In this document: positions 1-64,000 of the stretch, in pieces
Layout of the letters: each line of letters starts with the position of its first letter
Position numbering within the stretch: the stretch's first letter is position 1
NCBI RefSeq assembly: GCF_016526145.1
Contig: NZ_JADDUE010000010.1
Location: 62,001-126,000, forward strand
DNA length: 64,000 bases
DNA from: Saccharopolyspora galaxeae
Lineage (GTDB): Bacteria; Actinomycetota; Actinomycetes; Mycobacteriales; Pseudonocardiaceae
Direction: 5' to 3'
Notes under the pieces: model-generated
The model's input: the letters and a program-made list of their open reading frames with translations, nothing else
What the model was told of the DNA's origin: nothing
The model's database searches: none
Position numbers and translations under genes: made by a program

Positions 1-1841
1 ACGCTGGCGTCCACGTGCAGCCGGATGCCCTCCACGTGCGTCGGCTCGGTGAGCGTGCGCAGCAGGTGCTCCGCCCGCACGCACCGCTGTTCGTCGTCGA
101 GCTCTTCGTGCGTGGCGACCACGAACTCGTCCCCGCCGAGCCTGCCGACCAGATCGCCCTCGGAGGTGGCCCGCACCAGCCGCTGCCCGATGTTGCGCAG
201 CACCTCGTCGCCGACGCCGTGGCCCAGCGAATCGTTGACGAGCTTGAAGTTGTCCAGGTCCACGAACAGCACCGTCATCGGGCGGGTGCGCGGATCGGCG
301 CGGACGGTGGCCTCCAGGTGCTGCAGCACCATCGTGCGGTTCGCCAGCCCGGTCAGCGGGTCGTGCGTGGCCTCGTGCTCGAGCCGTTCGCGGGCCGCGC
401 GGCTCTCGGTGATGTCGGTGAACGACACCAGCACCCGGTGCGGCGGCCTGTCGTCCGGGTTCAGCGCCCGGGCCGTGGTGGCCAGCCACACGCTGCTGCC
501 GTCCCCCCGCTGCACCCGCACCACCCGCGAGTTCACCGGACGGCCGGTGCGCTGGGTGACCCGGGACGGGCGCTGGTCCAGCGGCACCACGCGGCCGGTC
601 TCGTCGAACATCGGCCAGCTGGCCAGCTCCGACCCGACGAGCTCGGCGCGGTTCGTGCGCAGGATCCGCAGCGCCGCCGGATTGGCCGACTCGAAGGTTC
701 CGTCCGGCCCGCCGACGAGCACCCCCTCGTCCAGCGCGTCGATGACCGTGGCGAAGTGCCGTTCGGCGCGGCGGCGCGCCGTCTCGTCCGCGCAGACCAA
801 CACGAAGCCGTCGTCCATCTCGGCCACCGAGATCCGCACCCGCAGCGCGTGGCCGTCGACGTCGCGGTGCAGCGACTCCAGCACCCCGCCCTCGGCTCCC
901 AGCAGGTCGGCGGGCCGCAGCGGGGCGCCGACCAGGTCGCCGACGTGCCTGCCGAACGCCTTGCCGGACGCCACCCCGTAGACCGCCTCGGCCGCCGGGT
1001 TCCAGCTGGTGACCACGCCCTCCCGATCGGTCGCGATGATCGCGTTGCTGACGTGCTGGACCAGTGCGGCCTGGTAGCGCAACGTGGCCTCGGCGGCCTT
1101 CTTGGTCGTGATGTCGCGCAGGATCACCTGCAGCGCCGGGTGGCCTTCCCAGCTGGTGCGTACCGAAACCAGCTCGACCGGGACGACCTTGCCGTCCTGG
1201 CGGGTCAGTTCGGCCTCCGAGGGCTTGGTGCGGGAACCGGGCGCCGTCAGCCCGCGGAGGCGTTCGTACATGGCGGTCAGCGAGCGCGGCCGCACGAACT
1301 CGGTGATCGGGCGTCCGATCAGCTCGTCGTAGCGCAAGCTGAGCATCTCCAGCGTGGAGGAGTTCGCGTAGCGCACCAACCCGTCCTGGTGCACGCAGAT
1401 CGCGTCCGGGCTCAGCTCCACCAGCAGCCGGTACCGGTCGGCCAGGTCGGTGAGGTTCTGCCGATCCTGGCGCGCCTTGGTGACGTCGCTGGCCACGCCG
1501 ATCAGGTCAGCGCCGCGGTCGGCGCCCATGCGGCGCGCGTGGAAGCGCACGAACCGGGTCTCGCCGTTCGAGTCCTGCACCGGCTGCTCCAGCTCGAGGT
1601 CTTGCCAGGCATCGGTGGTGCGGGCCGAGAGCGTCAGCGGCTCCAGCAGCTGGTGCAGGCGGGTGCGCAGGTCTTCCACACCGGATCCGGGCACGCCGAG
1701 AAGGACGTCCATCCCGGACGTCCAGGCGGTTCTGCCGTCGGCGAACCGCAGCGACCACTGCACCGCACCGTGCGCGGCAAGCGCCAGGTCGAGGAACTCG
1801 TGATCCAGTCCGGCGCCGAGCGGTTCCGGATCAACGTCCAT
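1..1841 (-). CDS. Multi-PAS GGDEF signalling protein (3' end outside window)
   Basis: Probable membrane-free c-di-GMP signalling protein; about 613 codons are inside the window and the frame runs off its left edge without a stop. Three PAS-like segments can be read at roughly residues 130-250, 250-365 and 360-485, each ending in a typical 'DITxxKxxE' style linker. A GGDEF domain follows from about residue 490 (HDPLTGLANR) with an intact RLGGDEF active-site motif near residue 569. The family often continues into an EAL phosphodiesterase domain, which would lie outside the window, so the net activity (synthesis or breakdown) is unknown. The start is the ATG at 1841; no strong Shine-Dalgarno is obvious. 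The opposite strand carries a long open frame that is only a high-GC shadow. Confidence 0.9.
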   Translation of the reverse strand, partial: MDVDPEPLGAGLDHEFLDLALAAHGAVQWSLRFADGRTAWTSGMDVLLGVPGSGVEDLRTRLHQLLEPLTLSARTTDAWQDLELEQPVQDSNGETRFVRFHARRMGADRGADLIGVASDVTKARQDRQNLTDLADRYRLLVELSPDAICVHQDGLVRYANSSTLEMLSLRYDELIGRPITEFVRPRSLTAMYERLRGLTAPGSRTKPSEAELTRQDGKVVPVELVSVRTSWEGHPALQVILRDITTKKAAEATLRYQAALVQHVSNAIIATDREGVVTSWNPAAEAVYGVASGKAFGRHVGDLVGAPLRPADLLGAEGGVLESLHRDVDGHALRVRISVAEMDDGFVLVCADETARRRAERHFATVIDALDEGVLVGGPDGTFESANPAALRILRTNRAELVGSELASWPMFDETGRVVPLDQRPSRVTQRTGRPVNSRVVRVQRGDGSSVWLATTARALNPDDRPPHRVLVSFTDITESRAARERLEHEATHDPLTGLANRTMVLQHLEATVRADPRTRPMTVLFVDLDNFKLVNDSLGHGVGDEVLRNIGQRLVRATSEGDLVGRLGGDEFVVATHEELDDEQRCVRAEHLLRTLTEPTHVEGIRLHVDAS

Positions 1842-2780
1842 GAATCATCCAGTGCACGCCTTCCACATTGCTCGTCACCGTTGGTGGTGGCGCTCCGTCA
1901 CTGATCACCGCCGGTGACATCCCAGAGTGTCAACTTACGCCGATGGCCGCCTCGCCCACAGTTTCCCATGCGCCCCACTCCGCGACTGTCCTGAGTGGTC
2001 GCCGGGAAATCACGGATGGCTCGCGAAGGCGGCCGTTCCGGACGGGACGTCCGGATTGGACCGTACGCGCGGTAGTGCGCTGCGGCGCCAGCGTGTCGAT
2101 CAGATTGGTCTGTCCGAGCGAGAATCCGTGACGGTAGGTGCATGCTCTGCCCAATCGGCCCTTGAATGCTCACTCTAAAGAGGAGTCTCGACACTCCGCG
2201 ATGACGGCATGTAGTTCGATCTCGATGCCTGGGAAGCATTCCTTGATCGGCGAGCTGTGGAATTCCGCGCCGCCGCGTGCCGGATCATTCCGCGGCCGAT
2301 GAAACCGCGGCCCGGCCAATCCGAGCGGTCCGGCGGAATCGACAAGATCGTACGACGAGAAAAGCGGATCATGTCCGGAGAAATATGCATCGGCGGCACC
2401 GGCTACGACCGGGGAGGCGAGCCGCTCGGGGCGGTAGCGGGCGAGGTCGCCGCCCGCCGGATCCCCGGCCGCGGACCGGACCGGGGCCGCAAGGCCCGGG
2501 TGGCGCGCGTACCTCAGCCCGGGTCGGCGCGGGTGGGCACAACTCCGCCGCAGCGCCGGCCCCGCGTGCTCGGCGGGCGCAGCGAAGTCGCGGCGGTGGC
2601 GCCACGTGACCGGCAGGCCGATGCCGGAACCGATCGACCGATCTGAGTCTTCGCAATACCCCGCAATGAAGATCACTCGTTCGTAGCTTCGACTGCTGGA
2701 CGCTTGAATCGAAGATCGTCGGCGCAATACGCTCGGCCGGAAACGCGGTAGCTACCGCGAAAACATCGGAGGAGGCCGAG
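1842..2780. other. Gene-poor intergenic stretch
   Basis: About 940 bases without a convincing gene. Open frames on both strands here have atypical arginine/proline-rich products, no ribosome sites and no family resemblance. The stretch is less GC-rich than its surroundings in places (2170-2260, 2640-2720). It contains the perfect palindrome at 2744-2759 and two copies of CGCAATAC (near 2650 and 2722). Possible worn copies of the 51-bp repeat family are suggested near 2026-2075 but are too diverged to call. Confidence 0.6.
2744..2759. promoter_or_regulatory. Perfect 16-bp palindrome before the CBM14 gene
   Basis: CGCGGTAGCTACCGCG is a perfect inverted repeat ending 21 bp before the start codon and 7 bp before the GGAGGAGG ribosome site. 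It could be an operator or an mRNA hairpin controlling access to the ribosome site. No regulator gene adjoins it. Confidence 0.5.
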
Positions 2781-3080
2781 ATGGTCGGTTCAGGAGCGCG
2801 CGGCCGCTGGGTATTGACGGCGACGGCGGTCGGGCTGCTCGCTTTCGTTCCGTTCAGCACGGCTGCGGCCGAGAGCGCACCACGGCAGGAACCGACGCAG
2901 CTCACGGAACGAGCGCCGGTGGGGGAGTGCCCGCAGAAGGACGGCCCGTTGCCGACGTACCTGCCGGATGACAGCGATCCCAATGCCTTCTACGCGTGCG
3001 ACAAGGGAGTTCCGTACAAAAGCAACTGCCCGCCGAACCTCATCTGGGATCAAGACCTGGTGACGTGCGTTTACGAATGA
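2781..3080 (+). CDS. Small secreted chitin-binding (CBM14/peritrophin-A-like) protein
   Basis: A 99-residue precursor. Residues 1-30 form a Sec signal peptide: Arg-containing n-region, hydrophobic VLTATAVGLLAFVPF, and an alanine-rich cleavage site near AAA-ES. The mature part ends in a compact Cys-rich module with Cys50, Cys73, Cys83 and Cys96. The block FYACDKGVPY...CPPNLIWDQ...TCVYE matches the type-2 chitin-binding (CBM14, peritrophin A) pattern: FYxC, aromatic, CPxxLxWD, final TC. It should therefore be an exported, chitin- or N-acetylglucosamine-polymer-binding protein with no catalytic domain. The module has four cysteines instead of the six usual in animal members. A strong GGAGGAGG ribosome site fixes the start. 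It stands alone between an empty region and the oppositely oriented deaminase gene. Confidence 0.8.
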   Translation: MVGSGARGRWVLTATAVGLLAFVPFSTAAAESAPRQEPTQLTERAPVGECPQKDGPLPTYLPDDSDPNAFYACDKGVPYKSNCPPNLIWDQDLVTCVYE

Positions 3081-3223
3081 TTCGACGGTGCGCGGGATCG
3101 TCGACTGGCCCGGATCCAACCGGCCGGGCTCTGCGGCGGTGCCTTCTGGCCGGTTCCGGAAAGCGCGCCTTCGGAGGCACGAATTGTCGCCGACCGGCCC
3201 GCCGGGTTTCCCGCGCGGCCCGG

Positions 3224-4222
3224 TCACTCCACTGAGCAGGCGGCGACCTCGGCCAGGTATGCGGCTTTGCGCGGCTCGTCGAGGAAGGACGCGGTGAACG
3301 AGTTCGCGGCCAGCCCGCGCAGCTGCTCGCCGTCCACGCCCAATTCCCGCTGCACCGCGGCGAAGTTCTCCCCGACGTGACCGCCGAAGTACGCCGGGTC
3401 GTCCGAGTTGATCGTCACCAGCAGGTCCTCGGCCAGCAGCCGCGGCAAGGTGTGCACCTCCAGGCCGGGGAAGCAGCCGAGCCGGACGTTCGACAGCGGG
3501 CACACCGTCAGCGGCACCCGGTCCCGCCGCAGCCGCGCCACCAGCTCCGGATCTTCCAGCGCGCGGATGCCGTGGTCGATGCGCTCGGCACCGAGCAGGT
3601 CCAGCGCTTCGGTCACGTACCCCGGCGGGCCTTCCTCGCCCGCGTGCGCGACCGCGCGCAGCCCGAGCGCGCGGGCGCGGCGGAAGACCTCGGTGAACTT
3701 CGACGGCGGGTGCCCGACCTCGGCCGAGTCCAGCCCCACGCCGATGATCCGGTCCAGGTGGGGCTCGGCCGCGCGCAGCACCTGCTCGGCCGACTCGGCG
3801 GACTCGTCGCGCAGGAAGCACAGGATCAACTCGGCGGACACGTCGCTGTCGGCGATGGCGCCGGTGAGCCCTTCGATCACGGTGCGCACCGGCACGCCCC
3901 GTTTGGTGTGCGCCTGCGGATCGAAGAAGATCTCGGCGTGCCGCACCCCATCTTCGGCGCATCGGCGCAGGTAGGCCGCCGCCAGATCGCGGAAGTCGGC
4001 TTCGGTGCGCAGCACCGCCATGTTCGCGTAGTAGATGTCCAGGAACGACTGGAGATCGCTGAAGCGGTACTTCGCGCGCAGCTGCTCGACCGAGGAGTGC
4101 GGCAGCGCGATGTCGTTGCGCCGCGCCAGCTCGAAGACCATCTCCGGTTCGAGGGTGCCCTCGATGTGCACGTGCAGTTCGGCCTTCGGCAAGGGAGTCG
4201 GCGCGTTCATCCGGCCGAGCAT
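3224..4222 (-). CDS. Adenosine/adenine deaminase family protein, adenine-deaminase type
   Basis: A 332-residue zinc amidohydrolase of the adenosine deaminase superfamily, converting adenine (or adenosine) to hypoxanthine (or inosine) in purine salvage. Zinc and catalytic signatures are visible: ELHVHIEGTLEPE (His17, His19), the HAGEE block near residue 193, and NSDDPAYFGG near residue 275. The LHVHIEGTLEPE N-terminus, FFDPQAHT and SDDPAYFGG fit the bacterial/fungal adenine deaminase subgroup better than classical Add, so adenine is the likelier substrate (inference from motif style). Two ATGs compete, at 4222 and 4210 (MNAPTPL); neither has a clear Shine-Dalgarno. The gene is followed, on its own strand, by the CBM14 region and preceded by the ohrR-like gene. 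Confidence 0.88.
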   Translation of the reverse strand: MLGRMNAPTPLPKAELHVHIEGTLEPEMVFELARRNDIALPHSSVEQLRAKYRFSDLQSFLDIYYANMAVLRTEADFRDLAAAYLRRCAEDGVRHAEIFFDPQAHTKRGVPVRTVIEGLTGAIADSDVSAELILCFLRDESAESAEQVLRAAEPHLDRIIGVGLDSAEVGHPPSKFTEVFRRARALGLRAVAHAGEEGPPGYVTEALDLLGAERIDHGIRALEDPELVARLRRDRVPLTVCPLSNVRLGCFPGLEVHTLPRLLAEDLLVTINSDDPAYFGGHVGENFAAVQRELGVDGEQLRGLAANSFTASFLDEPRKAAYLAEVAACSVE

Positions 4223-4262
4223 ATAGCCGGGGCGCCGTCGATCGGCCCGACTCCGACGCGGC

Positions 4263-4721
4263 TCACACTGCTCGGCTGCGGTGCGCGGCGTCGATGACCC
4301 GGTGCAGGGAGCCGTTCAGCGCCTCCAGCTCGGAGACGTCCATGCCGAGCTGCTCGACCACCCGGTACGGGATCTCCTCCGCCTTCGCGCGCAGCGCCCG
4401 CCCGGCTTCGGTGAGTTCCGCGGTCAGCAGCCGCTCGTCGTCCGCGCTGCGCCTGCGGGTGAGGTACCCGACCGTCTCCAGCCGCTTGAGCAGCGGGGAC
4501 AACGTTGCCGAGTCGGCCTGCAAGGTGTTGCTGAGGTCTTTGACCGAGCGCGGGGAGGACTCCCACAGCGCGAGCATGACGAGGTATTGCGGATGGGTCA
4601 GGTTGAGCGGTTCGAGCAGCGGCCGGTACAGCGCGATGACGCTGCGGGAGGCGACCGACAGCGCGAAGCAGACCTGCCGATCGAGCGCGAGGGGATCCTC
4701 GCCCAGGTCGACCTGCTCCAT
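4263..4721 (-). CDS. ohrR: MarR-family regulator, OhrR-like
   Basis: A 152-residue winged-helix MarR regulator. The N-terminal block ALDRQVCFALSVASRSVIAL carries the reactive cysteine (Cys18 from this start) at the position typical of OhrR, which senses organic hydroperoxides by cysteine oxidation. The following YRPLLEPLNLTHPQYLVMLALW is the family's dimer/wing entry, and RSADDERLL is the wing. The start is ATG 4721, with AGGAAGGAC upstream; an upstream GTG/ATG extension lacks a ribosome site. The usual partner, an Ohr peroxiredoxin, is not next door. The upstream region holds direct ATTAGTGC repeats that may be its operator. The gene lies 41 bp from the deaminase start and may be co-transcribed with it. 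Confidence 0.85.
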   Translation of the reverse strand: MEQVDLGEDPLALDRQVCFALSVASRSVIALYRPLLEPLNLTHPQYLVMLALWESSPRSVKDLSNTLQADSATLSPLLKRLETVGYLTRRRSADDERLLTAELTEAGRALRAKAEEIPYRVVEQLGMDVSELEALNGSLHRVIDAAHRSRAV

Positions 4722-4774
4722 GCGGCACCGTCCTTCCTGCTCGCCGATCACCACGTTAGCATCGCACGCAGAAC

Positions 4775-4797
4775 ATTAGTGCATTAACGATTAGTGC
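4775..4797. promoter_or_regulatory. Direct ATTAGTGC repeats, candidate OhrR operator/promoter
   Basis: Two exact ATTAGTGC octamers lie 15 bp apart in an AT-rich island. The first overlaps TTAGTGCATTAA, which is palindromic at 10 of 12 positions. They sit 54-76 bp before the ohrR-like start, where an autoregulatory site is expected. Confidence 0.45.
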
Positions 4798-4807
4798 CTT
4801 CGACGGC

Positions 4808-4831
4808 GGCAGCGCCTTCGACGGCGCTGCC
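4808..4831. terminator. Nine-base-pair hairpin between divergent genes
   Basis: GGCAGCGCC and GGCGCTGCC form a perfect 9-bp stem around a TTCGAC loop. The arms are embedded in a tandem CCTTCGACGGCG duplication. It lies between two divergent genes, so a leader hairpin or regulatory structure is as likely as a terminator. Confidence 0.4.
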
Positions 4832-4867
4832 GGGCTCGGCCCGCCGGTGCGATGGGAGCGGTGCGCG

Positions 4868-5269
4868 ATGGGTGCGTCGAAGCGGGTTCGGCCCAACCCG
4901 GTGCTGTGGATCTGGTACGCCTACGGCGGCCGGTTGCCGCAGCGGTATTCCGAGTGGGTGTTGCACGACGTCAGCGCCCGCACGTGGATGGTGCGGCACG
5001 CGTTGCGCAGCCTCGTGCAGCTCTCCCCGGGCCTGCTGTTCCTGCTGATGCCCGGCCCGTTGTGGATCAAGGCGATGGCGTTGCTGGGCGGGGTGATCCT
5101 CGGGCTGTGGTACTCGCTGGCCTACGCCGAGTTCACCGTCGAACACCGGGCGCACAAGCAGGGATATCCGCTGGGCACGGCCCGGCGGACGCGCGAAGAG
5201 GCGAAGGCGAAGCTGCGCGCCGAGCAGCACGAGCGCTACGCGGCGATCTACCGCGACAGCGGGCAGTAG
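4868..5269 (+). CDS. DUF5313 membrane protein
   Basis: A 133-residue protein of the actinobacterial DUF5313 family, recognised by RPNPVLWIWYAYGGRLP...YSEWVLHDV near the N-terminus. One or two membrane segments follow at about residues 54-90 (LSPGLLFLLMPGPLWIKAMALLGGVILGLWYSLAYA). The tail is charged and helical (RTREEAKAKLRAEQHERYAAIYRD), probably cytoplasmic. The function of the family is unknown. ATG 4868 is chosen because GGGAGCGG lies 6-9 bp upstream; a GTG at 4847 in the same frame lacks a ribosome site. The gene stands alone, divergent from the ohrR-like gene. Confidence 0.8.
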   Translation: MGASKRVRPNPVLWIWYAYGGRLPQRYSEWVLHDVSARTWMVRHALRSLVQLSPGLLFLLMPGPLWIKAMALLGGVILGLWYSLAYAEFTVEHRAHKQGYPLGTARRTREEAKAKLRAEQHERYAAIYRDSGQ

Positions 5270-5430
5270 TCCGCCGAACCCTGTTGCGCACGCGCGTCCC
5301 GCATGTTTCATGCTGGTGAAGCGCCGTCCGCGTGCCCTCGGCAGGCCCGGGCGGCGATCGGCACCGAGGGTTCGCCCGCGCCCGGATCCCGCGGTGCGCG
5401 GCGGGCGGAGCACGAGAGGAAGGCAGCGAG

Positions 5431-6288
5431 ATGACCACGACGCTCGGCACCTTGATCACCGCGATCGTCACCCCGTTCGACGAGGAGCTCGAGGTCGACG
5501 AGGAAGCCTTCGTCGCGTTGCTGCACCACCTGGTCGACAACGGTTCGGACGGCGTCGTGGTCTGCGGAACCACCGGCGAGGCGGCGACGCTGACCAACGC
5601 CGAGCACCTGCGGATGGTCGAACTGGCCTGCCAGGAACGCCCCGCGGGCTGCAGCGTGATCGCCTCCACCGGTTCCAACGACACAGCGCAGGCGTGCCGG
5701 ATGACCCGGCAGGTCACCGAACTCGGCGCCGACGGCATCCTGTCGGTCACGCCGTACTACAACCGCCCCAACCGGCGCGGCCTGGTGCGGCACTTCAGCG
5801 AGGTCTCGCGGGCCACCGACAAGCCGGTGGTGCTCTACAACATCCCGTCGCGAACCGCCACGGACATGCCCAACGACCTGCTGGCCGAGCTCGCGCAGAT
5901 CGAGCGGGTGGACTACGTCAAGCAGGCCAACGACGACAACCTCGCGCTGGTCGACGGGCTCGGGGTGTACGCGGGCAACAACGAGACCTTCGCCCGCACC
6001 CTCGACATGGGCGGAGCGGGCGGCATCGTGGTGGCCAGCCACGTCGCCGGGCCGCAGATGCGGCAGATGATCGTCGAGCCGCAGCGCCGCGCCGAGCTGG
6101 ACGCCGCGCTCAAGCCGCTCTACTCGGCGCTTTCGGTGACCACCAACCCGATCCCGGTGAAGGCGGCGCTGAACCTGCTCGGGCACCGCGCGGGCGGCCT
6201 GCGGCTGCCGCTGGTCGAGGCGGACGAGGCCGAGACCGAGGTGGTGCGCGCCGCGCTCCTGGAAACGGGCCTGCTGGCCGGGGACTGA
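5431..6288 (+). CDS. dapA: 4-hydroxy-tetrahydrodipicolinate synthase
   Basis: A 285-residue DapA condensing pyruvate with aspartate semialdehyde in the lysine/meso-diaminopimelate pathway, a cytoplasmic TIM barrel. The active-site set is complete: the CGTTGE motif (Thr47/Thr48), Tyr136 and Arg141 in LYNIPSRT, and the Schiff-base Lys164 in YVKQAND. Length matches the family. ATG 5431 follows GAGAGGAAGG at good spacing. No other dap genes adjoin, which is common where pathway genes are scattered or duplicated. An N-acetylneuraminate-lyase relative is less likely, because the C-terminal actinobacterial DapA pattern (HRAGGLRLPLVEADE) is present. Confidence 0.92.
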   Translation: MTTTLGTLITAIVTPFDEELEVDEEAFVALLHHLVDNGSDGVVVCGTTGEAATLTNAEHLRMVELACQERPAGCSVIASTGSNDTAQACRMTRQVTELGADGILSVTPYYNRPNRRGLVRHFSEVSRATDKPVVLYNIPSRTATDMPNDLLAELAQIERVDYVKQANDDNLALVDGLGVYAGNNETFARTLDMGGAGGIVVASHVAGPQMRQMIVEPQRRAELDAALKPLYSALSVTTNPIPVKAALNLLGHRAGGLRLPLVEADEAETEVVRAALLETGLLAGD

Positions 6289-6437
6289 CGATCAGTCCGG
6301 GCCCGCAGGCTCGGCGGGTCAGCAGGGACAGCGGGGCGGCCGGATCAGCAGGACCGGACGACCGGCAGGCCCGGGTGGCCGGCGGGACCGGGCGAACACC
6401 AGGGCGGCAGGACCAGCGCAGTCCGACGATCTGCGCG

Positions 6438-6454
6438 GCCGCCCTTTCGGCGGC
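6438..6454. terminator. Hairpin between convergent dapA and membrane-protein gene
   Basis: GCCGCC-CTTTC-GGCGGC is a 6-bp GC stem with a 5-base loop between two convergent stop codons. It may serve as a bidirectional terminator. There is no U-tract, which is usual in high-GC actinobacteria. Confidence 0.4.
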
Positions 6455-6493
6455 GACCGCGCGGACCGCTCCGCTGAGCCGGACCGGCGATCC

Positions 6494-7822
6494 TCAGCGC
6501 GCCGCCTTGGCCGGTTCTGCGGCGGGCAGCACGAAGTCGTAGCCGGACTTCCGCCCGCGCGGCACCGAGACCCGCCCGGCCGCGGGCACCGCGCCGGGCG
6601 CGGAGGCCACCACCGTGACGAACCGGTCCGGCAGGTCGTGCACCTCGTAGCCGCCGTCGGCGTCGGCGTCCACCCGCGCGATCTGCTCACCGGCCGAGTC
6701 GGTCACGGTGACCACCGCGGAACCCGCGGCGGCTCCGCCCGCGTGGCTGATGGTGCCGACCAGCGTCCGGTGGTGCGCGGGCAGCGGCGGCTCGAAGGAC
6801 GGGTCGACGACCGCGCCGCTGTCGTCCTTGTGCTCGTAGGAACCGGCGGAGTCCACCGCCTCCGGATCGTTCTCCGCGGCCCGCTGCGCCCGCAGCTGCG
6901 TGAAGATCACCAGCGTCACACCGATCAAGCACCACGCGGCCAGCCCGATGACGCCGGGCGCGACGCGTGCCCCGCCGAAGTACAGCACCCCGCGGATCGA
7001 GTCGACTGCCTGCCCGAGCGGCAGCAGCGGGTGCAGGTGCTGGAAGAACGTCGGCACCAGCTCCTTCGGGATGGCCCCGCCGCTGGAGGGCATGCTCAGC
7101 AGCACGAACAGCGTCATCGCCACGCCCGGGATGAACTGCTTGACCAGCGGCACCAGCCCGAACGCGGTCCAGGCGATGCCCTGGGTCAGCAGGAACCCGA
7201 TCAGCATCACCAGCGGATTCGGCGGGATCACCCCGATGGTCGCGCCGAACGCGAAGCAGAACACCGCGGCGAACGCGCCCACTCCGACCAGCGACAGCAG
7301 CTTCTGGCGGGTGGTGAGTTCGGCGCGCAGCAGCACCATCACGGTGACGTAGGGCGGGATGTTCATCGCCATCAGCAGGTAGAACAGCCCGGTGCCCATC
7401 ACGTCGCCCGCGGCGGTGGGGGCCAGGTCGTGCAGCGACAGCGCGTGCCCGCTCGCGGCGGCGACCGGCGCGAACATCTTCTGCAGGAACTGCATCAGCG
7501 CCGCGCCGTTGGCCTTGCCGTAGAACAGGTCGCCGGTCGCGGGGTCGTAGGCGGCGACCGCCTGCCGGTCGGTCACCGCTTGCCGGGCCTGTTCGGCGGT
7601 GTCCACGGCGCTGACGTCCACCCCGCCGGGCATGGCCTTGTCGAACGAGGCGCTCAGCTGCGTTGCGGTCTGCTCGCCGACCGCGACCACCGGCATGTCG
7701 TGCGGTGCGGGCGCGTGGAACGGCAGCAGGTAGAAGACCATGAACCCGACTACGAAGAAGATCGGGAACCACAACGCCGACGCCAGGGTGCGCGCCAGCG
7801 ACGCCGGCTGCTCCTCGGACAC
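6494..7822 (-). CDS. ABC2/DUF3533-like membrane protein with C-terminal carboxypeptidase-regulatory-like domain
   Basis: A 442-residue integral membrane protein. One N-terminal segment (SALWFPIFFVVGFMVFYLLPF) is followed by an extracytoplasmic stretch of about 150 residues. Five or so membrane segments then lie at about residues 165-355 (GLFYLLMAMNIPPYVTVMVLL through GLAAWCLIGVTLVIFTQL). This layout is that of YhgE/Pip, SNG1 and ABC-2-type DUF3533 permeases. The C-terminal 80 residues (TLVGTISHAGGAAAGSAVVTV...GGYEVHDLPD) look like a carboxypeptidase-regulatory-like beta-sandwich. The GTG start at 7822 has a near-perfect AAGGAGGAG ribosome site. A divergent TetR gene with a palindrome between them suggests the protein is repressed until an inducer, possibly a drug or lipid, appears; the substrate is unknown. 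Confidence 0.8.
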   Translation of the reverse strand: MSEEQPASLARTLASALWFPIFFVVGFMVFYLLPFHAPAPHDMPVVAVGEQTATQLSASFDKAMPGGVDVSAVDTAEQARQAVTDRQAVAAYDPATGDLFYGKANGAALMQFLQKMFAPVAAASGHALSLHDLAPTAAGDVMGTGLFYLLMAMNIPPYVTVMVLLRAELTTRQKLLSLVGVGAFAAVFCFAFGATIGVIPPNPLVMLIGFLLTQGIAWTAFGLVPLVKQFIPGVAMTLFVLLSMPSSGGAIPKELVPTFFQHLHPLLPLGQAVDSIRGVLYFGGARVAPGVIGLAAWCLIGVTLVIFTQLRAQRAAENDPEAVDSAGSYEHKDDSGAVVDPSFEPPLPAHHRTLVGTISHAGGAAAGSAVVTVTDSAGEQIARVDADADGGYEVHDLPDRFVTVVASAPGAVPAAGRVSVPRGRKSGYDFVLPAAEPAKAAR

Positions 7823-7928
7823 TGCTCCTCCTTGTGCTCGTTCACGGCGCGCGGTTGGCGGCGCGCGAAGGCCGGCTCGGCGGCGGTGCCGGCGGCGGAA
7901 TCCCCAGTGCAGAACTTCGCCGATCTTA

Positions 7929-7956
7929 GCATTATCTGCATCGGGTGCAATAATGC
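7929..7956. promoter_or_regulatory. Candidate TetR operator between divergent genes
   Basis: GCATTAT and ATAATGC are perfect 7-bp arms, with a second nested pair TGCA...TGCA inside. Together they give a 28-bp near-palindrome. It lies in the 255-bp gap between the membrane-protein gene and the TetR gene, in an AT-rich patch fit for overlapping promoters. The neighbouring TetR protein is the natural candidate to bind it. Confidence 0.6.
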
Positions 7957-8077
7957 AGTCCTGCAAGTTGTTTGTCCGGTATGGGTGAGTGCGACCGGAG
8001 CCGCGGGCTCGGCCGCAACTACCATGAACGGCCCGGCGTGCATCCGGTCGCGGCGGATCGTGAAGGGGAGCACCAGG

Positions 8078-8710
8078 ATGTCCAGGACGACGGCGCCGAG
8101 CAGCGCCTCGCGCGCCTCCGGGGAAGCGCCCGGCGAGGGCCTGCGCGAACGCAAGAAGCGCGCCACCCGGCAAGCTCTGCAGCAGGCCGCGGTCAAGCTG
8201 TTCCGGGAACGCGGCCCGGCCGCGGTCACCGTCGAGGACATCTGCACGGCGGCGGAGGTCTCGCCGCGCACCTTCTTCAACTACTTCACCGCGAAGGAAG
8301 AGGTGCTGGTCCCGTGGGACCCGGCGACGGTCGCGGGCGCCCCGGAGCGCATCGTGGCCCGCCCGGCGGACGAGTCGCCGCTGCGGGTGCTGCAGGTGGT
8401 GCTCGACGACGCGCTCGACACCGCGATGGCGGGTCCGACCTGGCGCGATCAGGCGCTGGTGCTGCGCGATCATCCGGAACTGGTGAGCAGGGTCGCGCTG
8501 GCATCGCGGGACTTGGAATCGGCGCTGTGCGACGGGCTCGGGCAGCGGATCGGGACCGGTCCGGACGAGTACGTGCGGCTGCTGGCCGCGACGGCGGTCA
8601 CCGCGCTGCGGGTCTCCATCCAGTGCTGGCAGCAGGCCGATGCGGACGCCACGCTGCGCGACTTCCTGCAGCGCGCGTTCCAGCGGCTCGCCGACGGCCT
8701 GCAGCCGTGA
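8078..8710 (+). CDS. TetR-family transcriptional regulator
   Basis: A 210-residue repressor. The N-terminal TetR helix-turn-helix is clear at about residues 27-75 (RKKRATRQALQQAAVKLFRE, VTVEDICTAAEVSPRTFFNYF, AKEEVL). The C-terminal helical domain should bind a small ligand, not predictable from sequence; it carries the 'MftR/AcrR C' style core TWRDQALVLRDHPEL. ATG 8078 is preceded by GAAGGGGAG. A longer reading frame upstream is a shadow of the divergent gene. It presumably represses itself and the divergent membrane protein through the 28-bp palindrome between them. A 51-bp palindromic repeat begins 20 bp after its stop. Confidence 0.9.
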   Translation: MSRTTAPSSASRASGEAPGEGLRERKKRATRQALQQAAVKLFRERGPAAVTVEDICTAAEVSPRTFFNYFTAKEEVLVPWDPATVAGAPERIVARPADESPLRVLQVVLDDALDTAMAGPTWRDQALVLRDHPELVSRVALASRDLESALCDGLGQRIGTGPDEYVRLLAATAVTALRVSIQCWQQADADATLRDFLQRAFQRLADGLQP

Positions 8711-8729
8711 CTCCCGCACGATCTTGGCG

Positions 8730-8780
8730 GAGTGAACGGCCTCCTCGCCCGATCTATTGGGACGAACGGTCCGTTCGCTC
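8730..8780. repeat. 51-bp interspersed palindromic element, copy A
   Basis: It begins GAGTGAACGGCC and ends GGTCCGTTCGCTC, so its ends pair as an imperfect hairpin. The middle reads CTCGCCCGATCTATTGGGAC. It lies 20 bp after the TetR stop codon. Copies B, C and D elsewhere have the same length and ends; the placement suggests a terminator-like or REP/MITE-like element. Confidence 0.8.
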
Positions 8781-8960
8781 GAAAATGTCCCTCGGGCGGA
8801 GGCATCTGCTGGTCGCCTGCGTGTAGGCGCCGGCGGACGGATCTCTTGCCTGGCCGGATTGGTCGAATGGCCCGTGCGGTCCGGATGGGGCAGCGGGCGA
8901 GCGTCGGCCGGACCGGCCGCGGTTCGACTGATCGGCGGAAACGTGCCGCCGTTTGCGCGG

Positions 8961-8993
8961 TTGATGCCCAGTGATGATCACATATGGTGATCA
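8961..8993 (+). promoter_or_regulatory. Candidate aftA promoter overlapped by a palindrome
   Basis: TTGATG (8961-8966) and TATGGT (8983-8988) are spaced 16 bp apart, as -35 and -10. The inverted repeat TGATCAC-ATATG-GTGATCA (8975-8993) covers the -10 region. The ATG at 8998 lies about 10 bp past the -10, which would give a leaderless mRNA; no ribosome site is present. Confidence 0.5.
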
Positions 8994-8997
8994 AGTT

Positions 8998-10911
8998 ATG
9001 GGGATTCCGGGTGAACCGCGGCCGTCGGCGTTTCGATTGTCGCCCGGCCGCGTCGGCGCCGAACTAGGCGCGGGTGCCGTGGTGGCGGCGGTGGTGAGCT
9101 TGGCCGTGCAGCTGCCGATCGCCCGGCTCGGGCTCAGCGAGCCGACCGAGCTGCCGGAGGTCGCCGCGACCGCGACGGCGGCGTTGCTGCTGGCCGCGCT
9201 GTTCGGAGCCGTCGTGCTCAGCGGTTGCCGGGCGCCTGCCTGGGACGGCCTGCGCAGGAAGGCGCTGCGGCTGCGGCTGCCCGCCGCGTGGGTCGCGTTG
9301 TCGGCGCTGGCCACGACCGTTCTCGCCTGGCCGCTGGAACCGACGAAGCTCTTCTATGGCGGCACGTCCGTGGACCAGGCGTTCCGGCTGCAATACCTCA
9401 CCAGGCTCACCGACTCGCCGGTGCTTTCGGACATGAACTACGCCGGGCTGCCGCCGTACTACCCGGCGGGCTGGTTCTGGCTCGGCGGGCGGTTCGCCGC
9501 GCTGACCGGGAATCCGGCGTGGGCTGCTTACAAACCTTTCGCTCTGCTGACCATCGCGGTCACCGCGGTCGCGGCGTTCACGTTGTGGAGCGTCGTGATG
9601 CGCAGGCGGGTGGCCGTGCTGCTGGCGATCGCCACCACGTTGAGCGGGTTCCTGCACGGATTCGACGAGCCCTACGCCTGGCCGTCCGCGGCGTTGCTGC
9701 CGCCGGTCGCGGTGGCGGCGTGGCGGGTGCTGCGGTGCCGGGAACACCGGCACCGGGCCGCGCTCGCGGGAATCGGGCTGTTCCTCGGCTTCACCGCGCT
9801 CACGTACACGCTCTACTTGGCCTTCTCGACGGTGTTGCTGATCGCGATGGCCGCGGTGCTCGTCGTGCGAAGAGCGAACAGGCCCGGCCCGTTGCTGCTG
9901 CGCTTGCTCGGGATCGGAGCCGTGGCCGGGCTGGTGGCGTTGCTGGTCTGGACGCCGTTCGTGCTGGCCAAGCTCGGCGGCGCGGAATCCGCCGGTGCGG
10001 CGAACAACTACCTCCCGGCGGAGTCCGTGCCGCCGTTCCCGTTCCTGCAGCCCACGCTGTTCGGCGCGCTTTGCCTGGCCGGTCTGTGCTGGCTCGTGCT
10101 GTCGTGCCGCCGCAACGCGGTGGCCGCCGCGCTGCTGGTGGTGACCGGTGTCGTCTACCTGTGGTTCGGGCTGTCCACACTGGCGATCGCCGCGCACACC
10201 ACGTTGCTGGCGTTCCGGGTGACCACGGCGTTCAACGTCCTGCTGGCGGTGGCCGGAGTGCTCGGCCTGCTGGAACTGTTCCGCTGGGCCAGGTCGCGGC
10301 TGCCCGAGCGGTTCCGTGCGCAGGCGGTAGCGCTGGCGGTCCTGCTGGGACTGGCCGGATCGGTGAGCACCGTCGAGACCGCACTCGCCACCGAAGTGCA
10401 CAGCGCCGCCCAGCCCGCCTACACCGATTACTACCCGACGGGCAGCAACGCCCAGCGCCAAGCCGACCCTGCCGCGGACGGTTCCTGGCACGACGAATTG
10501 CTCGGCGCATTGCTGGAAACCACGGACCGCGCGCCGTCGGAGACGGTGCTGCTGAGCACCTACCACCCGATCAAGTCCTTCGCGCCGTTCCGCGGCTTCC
10601 AGCAGGAGACTCCGCACTACGCCAACCCCCTCGCGCGGTACGAGGAACGGGCCTCGGAGATCCGGGACTGGGCGTCCGCGCGCGATTCCGCCGAGCTGAC
10701 CGCGAAGCTGCGCGGCAGCGGGTTCACTCCGCCCGATGCGTTCGTGCTGCGCCGCGCACCCGATGGCCTGCACCTCACGCTCGCCCACGACGCCTTCCCG
10801 CACCAACCCAACGTGCAGGTCTACGATGTGCGGTTCGACCCGGCGCTGTTCGACTCGCCGGGTTTCGCGCGCCGGGACACAGGACCGTTCGCGGTGATCG
10901 CGACACGTTGA
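8998..10911 (+). CDS. aftA: Galactan 5-O-arabinofuranosyltransferase (AftA type)
   Basis: A 637-residue polytopic GT-C glycosyltransferase that adds the first arabinofuranose from decaprenyl-phosphoryl-arabinose to the cell-wall galactan. About eleven to thirteen membrane segments fill residues 20-450. The first periplasmic loop carries the AftA signature block (GGTSVDQAFRLQYLTRLTDSP, then DMNYAGLPPYYPAGWFWLGGR), which includes the acidic residue of the GT-C active site. A soluble C-terminal domain of about 170 residues follows (YPTGSNAQRQADP...). Such a gene implies an arabinogalactan-type wall. In mycobacteria aftA sits with emb genes; here it is alone. The start is ATG 8998, likely leaderless; an in-frame GTG 27 bp earlier lies within the palindrome and is less likely. 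Confidence 0.88.
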   Translation: MGIPGEPRPSAFRLSPGRVGAELGAGAVVAAVVSLAVQLPIARLGLSEPTELPEVAATATAALLLAALFGAVVLSGCRAPAWDGLRRKALRLRLPAAWVALSALATTVLAWPLEPTKLFYGGTSVDQAFRLQYLTRLTDSPVLSDMNYAGLPPYYPAGWFWLGGRFAALTGNPAWAAYKPFALLTIAVTAVAAFTLWSVVMRRRVAVLLAIATTLSGFLHGFDEPYAWPSAALLPPVAVAAWRVLRCREHRHRAALAGIGLFLGFTALTYTLYLAFSTVLLIAMAAVLVVRRANRPGPLLLRLLGIGAVAGLVALLVWTPFVLAKLGGAESAGAANNYLPAESVPPFPFLQPTLFGALCLAGLCWLVLSCRRNAVAAALLVVTGVVYLWFGLSTLAIAAHTTLLAFRVTTAFNVLLAVAGVLGLLELFRWARSRLPERFRAQAVALAVLLGLAGSVSTVETALATEVHSAAQPAYTDYYPTGSNAQRQADPAADGSWHDELLGALLETTDRAPSETVLLSTYHPIKSFAPFRGFQQETPHYANPLARYEERASEIRDWASARDSAELTAKLRGSGFTPPDAFVLRRAPDGLHLTLAHDAFPHQPNVQVYDVRFDPALFDSPGFARRDTGPFAVIATR

Positions 10912-10947
10912 TCTTTTCGGGGTGCGCTACGTGAAAGCACTCGACGA

Positions 10948-10966
10948 TCAGGTTAGCCTTGCCTCA
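10948..10966 (+). promoter_or_regulatory. Iron box (IdeR/DmdR/DtxR-type operator)
   Basis: TCAGGTTAGCCTTGCCTCA matches the 19-bp iron-box consensus TTAGGTTAGGCTAACCTAA in its half-site core. It sits 27 bp before a siderophore-interacting protein gene, the classic target. Expected effect: repression by the iron-bound regulator when iron is plentiful. Confidence 0.85.
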
Positions 10967-10992
10967 GAGAGTCGCGTGATGAGGAGGGGCTG

Positions 10993-11802
10993 ATGACCCA
11001 AGCCAGTAAGAACCGGCCGGTGACCCGGCTGCGCGTGCTGCGCAAGGAACAACTCACGCCGCACATGATCCGGATCGTCGCCGGCGGGGACGGACTGGCG
11101 AACTTCGAGCCCAACGAGTTCACCGACGCCTACGTGAAGGTGCTGTTCCCGCGCCCGGACGTGATCTATCCGCAGCCGCTGGACATGGGCGTGATCCGCG
11201 CTGAGATGCCGCGCGAGCACTGGCCTGCGATGCGCAGCTACACCGTGCGCCACTACGACGAGCAGGCCGGTGAGCTCGCACTCGACTTCGTGCACCACGG
11301 CGACAGCGGGCTGGCCGGGCCGTGGGCGGCGAACGCGCAGATCGGCGACGAGCTGCTGCTGTCCGGACCGGGCGGGGCCTACGCGCCGGACCCGGCGGCC
11401 GGTTGGCACCTGCTGGTCGGCGACGAGAGCGCGCTGCCCGCGATCGCGGCTTCCCTCGAAGCGATGCCGCCCGGCGCGACCGCGCGGGTGTTCCTGCTGG
11501 TCGACAACGCCGCGGAGCAGCAGACGTTGGCCACCAAGGCCGACGCCCAGGTCCGCTGGCTGTACCGCTCGGCGGGCGAGGACCTGGTGGACGCGGTGCA
11601 GACCGCCGAGTTCCCGGCCGGGGAGGTGCAGGCGTTCGTGCACGGTGAGGCGGGGTTCGTGCGCGTGCTGCGCCGCTACCTGCTCAACGAGTGCGGGGTG
11701 GGCAAGGAGCGGCTGTCGATCTCCGGCTACTGGCGGGAAGGCAAGACCGACGAGCAGTGGCGCGCGGAGAAGGCGGCCGAGAAGGCCGCCGACAAGACCT
11801 GA
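10993..11802 (+). CDS. Siderophore-interacting protein (FAD-dependent ferric reductase)
   Basis: A 269-residue cytoplasmic flavoreductase of the ViuB/YqjH/SIP family that releases iron from ferric siderophores by NAD(P)H-driven reduction. The FAD-binding domain carries the RSYTVRHYD motif near residue 79, followed by LALDFVHHG. The NAD(P)H domain begins near residue 137 (HLLVGDESALPAIAASLEAMP) and ends with the SIP C-terminal ISGYWREGKTDEQWR. ATG 10993 has GAGGAGGGG upstream. The iron box just upstream says it is induced by iron starvation. It is a single-gene unit closed by a strong intrinsic terminator; no siderophore synthesis or ABC uptake genes adjoin. Confidence 0.92.
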   Translation: MTQASKNRPVTRLRVLRKEQLTPHMIRIVAGGDGLANFEPNEFTDAYVKVLFPRPDVIYPQPLDMGVIRAEMPREHWPAMRSYTVRHYDEQAGELALDFVHHGDSGLAGPWAANAQIGDELLLSGPGGAYAPDPAAGWHLLVGDESALPAIAASLEAMPPGATARVFLLVDNAAEQQTLATKADAQVRWLYRSAGEDLVDAVQTAEFPAGEVQAFVHGEAGFVRVLRRYLLNECGVGKERLSISGYWREGKTDEQWRAEKAAEKAADKT

Positions 11803-11816
11803 CGAACATCGCCGCG

Positions 11817-11852
11817 GGGCCCGCGATCAGCCGCTGATCGCGGGCCCTTTTT
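11817..11852 (+). terminator. Strong intrinsic terminator
   Basis: GGGCCCGCGATCAG pairs perfectly with CTGATCGCGGGCCC (14 bp, 3-base loop CCG) and is followed by TTTTT. It is the clearest rho-independent terminator in the window and closes the siderophore-interacting protein transcript. Confidence 0.92.
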
Positions 11853-11934
11853 GCGTTTCCGGCAGCGGATTCACCGCTCAGGGCGCAGCCGCGGGCACTG
11901 CGCCGGACGAGTAATCATGACGATCAATATAACG

Positions 11935-11946
11935 GTCAACGTTGAC
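11935..11946. promoter_or_regulatory. Perfect GTCAACGTTGAC palindrome upstream of the BVMO
   Basis: A 12-bp perfect palindrome in a short AT-rich island (ATCAATATAACG precedes it), about 104 bp before the monooxygenase start. It looks like an operator for a dimeric regulator, possibly TetR family; no regulator gene is adjacent. Confidence 0.5.
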
Positions 11947-12049
11947 TTTCCGATCGGCGTCGCTGCACGGTGGCGGTGGCGTCGATCACATTCGCGGCGC
12001 GTCGTGGTCTTCTGGTCCTGGCTGCCTCTCGAGAAAGCGGGTGCCCCGC

Positions 12050-13678
12050 ATGGCGAACACGTCACCGCGCGCCACCGAGCGGCTCGACGCCGTGATCGTC
12101 GGAGCCGGCTTCACCGGGCTGTACATGCTGCACAAGCTCCGCGAGTCGGGCCTGCGCGCCCGGATCTACGAGGCGGGTTCCGACGTCGGAGGAACCTGGT
12201 ACTGGAACCGCTATCCGGGAGCGCGCTGCGACGTCGAGAGCATGGACTACTCCTACTCGTTCTCCCCGGAACTGGAGCAGGAGTGGAACTGGCAGGAGCG
12301 CTATCCCGCGCAGCCGGAGATCCTCGAATACCTGCGGCACGTCGCCGAACGCTTCGACCTGCGCCGGGACATCGTGTTCGACACCCGGGTGGCGGCCGCG
12401 CACTACGACGAGCCGAGCGCGACGTGGACGGTGTATCCGGAGCAGGGCGATCCCGAGCAGGGCGATCCGGTGCGCGCCACGTTCTGCGTGATGGCGACCG
12501 GCTGCCTGTCGGTCCCGCAGATCCCGGACATCCCCGGTCTCGACGAGTTCGCGGGACCGGTCTACTACACCGGCCGGTGGCCGCACCGCGAGATCGACTT
12601 CACCGGGCAGCGGGTCGGCATCATCGGCACCGGTTCTTCGGCGGTGCAGAGCATTCCCGTGCTCAGCGAGCAGGCCGCGCAGCTCACCGTCTTCCAGCGC
12701 ACCCCCGCTTACACGGTGCCCGCGCGCAACCACCCGCTCGAACCGGAGGTGCAGCGCGAGATCAAGAAGAACTACCGCGAGCGCAGGCGGCTGGCGCGGC
12801 GCTCGCAAGCGGGCATGGTGCGCGAGGACACCGCGACGTGCGCCCTCGAAGTCGACGAGCAGGCCCGGCGCGCGGAGTACGAGCGGCGTTGGGAGATCGG
12901 CGGTCCGATGCTGCTCGGCGCCTACGCGGACCTGGCCAGCGACGCGGCGGCGAACGAGACCGCGGCGGAGTTCGTGCGGGAGAAGACCCGCGAACGGGTC
13001 GACGACCCGGACGTCGCCGAAGCGCTGACCCCGCGCAGCTATCCGTTGGGCACCAAGCGGATCTGCGTGGACATCGACTACCTCGAAACGTTCAACCGGG
13101 ACAACGTGTCCCTTGTGGACTCGCGGGCGGAGCCGCTGCGGGCGATCACCGAGCGCGGGGTGCGCACCGCGGGCGGTGCGCACGAGTTCGACTCGCTGGT
13201 GCTGGCGACCGGTTTCGACGCGATGACCGGTGCGCTGACCAGGATCGACGTCCGCGGGCGGGATGGCGCGGAGCTGGCGGCGAAGTGGTCGGCGGGTCCG
13301 CGCACCTACCTCGGGCTGGGCGTGGCCGGGTTCCCGAACATGTTCCTGCTGGCCGGGCCGGGAAGCCCTTCGGTGCTCACGAACATGATCACTTCCATCG
13401 AGCAGCACGTGGAGTGGACCGCGCGCTGCATCGAGCACGTCCGAGCGGGCGGCTACGAGTCGATCGAGGCCACCGCTGCGGCCGAGGACGAGTGGGTCGC
13501 GCACGTCAACGAGGTGGCGGACGGAACCCTGTTCCCGCGCGGCAATTCCTGGTACCTCGGAGCGAACATCCCCGGCAAGGAGCGGGTCTTCATGCCCTAC
13601 GCGGGCGGGTTCGCCACCTACGAGGACACCTGCGAACAGGTCGCCGCCGACGACTACCGCGGCTTCTTGCTCAAGTGA
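12050..13678 (+). CDS. Flavin-containing monooxygenase, Baeyer-Villiger type
   Basis: A 542-residue NADPH/FAD class B monooxygenase that inserts oxygen next to a carbonyl, turning ketones into esters or lactones. The first Rossmann motif is VIVGAGFTGLYMLHKLRE (residues about 14-31) with EAGSDVGGTWYWNRYPGARCD; the second is GIIGTGSSAVQ. Between them the BVMO fingerprint FxGxxxHxxxW(P/D) appears as FAGPVYYTGRWP, with Tyr replacing the central His. The C-terminal ATGFD motif is present, and the length suits cyclohexanone/phenylacetone monooxygenase relatives. ATG 12050 is chosen because the flavin motif then starts where it does in the family; the upstream GAGAAAG is only a weak ribosome site. 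Single gene; the substrate is unknown. Confidence 0.88.
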   Translation: MANTSPRATERLDAVIVGAGFTGLYMLHKLRESGLRARIYEAGSDVGGTWYWNRYPGARCDVESMDYSYSFSPELEQEWNWQERYPAQPEILEYLRHVAERFDLRRDIVFDTRVAAAHYDEPSATWTVYPEQGDPEQGDPVRATFCVMATGCLSVPQIPDIPGLDEFAGPVYYTGRWPHREIDFTGQRVGIIGTGSSAVQSIPVLSEQAAQLTVFQRTPAYTVPARNHPLEPEVQREIKKNYRERRRLARRSQAGMVREDTATCALEVDEQARRAEYERRWEIGGPMLLGAYADLASDAAANETAAEFVREKTRERVDDPDVAEALTPRSYPLGTKRICVDIDYLETFNRDNVSLVDSRAEPLRAITERGVRTAGGAHEFDSLVLATGFDAMTGALTRIDVRGRDGAELAAKWSAGPRTYLGLGVAGFPNMFLLAGPGSPSVLTNMITSIEQHVEWTARCIEHVRAGGYESIEATAAAEDEWVAHVNEVADGTLFPRGNSWYLGANIPGKERVFMPYAGGFATYEDTCEQVAADDYRGFLLK

Positions 13679-13697
13679 GCGATTCCCCGCCGGTTCC

Positions 13698-13748
13698 GAG
13701 TGAACGGCCTGCTCGTCCAATCTATTGGGACCAACGGTCCGTTCGCTC
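13698..13748. repeat. 51-bp interspersed palindromic element, copy B
   Basis: Same ends as copy A (GAGTGAACGGCC...GGTCCGTTCGCTC) and a middle part close to it (CGTCCAATCTATTGGGACC). It starts 19 bp after the BVMO stop codon. Confidence 0.82.
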
Positions 13749-13817
13749 ACGGTCCACCGCGCATAGGCACCCCGTGCTGACACCCCGACGCGCCACCCCA
13801 ACTGGGCAGGTTGAGCC

Positions 13818-13868
13818 GAGTGAACGGCCTGTTCGTCCCACTAGATTGGTCAAACGGTCCGTTCGCTC
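13818..13868. repeat. 51-bp interspersed palindromic element, copy C
   Basis: Same ends and length as copies A and B. The middle reads CCACTAGATTGGTCAAACGG, nearly identical to copy D 35 kb away. It lies in the same intergenic gap as copy B and in the same orientation. Confidence 0.82.
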
Positions 13869-14073
13869 GGTTCGGCAGTGGGGGAGACGGCGGGTGTCCG
13901 CGGGGTGGCGGAGTGTGGCGTGCCGGGGGTTACGGGCGCGGACCGTTGCCATCCGAGGTGCGGATTCTTAGCGTTGCCACGGCATCGTGCGCTGCCGGGA
14001 CTCCGGCGGCGGTTGGGAGGCGTGGCATGGCAACGGTGACGAGGCGGCGCGAGCGCACGGCGGGCGGACGCCG

Positions 14074-14292
14074 GTGAAGCCCTTCCACGCCCTGCTCGTG
14101 CTGCCGGTGATCGCACTGCTGGGCACCCCGTTCTTCCCGTTCGTCAACAGCGCAACCCCGTGGTTCGGCCTGCCGCCGGTGCTGGTGTGGGTGTGCGCCT
14201 GGTGCGTGCTGACCAGCCTGATCCTCGCGTTCGTGCTGCGCCGCGACGAGCGGTCCGGGCGGCTGGCGCCGGATGCGGAGGACGGCGCATGA
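14074..14292 (+). CDS. DUF3311 small membrane protein, symporter partner
   Basis: A 72-residue protein with two membrane segments (FHALLVLPVIALLGTPFFPFV and VLVWVCAWCVLTSLILAFVL) and a charged C-terminal tail. This is the DUF3311 layout. Such proteins are regularly encoded immediately before sodium:solute symporters and are thought to be small accessory subunits. The GTG at 14074 starts it after GGGCGGACG; earlier in-frame codons lie in arginine-rich non-conserved sequence. Its TGA overlaps the symporter ATG (ATGA), indicating translational coupling. Confidence 0.82.
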   Translation: MKPFHALLVLPVIALLGTPFFPFVNSATPWFGLPPVLVWVCAWCVLTSLILAFVLRRDERSGRLAPDAEDGA

Positions 14293-15716
14293 TCGTCACC
14301 GCGCTGGCCGGACTGTTGCTCATTGCGGTCATCGGCCTGCTGGGCAGGCGCGGCGGCGGGTTCGACCTGTCGTCCTGGACGGTCGGCGGGCGCCGGTTCG
14401 GGGCCGTGGCGACGTTCTTCCTGCAGGCCGGGGAGATCTTCACGACGTTCACGTTCCTCGGCATCTCCGGGGTGGTGCTCGGCGGCGGTGTCGCCGCGAT
14501 GTACATGCCGTCGTACCTGGTGATCGGCTACGTCGGGATGTTCCTGGTCGGGCCGCTGGTGTGGCGGCTGGGCAAGCGGCACGGCTATCGAACCAACCCG
14601 GACATGCTGCGGCACCGGTTCGGCTCGCCGGTGCTCGGCGGGATCACCGCGGTGCTGTCGATCGTGTTCTTCATGCCGGTCATCCAGGTGCAGCTGATCG
14701 GGCTCGGCACGATCGTGTCGTTCATGACCGGCGATGAGACCACGGGCACGACGAGCATCGTCGTGGCGATGGTGCTGGTGCTGCTTTTCGTGGTGTGGTC
14801 CGGATTGCACGGCGTGGCCGCGACCTCCTACCTCAAAGACGTGCTCATGGTGCTCGCGCTGGTGATCATCGGGGCCGGTGTGCTGCTGGCGCGGCAGCCG
14901 GAGGGCGGGCTGTTCGCCTCGGTGCTCGGCGGCGCGCGCGAGCTGCTCACGATCCAGCCCGGCGGCGAGTACGGCACGGTCTGGTACGTCTCCAGCGTGC
15001 TGGTCAGCGGCGCCGGGTTCGGCTGCATGACGCTGCCTTCGAGCTGGCCCGCGGTGCTTTCCGGGAATTCGGCGCGGGCAGTGGCGTCCAACCACGTCTT
15101 CCTCCCGCTGTACACGGTGGCCGTGGCGATCCCGGTGCTGGTGGGCTTCTACGCGGTCACGGACGGGCGTTCCGCGGACGGCAACGCCGCATTGCTCGGC
15201 ATGGCCCGGGAGACGTTGCCGCCGTGGCTGCTGGCCGTCGTGCTGATCGCGGGTGCCGCGTGCGCCATGGTGCCCGCCGCCGGCGGATTGATCTGCGTCG
15301 CGACGCTGGTGTCGAGCAACCTGGTGCCGAGCGGGATGCCTGCGGAGTCGCGGCTGCGGGCCAGCCGCGTCACCGCAGGGGTTGTTTCGGCGCTGGTGCT
15401 GGCCTTGACGCTCGGGCGCCCGGAGCTGATGGCGGACCTGTACCTGCTGACCTACAGCGGAATGATCCAGCTGGCACCGGCGAACCTGCTCGCACTGCGC
15501 GAGCGCGTGCCGGTGCGCGCCGGGGCGGTGCTGGCCGGAGTGATCGCGGGCGAGTGCGTGGTGCTGGCTTCGGCGGTGACCGGGGTGACGCTGTTCGGCG
15601 TCAGTTCCGGGCTGGTCGGTCTCGCGCTGAACGTGCTTGTGCTGGGCGCGGTTTCGGCCGTGCTGCGCCGGTCCACGCCGGAGGCTGCGCCCGAGGTGGT
15701 CCGCAGCGGCCGGTGA
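14289..15716 (+). CDS. Sodium:solute symporter (SSS family)
   Basis: A 475-residue inner-membrane transporter with about thirteen predicted membrane helices. The family features are the N-terminal DLSSWTVGGRRFGAVATFFLQAGE block near residues 27-50, the GYRTNPDMLRHRFGSP loop, and the SGLHGVAATSYLKD region. Members take up pantothenate, proline, acetate or other organic solutes with sodium. Pairing with a DUF3311 protein is typical of an organic-acid or amino-acid transporter subgroup, but the substrate cannot be read from sequence. The operon consists of these two genes only. Confidence 0.85.
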   Translation: MIVTALAGLLLIAVIGLLGRRGGGFDLSSWTVGGRRFGAVATFFLQAGEIFTTFTFLGISGVVLGGGVAAMYMPSYLVIGYVGMFLVGPLVWRLGKRHGYRTNPDMLRHRFGSPVLGGITAVLSIVFFMPVIQVQLIGLGTIVSFMTGDETTGTTSIVVAMVLVLLFVVWSGLHGVAATSYLKDVLMVLALVIIGAGVLLARQPEGGLFASVLGGARELLTIQPGGEYGTVWYVSSVLVSGAGFGCMTLPSSWPAVLSGNSARAVASNHVFLPLYTVAVAIPVLVGFYAVTDGRSADGNAALLGMARETLPPWLLAVVLIAGAACAMVPAAGGLICVATLVSSNLVPSGMPAESRLRASRVTAGVVSALVLALTLGRPELMADLYLLTYSGMIQLAPANLLALRERVPVRAGAVLAGVIAGECVVLASAVTGVTLFGVSSGLVGLALNVLVLGAVSAVLRRSTPEAAPEVVRSGR

Positions 15717-15911
15717 GCCGCCGATCCCGGCGAACCTGCTCCGGGGGCGACTCGTTGAAGCGGCGAGACCGCCGCGGCGCTGGTACCGCGGCGGAGCAGG
15801 GCGGCGGTACGCGGATCGGTTTTTAGCTGTGACGTGAGCGGCACTGGGCCCCTACGGCTCCGTAGCACGGCGAAAATCGTGCGGACGATTCACGACCCGC
15901 ACGGGAGTGGC

Positions 15912-17297
15912 ATGACGCTGACCGCGCTGCTGATCTTCGCCGGAACGCTGGCGCTGGTGATCTGGCGGCCGAAGGGGCTCGGCATCGGCTGGAGCGCGCT
16001 CGGCGGCGCTGCCGTGGCACTGGCGACGACCGTCGTCGGCTTCTCCGACGTGCCCACGGTGGTCGGGTTGGTGTGGAACGCCACCCTGGCGTTCGTCGCG
16101 ATCGTGCTGGTGTCGCTGCTGCTCGACGAGTGCGGTTTCTTCGAGTGGGCCGCGCTGCACGTGGCGCGCTGGGGACGCGGCGGCGGGCGCCGGCTGTTCG
16201 TGCTGGTCGTGCTGCTGGGCGCGGTGATCTCGGCGGTGTTCGCCAACGACGGCGCCGCGCTGATCCTCACGCCGATCGTGCTGCGGGTGGTGCACGCGCT
16301 GCGGTTCCCGCAGCGGGCGGTGCTCGGGTTCGCGCTGGCGACCGGGTTCGTCGCCGACACCGGAAGCCTGCCGCTGGTGGTGTCGAACCTGGTCAACATC
16401 GTCTCGGCGGACTTCTTCGGCATCGGGTTCACCCGCTACGCGCTGGTGATGCTGCCGGTGGGGGTGGTGTCGGTGGCCGCGAGCCTGGCGGTGCTGTGGT
16501 GGTACTTCCGCCGCGACGTGCCGCAGCGCTACAGCACCGACGCGCTGGGCGAGCCGGCTTCGGCCATCAGCGACCGGCTCACCTTCCGGGCAGGCTGGGT
16601 GGTGCTGGTCCTGCTGCTGGTCGGTTACTTCGCCGCCGAACCGCTCGGGGTGCCGCTGTCGGCGGTGATCGGAGCGGGTGCGCTGGTGCTGCTGTCGGTC
16701 GCCGCCCGGTGGCCCGCATTCGCTTACGCCGCAACGGAATCCCGGCTGGTGCCGGCCAGCAGCCCCAGCAGTTCCGTCGGGCTCGGCGATTCCGGTGCTG
16801 CGCGGCGCATCCCGGTCGGCAAGGTGGTCCGGGAGGCGCCGTGGCAGATCGTGCTGTTCAGCGTCGGCATGTACCTGGTCGTTTACGGACTGCGCAACCA
16901 GGGACTCACCCGCGAACTTGCCGGGCTGTTCGGCTGGTTCGGCGCGCACGGGCTGCTCGCCGCGGCGGTGGGCACCGGTGTCGTGGCGGCCGCGCTCGCT
17001 TCGGTGATGAACAACCTGCCGACGGTCCTGATCGCCGCGCTGGCGATCGGCGCGACCAGCGCACCGGGCCTGGCGCACGAGGCGATGGTGTACGCCAACG
17101 TCATCGGCTCCGACCTCGGGCCGAAGATCACGCCGATCGGCAGCCTCGCCACGTTGCTGTGGCTGCACGTGCTCGAACGGCACGGGGTGCGGATCGGATG
17201 GGGCCGCTACTTCCGCACCGGCATCGTGCTCACCGTGCCCGTACTGCTGGTGACGCTGTGCGCGCTCGCCGGCTGGCTCGCTGTGCTGGACGCCTAG
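15912..17297 (+). CDS. ArsB/NhaD-type anion permease
   Basis: A 461-residue membrane protein with about eleven helices of the arsenite/ion-transporter superfamily. ArsB-like features are visible: [15 protein letters not shown] near residue 115 and [17 protein letters not shown] near residue 360, which resemble the paired discontinuous-helix motifs of ArsB, and [26 protein letters not shown] near the end, a strong ArsB signature. It would extrude arsenite or antimonite using the membrane potential. No arsR, arsC or arsA lies nearby, so the role is inferred from family only. ATG 15912 is preceded by GGGAGTGG. Confidence 0.85.
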
Positions 17298-17407
17298 GTA
17301 GGGGTCATAGACACCTGAGAACCCGCCGGTTGTCCGGCTGAGTCCCCGGGCGCCGCAAGCGGTTGCCGCTACTTCTCAAGCAGAACCCGCGGCAGCGCGC
17401 CGCTCGC

Positions 17408-17620
17408 TCAGCTGAGCTTGAAATCCCCGTCGCCGGGCAGCAGGCGGTCCTCCATCGGCTGGCCGTGCTGGCCGTTCGAGGCGCGCCGCCGGTAGTTCGC
17501 CAGCGCATTGCCCAGCCGGTCCCGGGCGGCCCGCGCCACCGAGTCGTCGGCTCCGATTCCCACGTGGGCGCACACGGCCGCGGTCAGCTGTGGGCGCGCA
17601 TTGTCCAACTTCTCCTCCAC
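17408..17620 (-). CDS. Small hypothetical protein
   Basis: A possible 70-residue cytoplasmic protein, starting GTG at 17620 with only a weak GGGTGG upstream. The product is helical and balanced in composition (EEKLDNARPQLTAAVCAHVG, RAARDRLGNALANYRRRAS), unlike the arginine/proline-rich shadow frames, which favours a real gene. I do not recognise a family. It lies between the ArsB-like permease (convergent) and the GH3 gene upstream on the same strand, 63 bp from the GH3 stop. Confidence 0.45.
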   Translation of the reverse strand: MEEKLDNARPQLTAAVCAHVGIGADDSVARAARDRLGNALANYRRRASNGQHGQPMEDRLLPGDGDFKLS

Positions 17621-17683
17621 GCCACCCAGTGTGCAGCCACCGGAAGCCGATCTTCGCAGCGGGCCGCCCGGAAGAGTTCCCCG

Positions 17684-19939
17684 TCACGCCGGGGAACTGC
17701 GCGCCTCGGCCGACCACTCGTGCAACATCTCCGCGGTGACGGGAACTCCCGGGAAGCGGGTCATCCGCTCGGCCGGGATCGCCCGCACGAGCTTGATCAG
17801 CTGCGGATCGGAGACCAGCTCGCCCATCATTCCGCCGCCGCCCAGCGCGGACAGCAGCCGCGGGCCGAGCACCGGGTGGTCCAGCCAGGTGCCGAGCTCC
17901 GAGCCCGGAGTCGGCACGCCCCGCACGGTTTCGCCGGTCAACTCGATGGTCGTGCGCAGCCGGATGTCCCGGGAGGAAGTGCCCGCGTGCAGCACGAACT
18001 CGCCGCCTTCCACGACCCACCGGCCCATCGAGGTGTGCCAGTAGGCGAACGCGCGGCTGCCGAGTTCGAGCGAAACCCGTTGGCTCGCACCGGGTTCCAA
18101 CGCGACCTTGCGGAACGCCTTGAGCTCCTGCTCCGGCCGCTGCGCGGCGGAGACCGGGTCGCCGACGTAGAGCTGGGCGACCTCGGAGCCCGCCCGGCCG
18201 CCGGTGTTGGCGACGGTGAACTCCACGCGCACGCTCGGTTCCGGACCGTCGTCGAGGATCCGCACGTCCAGGTCGCGGTATTCGAACGAGGTGTAGGACA
18301 GGCCGTGGCCGAACGGGTAGCTCACGTCGAGCCCGCGCGCGTCGTACCAGCGGTAGCCGATCAGCGGCCCCTCGCCGTAGCGGACCGCGTCGAACTCTCC
18401 GGGGAAGTTGCCGAACGCGGGAGTGTCGGCGTAGCGCACCGGGATCGTCTCGGCGAGCTTGCCGGACGGGGTGACCGCGCCGGTGAGCACGTCGGCCAGC
18501 GCGGCACCGCCCGCTTGGCCGGGCAGCCAGCCGTGCAGCAGCGCCTTGGCGTGCTGCTGCCACGGATCGACCGTCACGACCGAGCCGCCTGCGAGCACCA
18601 CCACGATCCGCTCCTGCACCTCGGCTACCGCGTGCAGCAGTTCGAGCTGCTCGGCTGGCAGGTCCAGGTGATCGCGGTCGAAGCCTTCGGACTCCGCGTC
18701 CGGCGGCAGGCCGAGGAACAGCACGGCGACATCGGCGCGCGCGGCCACCTCGACCGCCTCGGCGATGCCGTCGGAGCTGCCGGAATCGACGGAATAGCCG
18801 GGTGCGAACGGCACCTCGCCGGGCAGCGCCGCGCGCAGTGCGCTGAGCGCGTCGTCCAGCCGGGTCGGCACCACCTGGGAGCTCCCGGCGCCCTGGTAGC
18901 GCGGCGCCCGGGCCAGTTCGCCGAGCACCGCGACCGTGGAATCACCTTGCAGCGGAAGGATTCCGTCGTCGTTCTTGAGCAGCACGGCGCTGCCCGCGGC
19001 GGCTTCCCGGGCCAAGGCGTGGTGTTCGCCGGAGTCGTACTCGCCGCCCTCGCGCAGCGCCGGTCGCGTGCGCTCGACGAGCCGTAGCAGGCGCTGCACG
19101 GCGAGGTCGATCTCGTCCTCGCTGACAGTGCCCGCCTCGTAGGCGTTGCGCACCACCGCGCCGCCCAGTCCGCCGGAAGTCGGCATTTCCAGGTCGAGTC
19201 CGGCCCGCAGCGCGTCGTCGCGGCTGCTGACCGCGCCCCAGTCGGAGACCACGAGCCCGTCGAATCCCCACTCGCCGCGCAGCAGGTCGGTCAGCAGCCA
19301 CCGGTTCTCGGAGGCGTAGACGCCGTTGATCCGGTTGTAGGAGGACATCACCGTCCACGGGCGGGCCGTGGTGACCACGTGCTCGAACGCGGTGAGGTAG
19401 ATCTCGCGCAGGGTGCGCTCGTCGACCTCCGCGGAGATCGACATCCGCTCGGTCTCCTGGTTGTTCACCGCGAAGTGCTTCAGCGAGGTGCCCACGCCCT
19501 GCGCCTGCACGCCTTCGACCAGGGCGGCCGCCAGGTGCCCGGCCAGCAGCGGATCCTCGGCGAAGTACTCGAAGTTCCGCCCGCACAACGGCGTCCGCTT
19601 CATGTTCACGCCCGGGCCGAGCAGCACCGAAACCCCTTCGGCGCGGCATTCCCGGCCCAGCGCCGCACCTACCCGGCCGAGCAGGTCCACGTCCCAGGAG
19701 CAGGCCAGCGCGGCCGCGGTGGGGAAGCAGGTGGCGGGCACGCTGTCGCCGATGCCCAGGTGGTCGCCGCCTTCGGGCTGCTTGCGCAGGCCGTGCGGGC
19801 CGTCGGTGAGCGTGATCGACGGGATGCCGAGGCGGGGGAGTGATTCGGTGTGCCAGAAGTCCGAGCCGTCCAGCAGCGCGATCTTCTCGTCGAGCGTCAG
19901 CGCCGTGCTGTGGAACTCCTCGGCACTTGACGTGGTCAT
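17684..19939 (-). CDS. Glycoside hydrolase family 3 (beta-glucosidase type)
   Basis: A 751-residue GH3 enzyme without a signal peptide, so probably cytoplasmic. It should release terminal beta-linked sugars from oligosaccharides or glycosides. The TIM-barrel N-terminal domain contains TDGPHGLRKQ, the substrate-binding KHFAVNNQE and the nucleophile Asp in GLVVSDWGAV. A second alpha/beta sandwich domain starts near residue 330 (GSAVLLKNDDGILPL). A fibronectin-III-like C-terminal domain (EFTVANTGGRAGSEVAQLYV) completes the BglB/BglX-type architecture. A short extra C-terminal helix region follows (MGELVSDPQLIKLVRAIPAE). ATG 19939 is fixed by GAGGAGG. Single-gene unit; no sugar transporter adjoins. 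Confidence 0.92.
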   Translation of the reverse strand: MTTSSAEEFHSTALTLDEKIALLDGSDFWHTESLPRLGIPSITLTDGPHGLRKQPEGGDHLGIGDSVPATCFPTAAALACSWDVDLLGRVGAALGRECRAEGVSVLLGPGVNMKRTPLCGRNFEYFAEDPLLAGHLAAALVEGVQAQGVGTSLKHFAVNNQETERMSISAEVDERTLREIYLTAFEHVVTTARPWTVMSSYNRINGVYASENRWLLTDLLRGEWGFDGLVVSDWGAVSSRDDALRAGLDLEMPTSGGLGGAVVRNAYEAGTVSEDEIDLAVQRLLRLVERTRPALREGGEYDSGEHHALAREAAAGSAVLLKNDDGILPLQGDSTVAVLGELARAPRYQGAGSSQVVPTRLDDALSALRAALPGEVPFAPGYSVDSGSSDGIAEAVEVAARADVAVLFLGLPPDAESEGFDRDHLDLPAEQLELLHAVAEVQERIVVVLAGGSVVTVDPWQQHAKALLHGWLPGQAGGAALADVLTGAVTPSGKLAETIPVRYADTPAFGNFPGEFDAVRYGEGPLIGYRWYDARGLDVSYPFGHGLSYTSFEYRDLDVRILDDGPEPSVRVEFTVANTGGRAGSEVAQLYVGDPVSAAQRPEQELKAFRKVALEPGASQRVSLELGSRAFAYWHTSMGRWVVEGGEFVLHAGTSSRDIRLRTTIELTGETVRGVPTPGSELGTWLDHPVLGPRLLSALGGGGMMGELVSDPQLIKLVRAIPAERMTRFPGVPVTAEMLHEWSAEARSSPA

Positions 19940-20266
19940 GGCGGCCTCCTCGCACGATCTCCGGTCGGCGCTCACGCGCCCGCTCCGTCCACTCCTACCT
20001 GAGATCGTCCCCGGTCGTCGCACCTCGCCGCCGCCCGCCGGGCCTGGTGGACGATCTTGGTGCGCAACGTCTCACGAGGGATTTCCCGAGCGGATGTTCC
20101 CTCCGGCGGCGCGGACCCAGCCGGATTCGCCCGAATCGTCGCAGGTCATCGCCCTGCTCGGGCTACACGTCGGTACCCAGCTCGTGCCCGGCTTCTGTCC
20201 AGGGGTCTAGCGCACTCCCGATCTAGTGTCGAGATGCGACGACCGGCGGTGCGAACGGCGGGTCGG
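19940..20266. other. Divergent intergenic region, GH3 and gtrA
   Basis: About 330 bases with no convincing gene. Inverted arms AGATCGTCC (20002-20010) and GGACGATCT (20049-20057) match perfectly over 9 bp with a 38-bp gap. They may bracket the GH3 promoter or form a leader structure. The GtrA start is uncertain, so part of the right end could be coding. Confidence 0.5.
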
Positions 20267-20827
20267 ATGAAGACGGGGGAGGCTTTCGCGTTGACCGACG
20301 GCTGGTGTCCGCAGTGGATGGTCCGGCTGCGGCGCACCGCGCCGAAGCGGCGCGGTGCGGTGGCGCAGGCCGTGCTGTTCACCGGGGTCGGCGGCCTGAC
20401 CACCGGGATCAACGCGGTGCTGTACCTGTTGCTGCGCAACATCCTCGACACCGGACCCGCGAACCTGCTGTCGCTGCTGCTCACGACGCTCGGGTCCACC
20501 GCGGTGCACCGCCGCATGGTGTTCACCGGTATGCCGGTGCACAGGCTGCGGCTGCACCTGCAGAGCGCGGCGACGCTCGCTTTCTATTGCGTGTCCAGCA
20601 CAGTTGCGCTGGCCCTGCTGCATCTGGCCGACGACGATCCCGGCAGCGTCGCCGCGATGAGCGTGTTCGGCGGCGTCAGCCGATTCGCGCTGCTGCGCCT
20701 CTGGGTCTTCCAGCGCACCCGCCGGGGGCTCGTGCGGAGTGAGCGGACCGCTCGACCGGTGAGAGCGGGCGAACGGTCCGCCGACCCGGATCGATCCTGC
20801 TGTTCGGGGAGCGGAGCCGGACCTTGA
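20267..20827 (+). CDS. GtrA-family membrane protein
   Basis: A 186-residue protein with four membrane helices in the GtrA arrangement (AQAVLFTGVGGLTTGINAVL, NLLSLLLTTLGSTAVHRRMVF, LQSAATLAFYCVSSTVALALL, SVAAMSVFGGVSRFALLRLWVF). GtrA-like proteins move or accompany polyprenyl-phosphate-linked sugars in cell-envelope glycan assembly; actinobacterial members are tied to arabinan precursors. The terminal WVF is typical. The C-terminal 30 residues or so are coded by a worn copy of the 51-bp palindromic repeat and look non-native. ATG 20267 is used; ATG 20234 is an in-frame alternative, and neither has a strong ribosome site. Confidence 0.7.
   Translation: MKTGEAFALTDGWCPQWMVRLRRTAPKRRGAVAQAVLFTGVGGLTTGINAVLYLLLRNILDTGPANLLSLLLTTLGSTAVHRRMVFTGMPVHRLRLHLQSAATLAFYCVSSTVALALLHLADDDPGSVAAMSVFGGVSRFALLRLWVFQRTRRGLVRSERTARPVRAGERSADPDRSCCSGSGAGP
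20737..20786. repeat. Degenerate palindromic element, copy E, inside the gtrA 3' end
   Basis: GAGTGAGCGGACCGCTCG at the left and GCGAACGGTCCGCCGACC at the right resemble the ends of copies A-D, at the same overall length. The copy lies within the reading frame, so it encodes the odd C-terminal tail of the GtrA protein. Confidence 0.5.
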
Positions 20828-20879
20828 CCGTACCGATCGGTACATCTACTGTCGGCCCTGTCGATGTACCGGTCGGTAC
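20824..20879 (+). promoter_or_regulatory. Promoter with two TetR-type operators
   Basis: TTGACC (20824-20829) and TACTGT (20847-20852) form a -35/-10 pair with exactly 17 bp between. The perfect palindrome GTACCGATCGGTAC (20830-20843) fills the spacer. A near-identical second site, GTACCGGTCGGTAC (20866-20879), covers the expected start of transcription. A repressor bound to either site would block the flavin monooxygenase gene that starts at 20898. The motif style is that of TetR-family operators. Confidence 0.75.
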
Positions 20880-20897
20880 AAGATCAGGGAGGTCGAG

Positions 20898-22085
20898 GTG
20901 ACGGAGCACGAGCCGCAGGTGGCCATCGTCGGAGGCGGCATCGGCGGCCTGACCCTGGCCATGGCGCTGCGCGGGCGCGGAATCCGCGCCGAGGTGCACG
21001 AGCAGGCGCCCGAGCTGCGCGAAGTCGGCGCCGCGGTCGCGTTGTCGGCGAACGGGACGAAGCTGCTGCGGCGGCTCGGCGTGGGCGATCAGCTCGCGGA
21101 GTGCTCGGCGGAACCGACCGAGCTGATCTACCGGCACTGGCAGGACGGCAGGCGGCTGGCCGCGCATCCGGCGGGGAAGGATTACGAACGCCGCTTCGGC
21201 GCGCCCTTCTACGGGATCCACCGCGCCGACCTGCAGCGCGTTCTCGCCGGAGCCTGCGGGCCGCAGCAGGTGCGGCTGGGCAGCCGGATCACCGAGCTGA
21301 CGCCGGGCGCCGACAAGGTCGGGTTGACCTTCGCCGACGGCAGCACGTCCGAGGCGGACCTGGTCGTCGGAGCGGACGGCGTGCACTCGCAGGTGCGGAG
21401 TCTCGTGACCACCGAGGACCCGGCCGTCTACTCCGGCACCAGCGGATTCCGCGGTCTCATCCCGGTTTCGGAGATGCCGCAGCTGCCGGACCCGGGCGCG
21501 ATCCAGTACTGGACCGGACCGGGCGCGCACGTGCTGCACTACCCGATCGGCGACGGTTCCGTGGTCAACTTCCTCGCCGTGGTGGACGCGCCGCACGAGT
21601 GGACCTCGCCGACCTGGACCATGGCCACGTCCCGAGCGGAGATCGCCGAGTTCTTCGCGGGCTGGCACCCCGGTGTCGTCGAGATGGTCACCGCCACCAC
21701 GCTGCACCAGCGCTGGGCGCTGTTCGGGCAAGAACCGCTGGGGCGGTGGAGCCGCGGCCGGATCACGCTGCTCGGCGATGCGGCGCACGCGATGCTGCCG
21801 CACCACGGGCAGGGCGCGAACCAGACGATCGAGGACGCGATCGCGCTCGCCGACCTGCTCGCCGGGCACACCGACCGGACCGCGGCGCTGGCCGCCTACG
21901 AACGGGTTCGCCGTGCGCGCACCCGCAATGTGCAACGCAGCTCGTGGGTCGCCTCGGAGCTGCTGCACCTGCCGGACGGTCCGCGCCGCGAAGCCCGCGA
22001 CCGCGCCCTGAACTCAGAACTGCCCGCGATGCTGTCGTGGATCCACTCCCACGACGCCGGGATCCCCCCGCGACTTCCGGGGTGA
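20898..22085 (+). CDS. Group A FAD-dependent aromatic monooxygenase
   Basis: A 395-residue NAD(P)H-dependent flavoprotein hydroxylase of the salicylate / 3-hydroxybenzoate 6-hydroxylase type. Three diagnostic motifs are intact: VAIVGGGIGGLTLAMALRGRG at the N-terminus, the DG motif DLVVGADGVHSQVR near residue 155, and the GD motif ITLLGDAAHAMLPHHGQGANQ near residue 290. It should hydroxylate a phenolic or aromatic acid in the cytoplasm; the exact substrate is unknown. GTG 20898 follows GGGAGG. Expression is probably controlled by the two 14-bp operators in its promoter. The convergent LysR gene downstream is not positioned to share this promoter. Confidence 0.88.
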   Translation: MTEHEPQVAIVGGGIGGLTLAMALRGRGIRAEVHEQAPELREVGAAVALSANGTKLLRRLGVGDQLAECSAEPTELIYRHWQDGRRLAAHPAGKDYERRFGAPFYGIHRADLQRVLAGACGPQQVRLGSRITELTPGADKVGLTFADGSTSEADLVVGADGVHSQVRSLVTTEDPAVYSGTSGFRGLIPVSEMPQLPDPGAIQYWTGPGAHVLHYPIGDGSVVNFLAVVDAPHEWTSPTWTMATSRAEIAEFFAGWHPGVVEMVTATTLHQRWALFGQEPLGRWSRGRITLLGDAAHAMLPHHGQGANQTIEDAIALADLLAGHTDRTAALAAYERVRRARTRNVQRSSWVASELLHLPDGPRREARDRALNSELPAMLSWIHSHDAGIPPRLPG

Positions 22086-22199
22086 GGGACTCCCGCACCG
22101 TCGTCGCGGCCCGCACGTGAAGAGCTCCGTCGGCCGAGTTGTCGGGGTGAAGTTCCCGCCGTTCCGGAAGAGCCCGATCAGTCCGGAAAGGACGGCGGG

Positions 22200-23069
22200 T
22201 CACTCGGCGAAAGCGTCGAGGAAGGCGTCGCGGGCGTCGGAAGAGGTGTGCTGCGGCCAAATCGCCTGCACCGGCACGTGCGCGGCGGGCTGCACCTCGA
22301 CCACCCGGACCTGCCCGTCCGCGGCCGATCCCAGCGGTGCGGTGACGAACGCGACGTGGTCGGTGCCGAGCACGGCGGTCACCGGCGGCGTGCCCTGGAT
22401 CGGGTTTCGATGCATCCGGGGTTCGAAACCGGCCCGCCTGCAGTGCTCGATCAGCAGATCCGTGTACGCGGACTGCCCGGGACGGCCCCACACCACGATC
22501 TGTTCCGCGTCTAGCTCGGACAGCTCGACCCGCTCGCGCCCGGCGAAGCGGTGCCCCGCGTCCACGGCAAGGTGCAGCCGCTGCTGGATGAGAGTGGTGC
22601 GCGTGAGCCCGTGCGCCGGAATCATCGCCCGGCACAGTCCCAGATCGAGCTCGCCCGCGAGCAAGTTGCCGGTCAACTCCTCCGGATAGCGCTGGTTGAC
22701 CTGCGTGCCCAACTCGGGTCTGGCGTCGTGCGCCCTGCGCAGCAGGGCGGTGATCTCGTCGCCGGTGACGGCCGGGGTGTGCCCGATGCGCAGCAGTTCG
22801 GTCTCGCCGCGGCCGATGCGCCGGGCGCGCTGCAGCGCCGAACGCGCCACGCCGCGCAGCACCCGCGCGTCGTCGAGCAACGCCTGTCCGGCGGGCAGCA
22901 CCGTGACTCCGCCGTGGTTCCGGCTCAGCAGATCGACCCCGACTTCGCGTTCCAGGGCGCGGATCGAGGTGGACAGCGCCTGCTGGGAGATGTGCAGCTT
23001 CGCGGCGGCGCGGGTGAAACCGCCTTCCTCCGCGACCGCAACGAGATGTTCCAGCTTGTGCAGGTCCAC
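22200..23069 (-). CDS. LysR-family transcriptional regulator
   Basis: A 289-residue LysR regulator. The N-terminal winged helix is typical (LHKLEHLVAVAEEGGFTRAA, LHISQQALSTSIRALEREVG, DLLSRNHGGVTVLPAGQAL). It is followed by a substrate-binding domain from about residue 90 (ELLRIGHTPAVTGDEITALL). GTG 23069 follows AAAGGGGGAAG. It lies 97 bp downstream of an SDR gene on the same strand and is convergent with the flavin monooxygenase, so either could be its target. The effector is unknown. Confidence 0.9.
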   Translation of the reverse strand: MDLHKLEHLVAVAEEGGFTRAAAKLHISQQALSTSIRALEREVGVDLLSRNHGGVTVLPAGQALLDDARVLRGVARSALQRARRIGRGETELLRIGHTPAVTGDEITALLRRAHDARPELGTQVNQRYPEELTGNLLAGELDLGLCRAMIPAHGLTRTTLIQQRLHLAVDAGHRFAGRERVELSELDAEQIVVWGRPGQSAYTDLLIEHCRRAGFEPRMHRNPIQGTPPVTAVLGTDHVAFVTAPLGSAADGQVRVVEVQPAAHVPVQAIWPQHTSSDARDAFLDAFAE

Positions 23070-23166
23070 CGGTGCTTCCCCCTTTCGCCGCGCCGGACCA
23101 TCATCCCGGCCGCGAAACGCGGGGCGGCGGGTGGCTCCCCGAACATCCGCCGCCCCGCTCGCGAGC

Positions 23167-23922
23167 TCACCGAGTGGTGTAGCCGCCGTTGGGGAACAGC
23201 GTCTGGCCGGTGAACCACCAGCCCTCGGTGGCCAGGAACTCGATGATCGGGGCGATGTCCTCGATCTGGGTGAGCTGGTTGCCGAGCCCCTGCGACTTGT
23301 GGAACTCGACCCGCTCCGGCGTTTCCTGCGGGTAGAAGAACGGGGTGTCCATCGGCCCGGGAGCCACGGTGTTCACCGAGATGCCCCGGTCGGCGAACTC
23401 CTTGGCGGCCGCGCGGGTGAAGTGCTCCAGCGGAGCCTTCCCGCCCGCGTAGGTGGAGTAGCCGTCGGTGAACGCCGCCAGCAGCGAAGTCCCCAGGCTG
23501 ATGATCTTGCCGTTGTCGTTGATCCGGCGCCCGGCTTCCTGGATGAAGAAGTACGCCGCCTTGGCGTTGATGCCGAACATCCGGTCGTACTCTTCTTCGC
23601 TGGTCTCCAGGATCGGCTTGCGCAGCACCATCCCGGTCGTGTTCACCGCGACGTCGACGCCGCCGAAGGCGTCCACCGCGGTGTCGAACAACCGCCGCAC
23701 CTCGCTGACCCGAGTCAGGTCACCCTGCACGGCGACCGCGTCGGTCCCGGCGTTCTTGACCGCCTGCACGGTCTTTTCCGCGTCGTCGGCGGAGGATTCG
23801 CTGTGGTAGTGCACGACGATCCGCGCGCCCGCGGCGGCCAGCGTGGTCGCCACCAGGCTGCCGAGGTTCTTGGCGCCGCCGCCGATCAGCGCTACTTTGC
23901 CTTGCAGATCCCGCTCGGCCAT
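23167..23922 (-). CDS. Short-chain dehydrogenase/reductase
   Basis: A 251-residue classical SDR. The cofactor motif is the variant IGGGAKNLGSLVA instead of TGxxxGIG. The catalytic Ser, Tyr and Lys are in SLGTSLLAAF and YSTYAGGKAPLEHF. The C-terminal EGWWFTGQTLFPNGGY is typical for enzymes acting on small carbonyl substrates. An Arg/His-containing patch after beta2 (VVHYHSES) suggests NADP preference (inference). ATG 23922 has AAGGGAG upstream. It probably heads a two-gene transcript with the LysR regulator. The physiological substrate is unknown. Confidence 0.88.
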   Translation of the reverse strand: MAERDLQGKVALIGGGAKNLGSLVATTLAAAGARIVVHYHSESSADDAEKTVQAVKNAGTDAVAVQGDLTRVSEVRRLFDTAVDAFGGVDVAVNTTGMVLRKPILETSEEEYDRMFGINAKAAYFFIQEAGRRINDNGKIISLGTSLLAAFTDGYSTYAGGKAPLEHFTRAAAKEFADRGISVNTVAPGPMDTPFFYPQETPERVEFHKSQGLGNQLTQIEDIAPIIEFLATEGWWFTGQTLFPNGGYTTR

Positions 23923-24163
23923 AGCCGCTCCCTTCAGGCGTCAATGCTGATCAGAGCCGCTTTTCCGACTCCGCGAGCGACCTTATGCGGGCGCCGCGGG
24001 CACTGGGAAACAGCAGTTCCGGGTGAGTCCACAAAAGACTTGGATACCCGGCGACCAAGCTCGGTACCGGACGCCATCGCAGCGGTGCTGCTAGTTCCGT
24101 CCGCTGTGGTCGGTCCCGGTGCCGGCGCGTGCACCCGCGGCGTCCGATCAGGCGCAGAGCATC

Positions 24164-25345
24164 TCAGCCGAGCACGACCCGGTCGACCGACTCCCGGGAG
24201 AACAGCTCGTCGGCGATCATGCAGCCGGTGCCGGCGATGCCGGCGTCCCCGCCCAGCGGCCCGCGCACGATCCGCAGGTCGCGCGTGGCCAGCGGGGTGG
24301 CGCACTGGTGGACGACCTCGCGGACGCCGGCCAGCAGGTGCTCCTCGGCCTCGGCCAGCGCGCCGCCGATCGCGACGACCGACGGGTTCAGCAGGTTCAC
24401 CGCGTCGGCGACGGCTTGCCCCAGCACCCGGCCCGCGGTCCGGATCGCCTGCCGCGCTTCGAGGTCGCCGGTGCGGGCCAGCGCGGCGACGTCCTCCGCG
24501 GTGTGCACGTCCTTGCCGAGTTCGCGCAGGTCGCGCACCAGCGCCCAGCCGCCCGCGTAAGCCTCGACGCAACCTCGGTTCCCGCACCGGCACGGCGCCG
24601 AACCGGGCTCGCGCGCCGGGGTGTGCCCGAGGTCGCCTGCCGAGCCCTGCGCACCGCGGTGCACCGCACCCCCGAGCACCAGGCCGGAGCCGATGCCGGT
24701 GCTCGCCTTGATCATCAGCAGGTGCGGTTCGCCGGGCCAGCTCAGGCGGTGCTCGCCGAGCGCCATGCAGTTCACGTCGTTGTCCACGGTGACAGGGCAG
24801 TCGTACTCGGGGGCGAAGAACCGCGACACCTGGTAGCCGTCCCAGCCGGTCATGATCGGCGGGGACACCACGCGCCCCGCCGCGAACTCGACCGGCCCGG
24901 GCACCCCGATGCCGATGCCCCGCACCGCGTCGCCGCCGTGGCCGAGTTCGCCCAGCATCTCCCGGAACTGCTCCGCGACCGTCCCGAGCACCGGCTCCGG
25001 TCCTTCGCCCACGTCCCGCTGCGCCGTGCGCGTGGCCAGCGGCGCTGCTGCGAGGTCGGTGATCGCGGTGTGCAGCCTCCGCCCGCCGATCGCGGCGGCG
25101 AGCAGCACACCGCCGTAGCGGTTGAGCCGGAACATCCCGGCCGGGCGCCCGCCCGTGGACTCCTCGGCGGTGACCTCCCGGATGTAGCCGGCGCGCACCA
25201 GCGCGTCGAGCCGTTGCGCCACGGTCGAGCGGGAAAGGCCGGTGCGGCGCATGAGCTGCGCGCGGGTGCTGGCCGCGTCGGTGCGGATCAGGTGCAGGAT
25301 CGCGCCGGGCCCGGAAGCGGCGGCGCGATCGATGGTGCGCGGCAT
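24164..25345 (-). CDS. ROK-family transcriptional regulator
   Basis: A 393-residue NagC/XylR-type repressor. A winged helix-turn-helix occupies residues 15-75 (TRAQLMRRTGLSRSTVAQRL). The sugar-kinase-like ROK domain follows, with a VDNDVNCMALGEH active-site-like block, GIGSGLVLGGAVHRGAQGSAGDLGH, and the zinc motif CRCGNRGCVEAYA. ROK regulators release DNA when they bind a sugar or sugar phosphate. It is divergent from a sugar epimerase/kinase/transporter operon 155 bp away, which it very likely controls. ATG 25345 is fixed by GGAAGGAGG. Confidence 0.92.
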   Translation of the reverse strand: MPRTIDRAAASGPGAILHLIRTDAASTRAQLMRRTGLSRSTVAQRLDALVRAGYIREVTAEESTGGRPAGMFRLNRYGGVLLAAAIGGRRLHTAITDLAAAPLATRTAQRDVGEGPEPVLGTVAEQFREMLGELGHGGDAVRGIGIGVPGPVEFAAGRVVSPPIMTGWDGYQVSRFFAPEYDCPVTVDNDVNCMALGEHRLSWPGEPHLLMIKASTGIGSGLVLGGAVHRGAQGSAGDLGHTPAREPGSAPCRCGNRGCVEAYAGGWALVRDLRELGKDVHTAEDVAALARTGDLEARQAIRTAGRVLGQAVADAVNLLNPSVVAIGGALAEAEEHLLAGVREVVHQCATPLATRDLRIVRGPLGGDAGIAGTGCMIADELFSRESVDRVVLG

Positions 25346-25499
25346 CCGGCCTCCTTCCGCTGCTGACCCGGTTGTCCGGCAGCCGGAGCTTAACGCACCG
25401 AACGCGCTTCTTTTGCTTGAATATCAGTCATAAGTCGTTTAGGTTCTGCCTCGACCGGGACCGGCCGCGACCCGGGACCGCCGACCGCAGGAGGCGAAC

Positions 25500-26378
25500 G
25501 TGACCGAACCACCCCGCAACCCGCTCGGCGTTCATGCGCTGGTGTGGGCGGGCGGCACCGATCCCGAGTCGCTGCTCGGCGCGATCCGCTCCACCGCGCG
25601 CGCCCGCTACGACCTGCTGGAAATCTCCTTGCACGACACCGAATCCCTCGATGTCGTGCGCACCAGGCAGGCCGCCGAGCAGACCGGGCTGGCGCTGGTG
25701 TGCTCCCGCGGGCTGGCGTTCGACGCGGACATCTCCTCGCCGGACCCGGAGGTCTCCGCGCGCGGCGAGCGGCTGCTGACCGATTCCGTGCGCATCGCGG
25801 GCGATCTCGGCGCGGAGTACTTCGCCGGTGCCCTCTACAGCGCGCTCGGCAAGTACGACCGGCCGCTGGATCCGCGCGGGCGCGAGCACGCCGTGGCCGG
25901 GCTCGGCAGGGTCGCCGGAGTCGCCGCGGACGCCGGGATCACGCTCGGGCTCGAAGTGGTCAACCGCTACGAGAGCAACGTGGTCAACACCGCCGAGCAG
26001 GGCCTCGCGCTGCTCGACGAGGTGGGTGCGGACAACCTCAAGCTGCACCTGGACACCTACCACATGAACATCGAAGAGGACGATCTGTCGCGGCCGGTGC
26101 GACGGGCCGGGGACCGCCTCGGGTACGTGCACATCGGGGAGAACCACCGCGGCTACCTCGGCTCCGGGCATCTGGACTTCACCGCGTTCTTCCACGCGCT
26201 GGCCGACATCGGCTACACCGGGCCGATCACGTTCGAAAGCTTCTCCTCCGCGGTGGTGGCGCCGGGCCTGTCGCACGACCTGGCGATCTGGCGGAACCTG
26301 TGGTCCGACAGCGCGGACCTGGCCGAGCACGCGCGCGAGTTCATGGCCAACAAGCTGCGCGCGGCGGGTCTGCGATGA
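25500..26378 (+). CDS. Ketose 3-epimerase (D-tagatose/D-psicose 3-epimerase family)
   Basis: A 292-residue TIM-barrel sugar isomerase/epimerase. The metal-binding quartet of D-tagatose 3-epimerases falls at the expected places: Glu152 (GLEVVNRYE), Asp185 (HLDTYHMNIEE), His211 (YVHIGENH) and Glu246 (ITFESFSS). The enzyme should interconvert ketoses at C3 using a divalent metal. The substrate could also be a polyol-derived keto sugar. GTG 25500 follows AGGAGGCGAAC. It is the first gene of a tightly packed operon with a kinase, a sodium/solute symporter and a small membrane protein. The divergent ROK regulator supports sugar catabolism. Confidence 0.88.
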   Translation: MTEPPRNPLGVHALVWAGGTDPESLLGAIRSTARARYDLLEISLHDTESLDVVRTRQAAEQTGLALVCSRGLAFDADISSPDPEVSARGERLLTDSVRIAGDLGAEYFAGALYSALGKYDRPLDPRGREHAVAGLGRVAGVAADAGITLGLEVVNRYESNVVNTAEQGLALLDEVGADNLKLHLDTYHMNIEEDDLSRPVRRAGDRLGYVHIGENHRGYLGSGHLDFTAFFHALADIGYTGPITFESFSSAVVAPGLSHDLAIWRNLWSDSADLAEHAREFMANKLRAAGLR

Positions 26379-27016
26379 GCGCGGGGGAGCAGGCCGCGCT
26401 GCAGCGCGCGGTGGAACTGGCCGGTGCGGGCGAGCGGCGGATCGTGGGCGTGGCCGGTCCGCCCGGCGCCGGCAAGTCGACGCTGGCGCAGCGGGTCGTC
26501 GCCGAGCTCGGGCCGGTCGCCGCCTACCTGCCGATGGACGGGTTCCACCTGTCCAACACCGAGCTGGAGCGGCTCGGCAGCCGCGAGCGCAAAGGCGCGA
26601 TCGACACCTTCGACGGCGCGGGTTTCGTCTCGCTGCTGCGGCGGGTCCGCACCGAACCGGGCACCGTCTACGCGCCGACGTTCGACCGCTCCCTCGAAGA
26701 GCCCATCGCGGGCAGCATCCCGATCCCGGACTCCGCGCAGCTGGTCGTCGTCGAAGGCAACTACTTGCTGGTCGACAGCTCCCCGTGGTCGGAGATTCCC
26801 GCACTGTGCGACGAGGTCTGGTATGCGGAGATGGATGAGGAGACGCGGCTGAACGGCCTCATCGCCCGGCACGTGCTGTTCGGCATGGCCCCGGACGAAG
26901 CCGAGGAATGGGCCATGGCCGTCGATCAGCGCAACGCCGAACTCGTCCAGGAAGGCAAGCACCGGGCGGATCTGGTGGTGCAGGTGGAGATCGCGCCGCA
27001 GCCGGAGCGGCGGTGA
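26375..27016 (+). CDS. Nucleoside/nucleotide-kinase-family sugar kinase
   Basis: A 213-residue P-loop kinase of the phosphoribulokinase/uridine-kinase/PanK-like family (YggC/FrcK-like). The Walker A motif is GVAGPPGAGKSTLAQ near residue 27, followed by YLPMDGFHLSN, the family's substrate-binding block. VVVEGNYLLVD is the Walker B strand. Close relatives phosphorylate fructose or related ketoses. Its ATG overlaps the epimerase TGA (ATGA), so the product of the epimerase is the likely substrate (inference from coupling). Its own TGA overlaps the transporter GTG. Confidence 0.87.
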   Translation: MSAGEQAALQRAVELAGAGERRIVGVAGPPGAGKSTLAQRVVAELGPVAAYLPMDGFHLSNTELERLGSRERKGAIDTFDGAGFVSLLRRVRTEPGTVYAPTFDRSLEEPIAGSIPIPDSAQLVVVEGNYLLVDSSPWSEIPALCDEVWYAEMDEETRLNGLIARHVLFGMAPDEAEEWAMAVDQRNAELVQEGKHRADLVVQVEIAPQPERR

Positions 27017-28704
27017 GCACCGCAGCGTTATCCGCCGCGGCGGCCGGGACGCTGCAGCTCAATGCCCTCGACTGGGGCATCCTGATCTTCTACTTCGGCA
27101 TCGTCGTGGTGATCGGCGTGCTGGCGCGGCGCGCGGTGCGCACCAGCTCGGACTTCTTCCTGTCCGGGCGGTCGCTGCCCGCGTGGATCACCGGGCTGGC
27201 GTTCGTCTCGGCGAACCTCGGCGCGCTGGAGATCCTCGGCAACGCGGCCAACGGCGCCGAGTACGGCGTCGCGGCGGTGCACTTCTACTGGCTCGGCGCG
27301 ATCCCGGCGATGGTGGTGCTCGGCGTCGTGCTGATGCCGTTCTACTACGACACCGGCGTGCACAGCGTCCCGGAATACCTGCGCAGGCGGTTCAACCGGC
27401 CGACGCACCTGCTCAACGCGGTGATCTTCGCGATCGCCCAGGTGCTGATCGCCGGGGTGAACCTGTTCGCGCTGGCACTGGTGATCCGCAGCCTGCTCGG
27501 CTGGCAGCTGTGGATCTCGATCGTGGTGTCCGCGGCGTTCGTGCTCACCTACATCACCCTCGGCGGGCTGTTCAGCGCGATCTACACCGAGGTGCTGCAG
27601 TTCTTCATCATCTTGGCGGGGCTGCTGCCGATCGTGGTCATCGGGCTGCACCAGGTCGGCGGGTTCGACGGGCTCTACGACCGGATCGCCGACCCGGCGC
27701 TGTTCCGCACCTGGGAAGGCACCGGGGTCGGCTCGTGGACCAACCCGCTCGGCGATTGGGTCGGGCTGGCGATGGGGGAGGGCTTCGTGCTCTCGTTCGG
27801 CTATTGGGCCACGAACTTCGCGGAGGTGCAGCGGACGCTGTCGGCCAAGGACCTCTCCGCGGCCCGGCGCACTCCGATCATCGGCGCCTTCCCGAAGATG
27901 TTCTTCCCGCTGCTGACGGTCGTGCCCGGCATGATCGCGCTGGTGCTGGTGCCGAAGCTGGGCGAACCCGGCGGCCCGTCCTACAACGACGCCATCCCGG
28001 AGCTGATGGGGCGGCTGCTGCCGAACGGGGTGCTCGGCGTCGCGCTGACCGGGCTGCTCGCGGCGTTCATGGCGGGCATGGCCGCGAACGTGAGCGGGTT
28101 CAACGCGGTGTTCACCTATGACCTGTGGAAGCCGTACGTGGTGCGCGGGCGCGACGACGGTTACTACCTCAAGGTCGGGCGGATCGTCACGGTCATCGGC
28201 ATCGCGGTGAGCGTGGGCACCGCGTTCATCGCCGCCGGTTACAGCAACATCCAGGACTACATCCAGCTGCTTTTCTCGTACTTCAACTCGCCGCTGTTCG
28301 CGACGTTCATCATCGGGTTGTTCTGGAAGCGAACCACTCCGTGGGCGGCGTTCTGGGGCATCGTGACCGGCACGGCGGCCGCGGCCGGGATGCACTGGAC
28401 GGCTTACTCCATCCCGTACTTCTACCCGGGCGGGGTGCTGGATCCGAGCGGCGAGACCATCAACGCGCAGATGGTCAACTTCTACAGCGCCATCGCGGCG
28501 TTCGTGGTCGACGCTGCGGTGATGGTGCTGGTCTCGCTGGTCACCCGGCCGAAACCGGACAGCGAGCTGACCGGTCTGGTGTGGGCGTTGCGGGACCGGC
28601 GGCCGCGGGAGCGCGCGGTGTGGTGGCAGTCCCCGGCCGTGCTGGCCTCGCTGGCGCTGGGGCTGGTCGTGCTGATGTCGGTCGGCCTGGTGCTCGTCTA
28701 CTGA
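27013..28704 (+). CDS. Sodium/sugar symporter (SSS family)
   Basis: A 563-residue transporter with about fourteen helices. The SSS/SGLT features are strong: DFFLSGRSLPAWITGLAFVSANLGALEILG near residues 47-76, the HSVPEYLRRRFNRP loop, the LGGLFSAIYTEVLQFFIILAG helix, and AAFMAGMAANVSGFNAVFTYDLW near residue 360. The similarity is to SGLT/inositol-type members more than to the second SSS protein at 14289. It starts with GTG overlapping the kinase stop. It likely imports the sugar or polyol that the epimerase and kinase act on. Confidence 0.9.
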   Translation: MSTAALSAAAAGTLQLNALDWGILIFYFGIVVVIGVLARRAVRTSSDFFLSGRSLPAWITGLAFVSANLGALEILGNAANGAEYGVAAVHFYWLGAIPAMVVLGVVLMPFYYDTGVHSVPEYLRRRFNRPTHLLNAVIFAIAQVLIAGVNLFALALVIRSLLGWQLWISIVVSAAFVLTYITLGGLFSAIYTEVLQFFIILAGLLPIVVIGLHQVGGFDGLYDRIADPALFRTWEGTGVGSWTNPLGDWVGLAMGEGFVLSFGYWATNFAEVQRTLSAKDLSAARRTPIIGAFPKMFFPLLTVVPGMIALVLVPKLGEPGGPSYNDAIPELMGRLLPNGVLGVALTGLLAAFMAGMAANVSGFNAVFTYDLWKPYVVRGRDDGYYLKVGRIVTVIGIAVSVGTAFIAAGYSNIQDYIQLLFSYFNSPLFATFIIGLFWKRTTPWAAFWGIVTGTAAAAGMHWTAYSIPYFYPGGVLDPSGETINAQMVNFYSAIAAFVVDAAVMVLVSLVTRPKPDSELTGLVWALRDRRPRERAVWWQSPAVLASLALGLVVLMSVGLVLVY

Positions 28705-28718
28705 AGCGGAGGTGTGCG

Positions 28719-28955
28719 ATGCCGAAGCGGCGGATCTTCGACCTGCGGGTGCTGATCGGCGCGGTGTTCGTGATCTACGGCATCGCGCTCGGCGTGGCCG
28801 GGTTGTTCGACGGTCCGGCGGATCTGGCGAAGTCGGGCGGCTTGCCGATCAACCTGTGGACCGGCGCGGGAATGCTCGCGCTGGGCGTTTTCTTCTTGCT
28901 GTGGGCCAGGTTCGGCCGCGGCGAGGGGCGCCCGGAGGACACCTCAGCGCAGTGA
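28719..28955 (+). CDS. Small two-helix membrane protein of the sugar operon
   Basis: A 78-residue protein with two hydrophobic helices (VLIGAVFVIYGIALGVAGLF and LWTGAGMLALGVFFLLWARF) and short charged ends. It starts at ATG 28719 after GGAGG, 14 bp past the symporter stop, so it belongs to the same transcript. Similar small proteins accompany SSS sugar transporters in other actinobacteria; the role is unknown, perhaps an accessory subunit. It is convergent with the GNAT gene, the stops being 3 bp apart. Confidence 0.82.
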   Translation: MPKRRIFDLRVLIGAVFVIYGIALGVAGLFDGPADLAKSGGLPINLWTGAGMLALGVFFLLWARFGRGEGRPEDTSAQ

Positions 28956-28958
28956 TGC

Positions 28959-29447
28959 TCACAACCGCAGGTGCATCACGTGCAGGCCGACGTAACCCCG
29001 CGCGGGATCGTGGAACGCTTCCGGCACCGTCCCGATGATCTCGAATCCGAGGGACTCGTAGAGCCGGATCGCACCGGTGTTGGTCTCGGTGACCGCGTTG
29101 AACTGCATCGCCCGGAACCCGGCCGCCCGCGCCCAATCCAGGCTCTCCTCGCACAGCCGCCGCCCCACGCCGCGTCCGGCGTGGTCCGGGTCGACCATGT
29201 AGCTGGCGTTGGCCACGTGCGAGCCGGGGCCGTGCCGGTTCGGCTGCATGTGCGCGCTGCCCAGGATCGTGCCGCCGTCGGCGACGGCGACGGTCGCGCG
29301 GTCCGGGGCCGGGCTCAGCCAGGCCCGCCGGGCTTCGGCGCTGCTCATGTCGGGCGGGTAGGTGTAGGTCTCGGCCGCGGCGACGATGCGGTGGAAGAAC
29401 GGCCAGATCAGCGGCCAGTCCTCGGCTGTTGCTTCCCGGATGAACAT
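28959..29447 (-). CDS. GNAT-family N-acetyltransferase
   Basis: A 162-residue acetyl-CoA-dependent acetyltransferase. The acetyl-CoA-binding motif A is clear: ASYMVDPDHAGRGVGRRLCE (Q/RxxGxG/A) near residues 80-99. It is followed by MQFNAVTETNTGAIRLYESLGFEIIGTVP, which fits the phosphinothricin/RimI-like subgroup that acetylates small amines or toxins. The acceptor is unknown. ATG 29447 has GAGG upstream. Single-gene unit. Confidence 0.9.
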   Translation of the reverse strand: MFIREATAEDWPLIWPFFHRIVAAAETYTYPPDMSSAEARRAWLSPAPDRATVAVADGGTILGSAHMQPNRHGPGSHVANASYMVDPDHAGRGVGRRLCEESLDWARAAGFRAMQFNAVTETNTGAIRLYESLGFEIIGTVPEAFHDPARGYVGLHVMHLRL

Positions 29448-29683
29448 GTGCCGATCCTCGCACCGCCGGAATCACGATCCACTCCTGCGCTGGCAACGGC
29501 GGTTCGCCGCGCTGTTTCCAGTGAGTACCGAAAGTGACGACATCGTTACACTCCGGAGCAAGTGTTCTTGATCGGGGCTGGATGCTGCTCTTCGCGGCAA
29601 GCCTTCGGCCGGCTGGTCCGATGAGTTTTGCCACCGGCATCGGTCCACCCCCTGCGTAGGCACTTGTTCGACAGGGAGCGACG

Positions 29684-30442
29684 ATGAATCTGCCCGAGAT
29701 CGTTTCGCCGGAGCAGTGGCGCGCGGCGCGCGTGCGGCTGCTGGCGCAGGAGAAGGCCGCGACGAAGGCGCGCGACGCGCTCAACGCCGACCGCAGGCGG
29801 TTGCCGATGGTGCGGGTCGAGTCCGATTACCGGTTCCACGGCCCGGACGGTGAGCTGCGATTGCCCGACCTGTTCGACGGCCGCCGCCAGCTCGTCGTGT
29901 ACCACTTCATGTTCGACCCGGAGTGGGACACCGGTTGCCCGAGCTGTTCGGCGTTCGTGGACCAGCTCGGCGACCTCACGCACCTGCGCGCCCGGGACAC
30001 CAACCTCGTCGCGGTCTCCCGCGCGCCCTGGGAGAAGATCGAACCGTTCCAGCGCCGGATGGGCTGGACGGTGCCCTGGTACTCGTCGAACGGCACGCGG
30101 TTCAACCACGACTTCCACGTGACGCACGACGAGTCGGTGCGGCCGATCGAGTACAACTACCGCAGCAAGCAGGAACTCGACGAGGCCGGCGTCGGCTACT
30201 ACCTCGGCGACTCGCAGCCGTTCGAGCTGCCCGGCCTGAGCGTGTTCCTGCGCGACGGGGACGCGGTGTTCCACACCTACTCGACCTACGCACGCGGCAT
30301 GGACGGGCTCGGCAGCACCACGAGCCTGCTGGACCTGACCCCGCTCGGACGCCAGGAGGAGTGGGAGGAACCGAAGGGCCGCGCCACCGAATACGGCGCC
30401 CCGGCGGGCAGCGATCGAGTCCTTTACCACGACGAGTACTGA
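29684..30442 (+). CDS. DUF899 thioredoxin-like protein
   Basis: A 252-residue protein of the DUF899 family: a long helical N-terminus (VSPEQWRAARVRLLAQEKA), then a thioredoxin-like fold. The CxxC-like motif DTGCPSCSAFVDQL lies near residue 86. The block FHVTHDESVRPIEYNY and the C-terminal TPLGRQEEWEEP are family hallmarks. Members are predicted redox proteins without a proven reaction. ATG 29684 follows AGGGAGCG. No partner gene adjoins. Confidence 0.88.
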   Translation: MNLPEIVSPEQWRAARVRLLAQEKAATKARDALNADRRRLPMVRVESDYRFHGPDGELRLPDLFDGRRQLVVYHFMFDPEWDTGCPSCSAFVDQLGDLTHLRARDTNLVAVSRAPWEKIEPFQRRMGWTVPWYSSNGTRFNHDFHVTHDESVRPIEYNYRSKQELDEAGVGYYLGDSQPFELPGLSVFLRDGDAVFHTYSTYARGMDGLGSTTSLLDLTPLGRQEEWEEPKGRATEYGAPAGSDRVLYHDEY

Positions 30443-30953
30443 CCCGGTGACCGTGCGCGCGACGCGGGTCAAGGTCTTTCGCGTCCTTGTCCCGCGCGAA
30501 CTAGCCGGTCCTGGCCGTATGTGCGCAGCTGCGCGGAAAGCACCGCGGGCACAGCGGAAGTGGCCACTGTGGGGACGCCGGCGGCACGCAAACGGCCCCG
30601 CACTCGGCCAATCCGAGCCGCCGGCTTCGACCGACCGGGACGCGCCGGGCGTTCGCTTCGGTGACGTGGTGCAGCCGGTCGCCGGTGAACACGCCTCGCC
30701 AGCTGCGCGCCGGATCGATCGTTGACTGCACGGCGCCTCCAGGGGGCGGAGGAGACGTGCGGCCGGTGACCTTGTCGGGGAGGAGGAATTCGGCCACCGG
30801 CCGCACGCCAGCGATGGGAGGATCGCTAAGTAGAAGTTATAAGCGGCAATGCCGTCTGAACAATCGCTCTATAGGGGGATCTTGATCGGCGCCGGGACGC
30901 GGCAGACTGTGCCTCGACGGCAAGGAGGACGCCGGGACATCAAGGAGAACGTT
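30443..30953. other. Intergenic stretch without recognisable gene
   Basis: About 510 bases. Open frames on both strands give low-complexity, unfamiliar products and no ribosome sites in the right place. The right third (30826-30880) is distinctly AT-rich (TAAGTAGAAGTTATAAGCGG) and probably carries the promoter of the XRE gene. CAAGGAGAACG just before 30954 is that gene's ribosome site. Confidence 0.55.
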
Positions 30954-31790
30954 GTGACGAACCCAGGCCCGGTCATCCGCCGCCTCGAACTCGGCTTGGA
31001 ACTGCGGAGAATTCGCGAAGCCGCCGGTGTGGACGTGAAGGAGATCGCCGAGCTGCTGCGCTGGGATGTCTCGAAGGTTTCGAAGCTGGAGAACGGCGCC
31101 CGCACGTTGTCGGCCGCGGAGCTGGACAAGATCATCGATCGATGCGGTGTCGGGGACGACCGAACCGAGCGCATCCATCAACTCGCTCAGGAAGCGCGCA
31201 AACGTGGCAAATACGGGCGAGTGCAGGACTGGGCGCGGTCGTATGTCGGCATGGAGGCCGAGGCGAGCGAGTTGCTGATCCACTACGGCGACATGATCCC
31301 GGGGATCTTGCAGACCAAGGCTTACGCGCAGGCGTTGCTGGCGCAGGCGATCTCGGTCCGGGCCGAGGACGTGGATCTGATCGCGGAGAGCAGGGTGGCA
31401 CGGCGGTTGCGGCTCACAGGGCCGAATCCACCGGAACTTTCGGTGATTCTGGGTGAGCCTGCGATCCGGGGTGTCGTCGGTGGGGGCGACGTGATGCGGG
31501 AGCAGCTCGAGGTGCTCCTTGACTTAGCGGCAATGCGACATGTGACGCTGCAAGTACTTCCGCTGTCGAACTGGGGTCACCTGGCGCTCGGATCGCCTTT
31601 CACGATCTTGAGCCTTGCCGAGCCGGTCAAGACGATCCTCTATCTGGAAGGGCTGACCAACGCCGACTATCTTGCTGGTCCGCAGCACCTCAAGTCCTAT
31701 ACGGTTGCCTTCAACCGGTTGCGGGTTGCGGCGCTCAACGAATCGGCTTCCGCCGACCTCATCCGGGATGCACTCGCGAAACTCCCGTAG
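30954..31790 (+). CDS. XRE-family regulator with DUF5753 (Scr1-like)
   Basis: A 278-residue actinobacterial DNA-binding protein. The helix-turn-helix lies at residues 14-65 (LGLELRRIREAAGVDVKEIAELLRWDVSKVSKLENG). The DUF5753 effector domain follows from about residue 95 (EASELLIHYGDMIPGILQTKAYAQAL) to the end. Such proteins are typically encoded just upstream of a DUF397 gene, as here; in Streptomyces the Scr1/Scr2 pair behaves as a toxin-antitoxin-like regulator. GTG 30954 has CAAGGAGAACG upstream. The DUF397 gene starts 21 bp after its stop. Confidence 0.9.
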   Translation: MTNPGPVIRRLELGLELRRIREAAGVDVKEIAELLRWDVSKVSKLENGARTLSAAELDKIIDRCGVGDDRTERIHQLAQEARKRGKYGRVQDWARSYVGMEAEASELLIHYGDMIPGILQTKAYAQALLAQAISVRAEDVDLIAESRVARRLRLTGPNPPELSVILGEPAIRGVVGGGDVMREQLEVLLDLAAMRHVTLQVLPLSNWGHLALGSPFTILSLAEPVKTILYLEGLTNADYLAGPQHLKSYTVAFNRLRVAALNESASADLIRDALAKLP

Positions 31791-31811
31791 TGATCGAAGA
31801 AGGTGGCAGCC

Positions 31812-32021
31812 ATGACCGCCCACGTAGGTCCGGACGCGATCTGGCGGAAGTCCGCCCACAGCAACGCGAACGGCGGTGCGTGCGTCGAGGTCGCCGTGGG
31901 TGTCCGCCGTGCCGCCGTCCGTGATTCGAAGCAGGGGGTCGCAGGGCCGGTGCTGGCGTTCGGCGCGGCATCCTTCGGTTCGTTCCTCAGCGCTGTCAAA
32001 GCCGGGAAGCTGGATCGCTGA
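31812..32021 (+). CDS. DUF397 protein, partner of the XRE regulator
   Basis: A 69-residue DUF397 protein, recognised by IWRKSAHSNANGGACVEVAVG, VAVRDSK-type centre (RRAAVRDSKQG) and the final FLSAVKAGKLD. Members work with the adjacent XRE/DUF5753 protein and affect development and secondary metabolism in Streptomyces. ATG 31812 lies after a GAAGGTGG ribosome site. It forms a two-gene unit with the preceding regulator and is followed by the cobalamin riboswitch of the next unit. Confidence 0.9.
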   Translation: MTAHVGPDAIWRKSAHSNANGGACVEVAVGVRRAAVRDSKQGVAGPVLAFGAASFGSFLSAVKAGKLDR

Positions 32022-32099
32022 CGATCGCCCGCGCGGCCGGTCGCAACCGGCCTGTCACTCTCGGCACAGCAGCCGGGTGGTTTCTTGACAAGACCTGAT

Positions 32100-32272
32100 C
32101 CGCCTTGAAAGCTTGTCGCGCAGTCCATTGCGACGGTGCGCAGGAAGCCCGGTGCGAATCCGGCGCGGTCCCGCCACTGTGAATGGGGAGTTCCGTCCAC
32201 TCGGGCCACTGCCGGTGCTCGGTGGGAAGGCCGGGCGGAGCGTCGATCCATGAGTCAGGAGACTGGCGCCGT
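32100..32272 (+). ncRNA. Cobalamin (adenosylcobalamin) riboswitch
   Basis: The conserved core is nearly complete and in order: AGGAAGCCCGGTGCGAATCC, then GCGGTCCCGCCACTGTGA (invariant GCCACTG at 32173-32179), a second GGCCACTGCC arm, GGGAAGGCCGGG, and finally ATGAGTCAGGAGACTGGC. This is the B12-box aptamer pattern. It lies directly before a substrate-binding protein/permease operon. When cobalamin is bound, expression should fall, through folding of the downstream GGGGTC/GAGCCCC region next to a GGAGGAG ribosome site (mechanism inferred). Confidence 0.93.
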
Positions 32273-32317
32273 CGCAGCAGATTCGACGGGGTCGCGGAGC
32301 CCCGGAGGAGGTTTCCC

Positions 32318-32374
32318 GTGCGCCCGAGCGCCGTTCCCGCACCTGGTACGTCTGCCGCCGTTCGACCGGCGTGA
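32318..32374 (+). CDS. Putative 18-codon leader ORF between riboswitch and lipoprotein gene
   Basis: GTG 32318 follows the best ribosome site of the region, GGAGGAG with a 7-base gap. It opens an 18-residue frame (VRPSAVPAPGTSAAVRPA) whose TGA overlaps the GTG of the lipoprotein gene (GTGA). The lipoprotein start itself has no ribosome site, so translation is probably coupled through this leader. It may have no function as a peptide. The alternative is that the leader is spurious and the true lipoprotein start has been misplaced. Confidence 0.45.
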   Translation: MRPSAVPAPGTSAAVRPA

Positions 32375-33891
32375 GCGCCGTGATCGGCCGCAGGCGGCTG
32401 CTCGCCGCGGCCGCGGGCGCGTTCGCCGCGGTGCCGCTGGTTTCCTGCACCGGTTCGGGCGGGTCCGCGGGCCGGTTGCGCGTGGCGTTCCCCGCGGGCG
32501 GCACCACCGAATCCCTCGACCCGCACACCGGTTCGCTGTTCGTGGACCAGGCCAGGGCGAAAGCGCTGTTCGACACGCTGGTCGGCTACGCCGACGACAT
32601 GAGCGTGGTCCCGCGGCTGGCCGAGTCGTGGGCACCGGACGCGACCGGAACCCGCTGGCGGATCCGGTTGCGCCCGGCGAAGTTCCACGATGGACGGCCG
32701 GTCACCGCCGATGACGTCCTCTACACCTACCGTCGCATCGCCGACCGCAGCACCGGCGCGCAGGCTCGCTCGCACTTCGCCGACGTCGATTTCGCCGCCA
32801 GCAAGGCGTTATCGGCGACCGAGCTGGAACTCGTGCTGGGCGGCCCGAACTTCGAGTTCCCCGCGGCGTGGGGCGCGCCGAGCACCGAGATCGTGCCCGC
32901 GGGGACCACTGACTTCAGGCAACCCGTCGGTTCCGGGCCGTTCCGGTTCGTGTCCTTCCAGCCGGGCGGCCCGGCTGTGTTCGCCCGCAACGAGCAGCAC
33001 TGGTCCGGCCCGCCGGTGCCCGCCGAGCTGGAATTCGTGCCGGTGGAGGAGGAAAGCGCGCGGGTGACCGCGCTGCTTTCCGGGCAGGTGCACTACGCGC
33101 ACGACGTGAGCGCCAACTCGGTTCGGCTGCTGGAGCAGGACGGGCGCGCGCGGGTCTTCTCCGAGCCGCACGGCACGATGCAGGCCGTTCTGCTCAAAGT
33201 GGACCGTCCGCCGTTCGCGGATCCACGGCTGGTGCAGGCGGTCCGTGCCGGGGTGGATCGGCGTGCGCTGGTGGACATCGCGTTGAGCGGGAAGGGCCGC
33301 GTCGGCAACGACCTGTTCGGCCTGGGGCTGCGCTACTACCCGCGTGATCTGCCGGAACCGGTGCGGGACGTGCAACTGGCGCGCTCGCTGGTGCGGCAGG
33401 CCGGGGCCGAGGGGCTGAGCTGGGAATTGCGCACCAGCACGGCCGATCCGTACTTCGAGTCCGCGGCGAGCTTGATCGGCCAGCAGCTCGGCGAGATCGG
33501 CATGACGGTCACGCCGCGGATGATGCCTTCGGAGACCTACTACTCGGACATCAAGAAGCAGGGCGTCGCCGCGCACAGCCGGACGGCCGCGCTTCCGCTG
33601 CCGACCTTCCTCGGTCAGCGCATGATCTCCACCGCAGGCAACAACAACTACACCGGCTACCGCAATCCCGAGTTCGACTCGCTCTACTACCGCGCACTGT
33701 CCACTGCGGACGAAAAGCGGCGCGCCGAGCTGCTCGCTTCGGCGCAGCGCCTCGCCCGGGAGCAGAGCGGGATGCTGGTGTGGGGCTTCAGCGGTTGGAA
33801 CGTCGCGACCGCGGACGGCGTCACCGGTGTCCGGGCAGCGCCGCCGAACTCCCTGGACTGGGCGCGTTTCGACCGGGTGAGCCCGGGTTGA
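32371..33891 (+). CDS. Family 5 substrate-binding lipoprotein under B12-riboswitch control
   Basis: A 506-residue extracellular solute-binding protein (SBP_bac_5; oligopeptide/nickel class). The N-terminus has a basic start, a hydrophobic stretch (LLAAAAGAFAAVPL) and the lipobox LVSC, so it is an acylated surface protein. The domain is typical: TTESLDPHTGSLFVDQARAK, KFHDGRPVTADDVLYTYRR, VGSGPFRFVSF, and the late NNNYTGYRNPEFDSLY block. Family members bind peptides, nickel, opines or haem. Control by a cobalamin riboswitch suggests a corrinoid precursor, cobalt chelate or nickel-like ligand (inference). Two permease genes follow with overlapping stop/start codons; no ATPase gene follows. Confidence 0.9.
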   Translation: MSAVIGRRRLLAAAAGAFAAVPLVSCTGSGGSAGRLRVAFPAGGTTESLDPHTGSLFVDQARAKALFDTLVGYADDMSVVPRLAESWAPDATGTRWRIRLRPAKFHDGRPVTADDVLYTYRRIADRSTGAQARSHFADVDFAASKALSATELELVLGGPNFEFPAAWGAPSTEIVPAGTTDFRQPVGSGPFRFVSFQPGGPAVFARNEQHWSGPPVPAELEFVPVEEESARVTALLSGQVHYAHDVSANSVRLLEQDGRARVFSEPHGTMQAVLLKVDRPPFADPRLVQAVRAGVDRRALVDIALSGKGRVGNDLFGLGLRYYPRDLPEPVRDVQLARSLVRQAGAEGLSWELRTSTADPYFESAASLIGQQLGEIGMTVTPRMMPSETYYSDIKKQGVAAHSRTAALPLPTFLGQRMISTAGNNNYTGYRNPEFDSLYYRALSTADEKRRAELLASAQRLAREQSGMLVWGFSGWNVATADGVTGVRAAPPNSLDWARFDRVSPG

Positions 33892-34853
33892 GCGCGCTCG
33901 CCGCACCCGGCAGGGGAGCGGTGCTGCTCGCAACCCGGCTGGGCATCGCGCTGGGCCAGATCGCGATCGTCGCGGTCGCCGTTTTCGCGCTGACCGCACT
34001 GCTTCCCGGCGACACCGCGGTGGTGTTGCTGGGCGAGCAGGCCGATTCCGGGCAGGTCGCCGCGCTGCGGGAACGGCTCGGTCTGGACGAGCCGCTCGGG
34101 CAGCGATTCCTTAGCTGGGCAGCCGGAATCCTGCACGGTGACCTCGGAACGTCGTTGCGCACCGGCATTCCGGTGGCGACCGAGCTCGGCCAGCGGGCGG
34201 CCACCACGCTGGTCCTTGCATTGCTGACGCTGGCCGTCGTGCTGCCGCTGGCACTGTCCGCCGGCGTCCTCAGTGGACTTCGTGCCGGCTCGAAGTTCGA
34301 CCGGGCGGTGAACTTCGCGGTGGTGCTGCTGAACTCGGTGCCGGAGTTCGCCGTTGCGCTGCTGCTGGTGGGCGTGCTCTCGGTGCAAGCAGGCCTGTTG
34401 CCCGCCACCGCGGTCGGGTTGTCCGGCTGGTCGTTGCTGAGCGATCCCGCCGTGCTGGTGCTGCCGGTCGCCGTGCTGGTCGGCAAGCAGCTGTGCGCGC
34501 TGTCGCGGCAGGTCCGCACCGGCGTCGTCGCCGCCGACGGATCCGAGTTCGCCACGCACGTGCGCCGCGCCGGGCTCTCCGAAAGCGCCGTCGTGCTGCG
34601 GCACGTGCTGCCGAACGCGGTCGGACCGGTGCTGCAGCAACTCGCGCGCACGGTGGACGGTCTGCTCGGCGGAGTCGTGGTGATCGAGGCGCTGTTCGCG
34701 CTGCCCGGCCTCGGATCGGGCTTCGTCGAGGCGGTCAAGGCCCGCGATCTTCCTGCGGTGCAAGGATATGCGCTGGTGTTCGCGGCCGTGACGATCGGTG
34801 TCAACCTCGTCACCGACCTCGCCGCCCGCCACTTCCGGGCGGAGACGCGATGA
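33888..34853 (+). CDS. ABC transporter permease, DppB/NikB type
   Basis: A 321-residue inner-membrane permease with six helices, the first of the heterodimer. The N-terminal GDTAVVLLGEQ...ALRERLGLDEPLGQRFLSWAAGILHGDLGTSL block is diagnostic for the B-type subunits of peptide/nickel importers. The cytoplasmic EAA loop is ATHVRRAGLSESAVVLRHVLPNAVGPV near residue 230. The TTG start at 33888 overlaps the TGA of the binding protein (TTGA), so the subunits are translationally coupled. It overlaps the next gene in the same way. Confidence 0.9.
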   Translation: MSALAAPGRGAVLLATRLGIALGQIAIVAVAVFALTALLPGDTAVVLLGEQADSGQVAALRERLGLDEPLGQRFLSWAAGILHGDLGTSLRTGIPVATELGQRAATTLVLALLTLAVVLPLALSAGVLSGLRAGSKFDRAVNFAVVLLNSVPEFAVALLLVGVLSVQAGLLPATAVGLSGWSLLSDPAVLVLPVAVLVGKQLCALSRQVRTGVVAADGSEFATHVRRAGLSESAVVLRHVLPNAVGPVLQQLARTVDGLLGGVVVIEALFALPGLGSGFVEAVKARDLPAVQGYALVFAAVTIGVNLVTDLAARHFRAETR

Positions 34854-35701
34854 GGCCGGTGGCGAAAGCGGTGGGTTGGACGCTGGTGATCGTGCCGGTG
34901 CTGGCCGCGTTCTTCGGGCCGCTGCTGGTCGGCCCGGTGCGTTCCGAAAGCGCACCGCTGCTGCCGCCGGATGCGAGCCATCTGCTCGGCACCGACGTGC
35001 TGGGCCGCGACGTGCTCTCGCTCGCGTTGACCGGCGGCGGTTCGGTGCTGGCGCTGGCCGGAACCGCACTCGCACTGTCCTATGTGGTCGGAGTGCCGCT
35101 CGCGCTGGGCGCGGTCGGCCAGCCGCACCGCTGGATCGACCGCGCACTCACCCGCTCACTGGACCTGGTGCTGGCCATGCCGGGATTGCTGGTGCTGATG
35201 GTGCTGGCCGCGACCGGGCGGCGCACCGCGGCCGCGCTGATCATCGCCGTCGCGGTGCTGCAACTGCCCGCGGTGGTCCGGCTGGTGCGCGGCGCAGCGC
35301 TCACCGCGGGCCGCCGCGGCGCGGTGGAAGCGATGCGGATGCAGGGCGAATCCTGGTGGCGCATCCACTTCGGCTACATCGGACGCAGCGCGCTCGCACC
35401 GATAGCCGTCGATGCGGGCAGCCGACTGAGCCTGGTGCTGTACCTGATCGCCTCGGCGAACTTCCTCGGACTCGGCCTGGACCCGGGCACCACGGACTGG
35501 GCGGTGCTGGTGGAGCGCAACCGCGAAGCCCTGTTCCTGCAACCGTGCGCGGTGCTGGTCCCAGCCGGCCTCCTGGTCGCCCTGTGCACCGGCACCAACC
35601 TCGTGGTCGACCAGCACATCGCGACCAGCCGCTCGACCCACCACCGCCGGACACGAAGACTCGCTCGGCATGGCGAGACCGTCCGCGCCGACTCGATGTA
35701 G
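34850..35701 (+). CDS. ABC transporter permease, DppC/NikC type
   Basis: A 283-residue permease, the second of the pair. It shows the C-type signature HLLGTDVLGRDVLSLALTGG near residue 45 and the EAA loop EAMRMQGESWWRIHFGYIGR near residue 165. The ATG overlaps the TGA of the preceding gene. The last 25 residues (STHHRRTRRLARHGE) are basic and atypical, possibly a frame run-on. The operon stops here: a carbonic anhydrase follows after 137 bp, and the OppD/OppF-type ATPases needed to energise uptake must be encoded elsewhere. Confidence 0.88.
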   Translation: MRPVAKAVGWTLVIVPVLAAFFGPLLVGPVRSESAPLLPPDASHLLGTDVLGRDVLSLALTGGGSVLALAGTALALSYVVGVPLALGAVGQPHRWIDRALTRSLDLVLAMPGLLVLMVLAATGRRTAAALIIAVAVLQLPAVVRLVRGAALTAGRRGAVEAMRMQGESWWRIHFGYIGRSALAPIAVDAGSRLSLVLYLIASANFLGLGLDPGTTDWAVLVERNREALFLQPCAVLVPAGLLVALCTGTNLVVDQHIATSRSTHHRRTRRLARHGETVRADSM

Positions 35702-35838
35702 TGCACGTGTCCGCGCCCGCACGTTGCGGAGTCGGACGCGAACGCGCGGTGGAACCGGACGAATTTCCGTGACCGAACACGGCCGATCGTGACCGCTGAC
35801 ACGGTGCGCAGGGCCGTTGCTCAGGTAGCTTGCTGGCC

Positions 35839-36474
35839 ATGTCCGACGACGCGCCCGCCACCCCCGCCGAAGCCTACGACCTGCTGGTGCAGGGCAACCG
35901 CCGTTTCGTGGAAGCTTCCCCGCAGCACCCGAACCAGGACGCCGAGCTGCGCACCTCGCTGGCCTCCGGGCAGCGGCCGTTCGCGGTGCTGTTCGGCTGC
36001 TCCGACTCGCGGCTCGCCGCCGAGATCATCTTCGATCGAGGGCTGGGCGATCTGTTCGTGGTGCGCACGGCCGGGCACGTCGCCGGTGCCGAATCGCTGG
36101 GCAGCATCGAGTACGGGGTGAACGTGCTCGGCGCGCCGCTGGTGGTGGTGCTCGGGCACGACTCCTGCGGAGCCGTCACCGCCGCTTCGAACGCCTACAC
36201 CGATGGCAACTCGCCGACCGGGTTCGTTCGCGACGTGGTCGAGCGGGTGTACCCGAGCGTGCTCAGCGCACGGGCGGCCGGGACCACCGAGGTCGACGAG
36301 ATCGTGGACGAGCACATCCGCCAGACCGTCGACTTCCTCCCGGAACGCTCGGTGGCGCTGGCCGAGCGGGTGCGCGAGGGCAAGTGCGCGATCGTCGGCC
36401 TGTCCTACAAGCTCAGCGAAGGCACCGTCCGGCTCGTCGCCTCCCGCGGCCCGATCGGTGAACAAGCGGGCTGA
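35839..36474 (+). CDS. Beta-class carbonic anhydrase
   Basis: A 211-residue zinc enzyme for the reversible hydration of CO2, cytoplasmic. Zinc ligands and active-site dyad are present: Cys54-x-Asp56-x-Arg58 (LFGCSDSR) and His107-x-x-Cys110 (VLGHDSCGA), with VVRTAGHVAG in between. Length is normal. ATG 35839 is preceded not by a ribosome site but by TAGCTT about 8 bp upstream, so a leaderless transcript is possible. It is a single gene after the riboswitch-controlled operon and is not obviously linked to it. Confidence 0.92.
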   Translation: MSDDAPATPAEAYDLLVQGNRRFVEASPQHPNQDAELRTSLASGQRPFAVLFGCSDSRLAAEIIFDRGLGDLFVVRTAGHVAGAESLGSIEYGVNVLGAPLVVVLGHDSCGAVTAASNAYTDGNSPTGFVRDVVERVYPSVLSARAAGTTEVDEIVDEHIRQTVDFLPERSVALAERVREGKCAIVGLSYKLSEGTVRLVASRGPIGEQAG

Positions 36475-36641
36475 GCGTGCACGGCCCCGGTGCGCCCATC
36501 CGACGGCCGCTATCCGCGTCCGCTCGGGTTGAGTCCGCTTCCCGGTAGCAGCTTCGCGAAGCACCAGAAACAGTTCTCCGTCGAACGCGGGCGGCGTCCG
36601 GTGAACTCCAAGTCAGCCGTCGCCGAGCTCGCCGGAGCCGC

Positions 36642-39326
36642 TCACTCCGGTTCGTCGCGGAACCTGGCGGCCAGTTCGCCGCGGGAGCCGATGCCGAGCT
36701 TCCCGTAGATGCGGGTCAGGTGGTACTGCACCGTCTTCACCGACACGTAAAGCTCGACCGCGGCCTGCTTGTTGGTCATTCCCGCCGCGACCAGCCGCGC
36801 GACCGCGGTCTCCTGCGCGGTGAGTCCGGTGAGGTCGACCGCGCGGCGCGCGTGCATCCCGCCTGCCTTCAGCTCCCGCTCGCAGCGCTCGACGTATGCC
36901 CGCGCGCCCAGCTCGCGGTAGGCGTCGCGCGCCTGCGACAGCACGACGTCCGCCTCCCGCCGCTTCCCGGCGCGGCGCAGCGTCTGGCCGTAGGGGAACA
37001 GCACCCGAGCCCGCTCGTACGGCAGCGGCAGCGAGCCCAGGTTCTCCAACGCGGTGTCGAACGCACGCCGGGCCGCATCCAGGTCGCCGCGGGCTCCTTC
37101 GATCCGCCCGCGCACGTAGCCGAGGCGGGCCAGCGTCGAGTGGTGGCCGCGTTCGGCGGCGAGTTCTTCTTGCGGGCGCAGGAAATCCTCCGCCTCGTCG
37201 GCCCGGTTGGTCACGATCAGCGCGTTGGCGTACACGTCGTGCCACGGCCAGAAGCCGGGTTCGTCGATGCCGCGCAAGTCCACCAGCGGGCGCAGGTTGC
37301 GCAGCACCGACTCGTAGTCCGCGCGGGCCTCCGCGCATTGCGCCTGCGCCAGCGCCGCCGGAATGATCATCACTTCGTAGGTGTGCGCCCCGGTGGCCGA
37401 GTGCCGCAGGTGCTCGTAGGCCGCGTCCCAGTCGCCGCGCAGCGCGTTGACCTGCGCGCCCGTCCAGTGCACCAGCGGGCGCACCAGTTCGAGGCCCGCG
37501 TCCTCGAGGTGTGCCGCTGCCGCGTTGACGGTGCGCAGTGCCTCGTCCCAGTCGCCGAGCACGAAATCCGCGCGGGCCAGCCACGCCTGCGCCCACAGCG
37601 AGATGCGGGTCGATCCCTGCTGGTATTCGGTCGGCACCGCGCCTTGCAGCGCGCGCCGCGCGGCCAGCGGATCGTCTTGGGCGAGCTTGAGCCAGCCCTG
37701 CCCCATCTGCACCCGCTGGGCCTGCGCGCCCGCGCGGACCCGGCTCGACGCGCTTTCGTACGCGGACAACGCCTGCGGAATCCGGCCGGTCGCGGCGAGT
37801 CCGAGTCCGAGGATCGCCTCGGACTCCACCACCGCCGGATCGTCCCGAGTGGTCAGCCGAACCGCCCGGCGGCTCCAGCGCACCAGTTCCACGCCGTCCC
37901 AGTGCCCGAGCGCGTGCAGCACCCGGCGCTGGCAGACCAGTGCGGCGATGTGCGGATCGTCGTCCGGGTCGCAGCGCTGCCACGCGCTGGTCAGCAGCGC
38001 CTCCGCCTCGGCGGGGCGGCCTTGCATAATGCCGAGGTAGGCCAGCACCGCATCGCGCAGCGCGCTCGGCGCGAACCCCTCCATGGCCGGGGTCAACGCC
38101 TGCGCCCGCGGAATGTCGCCCGCACCGGCCAGCGCGTCGACCGCGCGCACCAGGCGTCGCTCGCGGTCGGCGGGCTCGGGGCTGAGCCGCCCGGCGTCGA
38201 TCAGCGCGTCACCGGCCGCCGACCACGCGCCGCGATCCGCCTGCCGGTCGGCGAACGAGTCCAGCTCGGCGGCCAGCCCGGCGTCCGGGAACGGGGTGAG
38301 CGCGACCCGGTGCGCGAACAGCTCCTGCTCGTCGTCGACCACCCGGGTCGCCGCGCGGTGCGCTTCCTGCCGCCGCAGCGGTGTGAGTCCGGAGTAGACG
38401 CACGCGCGCACCAGCTCGGAGGAGAACCGCAACGTGCGCAGTCCGCTACCTTCCGCGGGCAGCAGCACACCCGCTCGCGTGGCCTCGTCCAGCGCCGCGA
38501 TCGGTTGCCGCACACCGGAAAGCTCCGCCGCGCGCGCGAACGGCACGCTCACACCGAGCACCGCGGCCGCCTCGACCAACGTCCGCGTCGGCTCCGCCCA
38601 ATCCCGCATGGTGCGCGCGATCCCGCTGATCAGAGCGCGTGGCGCGGGCAGGTTCGACGGCCAGCCGCGCCAAGTCTCCGGCGGCAGTTCACGCAGGAGT
38701 GCGCGGATGTGGCCGGGATTTCCGCCGGTGTGCGCGGAAAGCCGCCGAGCCGTGGCGGGAGCGAGATCGACTCCGGCGTCGCGCAGCGCGAACTCGCGCA
38801 CGTCCGAGGCGCTCATCGGGCCTATGTGGACGATGGATTGCCGTTGGTGCGCGAGGAAATCCCGTACTTGTGGCGAACTGTCCTGATCCTCGTCGGCGAC
38901 CAGCAGGGTCAGCACCTGCTCACCGCTCATCCGCCGCTCCGCCGAGGCCAGCGCGCGCAGCGACTCCGGATCGGCCCAATGCGCGTCATCGACCAGCACG
39001 ATCAGCGGCTGCCGCTGCGCCCAGGTCGACAGCAGCCGGGTGCCTTCCTCGGCGGGGTCGCCGCCCGGCCGGTGCCCGGTGCCGCGCAGCAGGATCTCCA
39101 GCACGCCGAACGCCCGCGACTGCTCCCACTGGACACCGGAGGCCCGCAGCACCTGCACGTCTTCTTGATCGCGCAAGAAGTGCTCGACGACGGTGGTCTT
39201 GCCGGTGCCGGGCGGCCCGAGGACCAAGGTCAGCGACGGCTCGCCGGACCGCGCCTCGGCGAGCAGGCGGGCCAGCGCGCCGAGCTCCGCCCGGCGCCCG
39301 ACGACGTCGTACTGCTCACCTGTCAT
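36642..39326 (-). CDS. Large LuxR-family regulator with AAA/NACHT-type ATPase (LAL)
   Basis: An 894-residue regulator of the LAL (large ATP-binding LuxR) class. Walker A is [17 protein letters not shown] near residue 34 and Walker B is [15 protein letters not shown] near residue 110. A long helical repeat region of TPR type covers about residues 340-820. A LuxR helix-turn-helix is at the C-terminus ([47 protein letters not shown]). LAL proteins are ATP-dependent activators, often of secondary-metabolite or sugar genes. ATG 39326 lacks a strong ribosome site but fits the domain layout. It is divergent from an XRE-type gene only 62 bp away; no biosynthetic cluster adjoins. Confidence 0.92.
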
Positions 39327-39388
39327 CGCCTCACCATAAGCATCACCGCCGGGGTGCTGCGGCCGCCGCTGTCCACGCCGCTCGGCGA

Positions 39389-40432
39389 GTGCTTCTCCGT
39401 GGCGAAGAACAGCCCGAGCCGCGGCTCCGGCAGGAACAGCGGAACTTGTCGGCCGAGCTACGCGCCCAGTCGAAGACGTGGGCCGAGGTGGCGGCGGTGT
39501 TCGCCGAGCGCTATCACGTCAACATGCGCGCGGCGTTCCGCCTGGCGCACGGGTGGAGTCAGCGCGAAGCGGCCGACGTCTGGAACGAGCGTTGGCCCGC
39601 CGACCCCAAGACGTTCAAGAACTTCTCCTACTGGGAGCAGTGGCCGGCCGAAACCGGGCACGCCCCTTCCCTGGAGGTGCTGGGCAAGCTCGCCGAGCTC
39701 TACACCTGCCAGCTGTCCGACCTCGTCAGCGACGCCGCCGACTTCCGCTCGGCCGACACCGCTCACCAGCAGAACGAACAGCTCGCCGCCTTGCACAGCG
39801 CCGACGACACGGACGCCGCATTTCGCGACTTCGCGGCCCGGCTTGACCAGATCGATGTCCACGAGCTCGCTCGGATGACGGTGGCCCGGGCTCAGAAGGT
39901 CGAGCATTGCGCCAGCCGCCGGGCGTTGCTGCTCAAGATCAGCGCCGCACTGTCGATGGCCGCCATGGCGCCCTCACTGGCTCCCGAGGCCGATGCAGAG
40001 CCAATGCCTATGACCTCCACCGTCGAGGGCGAGCTCTCCGGAATCTGGCACAGCCGGTACCGATATACGAGCACCGGCAGGGGGAAGACCTTCGACGGCG
40101 AGCACTACGTCCCACTGCGCCACGCCGGTGACCGGCTCGTCGGCGAGAGCCTGCCCGTCGAGAACGGTTCACGACTCCGACTCGACTTGGTGCCGAACGG
40201 CTCCGTGGTCACCGGCACATGGTCCGAGCGAACCTCGCCGACCGGCTATTACAGGGGCTCCGTCTACCACGGAGCACTCCAGCTCGTTCTCGACCCCATG
40301 GGCAAGACCATGCGTGGCAAATGGATCGGATTCGATCGGGAATTCACTGTAGACAGTGATGTCTGGGAGCTGAACTGGATGTGCGAGGACACCGGAAAGA
40401 CCGCACAACGCGCCTACCACTTCAGGGCCTAG
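39389..40432 (+). CDS. XRE-like DNA-binding protein fused to a C-terminal beta-rich domain
   Basis: About 347 residues; the 5' end is uncertain (GTG 39389 chosen, no clear ribosome site). Residues 20-105 resemble an actinobacterial helix-turn-helix family: [41 protein letters not shown], then NFSYWEQWP and a second half ending [12 protein letters not shown] hydrophobic stretch ([21 protein letters not shown]) near residue 180 could be a membrane or signal-like segment. The C-terminal 145 residues are beta-rich, repetitive and lipocalin-like ([48 protein letters not shown]). The function is not known; a DNA-binding domain tied to an extracytoplasmic or ligand-binding barrel is the simplest reading. 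Confidence 0.7.
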
Positions 40433-40535
40433 GCATCCGCGAGCCGTGACCGTGACGGACTGGGATTGCGCTCCTGAACCCGTTCACGGCCGGCAGGAAC
40501 CGCGGCCACCGGACCAAGCGTCGGCGGCCGACGCG

Positions 40536-41360
40536 CTATACGTCCGTTGTGGACAGATGGTCGCCGGATTTGCCGTTCGTTGCGGGGTTTTGCGGTTCGC
40601 GTCGGGTGAGTACCAAGGGGGTGTCCGCGGTGACGGCGACCGTGTGTTCCGAGTGGGCCGTGCGGGAGCCGTCGGCCGAGCGGATGGTCCAGCCGTCGGG
40701 GTCGTAGACGATCCGGTCGGTGGTGCGGGCGAACCAGGGCTCGAGCGCGAGCGTCAGTCCCGGCTGGAGCTTCGGGCCGCGGCCCGGCCGCCCCTTGTTG
40801 GGGATGTGCAGGTCCTCGTGCATGGTGCGGCCGATGCCGTGACCGCCGAACTCGGTGTTGACCGGGTAGCCGTGGTCGCGGGCCACCGCCCAGATCGCCG
40901 CCGAGATGTCGCCGAGCCGGTTTTCCGGGCGCGCGGCATCGATCGCCGCTTCCAACGCCTCTTCGGTGGCGCGGATGAGCCGCAGGTCTTCCGCGGCCGC
41001 GGTGCCGACGACGACCGTGCGAGCCGAGTCGGCCGCCCAGCCGTCGACGCGCAGAGCGAGGTCCGCTTTGAGCACGTCACCATCGCGCAGCGCGTAGTCG
41101 TGCGGCAGGCCGTGCAGCACGGCGTCGTTGACCGACAGGCAGATGACGTTGCGGAACGGCCCCTTGCCGAAAGACGGGGCGTAGTCCCAGTAGCACGACT
41201 CCGCGCCGCGCCGTTCGATCATGCCGCGGACGTGGTGCTCCAGGTCCATGAGGTTGACGCCCACGTCGGCGAGCCTGCCGACCTCGGAGAGCACCTCGGC
41301 GACGAAGCGCCCGGCCACGTGCATGTTCTCGATCTCCGCAGGCGTCTTCAGCTCGATCAC
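40536..41360 (-). CDS. map: Methionine aminopeptidase, type I
   Basis: A 274-residue MetAP removing initiator methionine. All five metal ligands are in place: Asp100 and Asp111 (LKADLALRVDGWAADSAR), His174 (EFGGHGIGRTMHED), Glu207 (LTLALEPWF) and Glu238 (AHSEHTVAVT). The N-terminus lacks the SH3-binding extension of some actinobacterial paralogues, so this is probably a secondary copy and not the essential one next to ribosomal genes (inference). GTG 41360 has GAGG upstream. It is divergent from a small XRE regulator with two shared operators, so its expression is probably regulated. Confidence 0.92.
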   Translation of the reverse strand: MIELKTPAEIENMHVAGRFVAEVLSEVGRLADVGVNLMDLEHHVRGMIERRGAESCYWDYAPSFGKGPFRNVICLSVNDAVLHGLPHDYALRDGDVLKADLALRVDGWAADSARTVVVGTAAAEDLRLIRATEEALEAAIDAARPENRLGDISAAIWAVARDHGYPVNTEFGGHGIGRTMHEDLHIPNKGRPGRGPKLQPGLTLALEPWFARTTDRIVYDPDGWTIRSADGSRTAHSEHTVAVTADTPLVLTRREPQNPATNGKSGDHLSTTDV

Positions 41361-41379
41361 GGATACCTCGCGTCCTGGT

Positions 41380-41425
41380 CGGTATAGTTATACCGGAACC
41401 TAACACTTGCCGGTAAAGTAATACC
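41380..41425. promoter_or_regulatory. Paired operators and promoter between map and the XRE gene
   Basis: Site 1 is CGGTATA-GT-TATACCG (41380-41395); site 2 is GGTAAA-GT-AATACC (41412-41425), the same motif with two changes. Site 2 lies within the spacer of a plausible promoter for the XRE gene: TTGCCG (41407-41412), 18 bp, TATCCT (41431-41436), with ATG 41443 just downstream, so leaderless. The small XRE protein probably binds both sites and controls itself and map. Confidence 0.7.
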
Positions 41426-41442
41426 AGCCGTATCCTGACCGC

Positions 41443-41709
41443 ATGGTCCGCCACCCGCTCACACCGGAGCAGATCGAAGCAGGCAGGCGCCTCGGCGCCC
41501 TGCTTCGCCGCGCGCGAGCAGAACGCGACCCGGCCGAGGTCGCGCAGGCGGCGGGCATCTCGCCGGAAACCCTGCGCAAGATCGAGACCGGGCGGCTGCC
41601 GTCTCCCGGATTCGGCACGATCATCTGCCTCGGTGCAGCGCTCGACCTGCCGGTGCAGGAGTTGGCGGCCACTTGGCGCGGCAGCGACCTGCCGGTGGGA
41701 GCCGGGTAG
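41443..41709 (+). CDS. Small XRE helix-turn-helix regulator
   Basis: An 88-residue protein consisting almost wholly of an XRE/Cro-type helix-turn-helix (EAGRRLGALLRRARAERDPAEVAQAAGISPETLRKIETGRLPSP). The sequence after it (GTIICLGAALDLPVQELAATWR) completes the five-helix fold. No effector domain is present. It is divergent from map and likely autoregulates through the paired palindromes. The transcript seems leaderless. XRE/MetAP neighbours recur in actinobacteria as far as I recall, but their biological purpose is unclear. Confidence 0.88.
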   Translation: MVRHPLTPEQIEAGRRLGALLRRARAERDPAEVAQAAGISPETLRKIETGRLPSPGFGTIICLGAALDLPVQELAATWRGSDLPVGAG

Positions 41710-41889
41710 CCGGCTGTCGTCGCGCCGAACCTCGGCTGCGATCGCCCGCGTCACCGCCGCGGGGCCGATGCGGTCCTGCCGAGCTTACAGCTCTCGAACG
41801 GGCCGCCTCCCCGAAACGGCGCGACCGGACCGGCCGTGCGGTTTTCGCCGCCTTGGCGGGAAAACACCGCTGCGACCCGCCGCACCGCC

Positions 41890-42680
41890 TCATCCCAAGT
41901 CACCACCGGCGACCGGCAGCACCGTGCCGGTCAGGTAGGACGCCTCGTCGGAAGCCAGGAACAGCACCGCGGCGGCCTGCTCGTCGAGCGTGCCGTAGCG
42001 CTTCAGCAGCGAAGAATCCACGGTCTGGTCCACGACCTGCTGGTACCAGCCCTGTTCCCGAGCGCCGTCCGGGCCGGGTCCGCGCGGCACCTTGCGCGGC
42101 GGTGCCTCGGTGCCGCCAGGAGCGGTGGCCACGACCCGGATGCCGTGCTGAGCGGTCTCCATCGCCAGCGAAGCCGTGATCGCGTTGATCCCGCCCTTCG
42201 CCGCCGAGTAGGGCACCCGGTGCACACCGCGGGTGGCGACCGAGGAGACGTTCACGATCTGCCGGAACCCTGCTCGATCAGCTGCGGCAGCACCGCCCGG
42301 CAGGTCCACAGCGTCGGCAGGAGCGAACGCCGGATCTCGGCTTCGATCTGATCGGGCTCGTAGTGCTCGTACGGCTTGGCCCAGATCGTGCCGCCCACGT
42401 TGTTGATCAGCAGGTCGATCCGCCCGTGCAGCTCGACCGCCTTCGCCGCGGCGGCCTCGGCCCCGGCGAACGTCTCCAGATCGGCCACCACGCCGTCCGC
42501 GCGCCTGCCGTCCGCGCGCAGCTTCTCGGCGCTTTCGTGCACCAGCTCCGAGCGGTCGACCAGCACCACCGCGGCGCCCTCGGCCGCCATCCGCTGCGCC
42601 ACGGTCCAGCCGATGCCCTGCACGGCACCCGTGATCACCGCGGCCTTCTCGCCGAACCTGCCGTGGAATGCCGTCATCAT
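41890..42680 (-). pseudogene. benD: Benzoate cis-diol dehydrogenase, frameshifted
   Basis: An SDR of the BenD/XylL type (1,6-dihydroxycyclohexa-2,4-diene-1-carboxylate dehydrogenase), which oxidises the benzoate dihydrodiol to catechol. The N-terminal half (KAAVITGAVQGIGWTVAQRM, NNVGGTIWAKPYEHYE, TCRAVLPQLIEQGSG) is in one frame and stops at 42252. The C-terminal half (IVNVSSVATRGVHRVPYSAAKGGINA..., SYLTGTVLPVAGG) is in another. Adding one base at about 42258-42265 restores a normal 263-residue protein (GSG-K/R-IVNVSS). Catalytic Ser, Tyr and Lys all lie after the lesion. ATG 42680 overlaps the benC stop. A sequencing error is possible; otherwise the gene is broken. Confidence 0.85.
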
Positions 42681-43690
42681 GCCGCTCCCGCCGGGTTGAA
42701 CTTCTCGTAGTGGAAGTGCGCCGGGGTGACGCCGCGCCCGGCGAGGTCCGAACGCACCGCCTCCACCATCGGCGGCGGCCCGCACAGGTAGACGTCCACG
42801 TCGCCGTCGGCGAGGTGCTCCGGGCCGACGAACTTGGTGACGTAGCCCTTGTTCGGGTGCTCGCTGGACTCCTCGGCCACGCAGGTCTCGAAGGTGAACT
42901 GCGGCAGCGCCTCGGCGTAGTCCTGCAACCGCTGCACCTCCACCAGGTCCTGGTCGGCGGTCACGCCGTAGACCAGGTGCACCGGATGTTCCAGGCCGGT
43001 CTCGCGCAGCTTCTCCAACATCGCCAGCAGCGGCGCCAGACCGGTCCCGCCGGCCAGCAGCAGCGCTCTGCGGTTGATCTCCCGCAGGAAGAACCCGCCC
43101 ATCGGGCCGGTGAACTCGACGCGGTCGCCCGCGCGCGCCCGCGTCTTCAGGTATTCCGACATCGCGCCGCCCTCGGTGTAGCGGACGAGGAACGAGACCT
43201 GCTTGTCGTCCGGTCCGTTCGAGAACGAGTACGACCGCGAGCAGTCCGCGCCCGGCACGGCGACGTTGACGTACTGGCCCGGCAGGAACGACAGCGCATC
43301 CCGGTCGTCGAGCTCCAAGGTGAAACCGATCGTGCTGTCCGAGTGCAGCACCACGTCGGTGACGGTGGCCTGGTGCGTGGCCGCGCCGGTCTTCGCCGCC
43401 TCCGAGGTGCCGGCGATCTGCACGATCATGTCGCTGCGCGGCATCGCCTGGCACGCCAGCAGGTAACCCCGCTCGGCTTCCTCGTCGGTGAGGGCGTCCT
43501 CGATGTAGTCGCCGCCGTCGTAGTCACCCGACTCGCAGAACGACTTGCACGTCCCGCACGCACCGTCGCGGCAATCCAGCGGGATGTTGATCCGCGCCTT
43601 GTACGAGGCGTCCGCGACGGTCTCGTGCGGCGCGCAAGTCACGAAGCGGGTGATCCCGTCCTCGAAGCTCAACGCGACCTGATGATTCAT
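42677..43690 (-). CDS. benC: Benzoate 1,2-dioxygenase electron-transfer component
   Basis: A 337-residue NADH:ferredoxin-type reductase feeding electrons to BenAB. The plant-type [2Fe-2S] ligands are Cys40, Cys45, Cys48 and Cys80 (LDCRDGACGTCKSFC, LLACQ). The FAD site shows RSYSFSN near residue 155 and the NAD site shows LLLAGGTGLAPLLAML near residue 210. The C-terminal DVDVYLCGPPPMVEAVR is typical. This domain order (ferredoxin, FAD, NAD) and length match BenC/XylZ. ATG 43690 follows GGAGGCTGCC. It is third in benABCD, with its stop overlapping benD. Confidence 0.95.
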   Translation of the reverse strand: MNHQVALSFEDGITRFVTCAPHETVADASYKARINIPLDCRDGACGTCKSFCESGDYDGGDYIEDALTDEEAERGYLLACQAMPRSDMIVQIAGTSEAAKTGAATHQATVTDVVLHSDSTIGFTLELDDRDALSFLPGQYVNVAVPGADCSRSYSFSNGPDDKQVSFLVRYTEGGAMSEYLKTRARAGDRVEFTGPMGGFFLREINRRALLLAGGTGLAPLLAMLEKLRETGLEHPVHLVYGVTADQDLVEVQRLQDYAEALPQFTFETCVAEESSEHPNKGYVTKFVGPEHLADGDVDVYLCGPPPMVEAVRSDLAGRGVTPAHFHYEKFNPAGAA

Positions 43691-43709
43691 GGCAGCCTCC
43701 TGCCGGAGA

Positions 43710-44219
43710 TCAAATGTGGTAGATGTCGACCACGTGGTGGATGTAGTCGTTCTTCAGGACCACTTTCTTCCTGGTGATCAGCGGTTCTTCCCCGGACATG
43801 TCCAAGGTGTAGAACGACGTGCCGAAATAGGTGTCGACGTTCTGGTACCGGTAGTACAAGGTGAACCAGTTGAACCGGATGTCCACCTCGTCGCCGCGGT
43901 CCTCCACCACTTCGACGTTGTTGATGTTGTGCCCGGTGCGCGGTTCCGGAATGCTGGTGGCGGCCGACCGGTCGGTGCGGATCCGGAAAACCCGGTCCTC
44001 CAGTCCGCCGCGGTTCGAGTAGTAGATCAGCGAGATCTCGGTCTGCGGATCCGTGGTGAGCGTGTCGTCGACGTCCCAGGCGGGCATCCAGAATTCGACG
44101 TCGGGGTGGTAGCACTCCAGCCACTTCTCGAATTCCCGGTCGTCGAGGTAGCGGGCCTCGCGGTACAGGAAGGCCTGGATTCGTTCCAGCTTGCTGGTCT
44201 GTTCGGCGATCGCGGTCAT
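43710..44219 (-). CDS. benB: Benzoate 1,2-dioxygenase small subunit
   Basis: A 169-residue beta subunit of the ring-hydroxylating dioxygenase, a cone-shaped NTF2-like fold that stabilises the alpha3beta3 oxygenase. Family features: FLYREARYLDDREFEKWLECYHPDVEFWMPAW at the N-terminus and FTLYYRYQNVDTYFGTSFYTL, then the C-terminal LKNDYIHHVVDIYHI. ATG 44219 has GAGGGAGG upstream. It sits 14 bp after benA and 19 bp before benC, in one operon. Confidence 0.95.
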   Translation of the reverse strand: MTAIAEQTSKLERIQAFLYREARYLDDREFEKWLECYHPDVEFWMPAWDVDDTLTTDPQTEISLIYYSNRGGLEDRVFRIRTDRSAATSIPEPRTGHNINNVEVVEDRGDEVDIRFNWFTLYYRYQNVDTYFGTSFYTLDMSGEEPLITRKKVVLKNDYIHHVVDIYHI

Positions 44220-44233
44220 CTCTGCGGCCTCCC

Positions 44234-45598
44234 TCACTCGGCCCGGTCCACGGGCGACTTGCCGGCCATGCCGCGTTGCAGCGCGGTCTGCCAATAGCCG
44301 TGCTGCACCCGGTAGAGCCCCTCGTCTTCCGTGCGCACACCGCTGACCAGCGGTTTGATGCCGAGCTTGGCCGCGTCCTCGTCGGCGCCTTCGAGTTCGT
44401 GCGTGGCGCCGCGGCTCATGTCGTTCCACGGGGCATTGGTGGCCAGGTAGGTCTTCTGGCAGGAGCGGAACTCCTCCAGGTCGTCCGGGGTGGCCATGCC
44501 GGAGGCGTTGAAGAAGTCCTCGTACTGGCGGATCCGGTTCGCCCGCGCATCGGCGCTTTCGCCCTTCGGTGCGATGCAGTAGATCGTCACCTCGGTCTTG
44601 TCCACCGAAATGGGCCGGAAGTGGCGGATCTGCGAGCCGAACTGGTCCATCAGGTAGACGTTCGGGTACAGGCAGAGGTTCCGCGAATAGCCGATCATCC
44701 AATCGGCCTTGGCCTGGCCGAATTCGGCCACCAGCTCGTCGCGGCGCTCGTTGAGCGACCGGTTCGACGGATCGGCCCACTCGGTCCACAGCAGCAGGTG
44801 GCCGTGCTCGAAGGAGTAGAAGCCGCCCTTCTGCTTCGACCACGTGCCCGCGTCCATGTTCTTGGTCTCGTTCGCCGACTCGCCGTTGGTGCGCCGGGCG
44901 GTGGTGGCCGCGTAGTTCCAGTGCGTCGCCGACACGTGGTAGCCGTCCGCGCCGTTCTCGGCCTGCACCTTCCAATTCCCGTCGTAGGTGTAGCTGGACG
45001 CGCCGCGCAGCACCTCCAGGCCCTCCGGGGACTGGTCCACGATCATGTCGATGATCTTGGTGGCTTCGCCGAGGTGCTCGGTCAGCTCCAGCACGTCCGG
45101 GTTCAGGCTGCCGAACAGGAAACCGCGGTAGTTGCCGAACCGCGCCACCTTGGTCAGGTCGTGCGAGCCGTCGGTGTTGAACTGCTCCGGGTAGCCGGCG
45201 TCGCGCGGGTCCTTGACCTTGAGCAGCTTGCCGTCGTTGCGGTAGGTCCAGCCGTGGAACGGGCAGGTCAGCGTGGTGCGGTTGTCCGTCTTGCGGCGGC
45301 AGAGCATCGCGCCGCGATGGCTGCACGCGTTGATCAGGCAGTTCAGTTCGCCCTGCTTGTCCCGGGTGATCACCACCGGCTGGCGGCCGATGTAGGTGGT
45401 GAAGTAGTCGCCCGGATTCGGGATCTGGCTCTCGTGCGCCAGGTAGATCCAGTTTCCTTCGAAGAGGTATTTCATCTCCATTTCGAAGATCTCTTCGTCG
45501 GTGAAGATGCTGCGGCGGGCGCGGTGCAGGCCGTTTTCCGGATCTTCGACCAGTGCGTCGTCCAGAACGGCTCGGGCATGTTCGGAAACTGCGGACAT
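44234..45598 (-). CDS. benA: Benzoate 1,2-dioxygenase large subunit
   Basis: A 454-residue alpha subunit that dihydroxylates benzoate to the cis-1,2-dihydrodiol. The Rieske cluster ligands are Cys92, His94, Cys112 and His115 ([15 protein letters not shown]). The mononuclear iron ligands His221 and His226 are in [13 protein letters not shown], with a third acidic ligand downstream (PWNDMSRG). The sequence [13 protein letters not shown] and the C-terminal [14 protein letters not shown] fit BenA/XylX closely. ATG 45598 follows TGGAGGAATC. It is the first gene of benABCD, divergent from the LysR regulator across a 217-bp control region. Confidence 0.95.
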
Positions 45599-45703
45599 GA
45601 TTCCTCCACTCTGAGGTTCGTGTTCGCCGGTGGCGGTCACTGTTGCACCGCGTGGCCTGCGTCACCCCAGGTGTTTTCCCAGGGTTGACCTAGGTGTCCT
45701 TCC

Positions 45704-45718
45704 ATATGCGGTGCATAT
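45704..45718. promoter_or_regulatory. LysR-type T-N11-A operator in the ben/LysR gap
   Basis: ATATGC-GGT-GCATAT is a perfect inverted repeat with the T-N11-A spacing favoured by LysR regulators. It lies about 106 bp before benA and 98 bp before the divergent LysR gene, with TTGACC 14 bp to its left. It is the likely binding site of the adjacent LysR protein. Confidence 0.7.
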
Positions 45719-45815
45719 CGAACAACCTGGATTAAGTATTTGTCCGGCCCCAATGCGCCGACCTACGCTGGTTCGGCATGTGAACGGGGCCACAGCGGAG
45801 CGGAGGTGATCGCCG

Positions 45816-46718
45816 GTGGAGATCCGCCTCCTGCGCTATTTCGTCGCGGTGGCCGAGACCCGGCACTTCGGCCAGGCGGCGCAGCGGCTGCACATGGCGC
45901 AACCGCCGCTCTCGCAGGCGATCCGGCAGCTCGAGGCCGACCTCGGCGCTGAGCTGTTCGCCCGCACCACCCGGCGGGTCGATCTGACCGAGGCCGGGCA
46001 GGCGCTCTACACCGATGCGCTGCGAATCCTGCGCTCGCTGGACGATTCGGCGCGGCGGGTGCGGCGCATCGCGGGCGGCAGCCACGGGCTGCTGCGGGTG
46101 GGGCTGACCGGTTCGGCGGCCTACCGGCAGCTGCCGAAGCTGGCCGGGCTGATCAAGCGGGAACTGCCCGGAGTGGCGCTGGAGATCCACTCCGAGATGC
46201 TCACTCCCGCGCAGGAGGCTGCGCTGCTGGACACCAGCATCGACATCGGCCTGCTGCGCCCGCCCACCCGCGAGGACGGCATCAGCCACCGCACCGTTGC
46301 CACCGACCGGCTGGTGGCCGCGCTGCCGCAGGAGCACTGGCTGGCCGGCGAGTCCGTAGTGGGAGTCGGCGACCTGCGCGCCGAGCACTTCGTCATGTAC
46401 TCGGGTTCCTCGGTGGTCAACGACGCGGTGGTGCGCAGCTGCCTGGCTGCCGGGTTCTATCCGCACCGCGAGCACGAGGTCGGCGAGACCTCGATCCTGC
46501 TGGCGCTGGTCGCCGCCGGGCTCGGCGTCGCGCTCGTGCCGGAGTCGGTGCGCTCGATCGCGCTGGAAGGCGTCGCGTTCGTGCCGGTGGGTGAGCCGGA
46601 GTCGGTGCGCATGGCGCTGGCCTGGCGCACCGGCGACGAGTCCCCGCTGCTGCGCAACCTGCTGTCCGTGCTCGACGAGCACGCCGTGTTCGACCAGCAT
46701 TCCGTGTTCGACTCATGA
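45816..46718 (+). CDS. LysR-family regulator of benzoate/catechol degradation
   Basis: A 300-residue LysR protein of the CatR/BenM kind. The N-terminal winged helix is VEIRLLRYFVAVAETRHFGQAAQRLHMAQPPLSQAIRQLEADLGAELFARTTRRVDLTEAG in outline, followed by a two-lobed effector domain (LLRVGLTGSAAYRQLPKLAG...). CatR/BenM-type proteins activate ben and cat genes in response to cis,cis-muconate or benzoate. GTG 45816 follows AGCGGAGG. The position, between divergent benA and downstream catB, with a T-N11-A palindrome, makes it the likely regulator of both operons. Confidence 0.88.
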   Translation: MEIRLLRYFVAVAETRHFGQAAQRLHMAQPPLSQAIRQLEADLGAELFARTTRRVDLTEAGQALYTDALRILRSLDDSARRVRRIAGGSHGLLRVGLTGSAAYRQLPKLAGLIKRELPGVALEIHSEMLTPAQEAALLDTSIDIGLLRPPTREDGISHRTVATDRLVAALPQEHWLAGESVVGVGDLRAEHFVMYSGSSVVNDAVVRSCLAAGFYPHREHEVGETSILLALVAAGLGVALVPESVRSIALEGVAFVPVGEPESVRMALAWRTGDESPLLRNLLSVLDEHAVFDQHSVFDS

Positions 46719-46763
46719 GTGACTGTCTTGGAACCTGTGTGGGCCTGGTGTTCTGCATTTCTC

Positions 46764-46784
46764 AAGCGGCGTCAGCCGCTTTCG
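46764..46784 (+). terminator. Hairpin between LysR and catB
   Basis: AAGCGGC-GTCA-GCCGCTT is a perfect 7-bp stem with a 4-base loop, followed by TTCG. It lies 46 bp after the LysR stop and 62 bp before catB, so it may end the LysR transcript or attenuate read-through. Confidence 0.55.
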
Positions 46785-46845
46785 CCACGTACGCAACCCG
46801 ACCACCTACGCAAAACGAGCTCAAAGACATGCCTTGAGGAGCGCC

Positions 46846-47946
46846 GTGAAGATCACCGGAGTTGAGGCGATTCCGTACGCCATCCCGTACCGCAAGCCGT
46901 TGCGCTTCGCTAGCGGCGAGGTGCACGCCGCCGAACACGTGCTGGTGCGGGTGCACACCGACGCCGGAGTCACCGGCGTGGCCGAGGCGCCACCGCGTCC
47001 GTTCACCTACGGCGAGACCCAGCAGTCGATCATCGCGGTGGTGGACCGGATCTTCGCCCCCGAGCTCGTGGGCCTGAAGCTCACCGACCGCGAGGTGATG
47101 CACGCCCGGATGCACCGCACCGTCGGCAATCCGGCCGCGAAAGCGGCGATCGACATGGCCGTGTGGGACGCGCTGGGCCGCTGCCTGGACCTGCCGGTGA
47201 CCGAACTGCTCGGCGGGTTCACCGACCACCTGCGGGTTTCGCACATGATCGGTTTCGCGCCGCCGGAGAAGATGGTCGCCGAAGCCGAGCAGGTCCGCTC
47301 CGACTACGGCATCACCACGTTCAAGGTCAAGGTCGGCAGGCGCCCCTACACGCTGGACGTGGCGGCCTGCCGGGCGCTGCGCGAGCACTTCGGCGCCGAC
47401 GTCGAGCTGTACGTGGACGGCAACCGGGGCTGGAGCGCCTCGGAATCCGCGCGGGCGCTGCGCGAGATGGACGACCTCGACCTGACGCTGGCCGAGGAGC
47501 TGTGCCCGGCCGACGACGTGCTCGGCAGGCGCTGGCTGGTGCAGCGCTGCCCGGTTCCGTTCGTGGCCGACGAAAGCGCGACGAACCCCGGTGAGGTCAC
47601 CCGCGAACTGTTGGCGGGCTCGGCGAACGCGCTGAGCATCAAGACCGCGCGCACCGGTTTCACCACCTCGCACCGGATACTCGCGCAGGCCGAAGGGCTG
47701 GGCACCGAGGTGGTGCTGGGCAACCAGATCGACGGCCAGCTCGGCACGATGTGCAGCGTCGTGTTCGGCTCGGCCTTCGCGGCGACCGCGCGCCGCGCCG
47801 GGGAGCTGTCGAACTTCCTGGACATGAGCGACGACCTGCTCACCGAGCCGCTGCAGATCCGGGACGGCACCTTGGCGGTGCGGTCCGGGCCCGGACTCGG
47901 CGTGCAGATCGATCCGGACAAGCTGGCCCACTACCGCCAAGACTGA
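46846..47946 (+). CDS. catB: Muconate cycloisomerase
   Basis: A 366-residue enolase-superfamily enzyme turning cis,cis-muconate into muconolactone. The catalytic Lys pair Lys160/Lys162 is in FKVKVG. Metal ligands are Asp191 (YVDGNRGW), Glu217 (LAEEL) and Asp242 (VADES), and Lys266 lies in LSIKTARTG. The N-terminal capping domain includes YRKPLRFASGEVH. The GTG at 46846 is fixed by GAGGAG. It is followed closely by catA, with three copies of a 26-bp tandem repeat between them. Confidence 0.93.
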   Translation: MKITGVEAIPYAIPYRKPLRFASGEVHAAEHVLVRVHTDAGVTGVAEAPPRPFTYGETQQSIIAVVDRIFAPELVGLKLTDREVMHARMHRTVGNPAAKAAIDMAVWDALGRCLDLPVTELLGGFTDHLRVSHMIGFAPPEKMVAEAEQVRSDYGITTFKVKVGRRPYTLDVAACRALREHFGADVELYVDGNRGWSASESARALREMDDLDLTLAEELCPADDVLGRRWLVQRCPVPFVADESATNPGEVTRELLAGSANALSIKTARTGFTTSHRILAQAEGLGTEVVLGNQIDGQLGTMCSVVFGSAFAATARRAGELSNFLDMSDDLLTEPLQIRDGTLAVRSGPGLGVQIDPDKLAHYRQD

Positions 47947-48011
47947 GCGCTACGACGCTGGACAAAGACTGAGCGCTACCGCGCTGGGCAAGGACTGAGC
48001 GCTACCGCGCA
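47941..48011 (+). repeat. Tandem 26-bp direct repeat between catB and catA
   Basis: Three starts of GACTGAGCGCTAC occur at 47941, 47967 and 47993, exactly 26 bp apart. The first contains the catB stop codon (GAC TGA), and the third is incomplete after 18 bp. Replication slippage or a recent duplication is likely. Confidence 0.85.
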
Positions 48012-48074
48012 GCAATGGGCGGCGGCCAACAGAGAACCCGAGCACTGCAACCAATGAAGCAGGAGTGCGCAGCA

Positions 48075-48911
48075 ATGACCGAACAACTCGCTCCCACCGC
48101 CGCCGGATCCGGCAACTCCGCCACCGAGCAGTTCCGCCAGAAGCAGCTCGCCGCCGACACCCCGCCGGAACGGGTCGATCAGCTCGCCACCGAGGTGATC
48201 ACCGCGGTGCACGAGGTGATCCGCAAGCACAAGGTCACCTACGACGAGTACGACGCGTTGAAGTCCTGGCTGATCCGGGTCGGCGAGGACGGCGAGTGGC
48301 CGCTGTTCCTCGACGTGTGGATCGAGCACGTCGTCGAAGAGGTCGCCAACGAGAACCGCGAAGGCACCAAGGGCAGCATCGAAGGCCCCTACTACGTGCC
48401 GGACTCCCCGGAGTTCCGGGCCGAGACGACGCTGCCGATGCGCGACGACGAGGCGGGCACGCCGCTGCTGTTCCAGGGCCGGGTCAGCGCAGTCGACGGC
48501 ACCCCGCTGCAGGACGCCCGGGTGGAGATGTGGCACGCCGACGACCACGGGCTCTACTCGCAGTACGCGCCGGGAATTCCGGAGTGGAACCTGCGCGGCA
48601 CGGTGCTCACCGGCGACGACGGCGGCTTCAAGTTCCGCACCATCCAGCCGGCGCCGTACCAGATCCCGACCGACGGGGCGTGCGGCAAGCTGATCGCCGC
48701 CGCGGGCTGGCACGCCTGGCGCCCGGCGCACCTGCACCTGAAGGTCTCCGCGCCGGGATACCAGCTGATAACCTCGCAGCTGTACTTCGAGGGCGGCGAG
48801 TACGTGGAGAACGACATCGCCCAGGCGGTCAAGCCGGAGCTGATACTGCACCCGACCCCGGCCACCAGCGGCAACGAGGTCACCTACGATTTCGTCCTCG
48901 ACCCGGCCTGA
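48075..48911 (+). CDS. catA: Catechol 1,2-dioxygenase (intradiol)
   Basis: A 278-residue non-haem Fe(III) enzyme cleaving catechol between the hydroxyls to cis,cis-muconate. The iron ligands are Tyr161 (HGLYSQYAP), Tyr195 (PAPYQIPTDG), His219 and His221 (RPAHLHLK). The N-terminal helical dimerisation domain (EQFRQKQLAADTPPERVDQL...) is present. ATG 48075 lies 9 bp after AGGAG; an in-frame ATG 21 bp upstream is less well placed. A 51-bp palindromic element starts 17 bp after its stop, before catC. Confidence 0.94.
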   Translation: MTEQLAPTAAGSGNSATEQFRQKQLAADTPPERVDQLATEVITAVHEVIRKHKVTYDEYDALKSWLIRVGEDGEWPLFLDVWIEHVVEEVANENREGTKGSIEGPYYVPDSPEFRAETTLPMRDDEAGTPLLFQGRVSAVDGTPLQDARVEMWHADDHGLYSQYAPGIPEWNLRGTVLTGDDGGFKFRTIQPAPYQIPTDGACGKLIAAAGWHAWRPAHLHLKVSAPGYQLITSQLYFEGGEYVENDIAQAVKPELILHPTPATSGNEVTYDFVLDPA

Positions 48912-48927
48912 AACCGACGAGTTTTCC

Positions 48928-48978
48928 GAGTGAACGGCCTGTTCGTCCGGCTAGATTGGTCAAACGGTCCGTTCGCTC
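48928..48978. repeat. 51-bp interspersed palindromic element, copy D, between catA and catC
   Basis: Ends GAGTGAACGGCC...GGTCCGTTCGCTC and middle CGTCCGGCTAGATTGGTCAAACGG, with only two differences from copy C. It lies inside the cat operon, 17 bp after catA and 27 bp before catC. It could fold as an intercistronic hairpin that alters catC expression or mRNA stability. Confidence 0.85.
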
Positions 48979-49005
48979 CAGTTGAGACAGGAGAGGAGCA
49001 CCCCG

Positions 49006-49290
49006 GTGCTGTTCGCGGTGAACATGGACGTGCAGCTGCCTCCGGACATGGACCCTGAGGTCAAGGCCGACATCCTGGCCAGGGAGAAGGCGTACTCGCA
49101 GCAGCTGCAGCGGGACGGGTACTGGCCGCACATCTGGCGCTGCGCCGGGCAGTACTCGAACCTGAGCATTTTGGACGTCGAGAACAACGACAAGCTGCAC
49201 GAGCTGATCTCGGGCCTGCCGCTGTTCCCGTACATGACGATTCGCGTCACGCCGCTGGCGCAGCACCCTTCGGACATCAACGCGCGCTGA
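49006..49290 (+). CDS. catC: Muconolactone delta-isomerase
   Basis: A 94-residue decameric isomerase converting muconolactone to beta-ketoadipate enol-lactone. The whole small protein matches the family: LFAVNMDVQLPPDMDP, ILAREKAYSQQLQRDGYWPHIWR (acidic and aromatic active-site residues), and LPLFPYMTIRVTPLAQHPSD at the end. GTG 49006 follows AGGAG. It is the last gene of the catBAC cluster. The next pathway step (enol-lactone hydrolase) is not in the window. Confidence 0.95.
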   Translation: MLFAVNMDVQLPPDMDPEVKADILAREKAYSQQLQRDGYWPHIWRCAGQYSNLSILDVENNDKLHELISGLPLFPYMTIRVTPLAQHPSDINAR

Positions 49291-49391
49291 CTCCCGGGAC
49301 CGTCCCGCCGCGCTGAATCCACTGTGGGAGCGCGTGGCGTCGTGCCGGGTGCTGGACGGATGCGGCATGATCATGTCCGGGAGGGATGGTC

Positions 49392-50153
49392 ATGAACGCA
49401 AGCCGCGTCGTGCAGGCCGCGGCGGGTACCTACCTGGTCACCGGCAGCCAGACCAACTGGGTCATCCTCGTCGAGGACGACTCGGTGACGCTGATCGACG
49501 GCGGCTATCCGCGGGACGCGGACGCCGTGGAGGCGTCCGTGCACGAGGTCGGCCACCGGATGCGCGATGTGGAGGCGGTGCTGGTCACGCACGCGCACGT
49601 GGACCACATCGGTTCGTTGCCGTGGTTGAGCCGGAAGTACGGCATACCCGTGCACGCGGACCCGGTCGAGGTGGGCCACGTGCGCCGGGAGTACCTCCAG
49701 CAGGCCACGCCGAAGGACATCCTCGCCAACGCCTGGCGACCGCGGGTGCTGCCGTGGGCGGCGCACGTGCTCGGTGCGGGAGCGTTGAAGCCGTGCGCGG
49801 TGCCCACGGCCGAACCGTTCCCGCGCCAGGGCGCGCTGGACCTGCCGGGGCGGCCGGTGCCGGTGTCCACGCACGGGCACACCTCCGGTCATTCGGCCTT
49901 CCACCTGCCGCACAACGGCGTGCTGATCAGCGGCGATGCGCTGATCACCGGGCACGGCACGTCCGGGGTGCGGGGACCGCAGATGCTGCTGCCGATGTTC
50001 CACCACGACCGGGCGCGCGCGTGGCAGGCGCTGGATTCGCTGGAGGAGCTCGAAGCCGACGTGATACTGCCCGGGCACGGTCCGATGTGGAACGAACCGC
50101 TCGGCAAAGCCCTCGGCAAGGCCAGGGAGAACGCCGCACGGCACCTCGGCTGA
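49392..50153 (+). CDS. Metallo-beta-lactamase-fold hydrolase
   Basis: A 253-residue MBL-superfamily protein with intact metal motifs: THAHVDHIGSLPW (HxHxDH), a later STHGHTSGHSAF, ISGDALITG and the C-terminal LPGHGPMWNEP. It probably hydrolyses an ester, thioester or lactone; the substrate is unknown. ATG 49392 is favoured because GGGAGGG lies 6 bp upstream; the earlier ATG at 49386 lies on top of the ribosome site. It follows catC by 101 bp on the same strand, so a role in lactone hydrolysis is conceivable but unsupported by motif. Confidence 0.88.
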   Translation: MNASRVVQAAAGTYLVTGSQTNWVILVEDDSVTLIDGGYPRDADAVEASVHEVGHRMRDVEAVLVTHAHVDHIGSLPWLSRKYGIPVHADPVEVGHVRREYLQQATPKDILANAWRPRVLPWAAHVLGAGALKPCAVPTAEPFPRQGALDLPGRPVPVSTHGHTSGHSAFHLPHNGVLISGDALITGHGTSGVRGPQMLLPMFHHDRARAWQALDSLEELEADVILPGHGPMWNEPLGKALGKARENAARHLG

Positions 50154-50296
50154 CCACTGTGGACCGACATCGGCGATGTGCGTCCGGTGCGGACTCGTGC
50201 CGGCGCGAGCGCAGTGGGCGCCGGCGTCGGCGAGCACGACATTCCTAGTCGCGAGTCCACCGCGCACGGTGCTGAACACGAACGCGAGATGATGGC

Positions 50297-51307
50297 CTAG
50301 GCGGTGAAGCGCAGCACCGGGAGCATCGCGTACTCGTCGGCTTCTTCCGGTGCACCGGTGCGGCATTCGGCGAGCCCGTCGTGCAGCGCCGCCTCGTCGA
50401 TGCCCGTTCCGATCAGCACCAGACTGGTCCTACGCGGTTCACCTGCGGACCACGGTGTGCGCAGGAATCGCACGTAGTTGCCGACCGCGTGCAGGACGAA
50501 CCGTTCGCGGTAGCCGGGGATTCCGAAGTGGACGGCGCCTTTGATCCGGTAGAGCCCGGCGGGCAGGTCGTCCAGAAAGGCCGCCAGCGCACGTGGATCC
50601 ATCGGCTGCTCCGAGCTGAATTCCACGCTCTGGTAGGCGGAATGCGCGTGCTCGTGGCAGTCGTCGTGCTCCACGATGTCCGAAAAGGACAGTTGTCGCG
50701 GGATGTCGTCGCGCACCGGGCGCTGCGCACGGTCGAAGAGGAAGTCCGGGTCCACCCGGCCCTGCGAGGTCTCCAGCACCGGGGTGCCGGGTGCGTACTC
50801 GGCCAAGCTCGCCCGCAGCTCGCCGAGTTCGGCGACCCGGTCGGTCTTGTTCAGCACCACCACGTCCGCGTACTGCAGGTGCTGGGCGAACTCCGGGTGC
50901 CGGGCGCGGGTCGCGTCGAACTCGGCGGCGTCGACGACCTCGACCAGCCCGCCGTAGGAAATGCCCGGTTCCGCGCTGCCCAGCAGCATCCGGATCAGCT
51001 CCCGCGGGTCGGCCAACCCGCTGCTTTCCACCACGATCACATCGACGTCGGCCTGCGCCAGCTTGGAAAGCATGGCGTCGAGTCCGCTGGAGTCGACCGC
51101 GCAGCACAGGCACCCGTTGCTCAGCGAGACCATCGAGTCGACCTGGCCCGCCACGCTCATCGCATCGATGTTGATGCTGCCGAAGTCGTTGACCACCACG
51201 CCGATCCGGGTACCGCCCGCGGTCGCGAGCAGGTGGTTGAGCAGCGTCGTCTTGCCGGATCCGAGGAAGCCCGCGACGAGCACGACCGGTGTCCTGCCGG
51301 ATGCCAC
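50297..51307 (-). CDS. CobW/COG0523-family GTPase metallochaperone
   Basis: A 336-residue G3E GTPase. The P-loop is LVAGFLGSGKTTLLNHLL at the N-terminus. The metal-binding NGCLCC (CxCC) motif lies near residue 64, the switch ESSGLADPREL near residue 95, and NKTDR near residue 154. A CobW C-terminal domain with LPAGLYRIKGAVHF follows. A His-rich patch (EHDDCHEHAHSAYQ) near residue 215 fits metal binding. Family members insert zinc, cobalt or iron into client enzymes. No Zur or B12 box is apparent upstream. GTG 51307 follows GAAGGGGG. Confidence 0.88.
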   Translation of the reverse strand: MASGRTPVVLVAGFLGSGKTTLLNHLLATAGGTRIGVVVNDFGSINIDAMSVAGQVDSMVSLSNGCLCCAVDSSGLDAMLSKLAQADVDVIVVESSGLADPRELIRMLLGSAEPGISYGGLVEVVDAAEFDATRARHPEFAQHLQYADVVVLNKTDRVAELGELRASLAEYAPGTPVLETSQGRVDPDFLFDRAQRPVRDDIPRQLSFSDIVEHDDCHEHAHSAYQSVEFSSEQPMDPRALAAFLDDLPAGLYRIKGAVHFGIPGYRERFVLHAVGNYVRFLRTPWSAGEPRRTSLVLIGTGIDEAALHDGLAECRTGAPEEADEYAMLPVLRFTA

Positions 51308-51489
51308 TCGGCCCCCTTCCGTTGCACCGCCCGGCCCTGCCGGAATTCAACCAGACCAGGCGGGTGATCTTCGGCGAGGGCGAGGTTTTCAGCATGTGAC
51401 AACGCGTCTTGGTCCGGAAGGAGGTATCCGTGCAGCATGCTGGTTGCTCGCCCGGAGTGAGCCGGGACACAGCACGGAAGGACGTTCTC

Positions 51490-52281
51490 ATGACTGCACA
51501 GGCACAGCCGCGGGTCGCACTGGTCACCGGCGCGGGGCAGGGGATCGGCCGGGCGATCGCGCTGCGCTTGGCCGCGGACGGACTGGACGTCGCGATCAAC
51601 GACGTCGCGTCGAAGGCGGGCGCGCTCAAGGACCTCGCCGCCGAGATCGAAGCGACCGGCAGCCGCACCGCGACCGTCACCGCCGACGTGTCCCAGCCCG
51701 CCGAGGTGGACTCGATGGTCGGCCAGGTCGGCGAGCAGCTCGGCAAGCTCGACGTGATGGTGGCCAACGCGGGCATCGCGCACGTGAAGCCGCTGCTCGA
51801 AGTCACCCCCGAGGAGTTCGACCAGCTGATGTCGATCAACCTGCGCGGCGTGCACCTGTGCTACAACGCCGCGGCCCGGCGGATGATCGAGCAGGGCACC
51901 GGCGGCAAGATCATCGGAGCGTGTTCGATCGTGGGCTACCGGCCGTTCCCGCTGCTCGGGCCGTACTCGGCGTCGAAGTGGGCGGTGCGCGGGCTGACCC
52001 AGGCCGCGGCGATGGAGTGGTCCCAGCACGGCATCACCGTGAACGCCTACTGCCCCGGCATCGTCGGCACCGCGATGTGGGACCACATCGACGAGAAGCT
52101 CGCCGAGAACGAGGGCCTGCGCAAGGGCCAGGCGATCGAGAAGTACTCCGAGATGATCCAGCTCGGCCGGGTCTCGGTGCCGGAGGACGTGGCGAAGTTC
52201 GTGTCCTACCTGGCTTCCCCGGACTCCGACTACATGACCGGGCAGTCGGTGATGATCGACGGCGGCGTCCAGTTCTCCTGA
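51490..52281 (+). CDS. Short-chain dehydrogenase, acetoin/diacetyl-reductase type
   Basis: A 263-residue classical SDR resembling BudC/diacetyl reductases. NAD motif RVALVTGAGQGIGRAIALRLA; NAG in VMVANAGIAHV; catalytic Ser in ACSIVGYRP and YSASK in GPYSASKWAV; C-terminal MTGQSVMIDGGVQF. Two starts compete in one frame: ATG 51490 (GGAAGGACG upstream) gives the usual short N-terminus, while GTG 51430 sits behind a perfect AAGGAGGT and would add 20 residues. Single-gene unit, closed by a hairpin at 52290-52321. The substrate is unknown. Confidence 0.87.
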   Translation: MTAQAQPRVALVTGAGQGIGRAIALRLAADGLDVAINDVASKAGALKDLAAEIEATGSRTATVTADVSQPAEVDSMVGQVGEQLGKLDVMVANAGIAHVKPLLEVTPEEFDQLMSINLRGVHLCYNAAARRMIEQGTGGKIIGACSIVGYRPFPLLGPYSASKWAVRGLTQAAAMEWSQHGITVNAYCPGIVGTAMWDHIDEKLAENEGLRKGQAIEKYSEMIQLGRVSVPEDVAKFVSYLASPDSDYMTGQSVMIDGGVQFS

Positions 52282-52289
52282 TCCATCGG

Positions 52290-52321
52290 CGGTGGGGCGC
52301 TCGTCGCGGGGTGCCCCACCG
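52290..52321. terminator. Nine-base-pair terminator-like hairpin
   Basis: CGGTGGGGC pairs perfectly with GCCCCACCG across a 14-base loop, 9 bp after the SDR stop codon. It lies between convergent genes and can end transcription from the left; there is no U-tract. Confidence 0.65.
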
Positions 52322-52420
52322 CAGGATTGCCGAACGCGGAACCGCTGCTGCCGGTGCGCGCCCCGATCGTCGACGGCGCCGCACCGGGCCGCCCGGAGGC
52401 GACCCGGCGGGCAACCGGAC

Positions 52421-53644
52421 TCACTTCTGCGGCATCACGCGCTGCGGGCGGGTCCGCAGCGACTCCCCGCGCCTGCGGGCGAGGTACCAGCGCTGCCCGC
52501 TCTCCATGTAGCGCAGTCCCCGCCGCACCAGCGGAACTTGCGCCGCCCGGTGCATCTGGTACTGCCACGCGGGCTGGTAACCGTGCCGGCAGGCCATCGC
52601 GAACGCCACGTCCGCGGCGCTGCGGTCCAGGTACCGCTCGACCTGCTCGAACCACGCCATGCTGGTGCGCCCGGCGGCTTGCATGGTCCGCAGCACGTTG
52701 CGGCCCTGGTGGTCGAAATCGCGCATGCCGGTGTCCAGGTAATCGTGTTCGTGCAGCTTCTGCGCCAGCATGAGCCCGTCCATGATGGCCAGCCGGGTGC
52801 CGGACCCGATGGTGAAGTGCGTGGTGTGCGCGGCGTCGCCGAGCAGCATCACGTTCTCGTGCCGCCACGTCCGGTTGAGCACCTGGATGAACCGCTGCCA
52901 GCTCGCCGGCTTCCCGCGCGAGCTGCTGACCAGCGAGTGTCCGTCCAGCGGCCCCTCGAAGACCTTCTCCAGCAGCCGGGTCGAATCCTCGCCCTCCATC
53001 GAGTCGAACCCCAGCGCGCGCCAGGTCGGTTCGGTGGTCTCCACGATGCAGGTGCTCACGCCCGCGCTGGACGGGTAGGCGTGGAACCAGATCCAGCCCG
53101 CCGAGGTCTGCTCGAACGCGAAGGTGAAGCGGTCGAAGACCTTGTCCGTGCCGAGCCAGATGTAGGGATTGCGCCCGGTGTCGACCTGCGTCCCGAACTC
53201 CTGCTCGTGCAGCGACCGGACCTTGCTGTTCGCGCCGTCGCAGCCGATGATCAGGTCGCTGTCGGCGAACTCGTCGAGGTCGGCCACCTCCCGGCGGTAC
53301 TGGATGTCGACGCCGAGGTCGGTGGCGCGTTCGGCGAGCACGTCCAGCAGCGTCGCGCGGTTGACGCTCCACCCGTAGCCGCCCATGTATCCGATGTCCG
53401 AGCCGTTGAGCACGAGTTGCTGCTCCTGCCACAACGTGGAGGCGCCGCGGATCTGCTCGGCGCTCTCCGCGTCGTTGGAGTACAGCGCGTCCAGCAGGTT
53501 GTCCCAAAACACGACGCCCCAGCCGTAGGTGGCGCCGGGCGGGTCGCGCTCGATGATGGTGATCTCGTGTCCTGCGTCGCGCAGCTTCGCGGAAATCGCG
53601 AAGTACAACCCGGCGGGGCCGGCTCCGACACACGTGATCTTCAT
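52421..53644 (-). CDS. FAD-dependent monooxygenase of the aryl-CoA/indole hydroxylase type
   Basis: A 407-residue group A flavoenzyme. N-terminal dinucleotide motif KITCVGAGPAGLYFAISAKL, then RDPPGATYGWGVVFWDNLL. The GWGVVF block is shared with salicyloyl-CoA 5-hydroxylase, 2-aminobenzoyl-CoA monooxygenase and the violacein hydroxylase VioD. The DG motif is LIIGCDGANSKVR; the GD motif is VMLLGDAAHTTHF. Such enzymes hydroxylate aromatic or indole rings. ATG 53644 follows GGAGGTGCCC. It is the last gene of a three-gene operon (Trp/Gly peptide, ABC exporter, monooxygenase), 23 bp after the exporter. Oxidation of tryptophan side chains of the peptide is an attractive but untested idea. Confidence 0.85.
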   Translation of the reverse strand: MKITCVGAGPAGLYFAISAKLRDAGHEITIIERDPPGATYGWGVVFWDNLLDALYSNDAESAEQIRGASTLWQEQQLVLNGSDIGYMGGYGWSVNRATLLDVLAERATDLGVDIQYRREVADLDEFADSDLIIGCDGANSKVRSLHEQEFGTQVDTGRNPYIWLGTDKVFDRFTFAFEQTSAGWIWFHAYPSSAGVSTCIVETTEPTWRALGFDSMEGEDSTRLLEKVFEGPLDGHSLVSSSRGKPASWQRFIQVLNRTWRHENVMLLGDAAHTTHFTIGSGTRLAIMDGLMLAQKLHEHDYLDTGMRDFDHQGRNVLRTMQAAGRTSMAWFEQVERYLDRSAADVAFAMACRHGYQPAWQYQMHRAAQVPLVRRGLRYMESGQRWYLARRRGESLRTRPQRVMPQK

Positions 53645-53667
53645 GGGCACCTCCAGGTCGATGTTCC

Positions 53668-55530
53668 TCAGTGCGCGCTCGTGCCGCCGTTGTGCTGCAC
53701 GGACGCCCCGTGCACCACCTCCGTCGACGGGTGGTGCAGGTGGTACAGGTGCGCGTAGCCGTCGTTGCGTTCCAGCAGCTCGGAATGCGTGCCGAGGCCG
53801 GTGACCCGCCCGTGGTCCAGGTACAGGATCTTGTCCGCGTCGGTGACCGTGAGCAGGTTGTGCGAGATGACGATCGTGGTGCGCCCGGCCATCAGCCGGT
53901 TCAACGGCGCGAGGATGCGTTGCGAGGCGTCCGCGTCGAGGCTCGCGGTCGGCTCGTCGAGCAGCAGGATCGGCGCGTCCCGGATCATCGCCCGCGCGAT
54001 CGCGATGCGCTGGCGCTGGCCACCGGACAGCAACCGGCCGCGCTGGCCGACCCGGGTGTCGTAGCCGTCGGGCAGTGCCTCGATGAACTCGTGCGCGTCG
54101 GCCGCGCGGGCGGCGCTCACCAAGGATTGGTGCGTGGCGCCGGGCCGCCCGGCCAGGATGTTCTCCCCGATCGTGCCGTCCAGCAGCAGCGTCTCCTGCA
54201 GCACGATGGCCATCTGCTCGCGCAGCTGCTTCGGGTCGACCTCGCGCAGGTCGGTGCCGTCCAGCCGGATGTGGCCCCGGTCCGGGTCGTAGAACCGCAG
54301 CAGCAGCTTGGTCAGCGTGGACTTGCCCGCACCGCTGGCGCCGACGATCGCGACCCGCTCGCCGGGGGCCGCGCTGACGCTGACGTCGGTGAGCACTTCG
54401 TCGGCGGTGTCCGGGTAGTGGAATCCGACCCGGTCGATGTCGAGGTTTCCGCGGACCCGCTTGAGCTCGTGCGGGCGCGCGGGCACCGGCACGTGCGGGC
54501 GCTGGTCGAACAGCTCCAGGATGCGTTCGGCGCTGGCGGCCGCGCCGTAGACCACATTGGACAGCTGGCCGAGGTTGCTGACGGGGCTGTACATCTGCTG
54601 CAGGTAGACCAGGAACGCCAGCAGCCCGCCGAGGGTGATCGCGCCGGTGGACATCTCGTAGATGCCGACCCCGACGATGGACATGATCGCCACGACTTCG
54701 AGCAGGTCCACCAGCGGCTCGAACATGCCGCCGATCCGGGCCGCGGACAGTTCCGCGGACAGGCTGGAGCGGCTCTGCCGGGCGAACCGGCCCACTTCCG
54801 CGTCCTGCCTGCCGTACGCCTGGATCAGCGGGGCGTTGCCGAGGCTTTCCTCGGCGACCGTGCTGATAGAGCCGGTGCGCCCGGCGACTTCCCGGGACGC
54901 GGACCGGATGCGGTTGGCGAAGAACCGCGCGATCCACAGGAACAGCGGGGCGACCACCAGCGCCACCACCGCCAGGTGCCAGTTCAGGTAGAACAGCACT
55001 CCGGCGAACAGCACGATCTTGATCAGCGAGGCTGCGGTCTGGGTGATCCCGGACAGCACCAGGCTCTCGATGGAGGTGATGTCGGTGGTCAGCCTGCTCA
55101 GCGTGTCGCCGATCCGGCGGCGGTCGAAGAAGTCGACCGACAGCGTGTGCAGATGGGTGAACACCCGGATCCGCAATCGGTTCAGGAAGTGCTCACCGAT
55201 CCACACCGTCAGGTAGCTCTCGCCGAAACCGACCGCGCCGACCACGATCGTCAGCGCCGCGTAGGCCGCCGCGATGATGGGGAAGAGGCTGAAGTCGCGC
55301 GGTGTGAGCACGTTGTCGATGAGGACTTTGAACATCCAAATCGCCGCTGCGTCCAGCAGCGGCGAAACCAGCACCAGCCCCAGGCTCAGCAGCATCCAGC
55401 CGCGAAAGGGCTTGGCGTCGGGCCAGAACCTCCGGAAGACCTCACGAATCCCCATCGACGGTGCGGTCTCCACCAGACCGGCTTCTTCTGTGGACGGTGG
55501 AGCGAGCAACCACCGAACGGGTCCACGCAC
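53668..55530 (-). CDS. ABC exporter (fused membrane and ATPase domains)
   Basis: A 620-residue type IV/MsbA-like half transporter. Six membrane helices occupy about residues 40-330 and the nucleotide-binding domain about residues 365-595. Walker A is IVGASGAGKSTLTKLLL, the signature is LLSGGQRQRIAIARA, Walker B is ILLLDEPTASLD and the switch His is in VISHNLLT. There is no N-terminal C39 peptidase domain, so it would not cleave a leader itself. GTG 55530 follows GGAGGTAGCAC. It starts 83 bp after the Trp/Gly peptide gene on the same strand, which suggests export of that peptide or of its product. Confidence 0.92.
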   Translation of the reverse strand: MRGPVRWLLAPPSTEEAGLVETAPSMGIREVFRRFWPDAKPFRGWMLLSLGLVLVSPLLDAAAIWMFKVLIDNVLTPRDFSLFPIIAAAYAALTIVVGAVGFGESYLTVWIGEHFLNRLRIRVFTHLHTLSVDFFDRRRIGDTLSRLTTDITSIESLVLSGITQTAASLIKIVLFAGVLFYLNWHLAVVALVVAPLFLWIARFFANRIRSASREVAGRTGSISTVAEESLGNAPLIQAYGRQDAEVGRFARQSRSSLSAELSAARIGGMFEPLVDLLEVVAIMSIVGVGIYEMSTGAITLGGLLAFLVYLQQMYSPVSNLGQLSNVVYGAAASAERILELFDQRPHVPVPARPHELKRVRGNLDIDRVGFHYPDTADEVLTDVSVSAAPGERVAIVGASGAGKSTLTKLLLRFYDPDRGHIRLDGTDLREVDPKQLREQMAIVLQETLLLDGTIGENILAGRPGATHQSLVSAARAADAHEFIEALPDGYDTRVGQRGRLLSGGQRQRIAIARAMIRDAPILLLDEPTASLDADASQRILAPLNRLMAGRTTIVISHNLLTVTDADKILYLDHGRVTGLGTHSELLERNDGYAHLYHLHHPSTEVVHGASVQHNGGTSAH

Positions 55531-55613
55531 GTGCTACCTCCAGCGGACGGGGGATGGCGCCCGCGCCGAACGACGCGGGCGCCACCCGGAAATGACTTGG
55601 GTTGAGAGGCCGG

Positions 55614-55766
55614 CTACTTCCAGCCCCAGCCGCCCCAGCCGTGGCCGCCCCAGCCCCAGCCGTGGCCCCAGCCGTTGCCCCAGCCCCAGCCGTTGCCCCA
55701 GCCCCAGCCGTTGCCGTGCCGGCGGCGGTTGTTGATGTAGACGAATACGCTCTTCACATTGCTCAT
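55614..55766 (-). CDS. 50-residue Trp/Gly-repeat peptide, candidate RiPP precursor
   Basis: A short gene with a proper AAAGGTG ribosome site 7-10 bp before ATG 55766. The N-terminal 19 residues look like a leader (MSNVKSVFVYINNRRRHGN, hydrophobic then basic). The rest is built from GNGWGW, GHGWGW and GGWGW units: 10 Trp and 17 Gly in residues 18-50, ending WGWK. There are no Cys, Ser or Thr in the repeat part. An ABC exporter and a flavin monooxygenase follow in the same direction. I recognise no family. A ribosomally made, oxidised peptide is the leading idea; a small structural or wall-associated glycine-rich protein is the alternative. A partial hairpin (AAAGA-ACG-TCTTT, 55803-55815) lies in its upstream region. 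Confidence 0.75.
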   Translation of the reverse strand: MSNVKSVFVYINNRRRHGNGWGWGNGWGWGNGWGHGWGWGGHGWGGWGWK

Positions 55767-56209
55767 CGCGATGCACCTTTCTGCATTGCTGATTTTCCGG
55801 AGAAAGAACGTCTTTCCGCGGAACCCGGTGCGGTGTCGGATCCCCGCGGCACCGGAAACGTGCAACGCCCCCAGTGACGGGCTGACCCCGCTTTTCCCCG
55901 TGGTCGCGAGGAAGTGCTCCGCACCGGCCGAGGCCCGCCTCCGCGCTCCCGGGCCGGTCCCGGTGGCTTGGAGAACCGTCCCGAGCGCGCCCCCGCGTGA
56001 CTCGGCCCCGCGTTCCTCCGGTGTTCTGTTCCGGGCCGGGTGCCCCCGTGTGGGCTGGAGCGACCCGACCCACAACGAGTAGACCGCACCGCGACGGGCG
56101 TGCCCAGAGGACTATCGGCCCTGATTCGCCGTGATCGCGGGGAAAATCTCCGGTGCACGCGCAGCGTGGTTATGCTCGGCGGCGACGAGCCGATCAGACG
56201 GGAGCGGTG
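55767..56209. other. Divergent control region, Trp/Gly peptide and PLP decarboxylase
   Basis: About 440 bases without a convincing gene on either strand. The left 70 bases are AT-richer and contain the AAAGA-ACG-TCTTT hairpin (55803-55815), placed to act on the peptide gene. Near the right end TTATGCT (about 56169) could be a -10 for the decarboxylase gene. The rest is C-rich and shows no clear sites. Confidence 0.5.
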
Positions 56210-57565
56210 ATGGATCTGCGGCGGTGGACGGCACGCGCCTGGGACGAGGTGGAGCGCTGGCAGGCCGGGTTCGGCGGATTCGGCGAACATCCGTCCACTT
56301 CGGTCGCGGACGCGGAGTTCGCGGCCGCTTTCGGGGATCTGGTCGAACGGTTGCGCGAGAGCTACCCGTTCCACCACCCGCGGTATCAGGGACAGATGTT
56401 GAAGCCGCCGCACCCGGCGGCGATGGTCGGCTATCTCGCCGCGATGCGGATCAATCCGAACAATCACGCGCTGGACGGAGGCCCGGCGACGTCACGGATG
56501 GAGCAGGAGGCGACCGGCCTGCTCGGAGCGATGTTCGGAATGCCGAATGCGTTGGGCCACCTGACATCCAGCGGAACGATCGCCAATCTGGAGGCGTTGT
56601 TCGTGGCGCGGGAGACGCGTCCCGGAAGAGCCGTGGCGTTCAGCTCCGAGGCGCACTACACGCATTCCCGGATGTGCCGGCTGCTCGGGGTGCCTGCCGT
56701 GCAGGTTCCGGTGGATGCGGCCGGAAGGCTCGAGGTGCCCGCGCTGGACGCCCTCATGTCCGAACAGGACATCGGTACGGTCGTGGTCACCGCCGGGTCG
56801 ACGGCGCTCGGCGCGGTCGATCCGATCGACGAAGTCCTTGCTCTGCGCGAAAAACACGAATTCCGGGTGCACGTGGACGCGGCCTATGGTGGGTTCTTCG
56901 CGCTGATCGCCGACGACTCCTCGGCAGGGGTCTCAGCCGCCCCGTTCCGCGCGATCGCCGACTGCGATTCGGTCGTGGTGGACCCGCACAAGCACGGCCT
57001 GCAACCGTACGGCTGCGGCGCGGTCCTGTTCGCCGACCCCGAGGTGGCCCGGTTCTACCGGCACGATTCGCCCTACACCTACTTCACCACCGACGAGCCG
57101 CACTTGGGCGAAATATCCTTGGAGTGCTCCAAATCCGGCGCCGCAGCCGCCGCGCTGTGGCTGACCTTCCAGGTGCTGCCGCCCACTCCGGACGGACTCG
57201 GCCAGGTGCTGCGCGCGAGCAGGCGCGCAGCGTTGCGCTGGTCCGAACTGCTCGCGGACTCCGCGGTGCTGTCGGCCTACCAACAACCCGAGCTCGACAT
57301 CGTCGGCCTGCTGCCGAACGCGGCAACGATGTCCGAAGTGGACAAGTTGGCGGAGCGGGCCATGACGGGCGGAATGCAGGCGCCTCCGCAGGAACAGCTG
57401 CATCTCGCGGTCCTGGAGGTCACCGCCGAGGATTGCACCGCCCGCGGCCACACCGTGCATCCCGACGTGCCGCGCGCGCGAATCCTGCGCAGCGTGCTGA
57501 TGAAACCCGAGCACGAGGACTGGGTCGAGCACAACCACAGCGTCCTCGAACGGCTGCTTTCCTGA
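56210..57565 (+). CDS. PLP-dependent group II decarboxylase / aminotransferase-fold enzyme
   Basis: A 451-residue fold-type I PLP enzyme resembling tyrosine/DOPA/glutamate-type decarboxylases. The N-terminal YPFHHPRYQGQMLKPPHPAAMVGYLAAM and HLTSSGTIANLEAL (PLP phosphate site), VHVDAAYGGFF (Asp contacting the pyridine nitrogen) and the Schiff-base Lys in VVVDPHKHGLQPYGCGAVL are all present. It probably decarboxylates an amino acid to an amine. ATG 56210 follows GGGAGCGG. It is divergent from the Trp/Gly peptide and convergent with the ATP-grasp gene (18 bp between stops). It could supply an amine to the ligase. Confidence 0.87.
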   Translation: MDLRRWTARAWDEVERWQAGFGGFGEHPSTSVADAEFAAAFGDLVERLRESYPFHHPRYQGQMLKPPHPAAMVGYLAAMRINPNNHALDGGPATSRMEQEATGLLGAMFGMPNALGHLTSSGTIANLEALFVARETRPGRAVAFSSEAHYTHSRMCRLLGVPAVQVPVDAAGRLEVPALDALMSEQDIGTVVVTAGSTALGAVDPIDEVLALREKHEFRVHVDAAYGGFFALIADDSSAGVSAAPFRAIADCDSVVVDPHKHGLQPYGCGAVLFADPEVARFYRHDSPYTYFTTDEPHLGEISLECSKSGAAAAALWLTFQVLPPTPDGLGQVLRASRRAALRWSELLADSAVLSAYQQPELDIVGLLPNAATMSEVDKLAERAMTGGMQAPPQEQLHLAVLEVTAEDCTARGHTVHPDVPRARILRSVLMKPEHEDWVEHNHSVLERLLS

Positions 57566-57583
57566 CTCCGCGGGGAAAATCCC

Positions 57584-58891
57584 TCACTCGTCGAACTCGA
57601 ACGGCAGCGCGTCCACGACCTGCTGGTAGCGCTGCTCGAGCTGCTGCTGGTCGTCGGCGCCGATGAACACGCTCGCCAGCTCGTAGCTGTAGCTGTCCTG
57701 CCCCGGCAGGTCGGAAAGGCGGTCGCCGACCCGCGGCACCACGTCGATCGCCTGCGTCCCGGGTACCTCCGCGGAGATCCGCTCGATGTCCTGCGCGCTG
57801 GGCACCCGGCGCACCAGCCCGTCGGCGAACCGGCGCAGGAACCACTTGCCCGCGATCCGGAATTCGCCTTCGCCGCGCGGAAGTCCGGGCTGCTCGCCCA
57901 GCGCGAGCTGGGTCATGCACAGGTGGTTCGGCACCCCGTCCACGCACTCGAACAACCAGTCGTGCGACTGCGACAGCCGCGGGTTGACCTCCAGGACGTT
58001 GAGCTCGTCGGTCTCCGGATCGCGGAAGTACTCGATGTTGAACGTGCTCGGCTTGAGGCCCAGACCGTCGACCAGCCGCTCGCTGACCCGGACCAGCTTG
58101 TCCTGCACCTGCTCCGGCAGCTTCGACGGGTACTGGTAGCGCAGGAAGCTCGAAGTCCCGTCGTAGTTGTGGGAGTCGATGACGCCGTAGACGTGCGCAC
58201 CCTCCGAGGTGCTGTAGCCCTCCACGGTCACCTGCTGCCCGCCTACGGCTTCCTCGGCCAGGCACGCCTGTCCGCCGATGTCGGCGATCTCCTTCGGCAG
58301 GTCCGCCAGGCCCAGCACGTCGTCGAAAGCCTTGCCGATGTGGCCGATGCCGTCCCGGATCGCCTGCGCGGCCTCGGCGAATTCGCGTTCGTCGTGGACC
58401 TTGTAGGCGAGGTCCGACGAGAACGACTTGACCGGCTTGAGCCACATGGGCATCCGCAGCCCCTCCGGCGGGCGCGGGTCGTGTTCGGCGAGGTCGACCA
58501 GTCCGAACCCGGGGTGCTCGTCGATGAGCTGCTGCTGCTCCAGCCTGCACCAGTACTTGTGCTCGCACTTGAGCACCGATTCGAGCGGCGGCGACGGCAA
58601 TCCGAACCGGTGGGCCAGGATCGGCACCATCGAACTCACCGGGAAGTCCCAGTACCCCATGATCGCGTCGATCCGGCCGTCGAAGGACTCCAGTTCCCGC
58701 TGCGCCCGCTCCAGCAGCTCCGGCAGGTCCAGATCCGTCGGATTCACCAGGTCGTCGACCCGCAGCAGCGGGTGGAACCGGTAGCGGGACAGGTGCGGGA
58801 GTTCGTGCAGGCTCTGCAGGTTCAGCTCGTCCAAGCCCAGCACGAACACGTTCTTCGGGGTCGTCTCGGTGGAGATGGCGACTCCTTCCAA
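57584..58891 (-). CDS. ATP-grasp carboxylate-amine ligase
   Basis: A 435-residue ATP-grasp enzyme. N-terminal Rossmann-like part (NVFVLGLDELNLQSLHELP; AIMGYWDFPVSSMVPILAHRFGLPSPPLESVLKCEHKYWCR). ATP-binding region with MPMWLKPVKSFSSDLAYKV. Metal-binding LNVLEVNPRLSQSHDW near residue 290 (Glu and Asn). Enzymes of this kind join a carboxylate to an amine through an acyl phosphate, making amides or short peptides. TTG 58891 is chosen (GGAG 7 bp upstream); GTG codons 12-14 residues further in are alternatives. Neighbouring decarboxylase and hydrolase genes suggest a small metabolite pathway, but the substrate is unknown. Confidence 0.85.
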   Translation of the reverse strand: MEGVAISTETTPKNVFVLGLDELNLQSLHELPHLSRYRFHPLLRVDDLVNPTDLDLPELLERAQRELESFDGRIDAIMGYWDFPVSSMVPILAHRFGLPSPPLESVLKCEHKYWCRLEQQQLIDEHPGFGLVDLAEHDPRPPEGLRMPMWLKPVKSFSSDLAYKVHDEREFAEAAQAIRDGIGHIGKAFDDVLGLADLPKEIADIGGQACLAEEAVGGQQVTVEGYSTSEGAHVYGVIDSHNYDGTSSFLRYQYPSKLPEQVQDKLVRVSERLVDGLGLKPSTFNIEYFRDPETDELNVLEVNPRLSQSHDWLFECVDGVPNHLCMTQLALGEQPGLPRGEGEFRIAGKWFLRRFADGLVRRVPSAQDIERISAEVPGTQAIDVVPRVGDRLSDLPGQDSYSYELASVFIGADDQQQLEQRYQQVVDALPFEFDE

Positions 58892-58998
58892 CGGGTTTCT
58901 CCGTCAACGGGGGTTGCCAGCTGCGCGGCTTCCCAACCGCGTTTCGCGCACTCGGCCACCGGGTAGCGCCGTGCAGAAACCGACCGGACAGGAGGGCC

Positions 58999-61032
58999 AT
59001 GCGCACGGTGACCGACCTCCCGCACAAAGTCACCGAGGACGAGCACGTGCCGGTGCCGCTGCCCGACGGCACCACGCTCGCCGCCCGGATCTGGCGGCCG
59101 GAGGACTCCGAGCAGCATCCGGTTCCGGCGGTGCTGGAGTTCATCCCCTACCGCAAGCGGGACTTCACCGCGCCACGCGACGCGATCCACCACCCGTACC
59201 TCGCCGGGCACGGTTACGCCGCAGTGCGTGTCGACCTGCGCGGCAGCGGTGAATCCGAGGGCGTGCTCACCGACGAGTACCTCGAGCAGGAACTGCGCGA
59301 CGGCGAGGACGTGCTGGCGTGGCTGGCCGAGCAGCCCTGGTGCGACGGCTACGCGGGCATGATGGGCATCTCCTGGGGCGGGTTCAACGCGCTGCAACTG
59401 GCCGCGCGCCGCCCGCCGCAGCTCAAGGCGATCGCCACGGTGTGCTCCACCGACGACCGCTACGCCGACGACGTGCACTACATGGGCGGTTGCCTGCTCG
59501 GCGACAACCTGTCCTGGGCCTCGACGATGTTCGCCTACAACTCCTGCCCGCCGGATCCGCAGCTGGTGGGGGAGCAGTGGCGGTCGATGTGGCTGCAACG
59601 GCTGGAAGGCAGCGGGTTGTGGCTGGACGAGTGGTTGCGGCACCAGACCCGGGACGGCTACTGGCGGCACGGTTCGATCTGCGAGGACTACTCCGACGTC
59701 GAGTGCGCGGTGCTGGCCGTGTCCGGCTGGGCCGACGGCTACTCGAACTCGGTGTTCCGGTTGATGGAGAACCTGAGCTCGCCGCGCAAGGGACTGGTCG
59801 GGCCCTGGTCGCACAAGTACCCGCACCTGGGGCAGCCCGGCCCGGCCATCGGGTTCCTGCAGGAACTCGTTCGCTGGTGGGACCGCTGGCTCAAGGGCGC
59901 GGACAACGACGTGATGGACGGGCCGATGGTGCACACCTGGATGCAGGACAGCGTTCCGCCGTCCACGGCCTACGAGCAGCGGCCGGGACGCTGGGTCGGT
60001 GAGCCGAGCTGGCCGTCGCCGCGAATTCGCACCACCGAGTTCCCCCTGGGCATCAACCGGATCGGCGGTCCCGGCGAGCAACCGCCGGAGGGCACGCTGC
60101 GCGTGGAGTCGCCGCTGTCGGTGGGCCAGTACGCAGGCAAGTGGTGCTCCTACAACGCGCCGCCGGACCTGCCCTACGACCAGCGCGAAGAGGACGGCGG
60201 GTCGATGGTGTTCGACACCGATGTGCTCGACGAGCGCTACGAGATCCTGGGTGCGCCCTATGTGGACCTGCGGGTGGAGGTGGATCGGCCGGTGGCGATG
60301 GTCGCCGCCCGCCTGTCCGACGTGTTCCCGGACGGGCGCGCCACCCGCGTGACCTACGGGCTGTTGAACCTGACCCACCGCGACGGGCACGACCGGCCGC
60401 GGCCGTTGCCGGTGGGCGAGCCGTTCACCGTGCGCGTTCCGCTGAACGCTTGCGCGCAGGCTTTCCCGCCGGGGCACCGGATTCGGCTGTCGTTGTCCAC
60501 TTCGTACTGGCCGCTGGCCTGGCCGCCGCCGGAGCCGGTGAACCTGGTCGTGCACAACGCGGACAGTTGCCTCACCCTGCCGGTCCGGCCGCCTGACCCC
60601 GCCGGTGAGTCCGGTTCCGGCGGCCGCTCGCCCTTTCAGGAGCCGGAGGGGACGCCGCCACCGCCGCGCACCCGATTGCGGCCCGGCAAGGAGCGCTGGC
60701 AGGTCAGCCGCGACCTGGTCGACTACCAGTCGGCGCTGGAGGTCGTCGGTGATCAGGGCGTGGTGCGGTTCGAGGACATCGACCTGGAGCTGACGAAAGG
60801 TTCCTGGGAGCGGTTCAGCTGGGTCGGCGACGACTTCACCTCGCCGCGCGGCGAAACCGAGTGGCACATCGGGTTCCGCCGGGACGGCTGGGACGCCAGC
60901 ACGACGACCCGCACGGCGCTCACCTGCGACGAGGAGAACTTCCACGTGCACGCCGAGCTCGACGCGTACGAGCGCGGTGAGCGCGTGTTCTCCCGCAACT
61001 GGCAGCGGACCATTCCGCGCAATTGCGTTTAG
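58999..61032 (+). CDS. CocE/NonD (X-Pro dipeptidyl-peptidase S15) family hydrolase
   Basis: A 677-residue serine hydrolase. The alpha/beta-hydrolase domain starts with VPLPDGTTLAARIWRP and RKRDFTAPRD, then VRVDLRGSGESEG. The nucleophile Ser is in MMGISWGGFNALQ near residue 130. The His/Asp of the triad are plausibly in WSHKYPHLG and in WADGYSN. A jelly-roll C-terminal domain (YGLLNLTHRDGH, IRLSLSTSYWPLAWPPPEPVN) completes the S15 layout. No signal peptide. It may cleave esters, amides or Xaa-Pro dipeptides. ATG 58999 follows AGGAGGG. Divergent from the ATP-grasp gene and followed by a P5C-reductase-like gene. Confidence 0.9.
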   Translation: MRTVTDLPHKVTEDEHVPVPLPDGTTLAARIWRPEDSEQHPVPAVLEFIPYRKRDFTAPRDAIHHPYLAGHGYAAVRVDLRGSGESEGVLTDEYLEQELRDGEDVLAWLAEQPWCDGYAGMMGISWGGFNALQLAARRPPQLKAIATVCSTDDRYADDVHYMGGCLLGDNLSWASTMFAYNSCPPDPQLVGEQWRSMWLQRLEGSGLWLDEWLRHQTRDGYWRHGSICEDYSDVECAVLAVSGWADGYSNSVFRLMENLSSPRKGLVGPWSHKYPHLGQPGPAIGFLQELVRWWDRWLKGADNDVMDGPMVHTWMQDSVPPSTAYEQRPGRWVGEPSWPSPRIRTTEFPLGINRIGGPGEQPPEGTLRVESPLSVGQYAGKWCSYNAPPDLPYDQREEDGGSMVFDTDVLDERYEILGAPYVDLRVEVDRPVAMVAARLSDVFPDGRATRVTYGLLNLTHRDGHDRPRPLPVGEPFTVRVPLNACAQAFPPGHRIRLSLSTSYWPLAWPPPEPVNLVVHNADSCLTLPVRPPDPAGESGSGGRSPFQEPEGTPPPPRTRLRPGKERWQVSRDLVDYQSALEVVGDQGVVRFEDIDLELTKGSWERFSWVGDDFTSPRGETEWHIGFRRDGWDASTTTRTALTCDEENFHVHAELDAYERGERVFSRNWQRTIPRNCV

Positions 61033-61165
61033 CGGAAAGGCGCGCGGGCGGGATCGCGTTCCGTGGTGCAAGGTCGGCATGGTGCGGAGTCGGCGGCGCG
61101 GTTCGCCGGCCGGATGATCCGGCCGGTTCGCCCGTCCGATGACGGGACCGACCAGGGAGCGAGCC

Positions 61166-61951
61166 ATGTCGCAGTCGTCGAGCTCCACCGCGTATGGATT
61201 CATCGGCGCAGGTGAGATCACCGCCGCTGTCGTCGAAGGTCTGCAGGCCCAGGACGCCGAGCCTCCCGCGGTCTTCCTCTCGCCGCGCGGCCGCGCGGTC
61301 GCGGGCGAACTCGCCGCGCGGTTCCCGAACGTGCACGTCTGCCAGAGCAATCAGGACGTTCTCGACCGCGCTACGTCGATCGTGCTCGCCGTGCCGCTGG
61401 CGGCGGCGCAGGACGTCTTGGAGGAGTTGTCGTTTCGCGCCGAGCACGTGGTGCTGAGCGCCGTCGCAGGGCTGCGGCTGCAGCAGTTGCGCATGTGGGT
61501 CGCACCAGCGGAGAGTCCAGTTCGGACCATTCCGCTCCCGCAGGCGGCCCACGGCCGGAGCCTGACCACGATCCATCCGGACAACGCCGTCGCGCGCGAT
61601 CTGTACGAGCAGGTGGGCGGCGTCCTGGTCGCCGGGGACGAGCGGACCTTGGACGCTTTCAGCGCGGCGACCGCGACATTCGCCGCGCACCTCGATTACC
61701 TCGCGACCATCGCCGACTGGCTGGCCGATCAGGGAGTGGACCACGACACCGCGACCGGCTACACCACGCACATCTTCGCCGAGCTGGGGCGTTCCTTGGG
61801 GCAGCACGAGAACGCACTGGCGACGATGACCGGCAAGCACAGCACCCCCGGTGGCAACAATGAGCAGCTCATGACCGAGCTCCGAAGCGAGGGGATGCCC
61901 AGCGCCGTTCGCCGCGGCCTCGACCACATCCTCTCCCGTCTTCGCGGCTGA
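61166..61951 (+). CDS. Pyrroline-5-carboxylate reductase-like oxidoreductase
   Basis: A 261-residue NAD(P)-dependent protein of the ProC superfamily. The N-terminal Rossmann motif is YGFIGAGEITAAVVEGL and the strand VLAVPLAAAQDVLEELS follows the cofactor-binding pattern. AVAGLRLQQLR, TIPLPQAAHGRS and the C-terminal STPGGNNEQLMTEL match the ProC dimerisation domain, where the GGxxxQ-type motif is conserved. The degree of change from true ProC (no TPG followed by T) suggests a paralogue with a different imine or ketone substrate. ATG 61166 follows GGGAGCG. Same orientation as the CocE gene, 133 bp apart. Confidence 0.8.
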   Translation: MSQSSSSTAYGFIGAGEITAAVVEGLQAQDAEPPAVFLSPRGRAVAGELAARFPNVHVCQSNQDVLDRATSIVLAVPLAAAQDVLEELSFRAEHVVLSAVAGLRLQQLRMWVAPAESPVRTIPLPQAAHGRSLTTIHPDNAVARDLYEQVGGVLVAGDERTLDAFSAATATFAAHLDYLATIADWLADQGVDHDTATGYTTHIFAELGRSLGQHENALATMTGKHSTPGGNNEQLMTELRSEGMPSAVRRGLDHILSRLRG

Positions 61952-61993
61952 AGCCTGCGCGATTCGGGTCGTCGCCGGCGCATCGCAGCATTG

Positions 61994-62683
61994 CTAGCGG
62001 TCGTCGCCTGCGGGCTCTTCCCATCGGCGCACGGCGCTGGTCAGGGCGTCCGTCCACTGCCGGAGGATGCGCTGCCCTGCACCGGCGGTGGCGGTGGTGG
62101 GGTCGCCGAGCACGCCGTTCGCGCTGACGGCCCGGACTCCGCCTTCGCGCAGTCGTGGCATCAGGTCGGGTAGGGCGGTCGTGTTGCCGCGGGAAGCCTG
62201 TCCGAAGTGGACGTGTTGGGGGTGCAGCGCGAGCATCACCGACGTTTCGGCGTGCCCGGCGTGGCTGTCGTCCGCGCGGCCGGTCGGCGACCAGGTCAGG
62301 ACACTGCGTCCCTCGCAGTGCAGGAGTTCTTCTGCCGAGCGCAGTGCGGGCAGGTTGCCGCCGTGGCCGTTGACCACGACCACCCCTGCGAAATGGTCGG
62401 CCGATCGCACGAGTTCGACCAGCAGCAGGCGGAGGGCGTCGTGTCCGATGGAGAGCGTGCCGGGGAAGGCTGCGTGCTCGCCGCTGGCGCCGTAGGGGAT
62501 CGCGGGACCGATCACGAGGTTGTCGTGCTCCGCCGCCAGCCGGTTGCAGAGTTCCGTCGCGATCGCGGTGTCGGTCCAGAGTGGAAGGTGCGGACCGTGT
62601 TGTTCGGTGGCACCCAGCGGAATCGCCAGCAGGGTTCGGTCGGTGAGTTCGGGCCAGCGGTGGCCCGCGAGTTCGCGGCTCAC
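61994..62683 (-). CDS. mftE: Mycofactocin precursor peptidase (creatininase family)
   Basis: A 229-residue creatininase-family metalloprotein. Signatures: LLAIPLGATEQHGPHLPLWTDTA near residue 18, VVVNGHGGNLPALRSAEE near residue 100, and DDSHAGHAETSVML. In the mycofactocin pathway MftE cleaves the MftC-modified MftA peptide, freeing the C-terminal Val-Tyr-derived core that becomes the redox cofactor. GTG 62683 overlaps the mftF stop (GTGA), so the two genes are coupled. A plain creatininase is the alternative, but the MftF neighbour settles it. Confidence 0.93.
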   Translation of the reverse strand: MSRELAGHRWPELTDRTLLAIPLGATEQHGPHLPLWTDTAIATELCNRLAAEHDNLVIGPAIPYGASGEHAAFPGTLSIGHDALRLLLVELVRSADHFAGVVVVNGHGGNLPALRSAEELLHCEGRSVLTWSPTGRADDSHAGHAETSVMLALHPQHVHFGQASRGNTTALPDLMPRLREGGVRAVSANGVLGDPTTATAGAGQRILRQWTDALTSAVRRWEEPAGDDR

Positions 62684-64000
62684 CGCAGCGAGCCTTCGGT
62701 GAACTGCGGCAGCAGCGGAGCGATCGTGCGTTCCCGCGCGCAGCCGACCCAAACTCCTGCGGAGTAAGCCAGGTCGTCGAGCACTCGCAGGGCGAACCAC
62801 GAGAATCCGCCGTGCTCCGCGCGGCACGCCTCCACCAAGCACGGCAGGAACGCCGCGAGCAGCACTGTTCGGGCCTTGCCGCTGCACAGCGCAGCGGGCA
62901 GCAACAACGGCCACCACGCGCGTCGCAGGGCCTCGGCGAGCAGCCTTCCCGCACCGAGGTGGCCGAAAGCGGCCAGCCGCAGGGATTCCGCGTCGGGCAC
63001 GCCGCGGGCGCGGAGCTTGCGCGGCAGCAGTGCGGCGCTGACCGCTGCGACCCCGAGACCGATCCGCGGTCGTCCGGAAGCGATCAGCGCCCACGACGCC
63101 GCGCTCCACGCGGACATCCTGGCGCAGCTGAGTTTCCCGTGGTGGTGGCGGGACAGCGGTGCGGCCGAGGTGCCGTACTGGTAGCGCTGCCGCAACCAGG
63201 ACCGCCAGCCGGGTCTCGTCCGATGCCGAACGACGGAACCGGGCTCGTAGCGCACGGCACCACCGGATTCCAGCAGCCGCCACACCAGGTCGACGTCCTC
63301 GCCGTACCGCAGCGACTCGCGAAAGCCGCCGAGGCCGGCCAGTGCGCTGCGGCGGACCACGAGTGCTGCGCTGGGCACGTAGCTGACCCTGCTCATCGGC
63401 CGGACCAGGGCACGGCGTACGCCCATGTCCAAACTGGACCTGTCCGATTCGTACCGGCCGAGCGGAGAATCCTCCGCCACGCTCGTGATCCGCGGGGCGA
63501 CCGCCAGCACGGCGGGATCGGTGAACTCGCGCAGGACGGGGTCGAGCCACCCGGCGACGGGTTCTGCGTCGGCGTCGACGAACGCGACGAGTTCGGTTTC
63601 CGCGCGTCGCCAGCCGGTGTTGCGAGCGGCGGCGGGGCCGCGCGGGTGTTCGTGGCGAACGGTGGAATCGGGAACCGGCGAGGTGGATCCGTCGTCGACC
63701 ACGATCCGGTTCGGAATGTCCGTTGCGGCTCGGAGTGCGAGGCGCAGCCCGGCTCGATCATCTTTGACCGGGACGACGAGCGTGATGTCGTCCTCGGTCC
63801 AGATCTTGCGGGCGGGCTCCGGGTGCACCAGCCCGGATTCGAGCAACCGTCGCGCCAGCTCGCTCGCCGCGCCGGGCTCGACCGGCTCGCCCGAGAGCCA
63901 GCGGTTCACCAGCCGGGACCCGGCCGCGCCGAGCCGGAGCAGCCGCAGCGGAGAACCGCCCAGCAGCACGCGTCCGTCGCCGAGGCGCCGCAACGACGGG
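62680..64000 (-). CDS. mftF: Mycofactocin glycosyltransferase (5' end outside window)
   Basis: The C-terminal 440 or so residues of MftF, a GT2-type transferase that adds glucose units to mycofactocin. The frame stays open to the right edge, and the in-window sequence (LRRLGDGRVLLGGSPLRLLRL) matches the region about 20-30 residues after the usual start, so the true start lies upstream. The GT-A domain shows LVVPVKDDRAGLRLAL, RIVVDDGSTSP, LVAFVDADAEP (DXD-like) and GGFRESLRYGEDVDLVWRLLESG. A hydrophobic C-terminal region follows. Gene order here (mftF before mftE) is inverted relative to the mycobacterial mftE-mftF order. Confidence 0.93.
   Translation of the reverse strand, partial: PSLRRLGDGRVLLGGSPLRLLRLGAAGSRLVNRWLSGEPVEPGAASELARRLLESGLVHPEPARKIWTEDDITLVVPVKDDRAGLRLALRAATDIPNRIVVDDGSTSPVPDSTVRHEHPRGPAAARNTGWRRAETELVAFVDADAEPVAGWLDPVLREFTDPAVLAVAPRITSVAEDSPLGRYESDRSSLDMGVRRALVRPMSRVSYVPSAALVVRRSALAGLGGFRESLRYGEDVDLVWRLLESGGAVRYEPGSVVRHRTRPGWRSWLRQRYQYGTSAAPLSRHHHGKLSCARMSAWSAASWALIASGRPRIGLGVAAVSAALLPRKLRARGVPDAESLRLAAFGHLGAGRLLAEALRRAWWPLLLPAALCSGKARTVLLAAFLPCLVEACRAEHGGFSWFALRVLDDLAYSAGVWVGCARERTIAPLLPQFTEGSLR

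Follow-up and report, generated by a model that had tools for sequence, protein, structure and literature searches.

The window, by which we mean the whole stretch of 64,000 nucleotides analysed here, contains a short gene for a Trp/Gly-repeat peptide, followed on the same strand by genes for an ABC exporter and a flavin monooxygenase. The features of this locus were assigned as follows.

52421-53644, minus strand: flavin monooxygenase, 407 aa, of the family of VioD and the N-terminal half of salicylyl-CoA 5-hydroxylase (Pfam PF01494, NCBIfam scores, match to VioD in the PDB at E = 2.9e-41)
53668-55530, minus strand: ABC exporter, a single chain carrying both the membrane and the ATPase domain (Pfam PF00664 and PF00005; tree)
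55552-55587, minus strand: hairpin 3' of the peptide gene, with arms at 55572-55587 and 55552-55567, terminator-like, no T-run (fold and alignment)
55614-55766, minus strand: Trp/Gly-repeat peptide gene, 50 aa (translation and orthologues)
55776-55781, minus strand: putative ribosome-binding site GAAAGG, 9 nt 5' of the ATG (read from the sequence; kept in 6/6 genomes of the genus)
56210-57565, plus strand: divergent PLP-dependent decarboxylase, a candidate accessory gene (Pfam PF00282; scanned from 56153, start at 56210 chosen)

Translation of the minus strand from 55766 to 55614 gave the peptide MSNVKSVFVYINNRRRHGNGWGWGNGWGWGNGWGHGWGWGGHGWGGWGWK, ended by a stop codon. Its 50 residues include 17 Gly, 10 Trp and 3 His, and Cys is absent. 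The repeat ORF of the original prediction therefore exists with the length and composition given there, and its strand, which had been left unstated, is minus. The exporter gene starts 83 nt past the peptide stop codon and the monooxygenase gene 23 nt past that of the exporter, and both spacings are as predicted. It had also been supposed that no known peptide family has such a pattern. Indeed, neither Pfam nor NCBIfam gave a match to the peptide at E ≤ 0.001, no known RiPP class matched it among the families and literature searched, and the literature search, outside which most subscription papers lay, returned no description of such a peptide family.

The peptide was found in all six genomes of the window's genus (g1) that were examined. 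In each of them the trio of peptide, exporter and monooxygenase is kept on one strand, with 83-99% identity to the window's exporter and 77-99% to its monooxygenase. The number of repeats varies within the genus; one peptide (genome G002) has 30 aa and 3 Trp, and the others have 49-52 aa. A start of the form M-x-[IV]-[KST]-x-[VIT]-F is common to most peptides of g1 and of the groups g26, g13 and g3, and is a candidate for the predicted leader-like N-terminus; however, it is missing in g5 (taken as Pseudonocardia, and the family as Pseudonocardiaceae) and g43, so that a leader common to all the peptides is doubtful. Upstream of the peptide genes, GGTGCAT stands directly 5' of the start in 6/6 g1 genomes, and 11/13 g26 genomes have GACGTGCATCGA shortly 5' of the start codon; both are possible regulatory sites. 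Eleven close pairs were compared (shared genomes, small counts and a crude method). The ratio pN/pS was below 1 in all ten in which pS exceeded 0; the remaining pair, G404/G415, showed three non-synonymous and zero synonymous differences, which counts against the reading that we favour below. A spurious ORF within a GC-rich repeat would fit the low complexity of the peptide and the further open frames at the same place, but the start signal, the position, the repeats and the in-frame N-terminus are conserved in several genera. Because 6/6 genomes of the genus have this frame, each time with a similar N-terminus, and Trp/Gly ORFs lie 5' of the orthologous exporter in other genera, the ORF is not due to chance. 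We dropped the spurious reading on account of this in-frame conservation and consider it barely credible.

Additional copies of the peptide gene were also detected. The window's own genome (G000) carries a second Trp/Gly/His copy at C33:226797-226958, beginning with MSNVKNVFVSIGNRHHG, which has a twin in the same-species genome G100, and G004 likewise carries an additional copy. No window-type exporter or oxygenase was found within the 20 kb read around these three copies, and the missing oxygenase is a point against our favoured reading. All of the g26 Trp/Gly peptides (13/13) and both of those from g13 (2/2) end in Cys or Cys-Trp, and several Trp/Gly peptides are rich in His and Asp as well. 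HGWGW repeats resemble Cu-binding repeats; Cu binding by the repeats was nevertheless disfavoured, since His is not conserved. When a peptide profile was searched against the class, 14/394 genomes matched at E ≤ 0.01, the own genome with E = 1e-18 and the other 13 weakly (best 3.6e-4). Ten of these 13 matches fall in open frames of more than 100 aa; at L036, L039 and L043, where the frame is shorter, there is no comparable ORF. The search against the family matched 11/390 genomes at E ≤ 0.05; two of its matches (G281:C301 and G025) were dropped for want of a comparable ORF, as was a single contig-search match (L007) with no Trp/Gly-rich frame.

Subsequently, the association of the peptide with its neighbours was examined in a set of exporter genes that were not chosen by peptide. 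An exporter search gave hits in 63/386 family genomes at E ≤ 1e-150, with 105 places listed. Of these, 78 were taken, and together with nine non-window places from 296 class genomes they made up 87 exporter genes; the 27 places left out all had at most 62% identity, and one of them (G346:C11) has a monooxygenase adjoining by coordinates. A monooxygenase was counted as present at more than 45% identity and within 3 kb of the exporter, and a Trp/Gly ORF when a frame that ends -20 to 320 nt 5' of the exporter had at least four WG/GW dipeptides among its final 70 residues. By this dipeptide rule, a Trp/Gly ORF preceded 36 of the 37 exporters with a monooxygenase and none of the 50 without one (0/50). 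The original prediction had named loss of the peptide, in relatives that keep the exporter and the oxygenase, as the observation that would speak against it. Such loss was not seen, as the 37th locus (L069) is cut by a contig end that leaves only 151 nt 5' of the exporter. In two of the 36 (L076 and L122) the contig begins inside the ORF and only the ORF end is visible. When a Shine-Dalgarno-core rule was used instead, the counts were 26/37 and 3/50; this rule missed eight Trp/Gly ORFs and the three truncated by contig ends, and it let in the ORFs of L123, L099 and L128, which have 3-5 Trp and no Gly-Trp repeats. Thus, as is expected of RiPPs, a conserved putative precursor gene stands beside the same candidate modifying enzyme at 36 of the 37 oxygenase-bearing exporter loci.

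The oxygenase gene is on the same strand in g1 and convergent in g26 and g13, and this difference in orientation indicates that the linkage survived rearrangement. Furthermore, G281 and G277 each have a Trp/Gly peptide gene directly 5' of the monooxygenase gene, with an HlyD-type gene just upstream, an MFS gene about 3 kb off and no ABC gene in the 15 kb read. In G021 the two are divergent neighbours; a PLP decarboxylase is nearby and no ABC gene was found. The pairing of peptide and monooxygenase accordingly persists at these loci without the ABC gene.

In a tree of the 87 exporters built by a quick method, the monooxygenase label needs two changes, compared with about 28 in shuffles. The history is most simply read as one gain of the oxygenase followed by one loss, the latter in a group of seven rows with Tyr-rich ORFs, which branches from within the Trp/Gly rows of its own genus. 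This group is a natural experiment, but it is one event, and near relatives cluster anyway. The independent events are few, namely two label changes and two exporter-less arrangements, and this counts against the reading that we favour below. The monooxygenase tree (60 rows) unites the Trp-linked enzymes in a single 48-row clade; 36 of its rows are linked, three are cut by contig ends and nine are unlinked. These nine, which likewise count against our reading, come from g26 without exception, and eight belong to a single second-copy group; no Trp/Gly ORF was found near them (14-15 kb read for five, 1.5 kb flanks only for four). Outside the clade, 12 rows from nine loci showed no credible Trp/Gly ORF, again to the disadvantage of our reading; one locus (L187) was dropped as Trp-linked because its frame is unrelated. 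Relatives of the monooxygenase are also common, occurring in 187/297 family genomes at E ≤ 1e-60, which is a further point against our reading. Separately, tandem pairs of distant (41-51%) flavin monooxygenases were observed in g5 and g3 (L183, L184 and L185), with no Trp/Gly ORF near.

Among the 50 exporters without a monooxygenase, upstream ORFs of other types were seen: Tyr-rich, Phe/Ser/Arg/Cys, His/Arg, Asp/Arg (with a PWDW start), Pro-rich and, in class genomes, basic ones. Nine of the 50 have no ORF with a recognised start by the first rule. We compared the lowest windowed residue entropy of ATG ORFs of 25-110 aa with a Shine-Dalgarno core against that upstream of 564 other genes of at least 200 aa at 71 loci. 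An entropy below 2.6 bits was found upstream of 31/50 exporters without the monooxygenase, 26/37 with it and 10/564 controls; the loci are related, so that no probability attaches to this comparison, and the control gene starts are approximate. Hence the predicted series of peptide, exporter and oxygenase is conserved and linked, but several kinds of short low-complexity ORF occur 5' of this exporter clade, and the peptide represents one of them. The Tyr-rich ORFs of the survey were at seven g3 loci, all of one genus and without oxygenase. Tyr/Gly-rich ORFs with an MR[VI]S[DE][VI]F start were seen 5' of the exporter, again without oxygenase, at L071-L074, L090, L091, L119 and L120; at L091 the ORF and exporter lie between formate dehydrogenase-like and MoeA-like genes (by eye). 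Five g26 genomes (L102-L106) have a second exporter paralogue, 5' of which a Phe/Ser/Arg/Cys-rich ORF of 39-41 aa, beginning with MAVFTGLAPAWGG, is conserved. In other actinobacteria (L168, L169, L171, L173, L175, L195 and L196), exporters of this clade are preceded by short basic low-complexity ORFs, and Arg-rich short ORFs also stand upstream of the Streptomyces nigrescens and Nonomuraea gerenzanensis exporters.

The monooxygenase has the Pfam domain FAD_binding_3. Its best NCBIfam profile is salicylyl-CoA 5-hydroxylase (NF006101; 378.3 bits, cut-off 1078), which matches enzyme residues 1-354 and is covered only at positions 1-361 of a 768-position bifunctional model; the likeness is thus to its N-terminal half. 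The VioD profile NF053547 came second (195.9 bits, cut-off 620), and the QhpG profile NF049967 was far behind (26.3 bits, cut-off 240). As none of the three equivalog cut-offs was reached, the enzyme is not a member of the salicylyl-CoA 5-hydroxylase, VioD or QhpG families. Among solved structures, two VioD sequences come closest (E = 2.9e-41 and 2e-40, aligned over residues 1-359), which is in line with the expectation of a flavin enzyme of the indole-hydroxylase kind. VioD, a hydroxylase of the violacein pathway, performs indole chemistry; unlike VioD, the window enzyme has a peptide gene beside it. The named relatives of the enzyme act on CoA thioesters, and this again counts against our reading.

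Among the loci read, the PLP decarboxylase is near the cassette in g1, g13 and g18 only, and not near the g26, g3 and g5 cassettes. Catechol genes adjoin the cassette in the window's species; among 32 scanned loci they were found only at the two of this species, and a link to the cassette was dropped because of this confinement. No peptidase domain was among the Pfam matches of the exporter, and no constant protease or second tailoring enzyme was found at the cassette loci, which also weakens our reading. Mycofactocin genes lie at 61994-63993 of the window, 6-8 kb from the peptide gene (MftF 446 bits, cut-off 280; MftE 285 bits, cut-off 172); MftF is near the cassette in 6/6 genomes of the genus and had no match near the cassettes that were read in g26, g13 and g5. 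A gene for a CobW-family GTPase (50297-51307 of the window; also L028, L078, L082, L083, L086 and L087) is a few kb from the cassette in the window's species and in six g26 genomes; this may be a link to metal, or chance.

Our interpretation starts from what the sequences show, namely an ORF that is conserved and linked to both genes, an oxygenase that goes together with Trp/Gly repeats in the exporter clade, and a covarying hairpin. We consider it somewhat more probable than not that the small gene encodes a RiPP-like precursor peptide acting in trans, whose Trp residues would be oxygenated by the VioD-like enzyme. The indole rings would be hydroxylated, and perhaps converted further to quinone or cross-linked forms; the product would be carried out of the cell by the neighbouring ABC exporter. 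The hairpin probably ends or stabilises most transcripts, which would give much peptide and little exporter. We infer that the peptide is expressed and translated, and that its biological role may be that of an antimicrobial, a redox-active compound, a pigment or a matrix component.

The hairpin also bears on another reading, in which the ORF is a cis-acting leader and ribosome pausing controls a terminator hairpin 5' of the exporter. ORFs rich in Trp, His, Tyr, Phe or Pro resemble attenuator leaders. Here, a short ORF, a conserved covarying hairpin and an ABC exporter follow one another in that order: a stem of 12-16 bp was found past the peptide stop in 20/21 loci of g1, g13 and g26 (strict rule), and an alignment of 16 sequences gave 15 pairs, six of them changed on both sides. 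BmrB of B. subtilis offers a precedent, with a stem-loop and a short ORF before the ABC transporter genes of BmrC/BmrD; the BmrB terminator is described there as lying within its coding region (PMC4191407), whereas the hairpin here is 3' of the ORF. It is also 3' of the peptide in the G281 and G277 peptide-monooxygenase pairs, in G021 and in the extra copies of G000, G100 and G004. An attenuator would have a regulated gene 3' of every copy. However, all ORFs called over the 5 kb behind the C33 copy of G000 are on the opposite strand, and the second copy of G004 faces a convergent gene (simple ORF caller). The hairpin therefore goes with the peptide gene even where no operon follows, which argues against a cis-regulatory leader. 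In addition, the ORF showed no consistent excess of pairing with the 5' arm of the hairpin in 20 loci (z from -3.0 to +2.6; single-stem test), Gly is conserved as strictly as Trp, and the oxygenase accompanies the Trp/Gly type only. The hairpin and pairing results lower the probability of a BmrB-like role, which we regard as quite unlikely.

Export of an unmodified peptide (metal-binding, adhesive or antimicrobial), with the oxygenase having another substrate or a minor role, would account for the low-complexity ORFs 5' of exporters without oxygenase (31/50 compared with 10/564 controls) and for the Trp/Gly members rich in His and Asp. It fits less well with the confinement of the oxygenase to Trp/Gly loci (36/37 against 0/50) and with the peptide-oxygenase pairs that exist without an ABC gene, and we judge it unlikely, though with some weight. 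Alternatively, the oxygenase, the exporter and the PLP decarboxylase may form a small-molecule pathway of aryl-CoA or tryptamine type to which the peptide is incidental. The top NCBIfam score of 378 bits, the catechol genes next door in the window species and the decarboxylase linked in g1, g13 and g18 are consistent with this. Yet the family cut-offs were not reached, the catechol genes and the decarboxylase are restricted as described above, and the most constant neighbour is the peptide; we consider this pathway improbable.

For the favoured reading of a modified and exported Trp peptide, the closest mechanistic precedent is QhpC/QhpF/QhpG, which acts in cysteine tryptophylquinone maturation of quinohemoprotein amine dehydrogenase. 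The flavoprotein QhpG dihydroxylates peptidyl Trp, and the operon includes the efflux ABC transporter QhpF (PMC7876137). A small ribosomal peptide, an FAD monooxygenase that would act on peptidyl Trp and an efflux ABC transporter are common to both systems. The window system is no member of the Qhp system, given the distance of its enzyme from QhpG and its repetitive Trp/Gly core; the scan of the window's proteins near the cassette gave no QhpD-like radical SAM protein and no QhpE-like protease. Furthermore, as the window peptide is without Cys, cysteine tryptophylquinone is impossible in it. With RiPPs in general the locus shares a short precursor, a candidate tailoring enzyme and an exporter, whereas no leader protease was seen. 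We regard it as a putative, unproven variant of the RiPP kind.

A broader proposal is that an actinobacterial ABC-exporter clade has short low-complexity peptides as its dedicated cargo, the cores of which are interchangeable (Trp/Gly, Tyr/Gly, Phe/Ser/Arg/Cys, His/Arg, Asp/Arg and Pro), and that the VioD-like oxygenase of the Trp/Gly branch makes poly-hydroxylated or quinone Trp. The secreted peptides would then be redox-active, pigment-like or self-crosslinking and would represent a new RiPP class in a new peptide-export system; we offer this tentatively, as a possibility rather than an expectation. If the favoured reading is true, a multi-genus peptide family would combine a built-in Gly-Trp substrate signature with an oxygenase that stands alone. 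It would help in the study and engineering of peptidyl-Trp hydroxylation, a reaction with QhpG as its flavoprotein precedent. The exporters would form a clade whose upstream short ORFs may define the cargo, and Trp cores with the oxygenase against Tyr cores without it would provide a natural comparison that makes the substrate of the enzyme directly testable.
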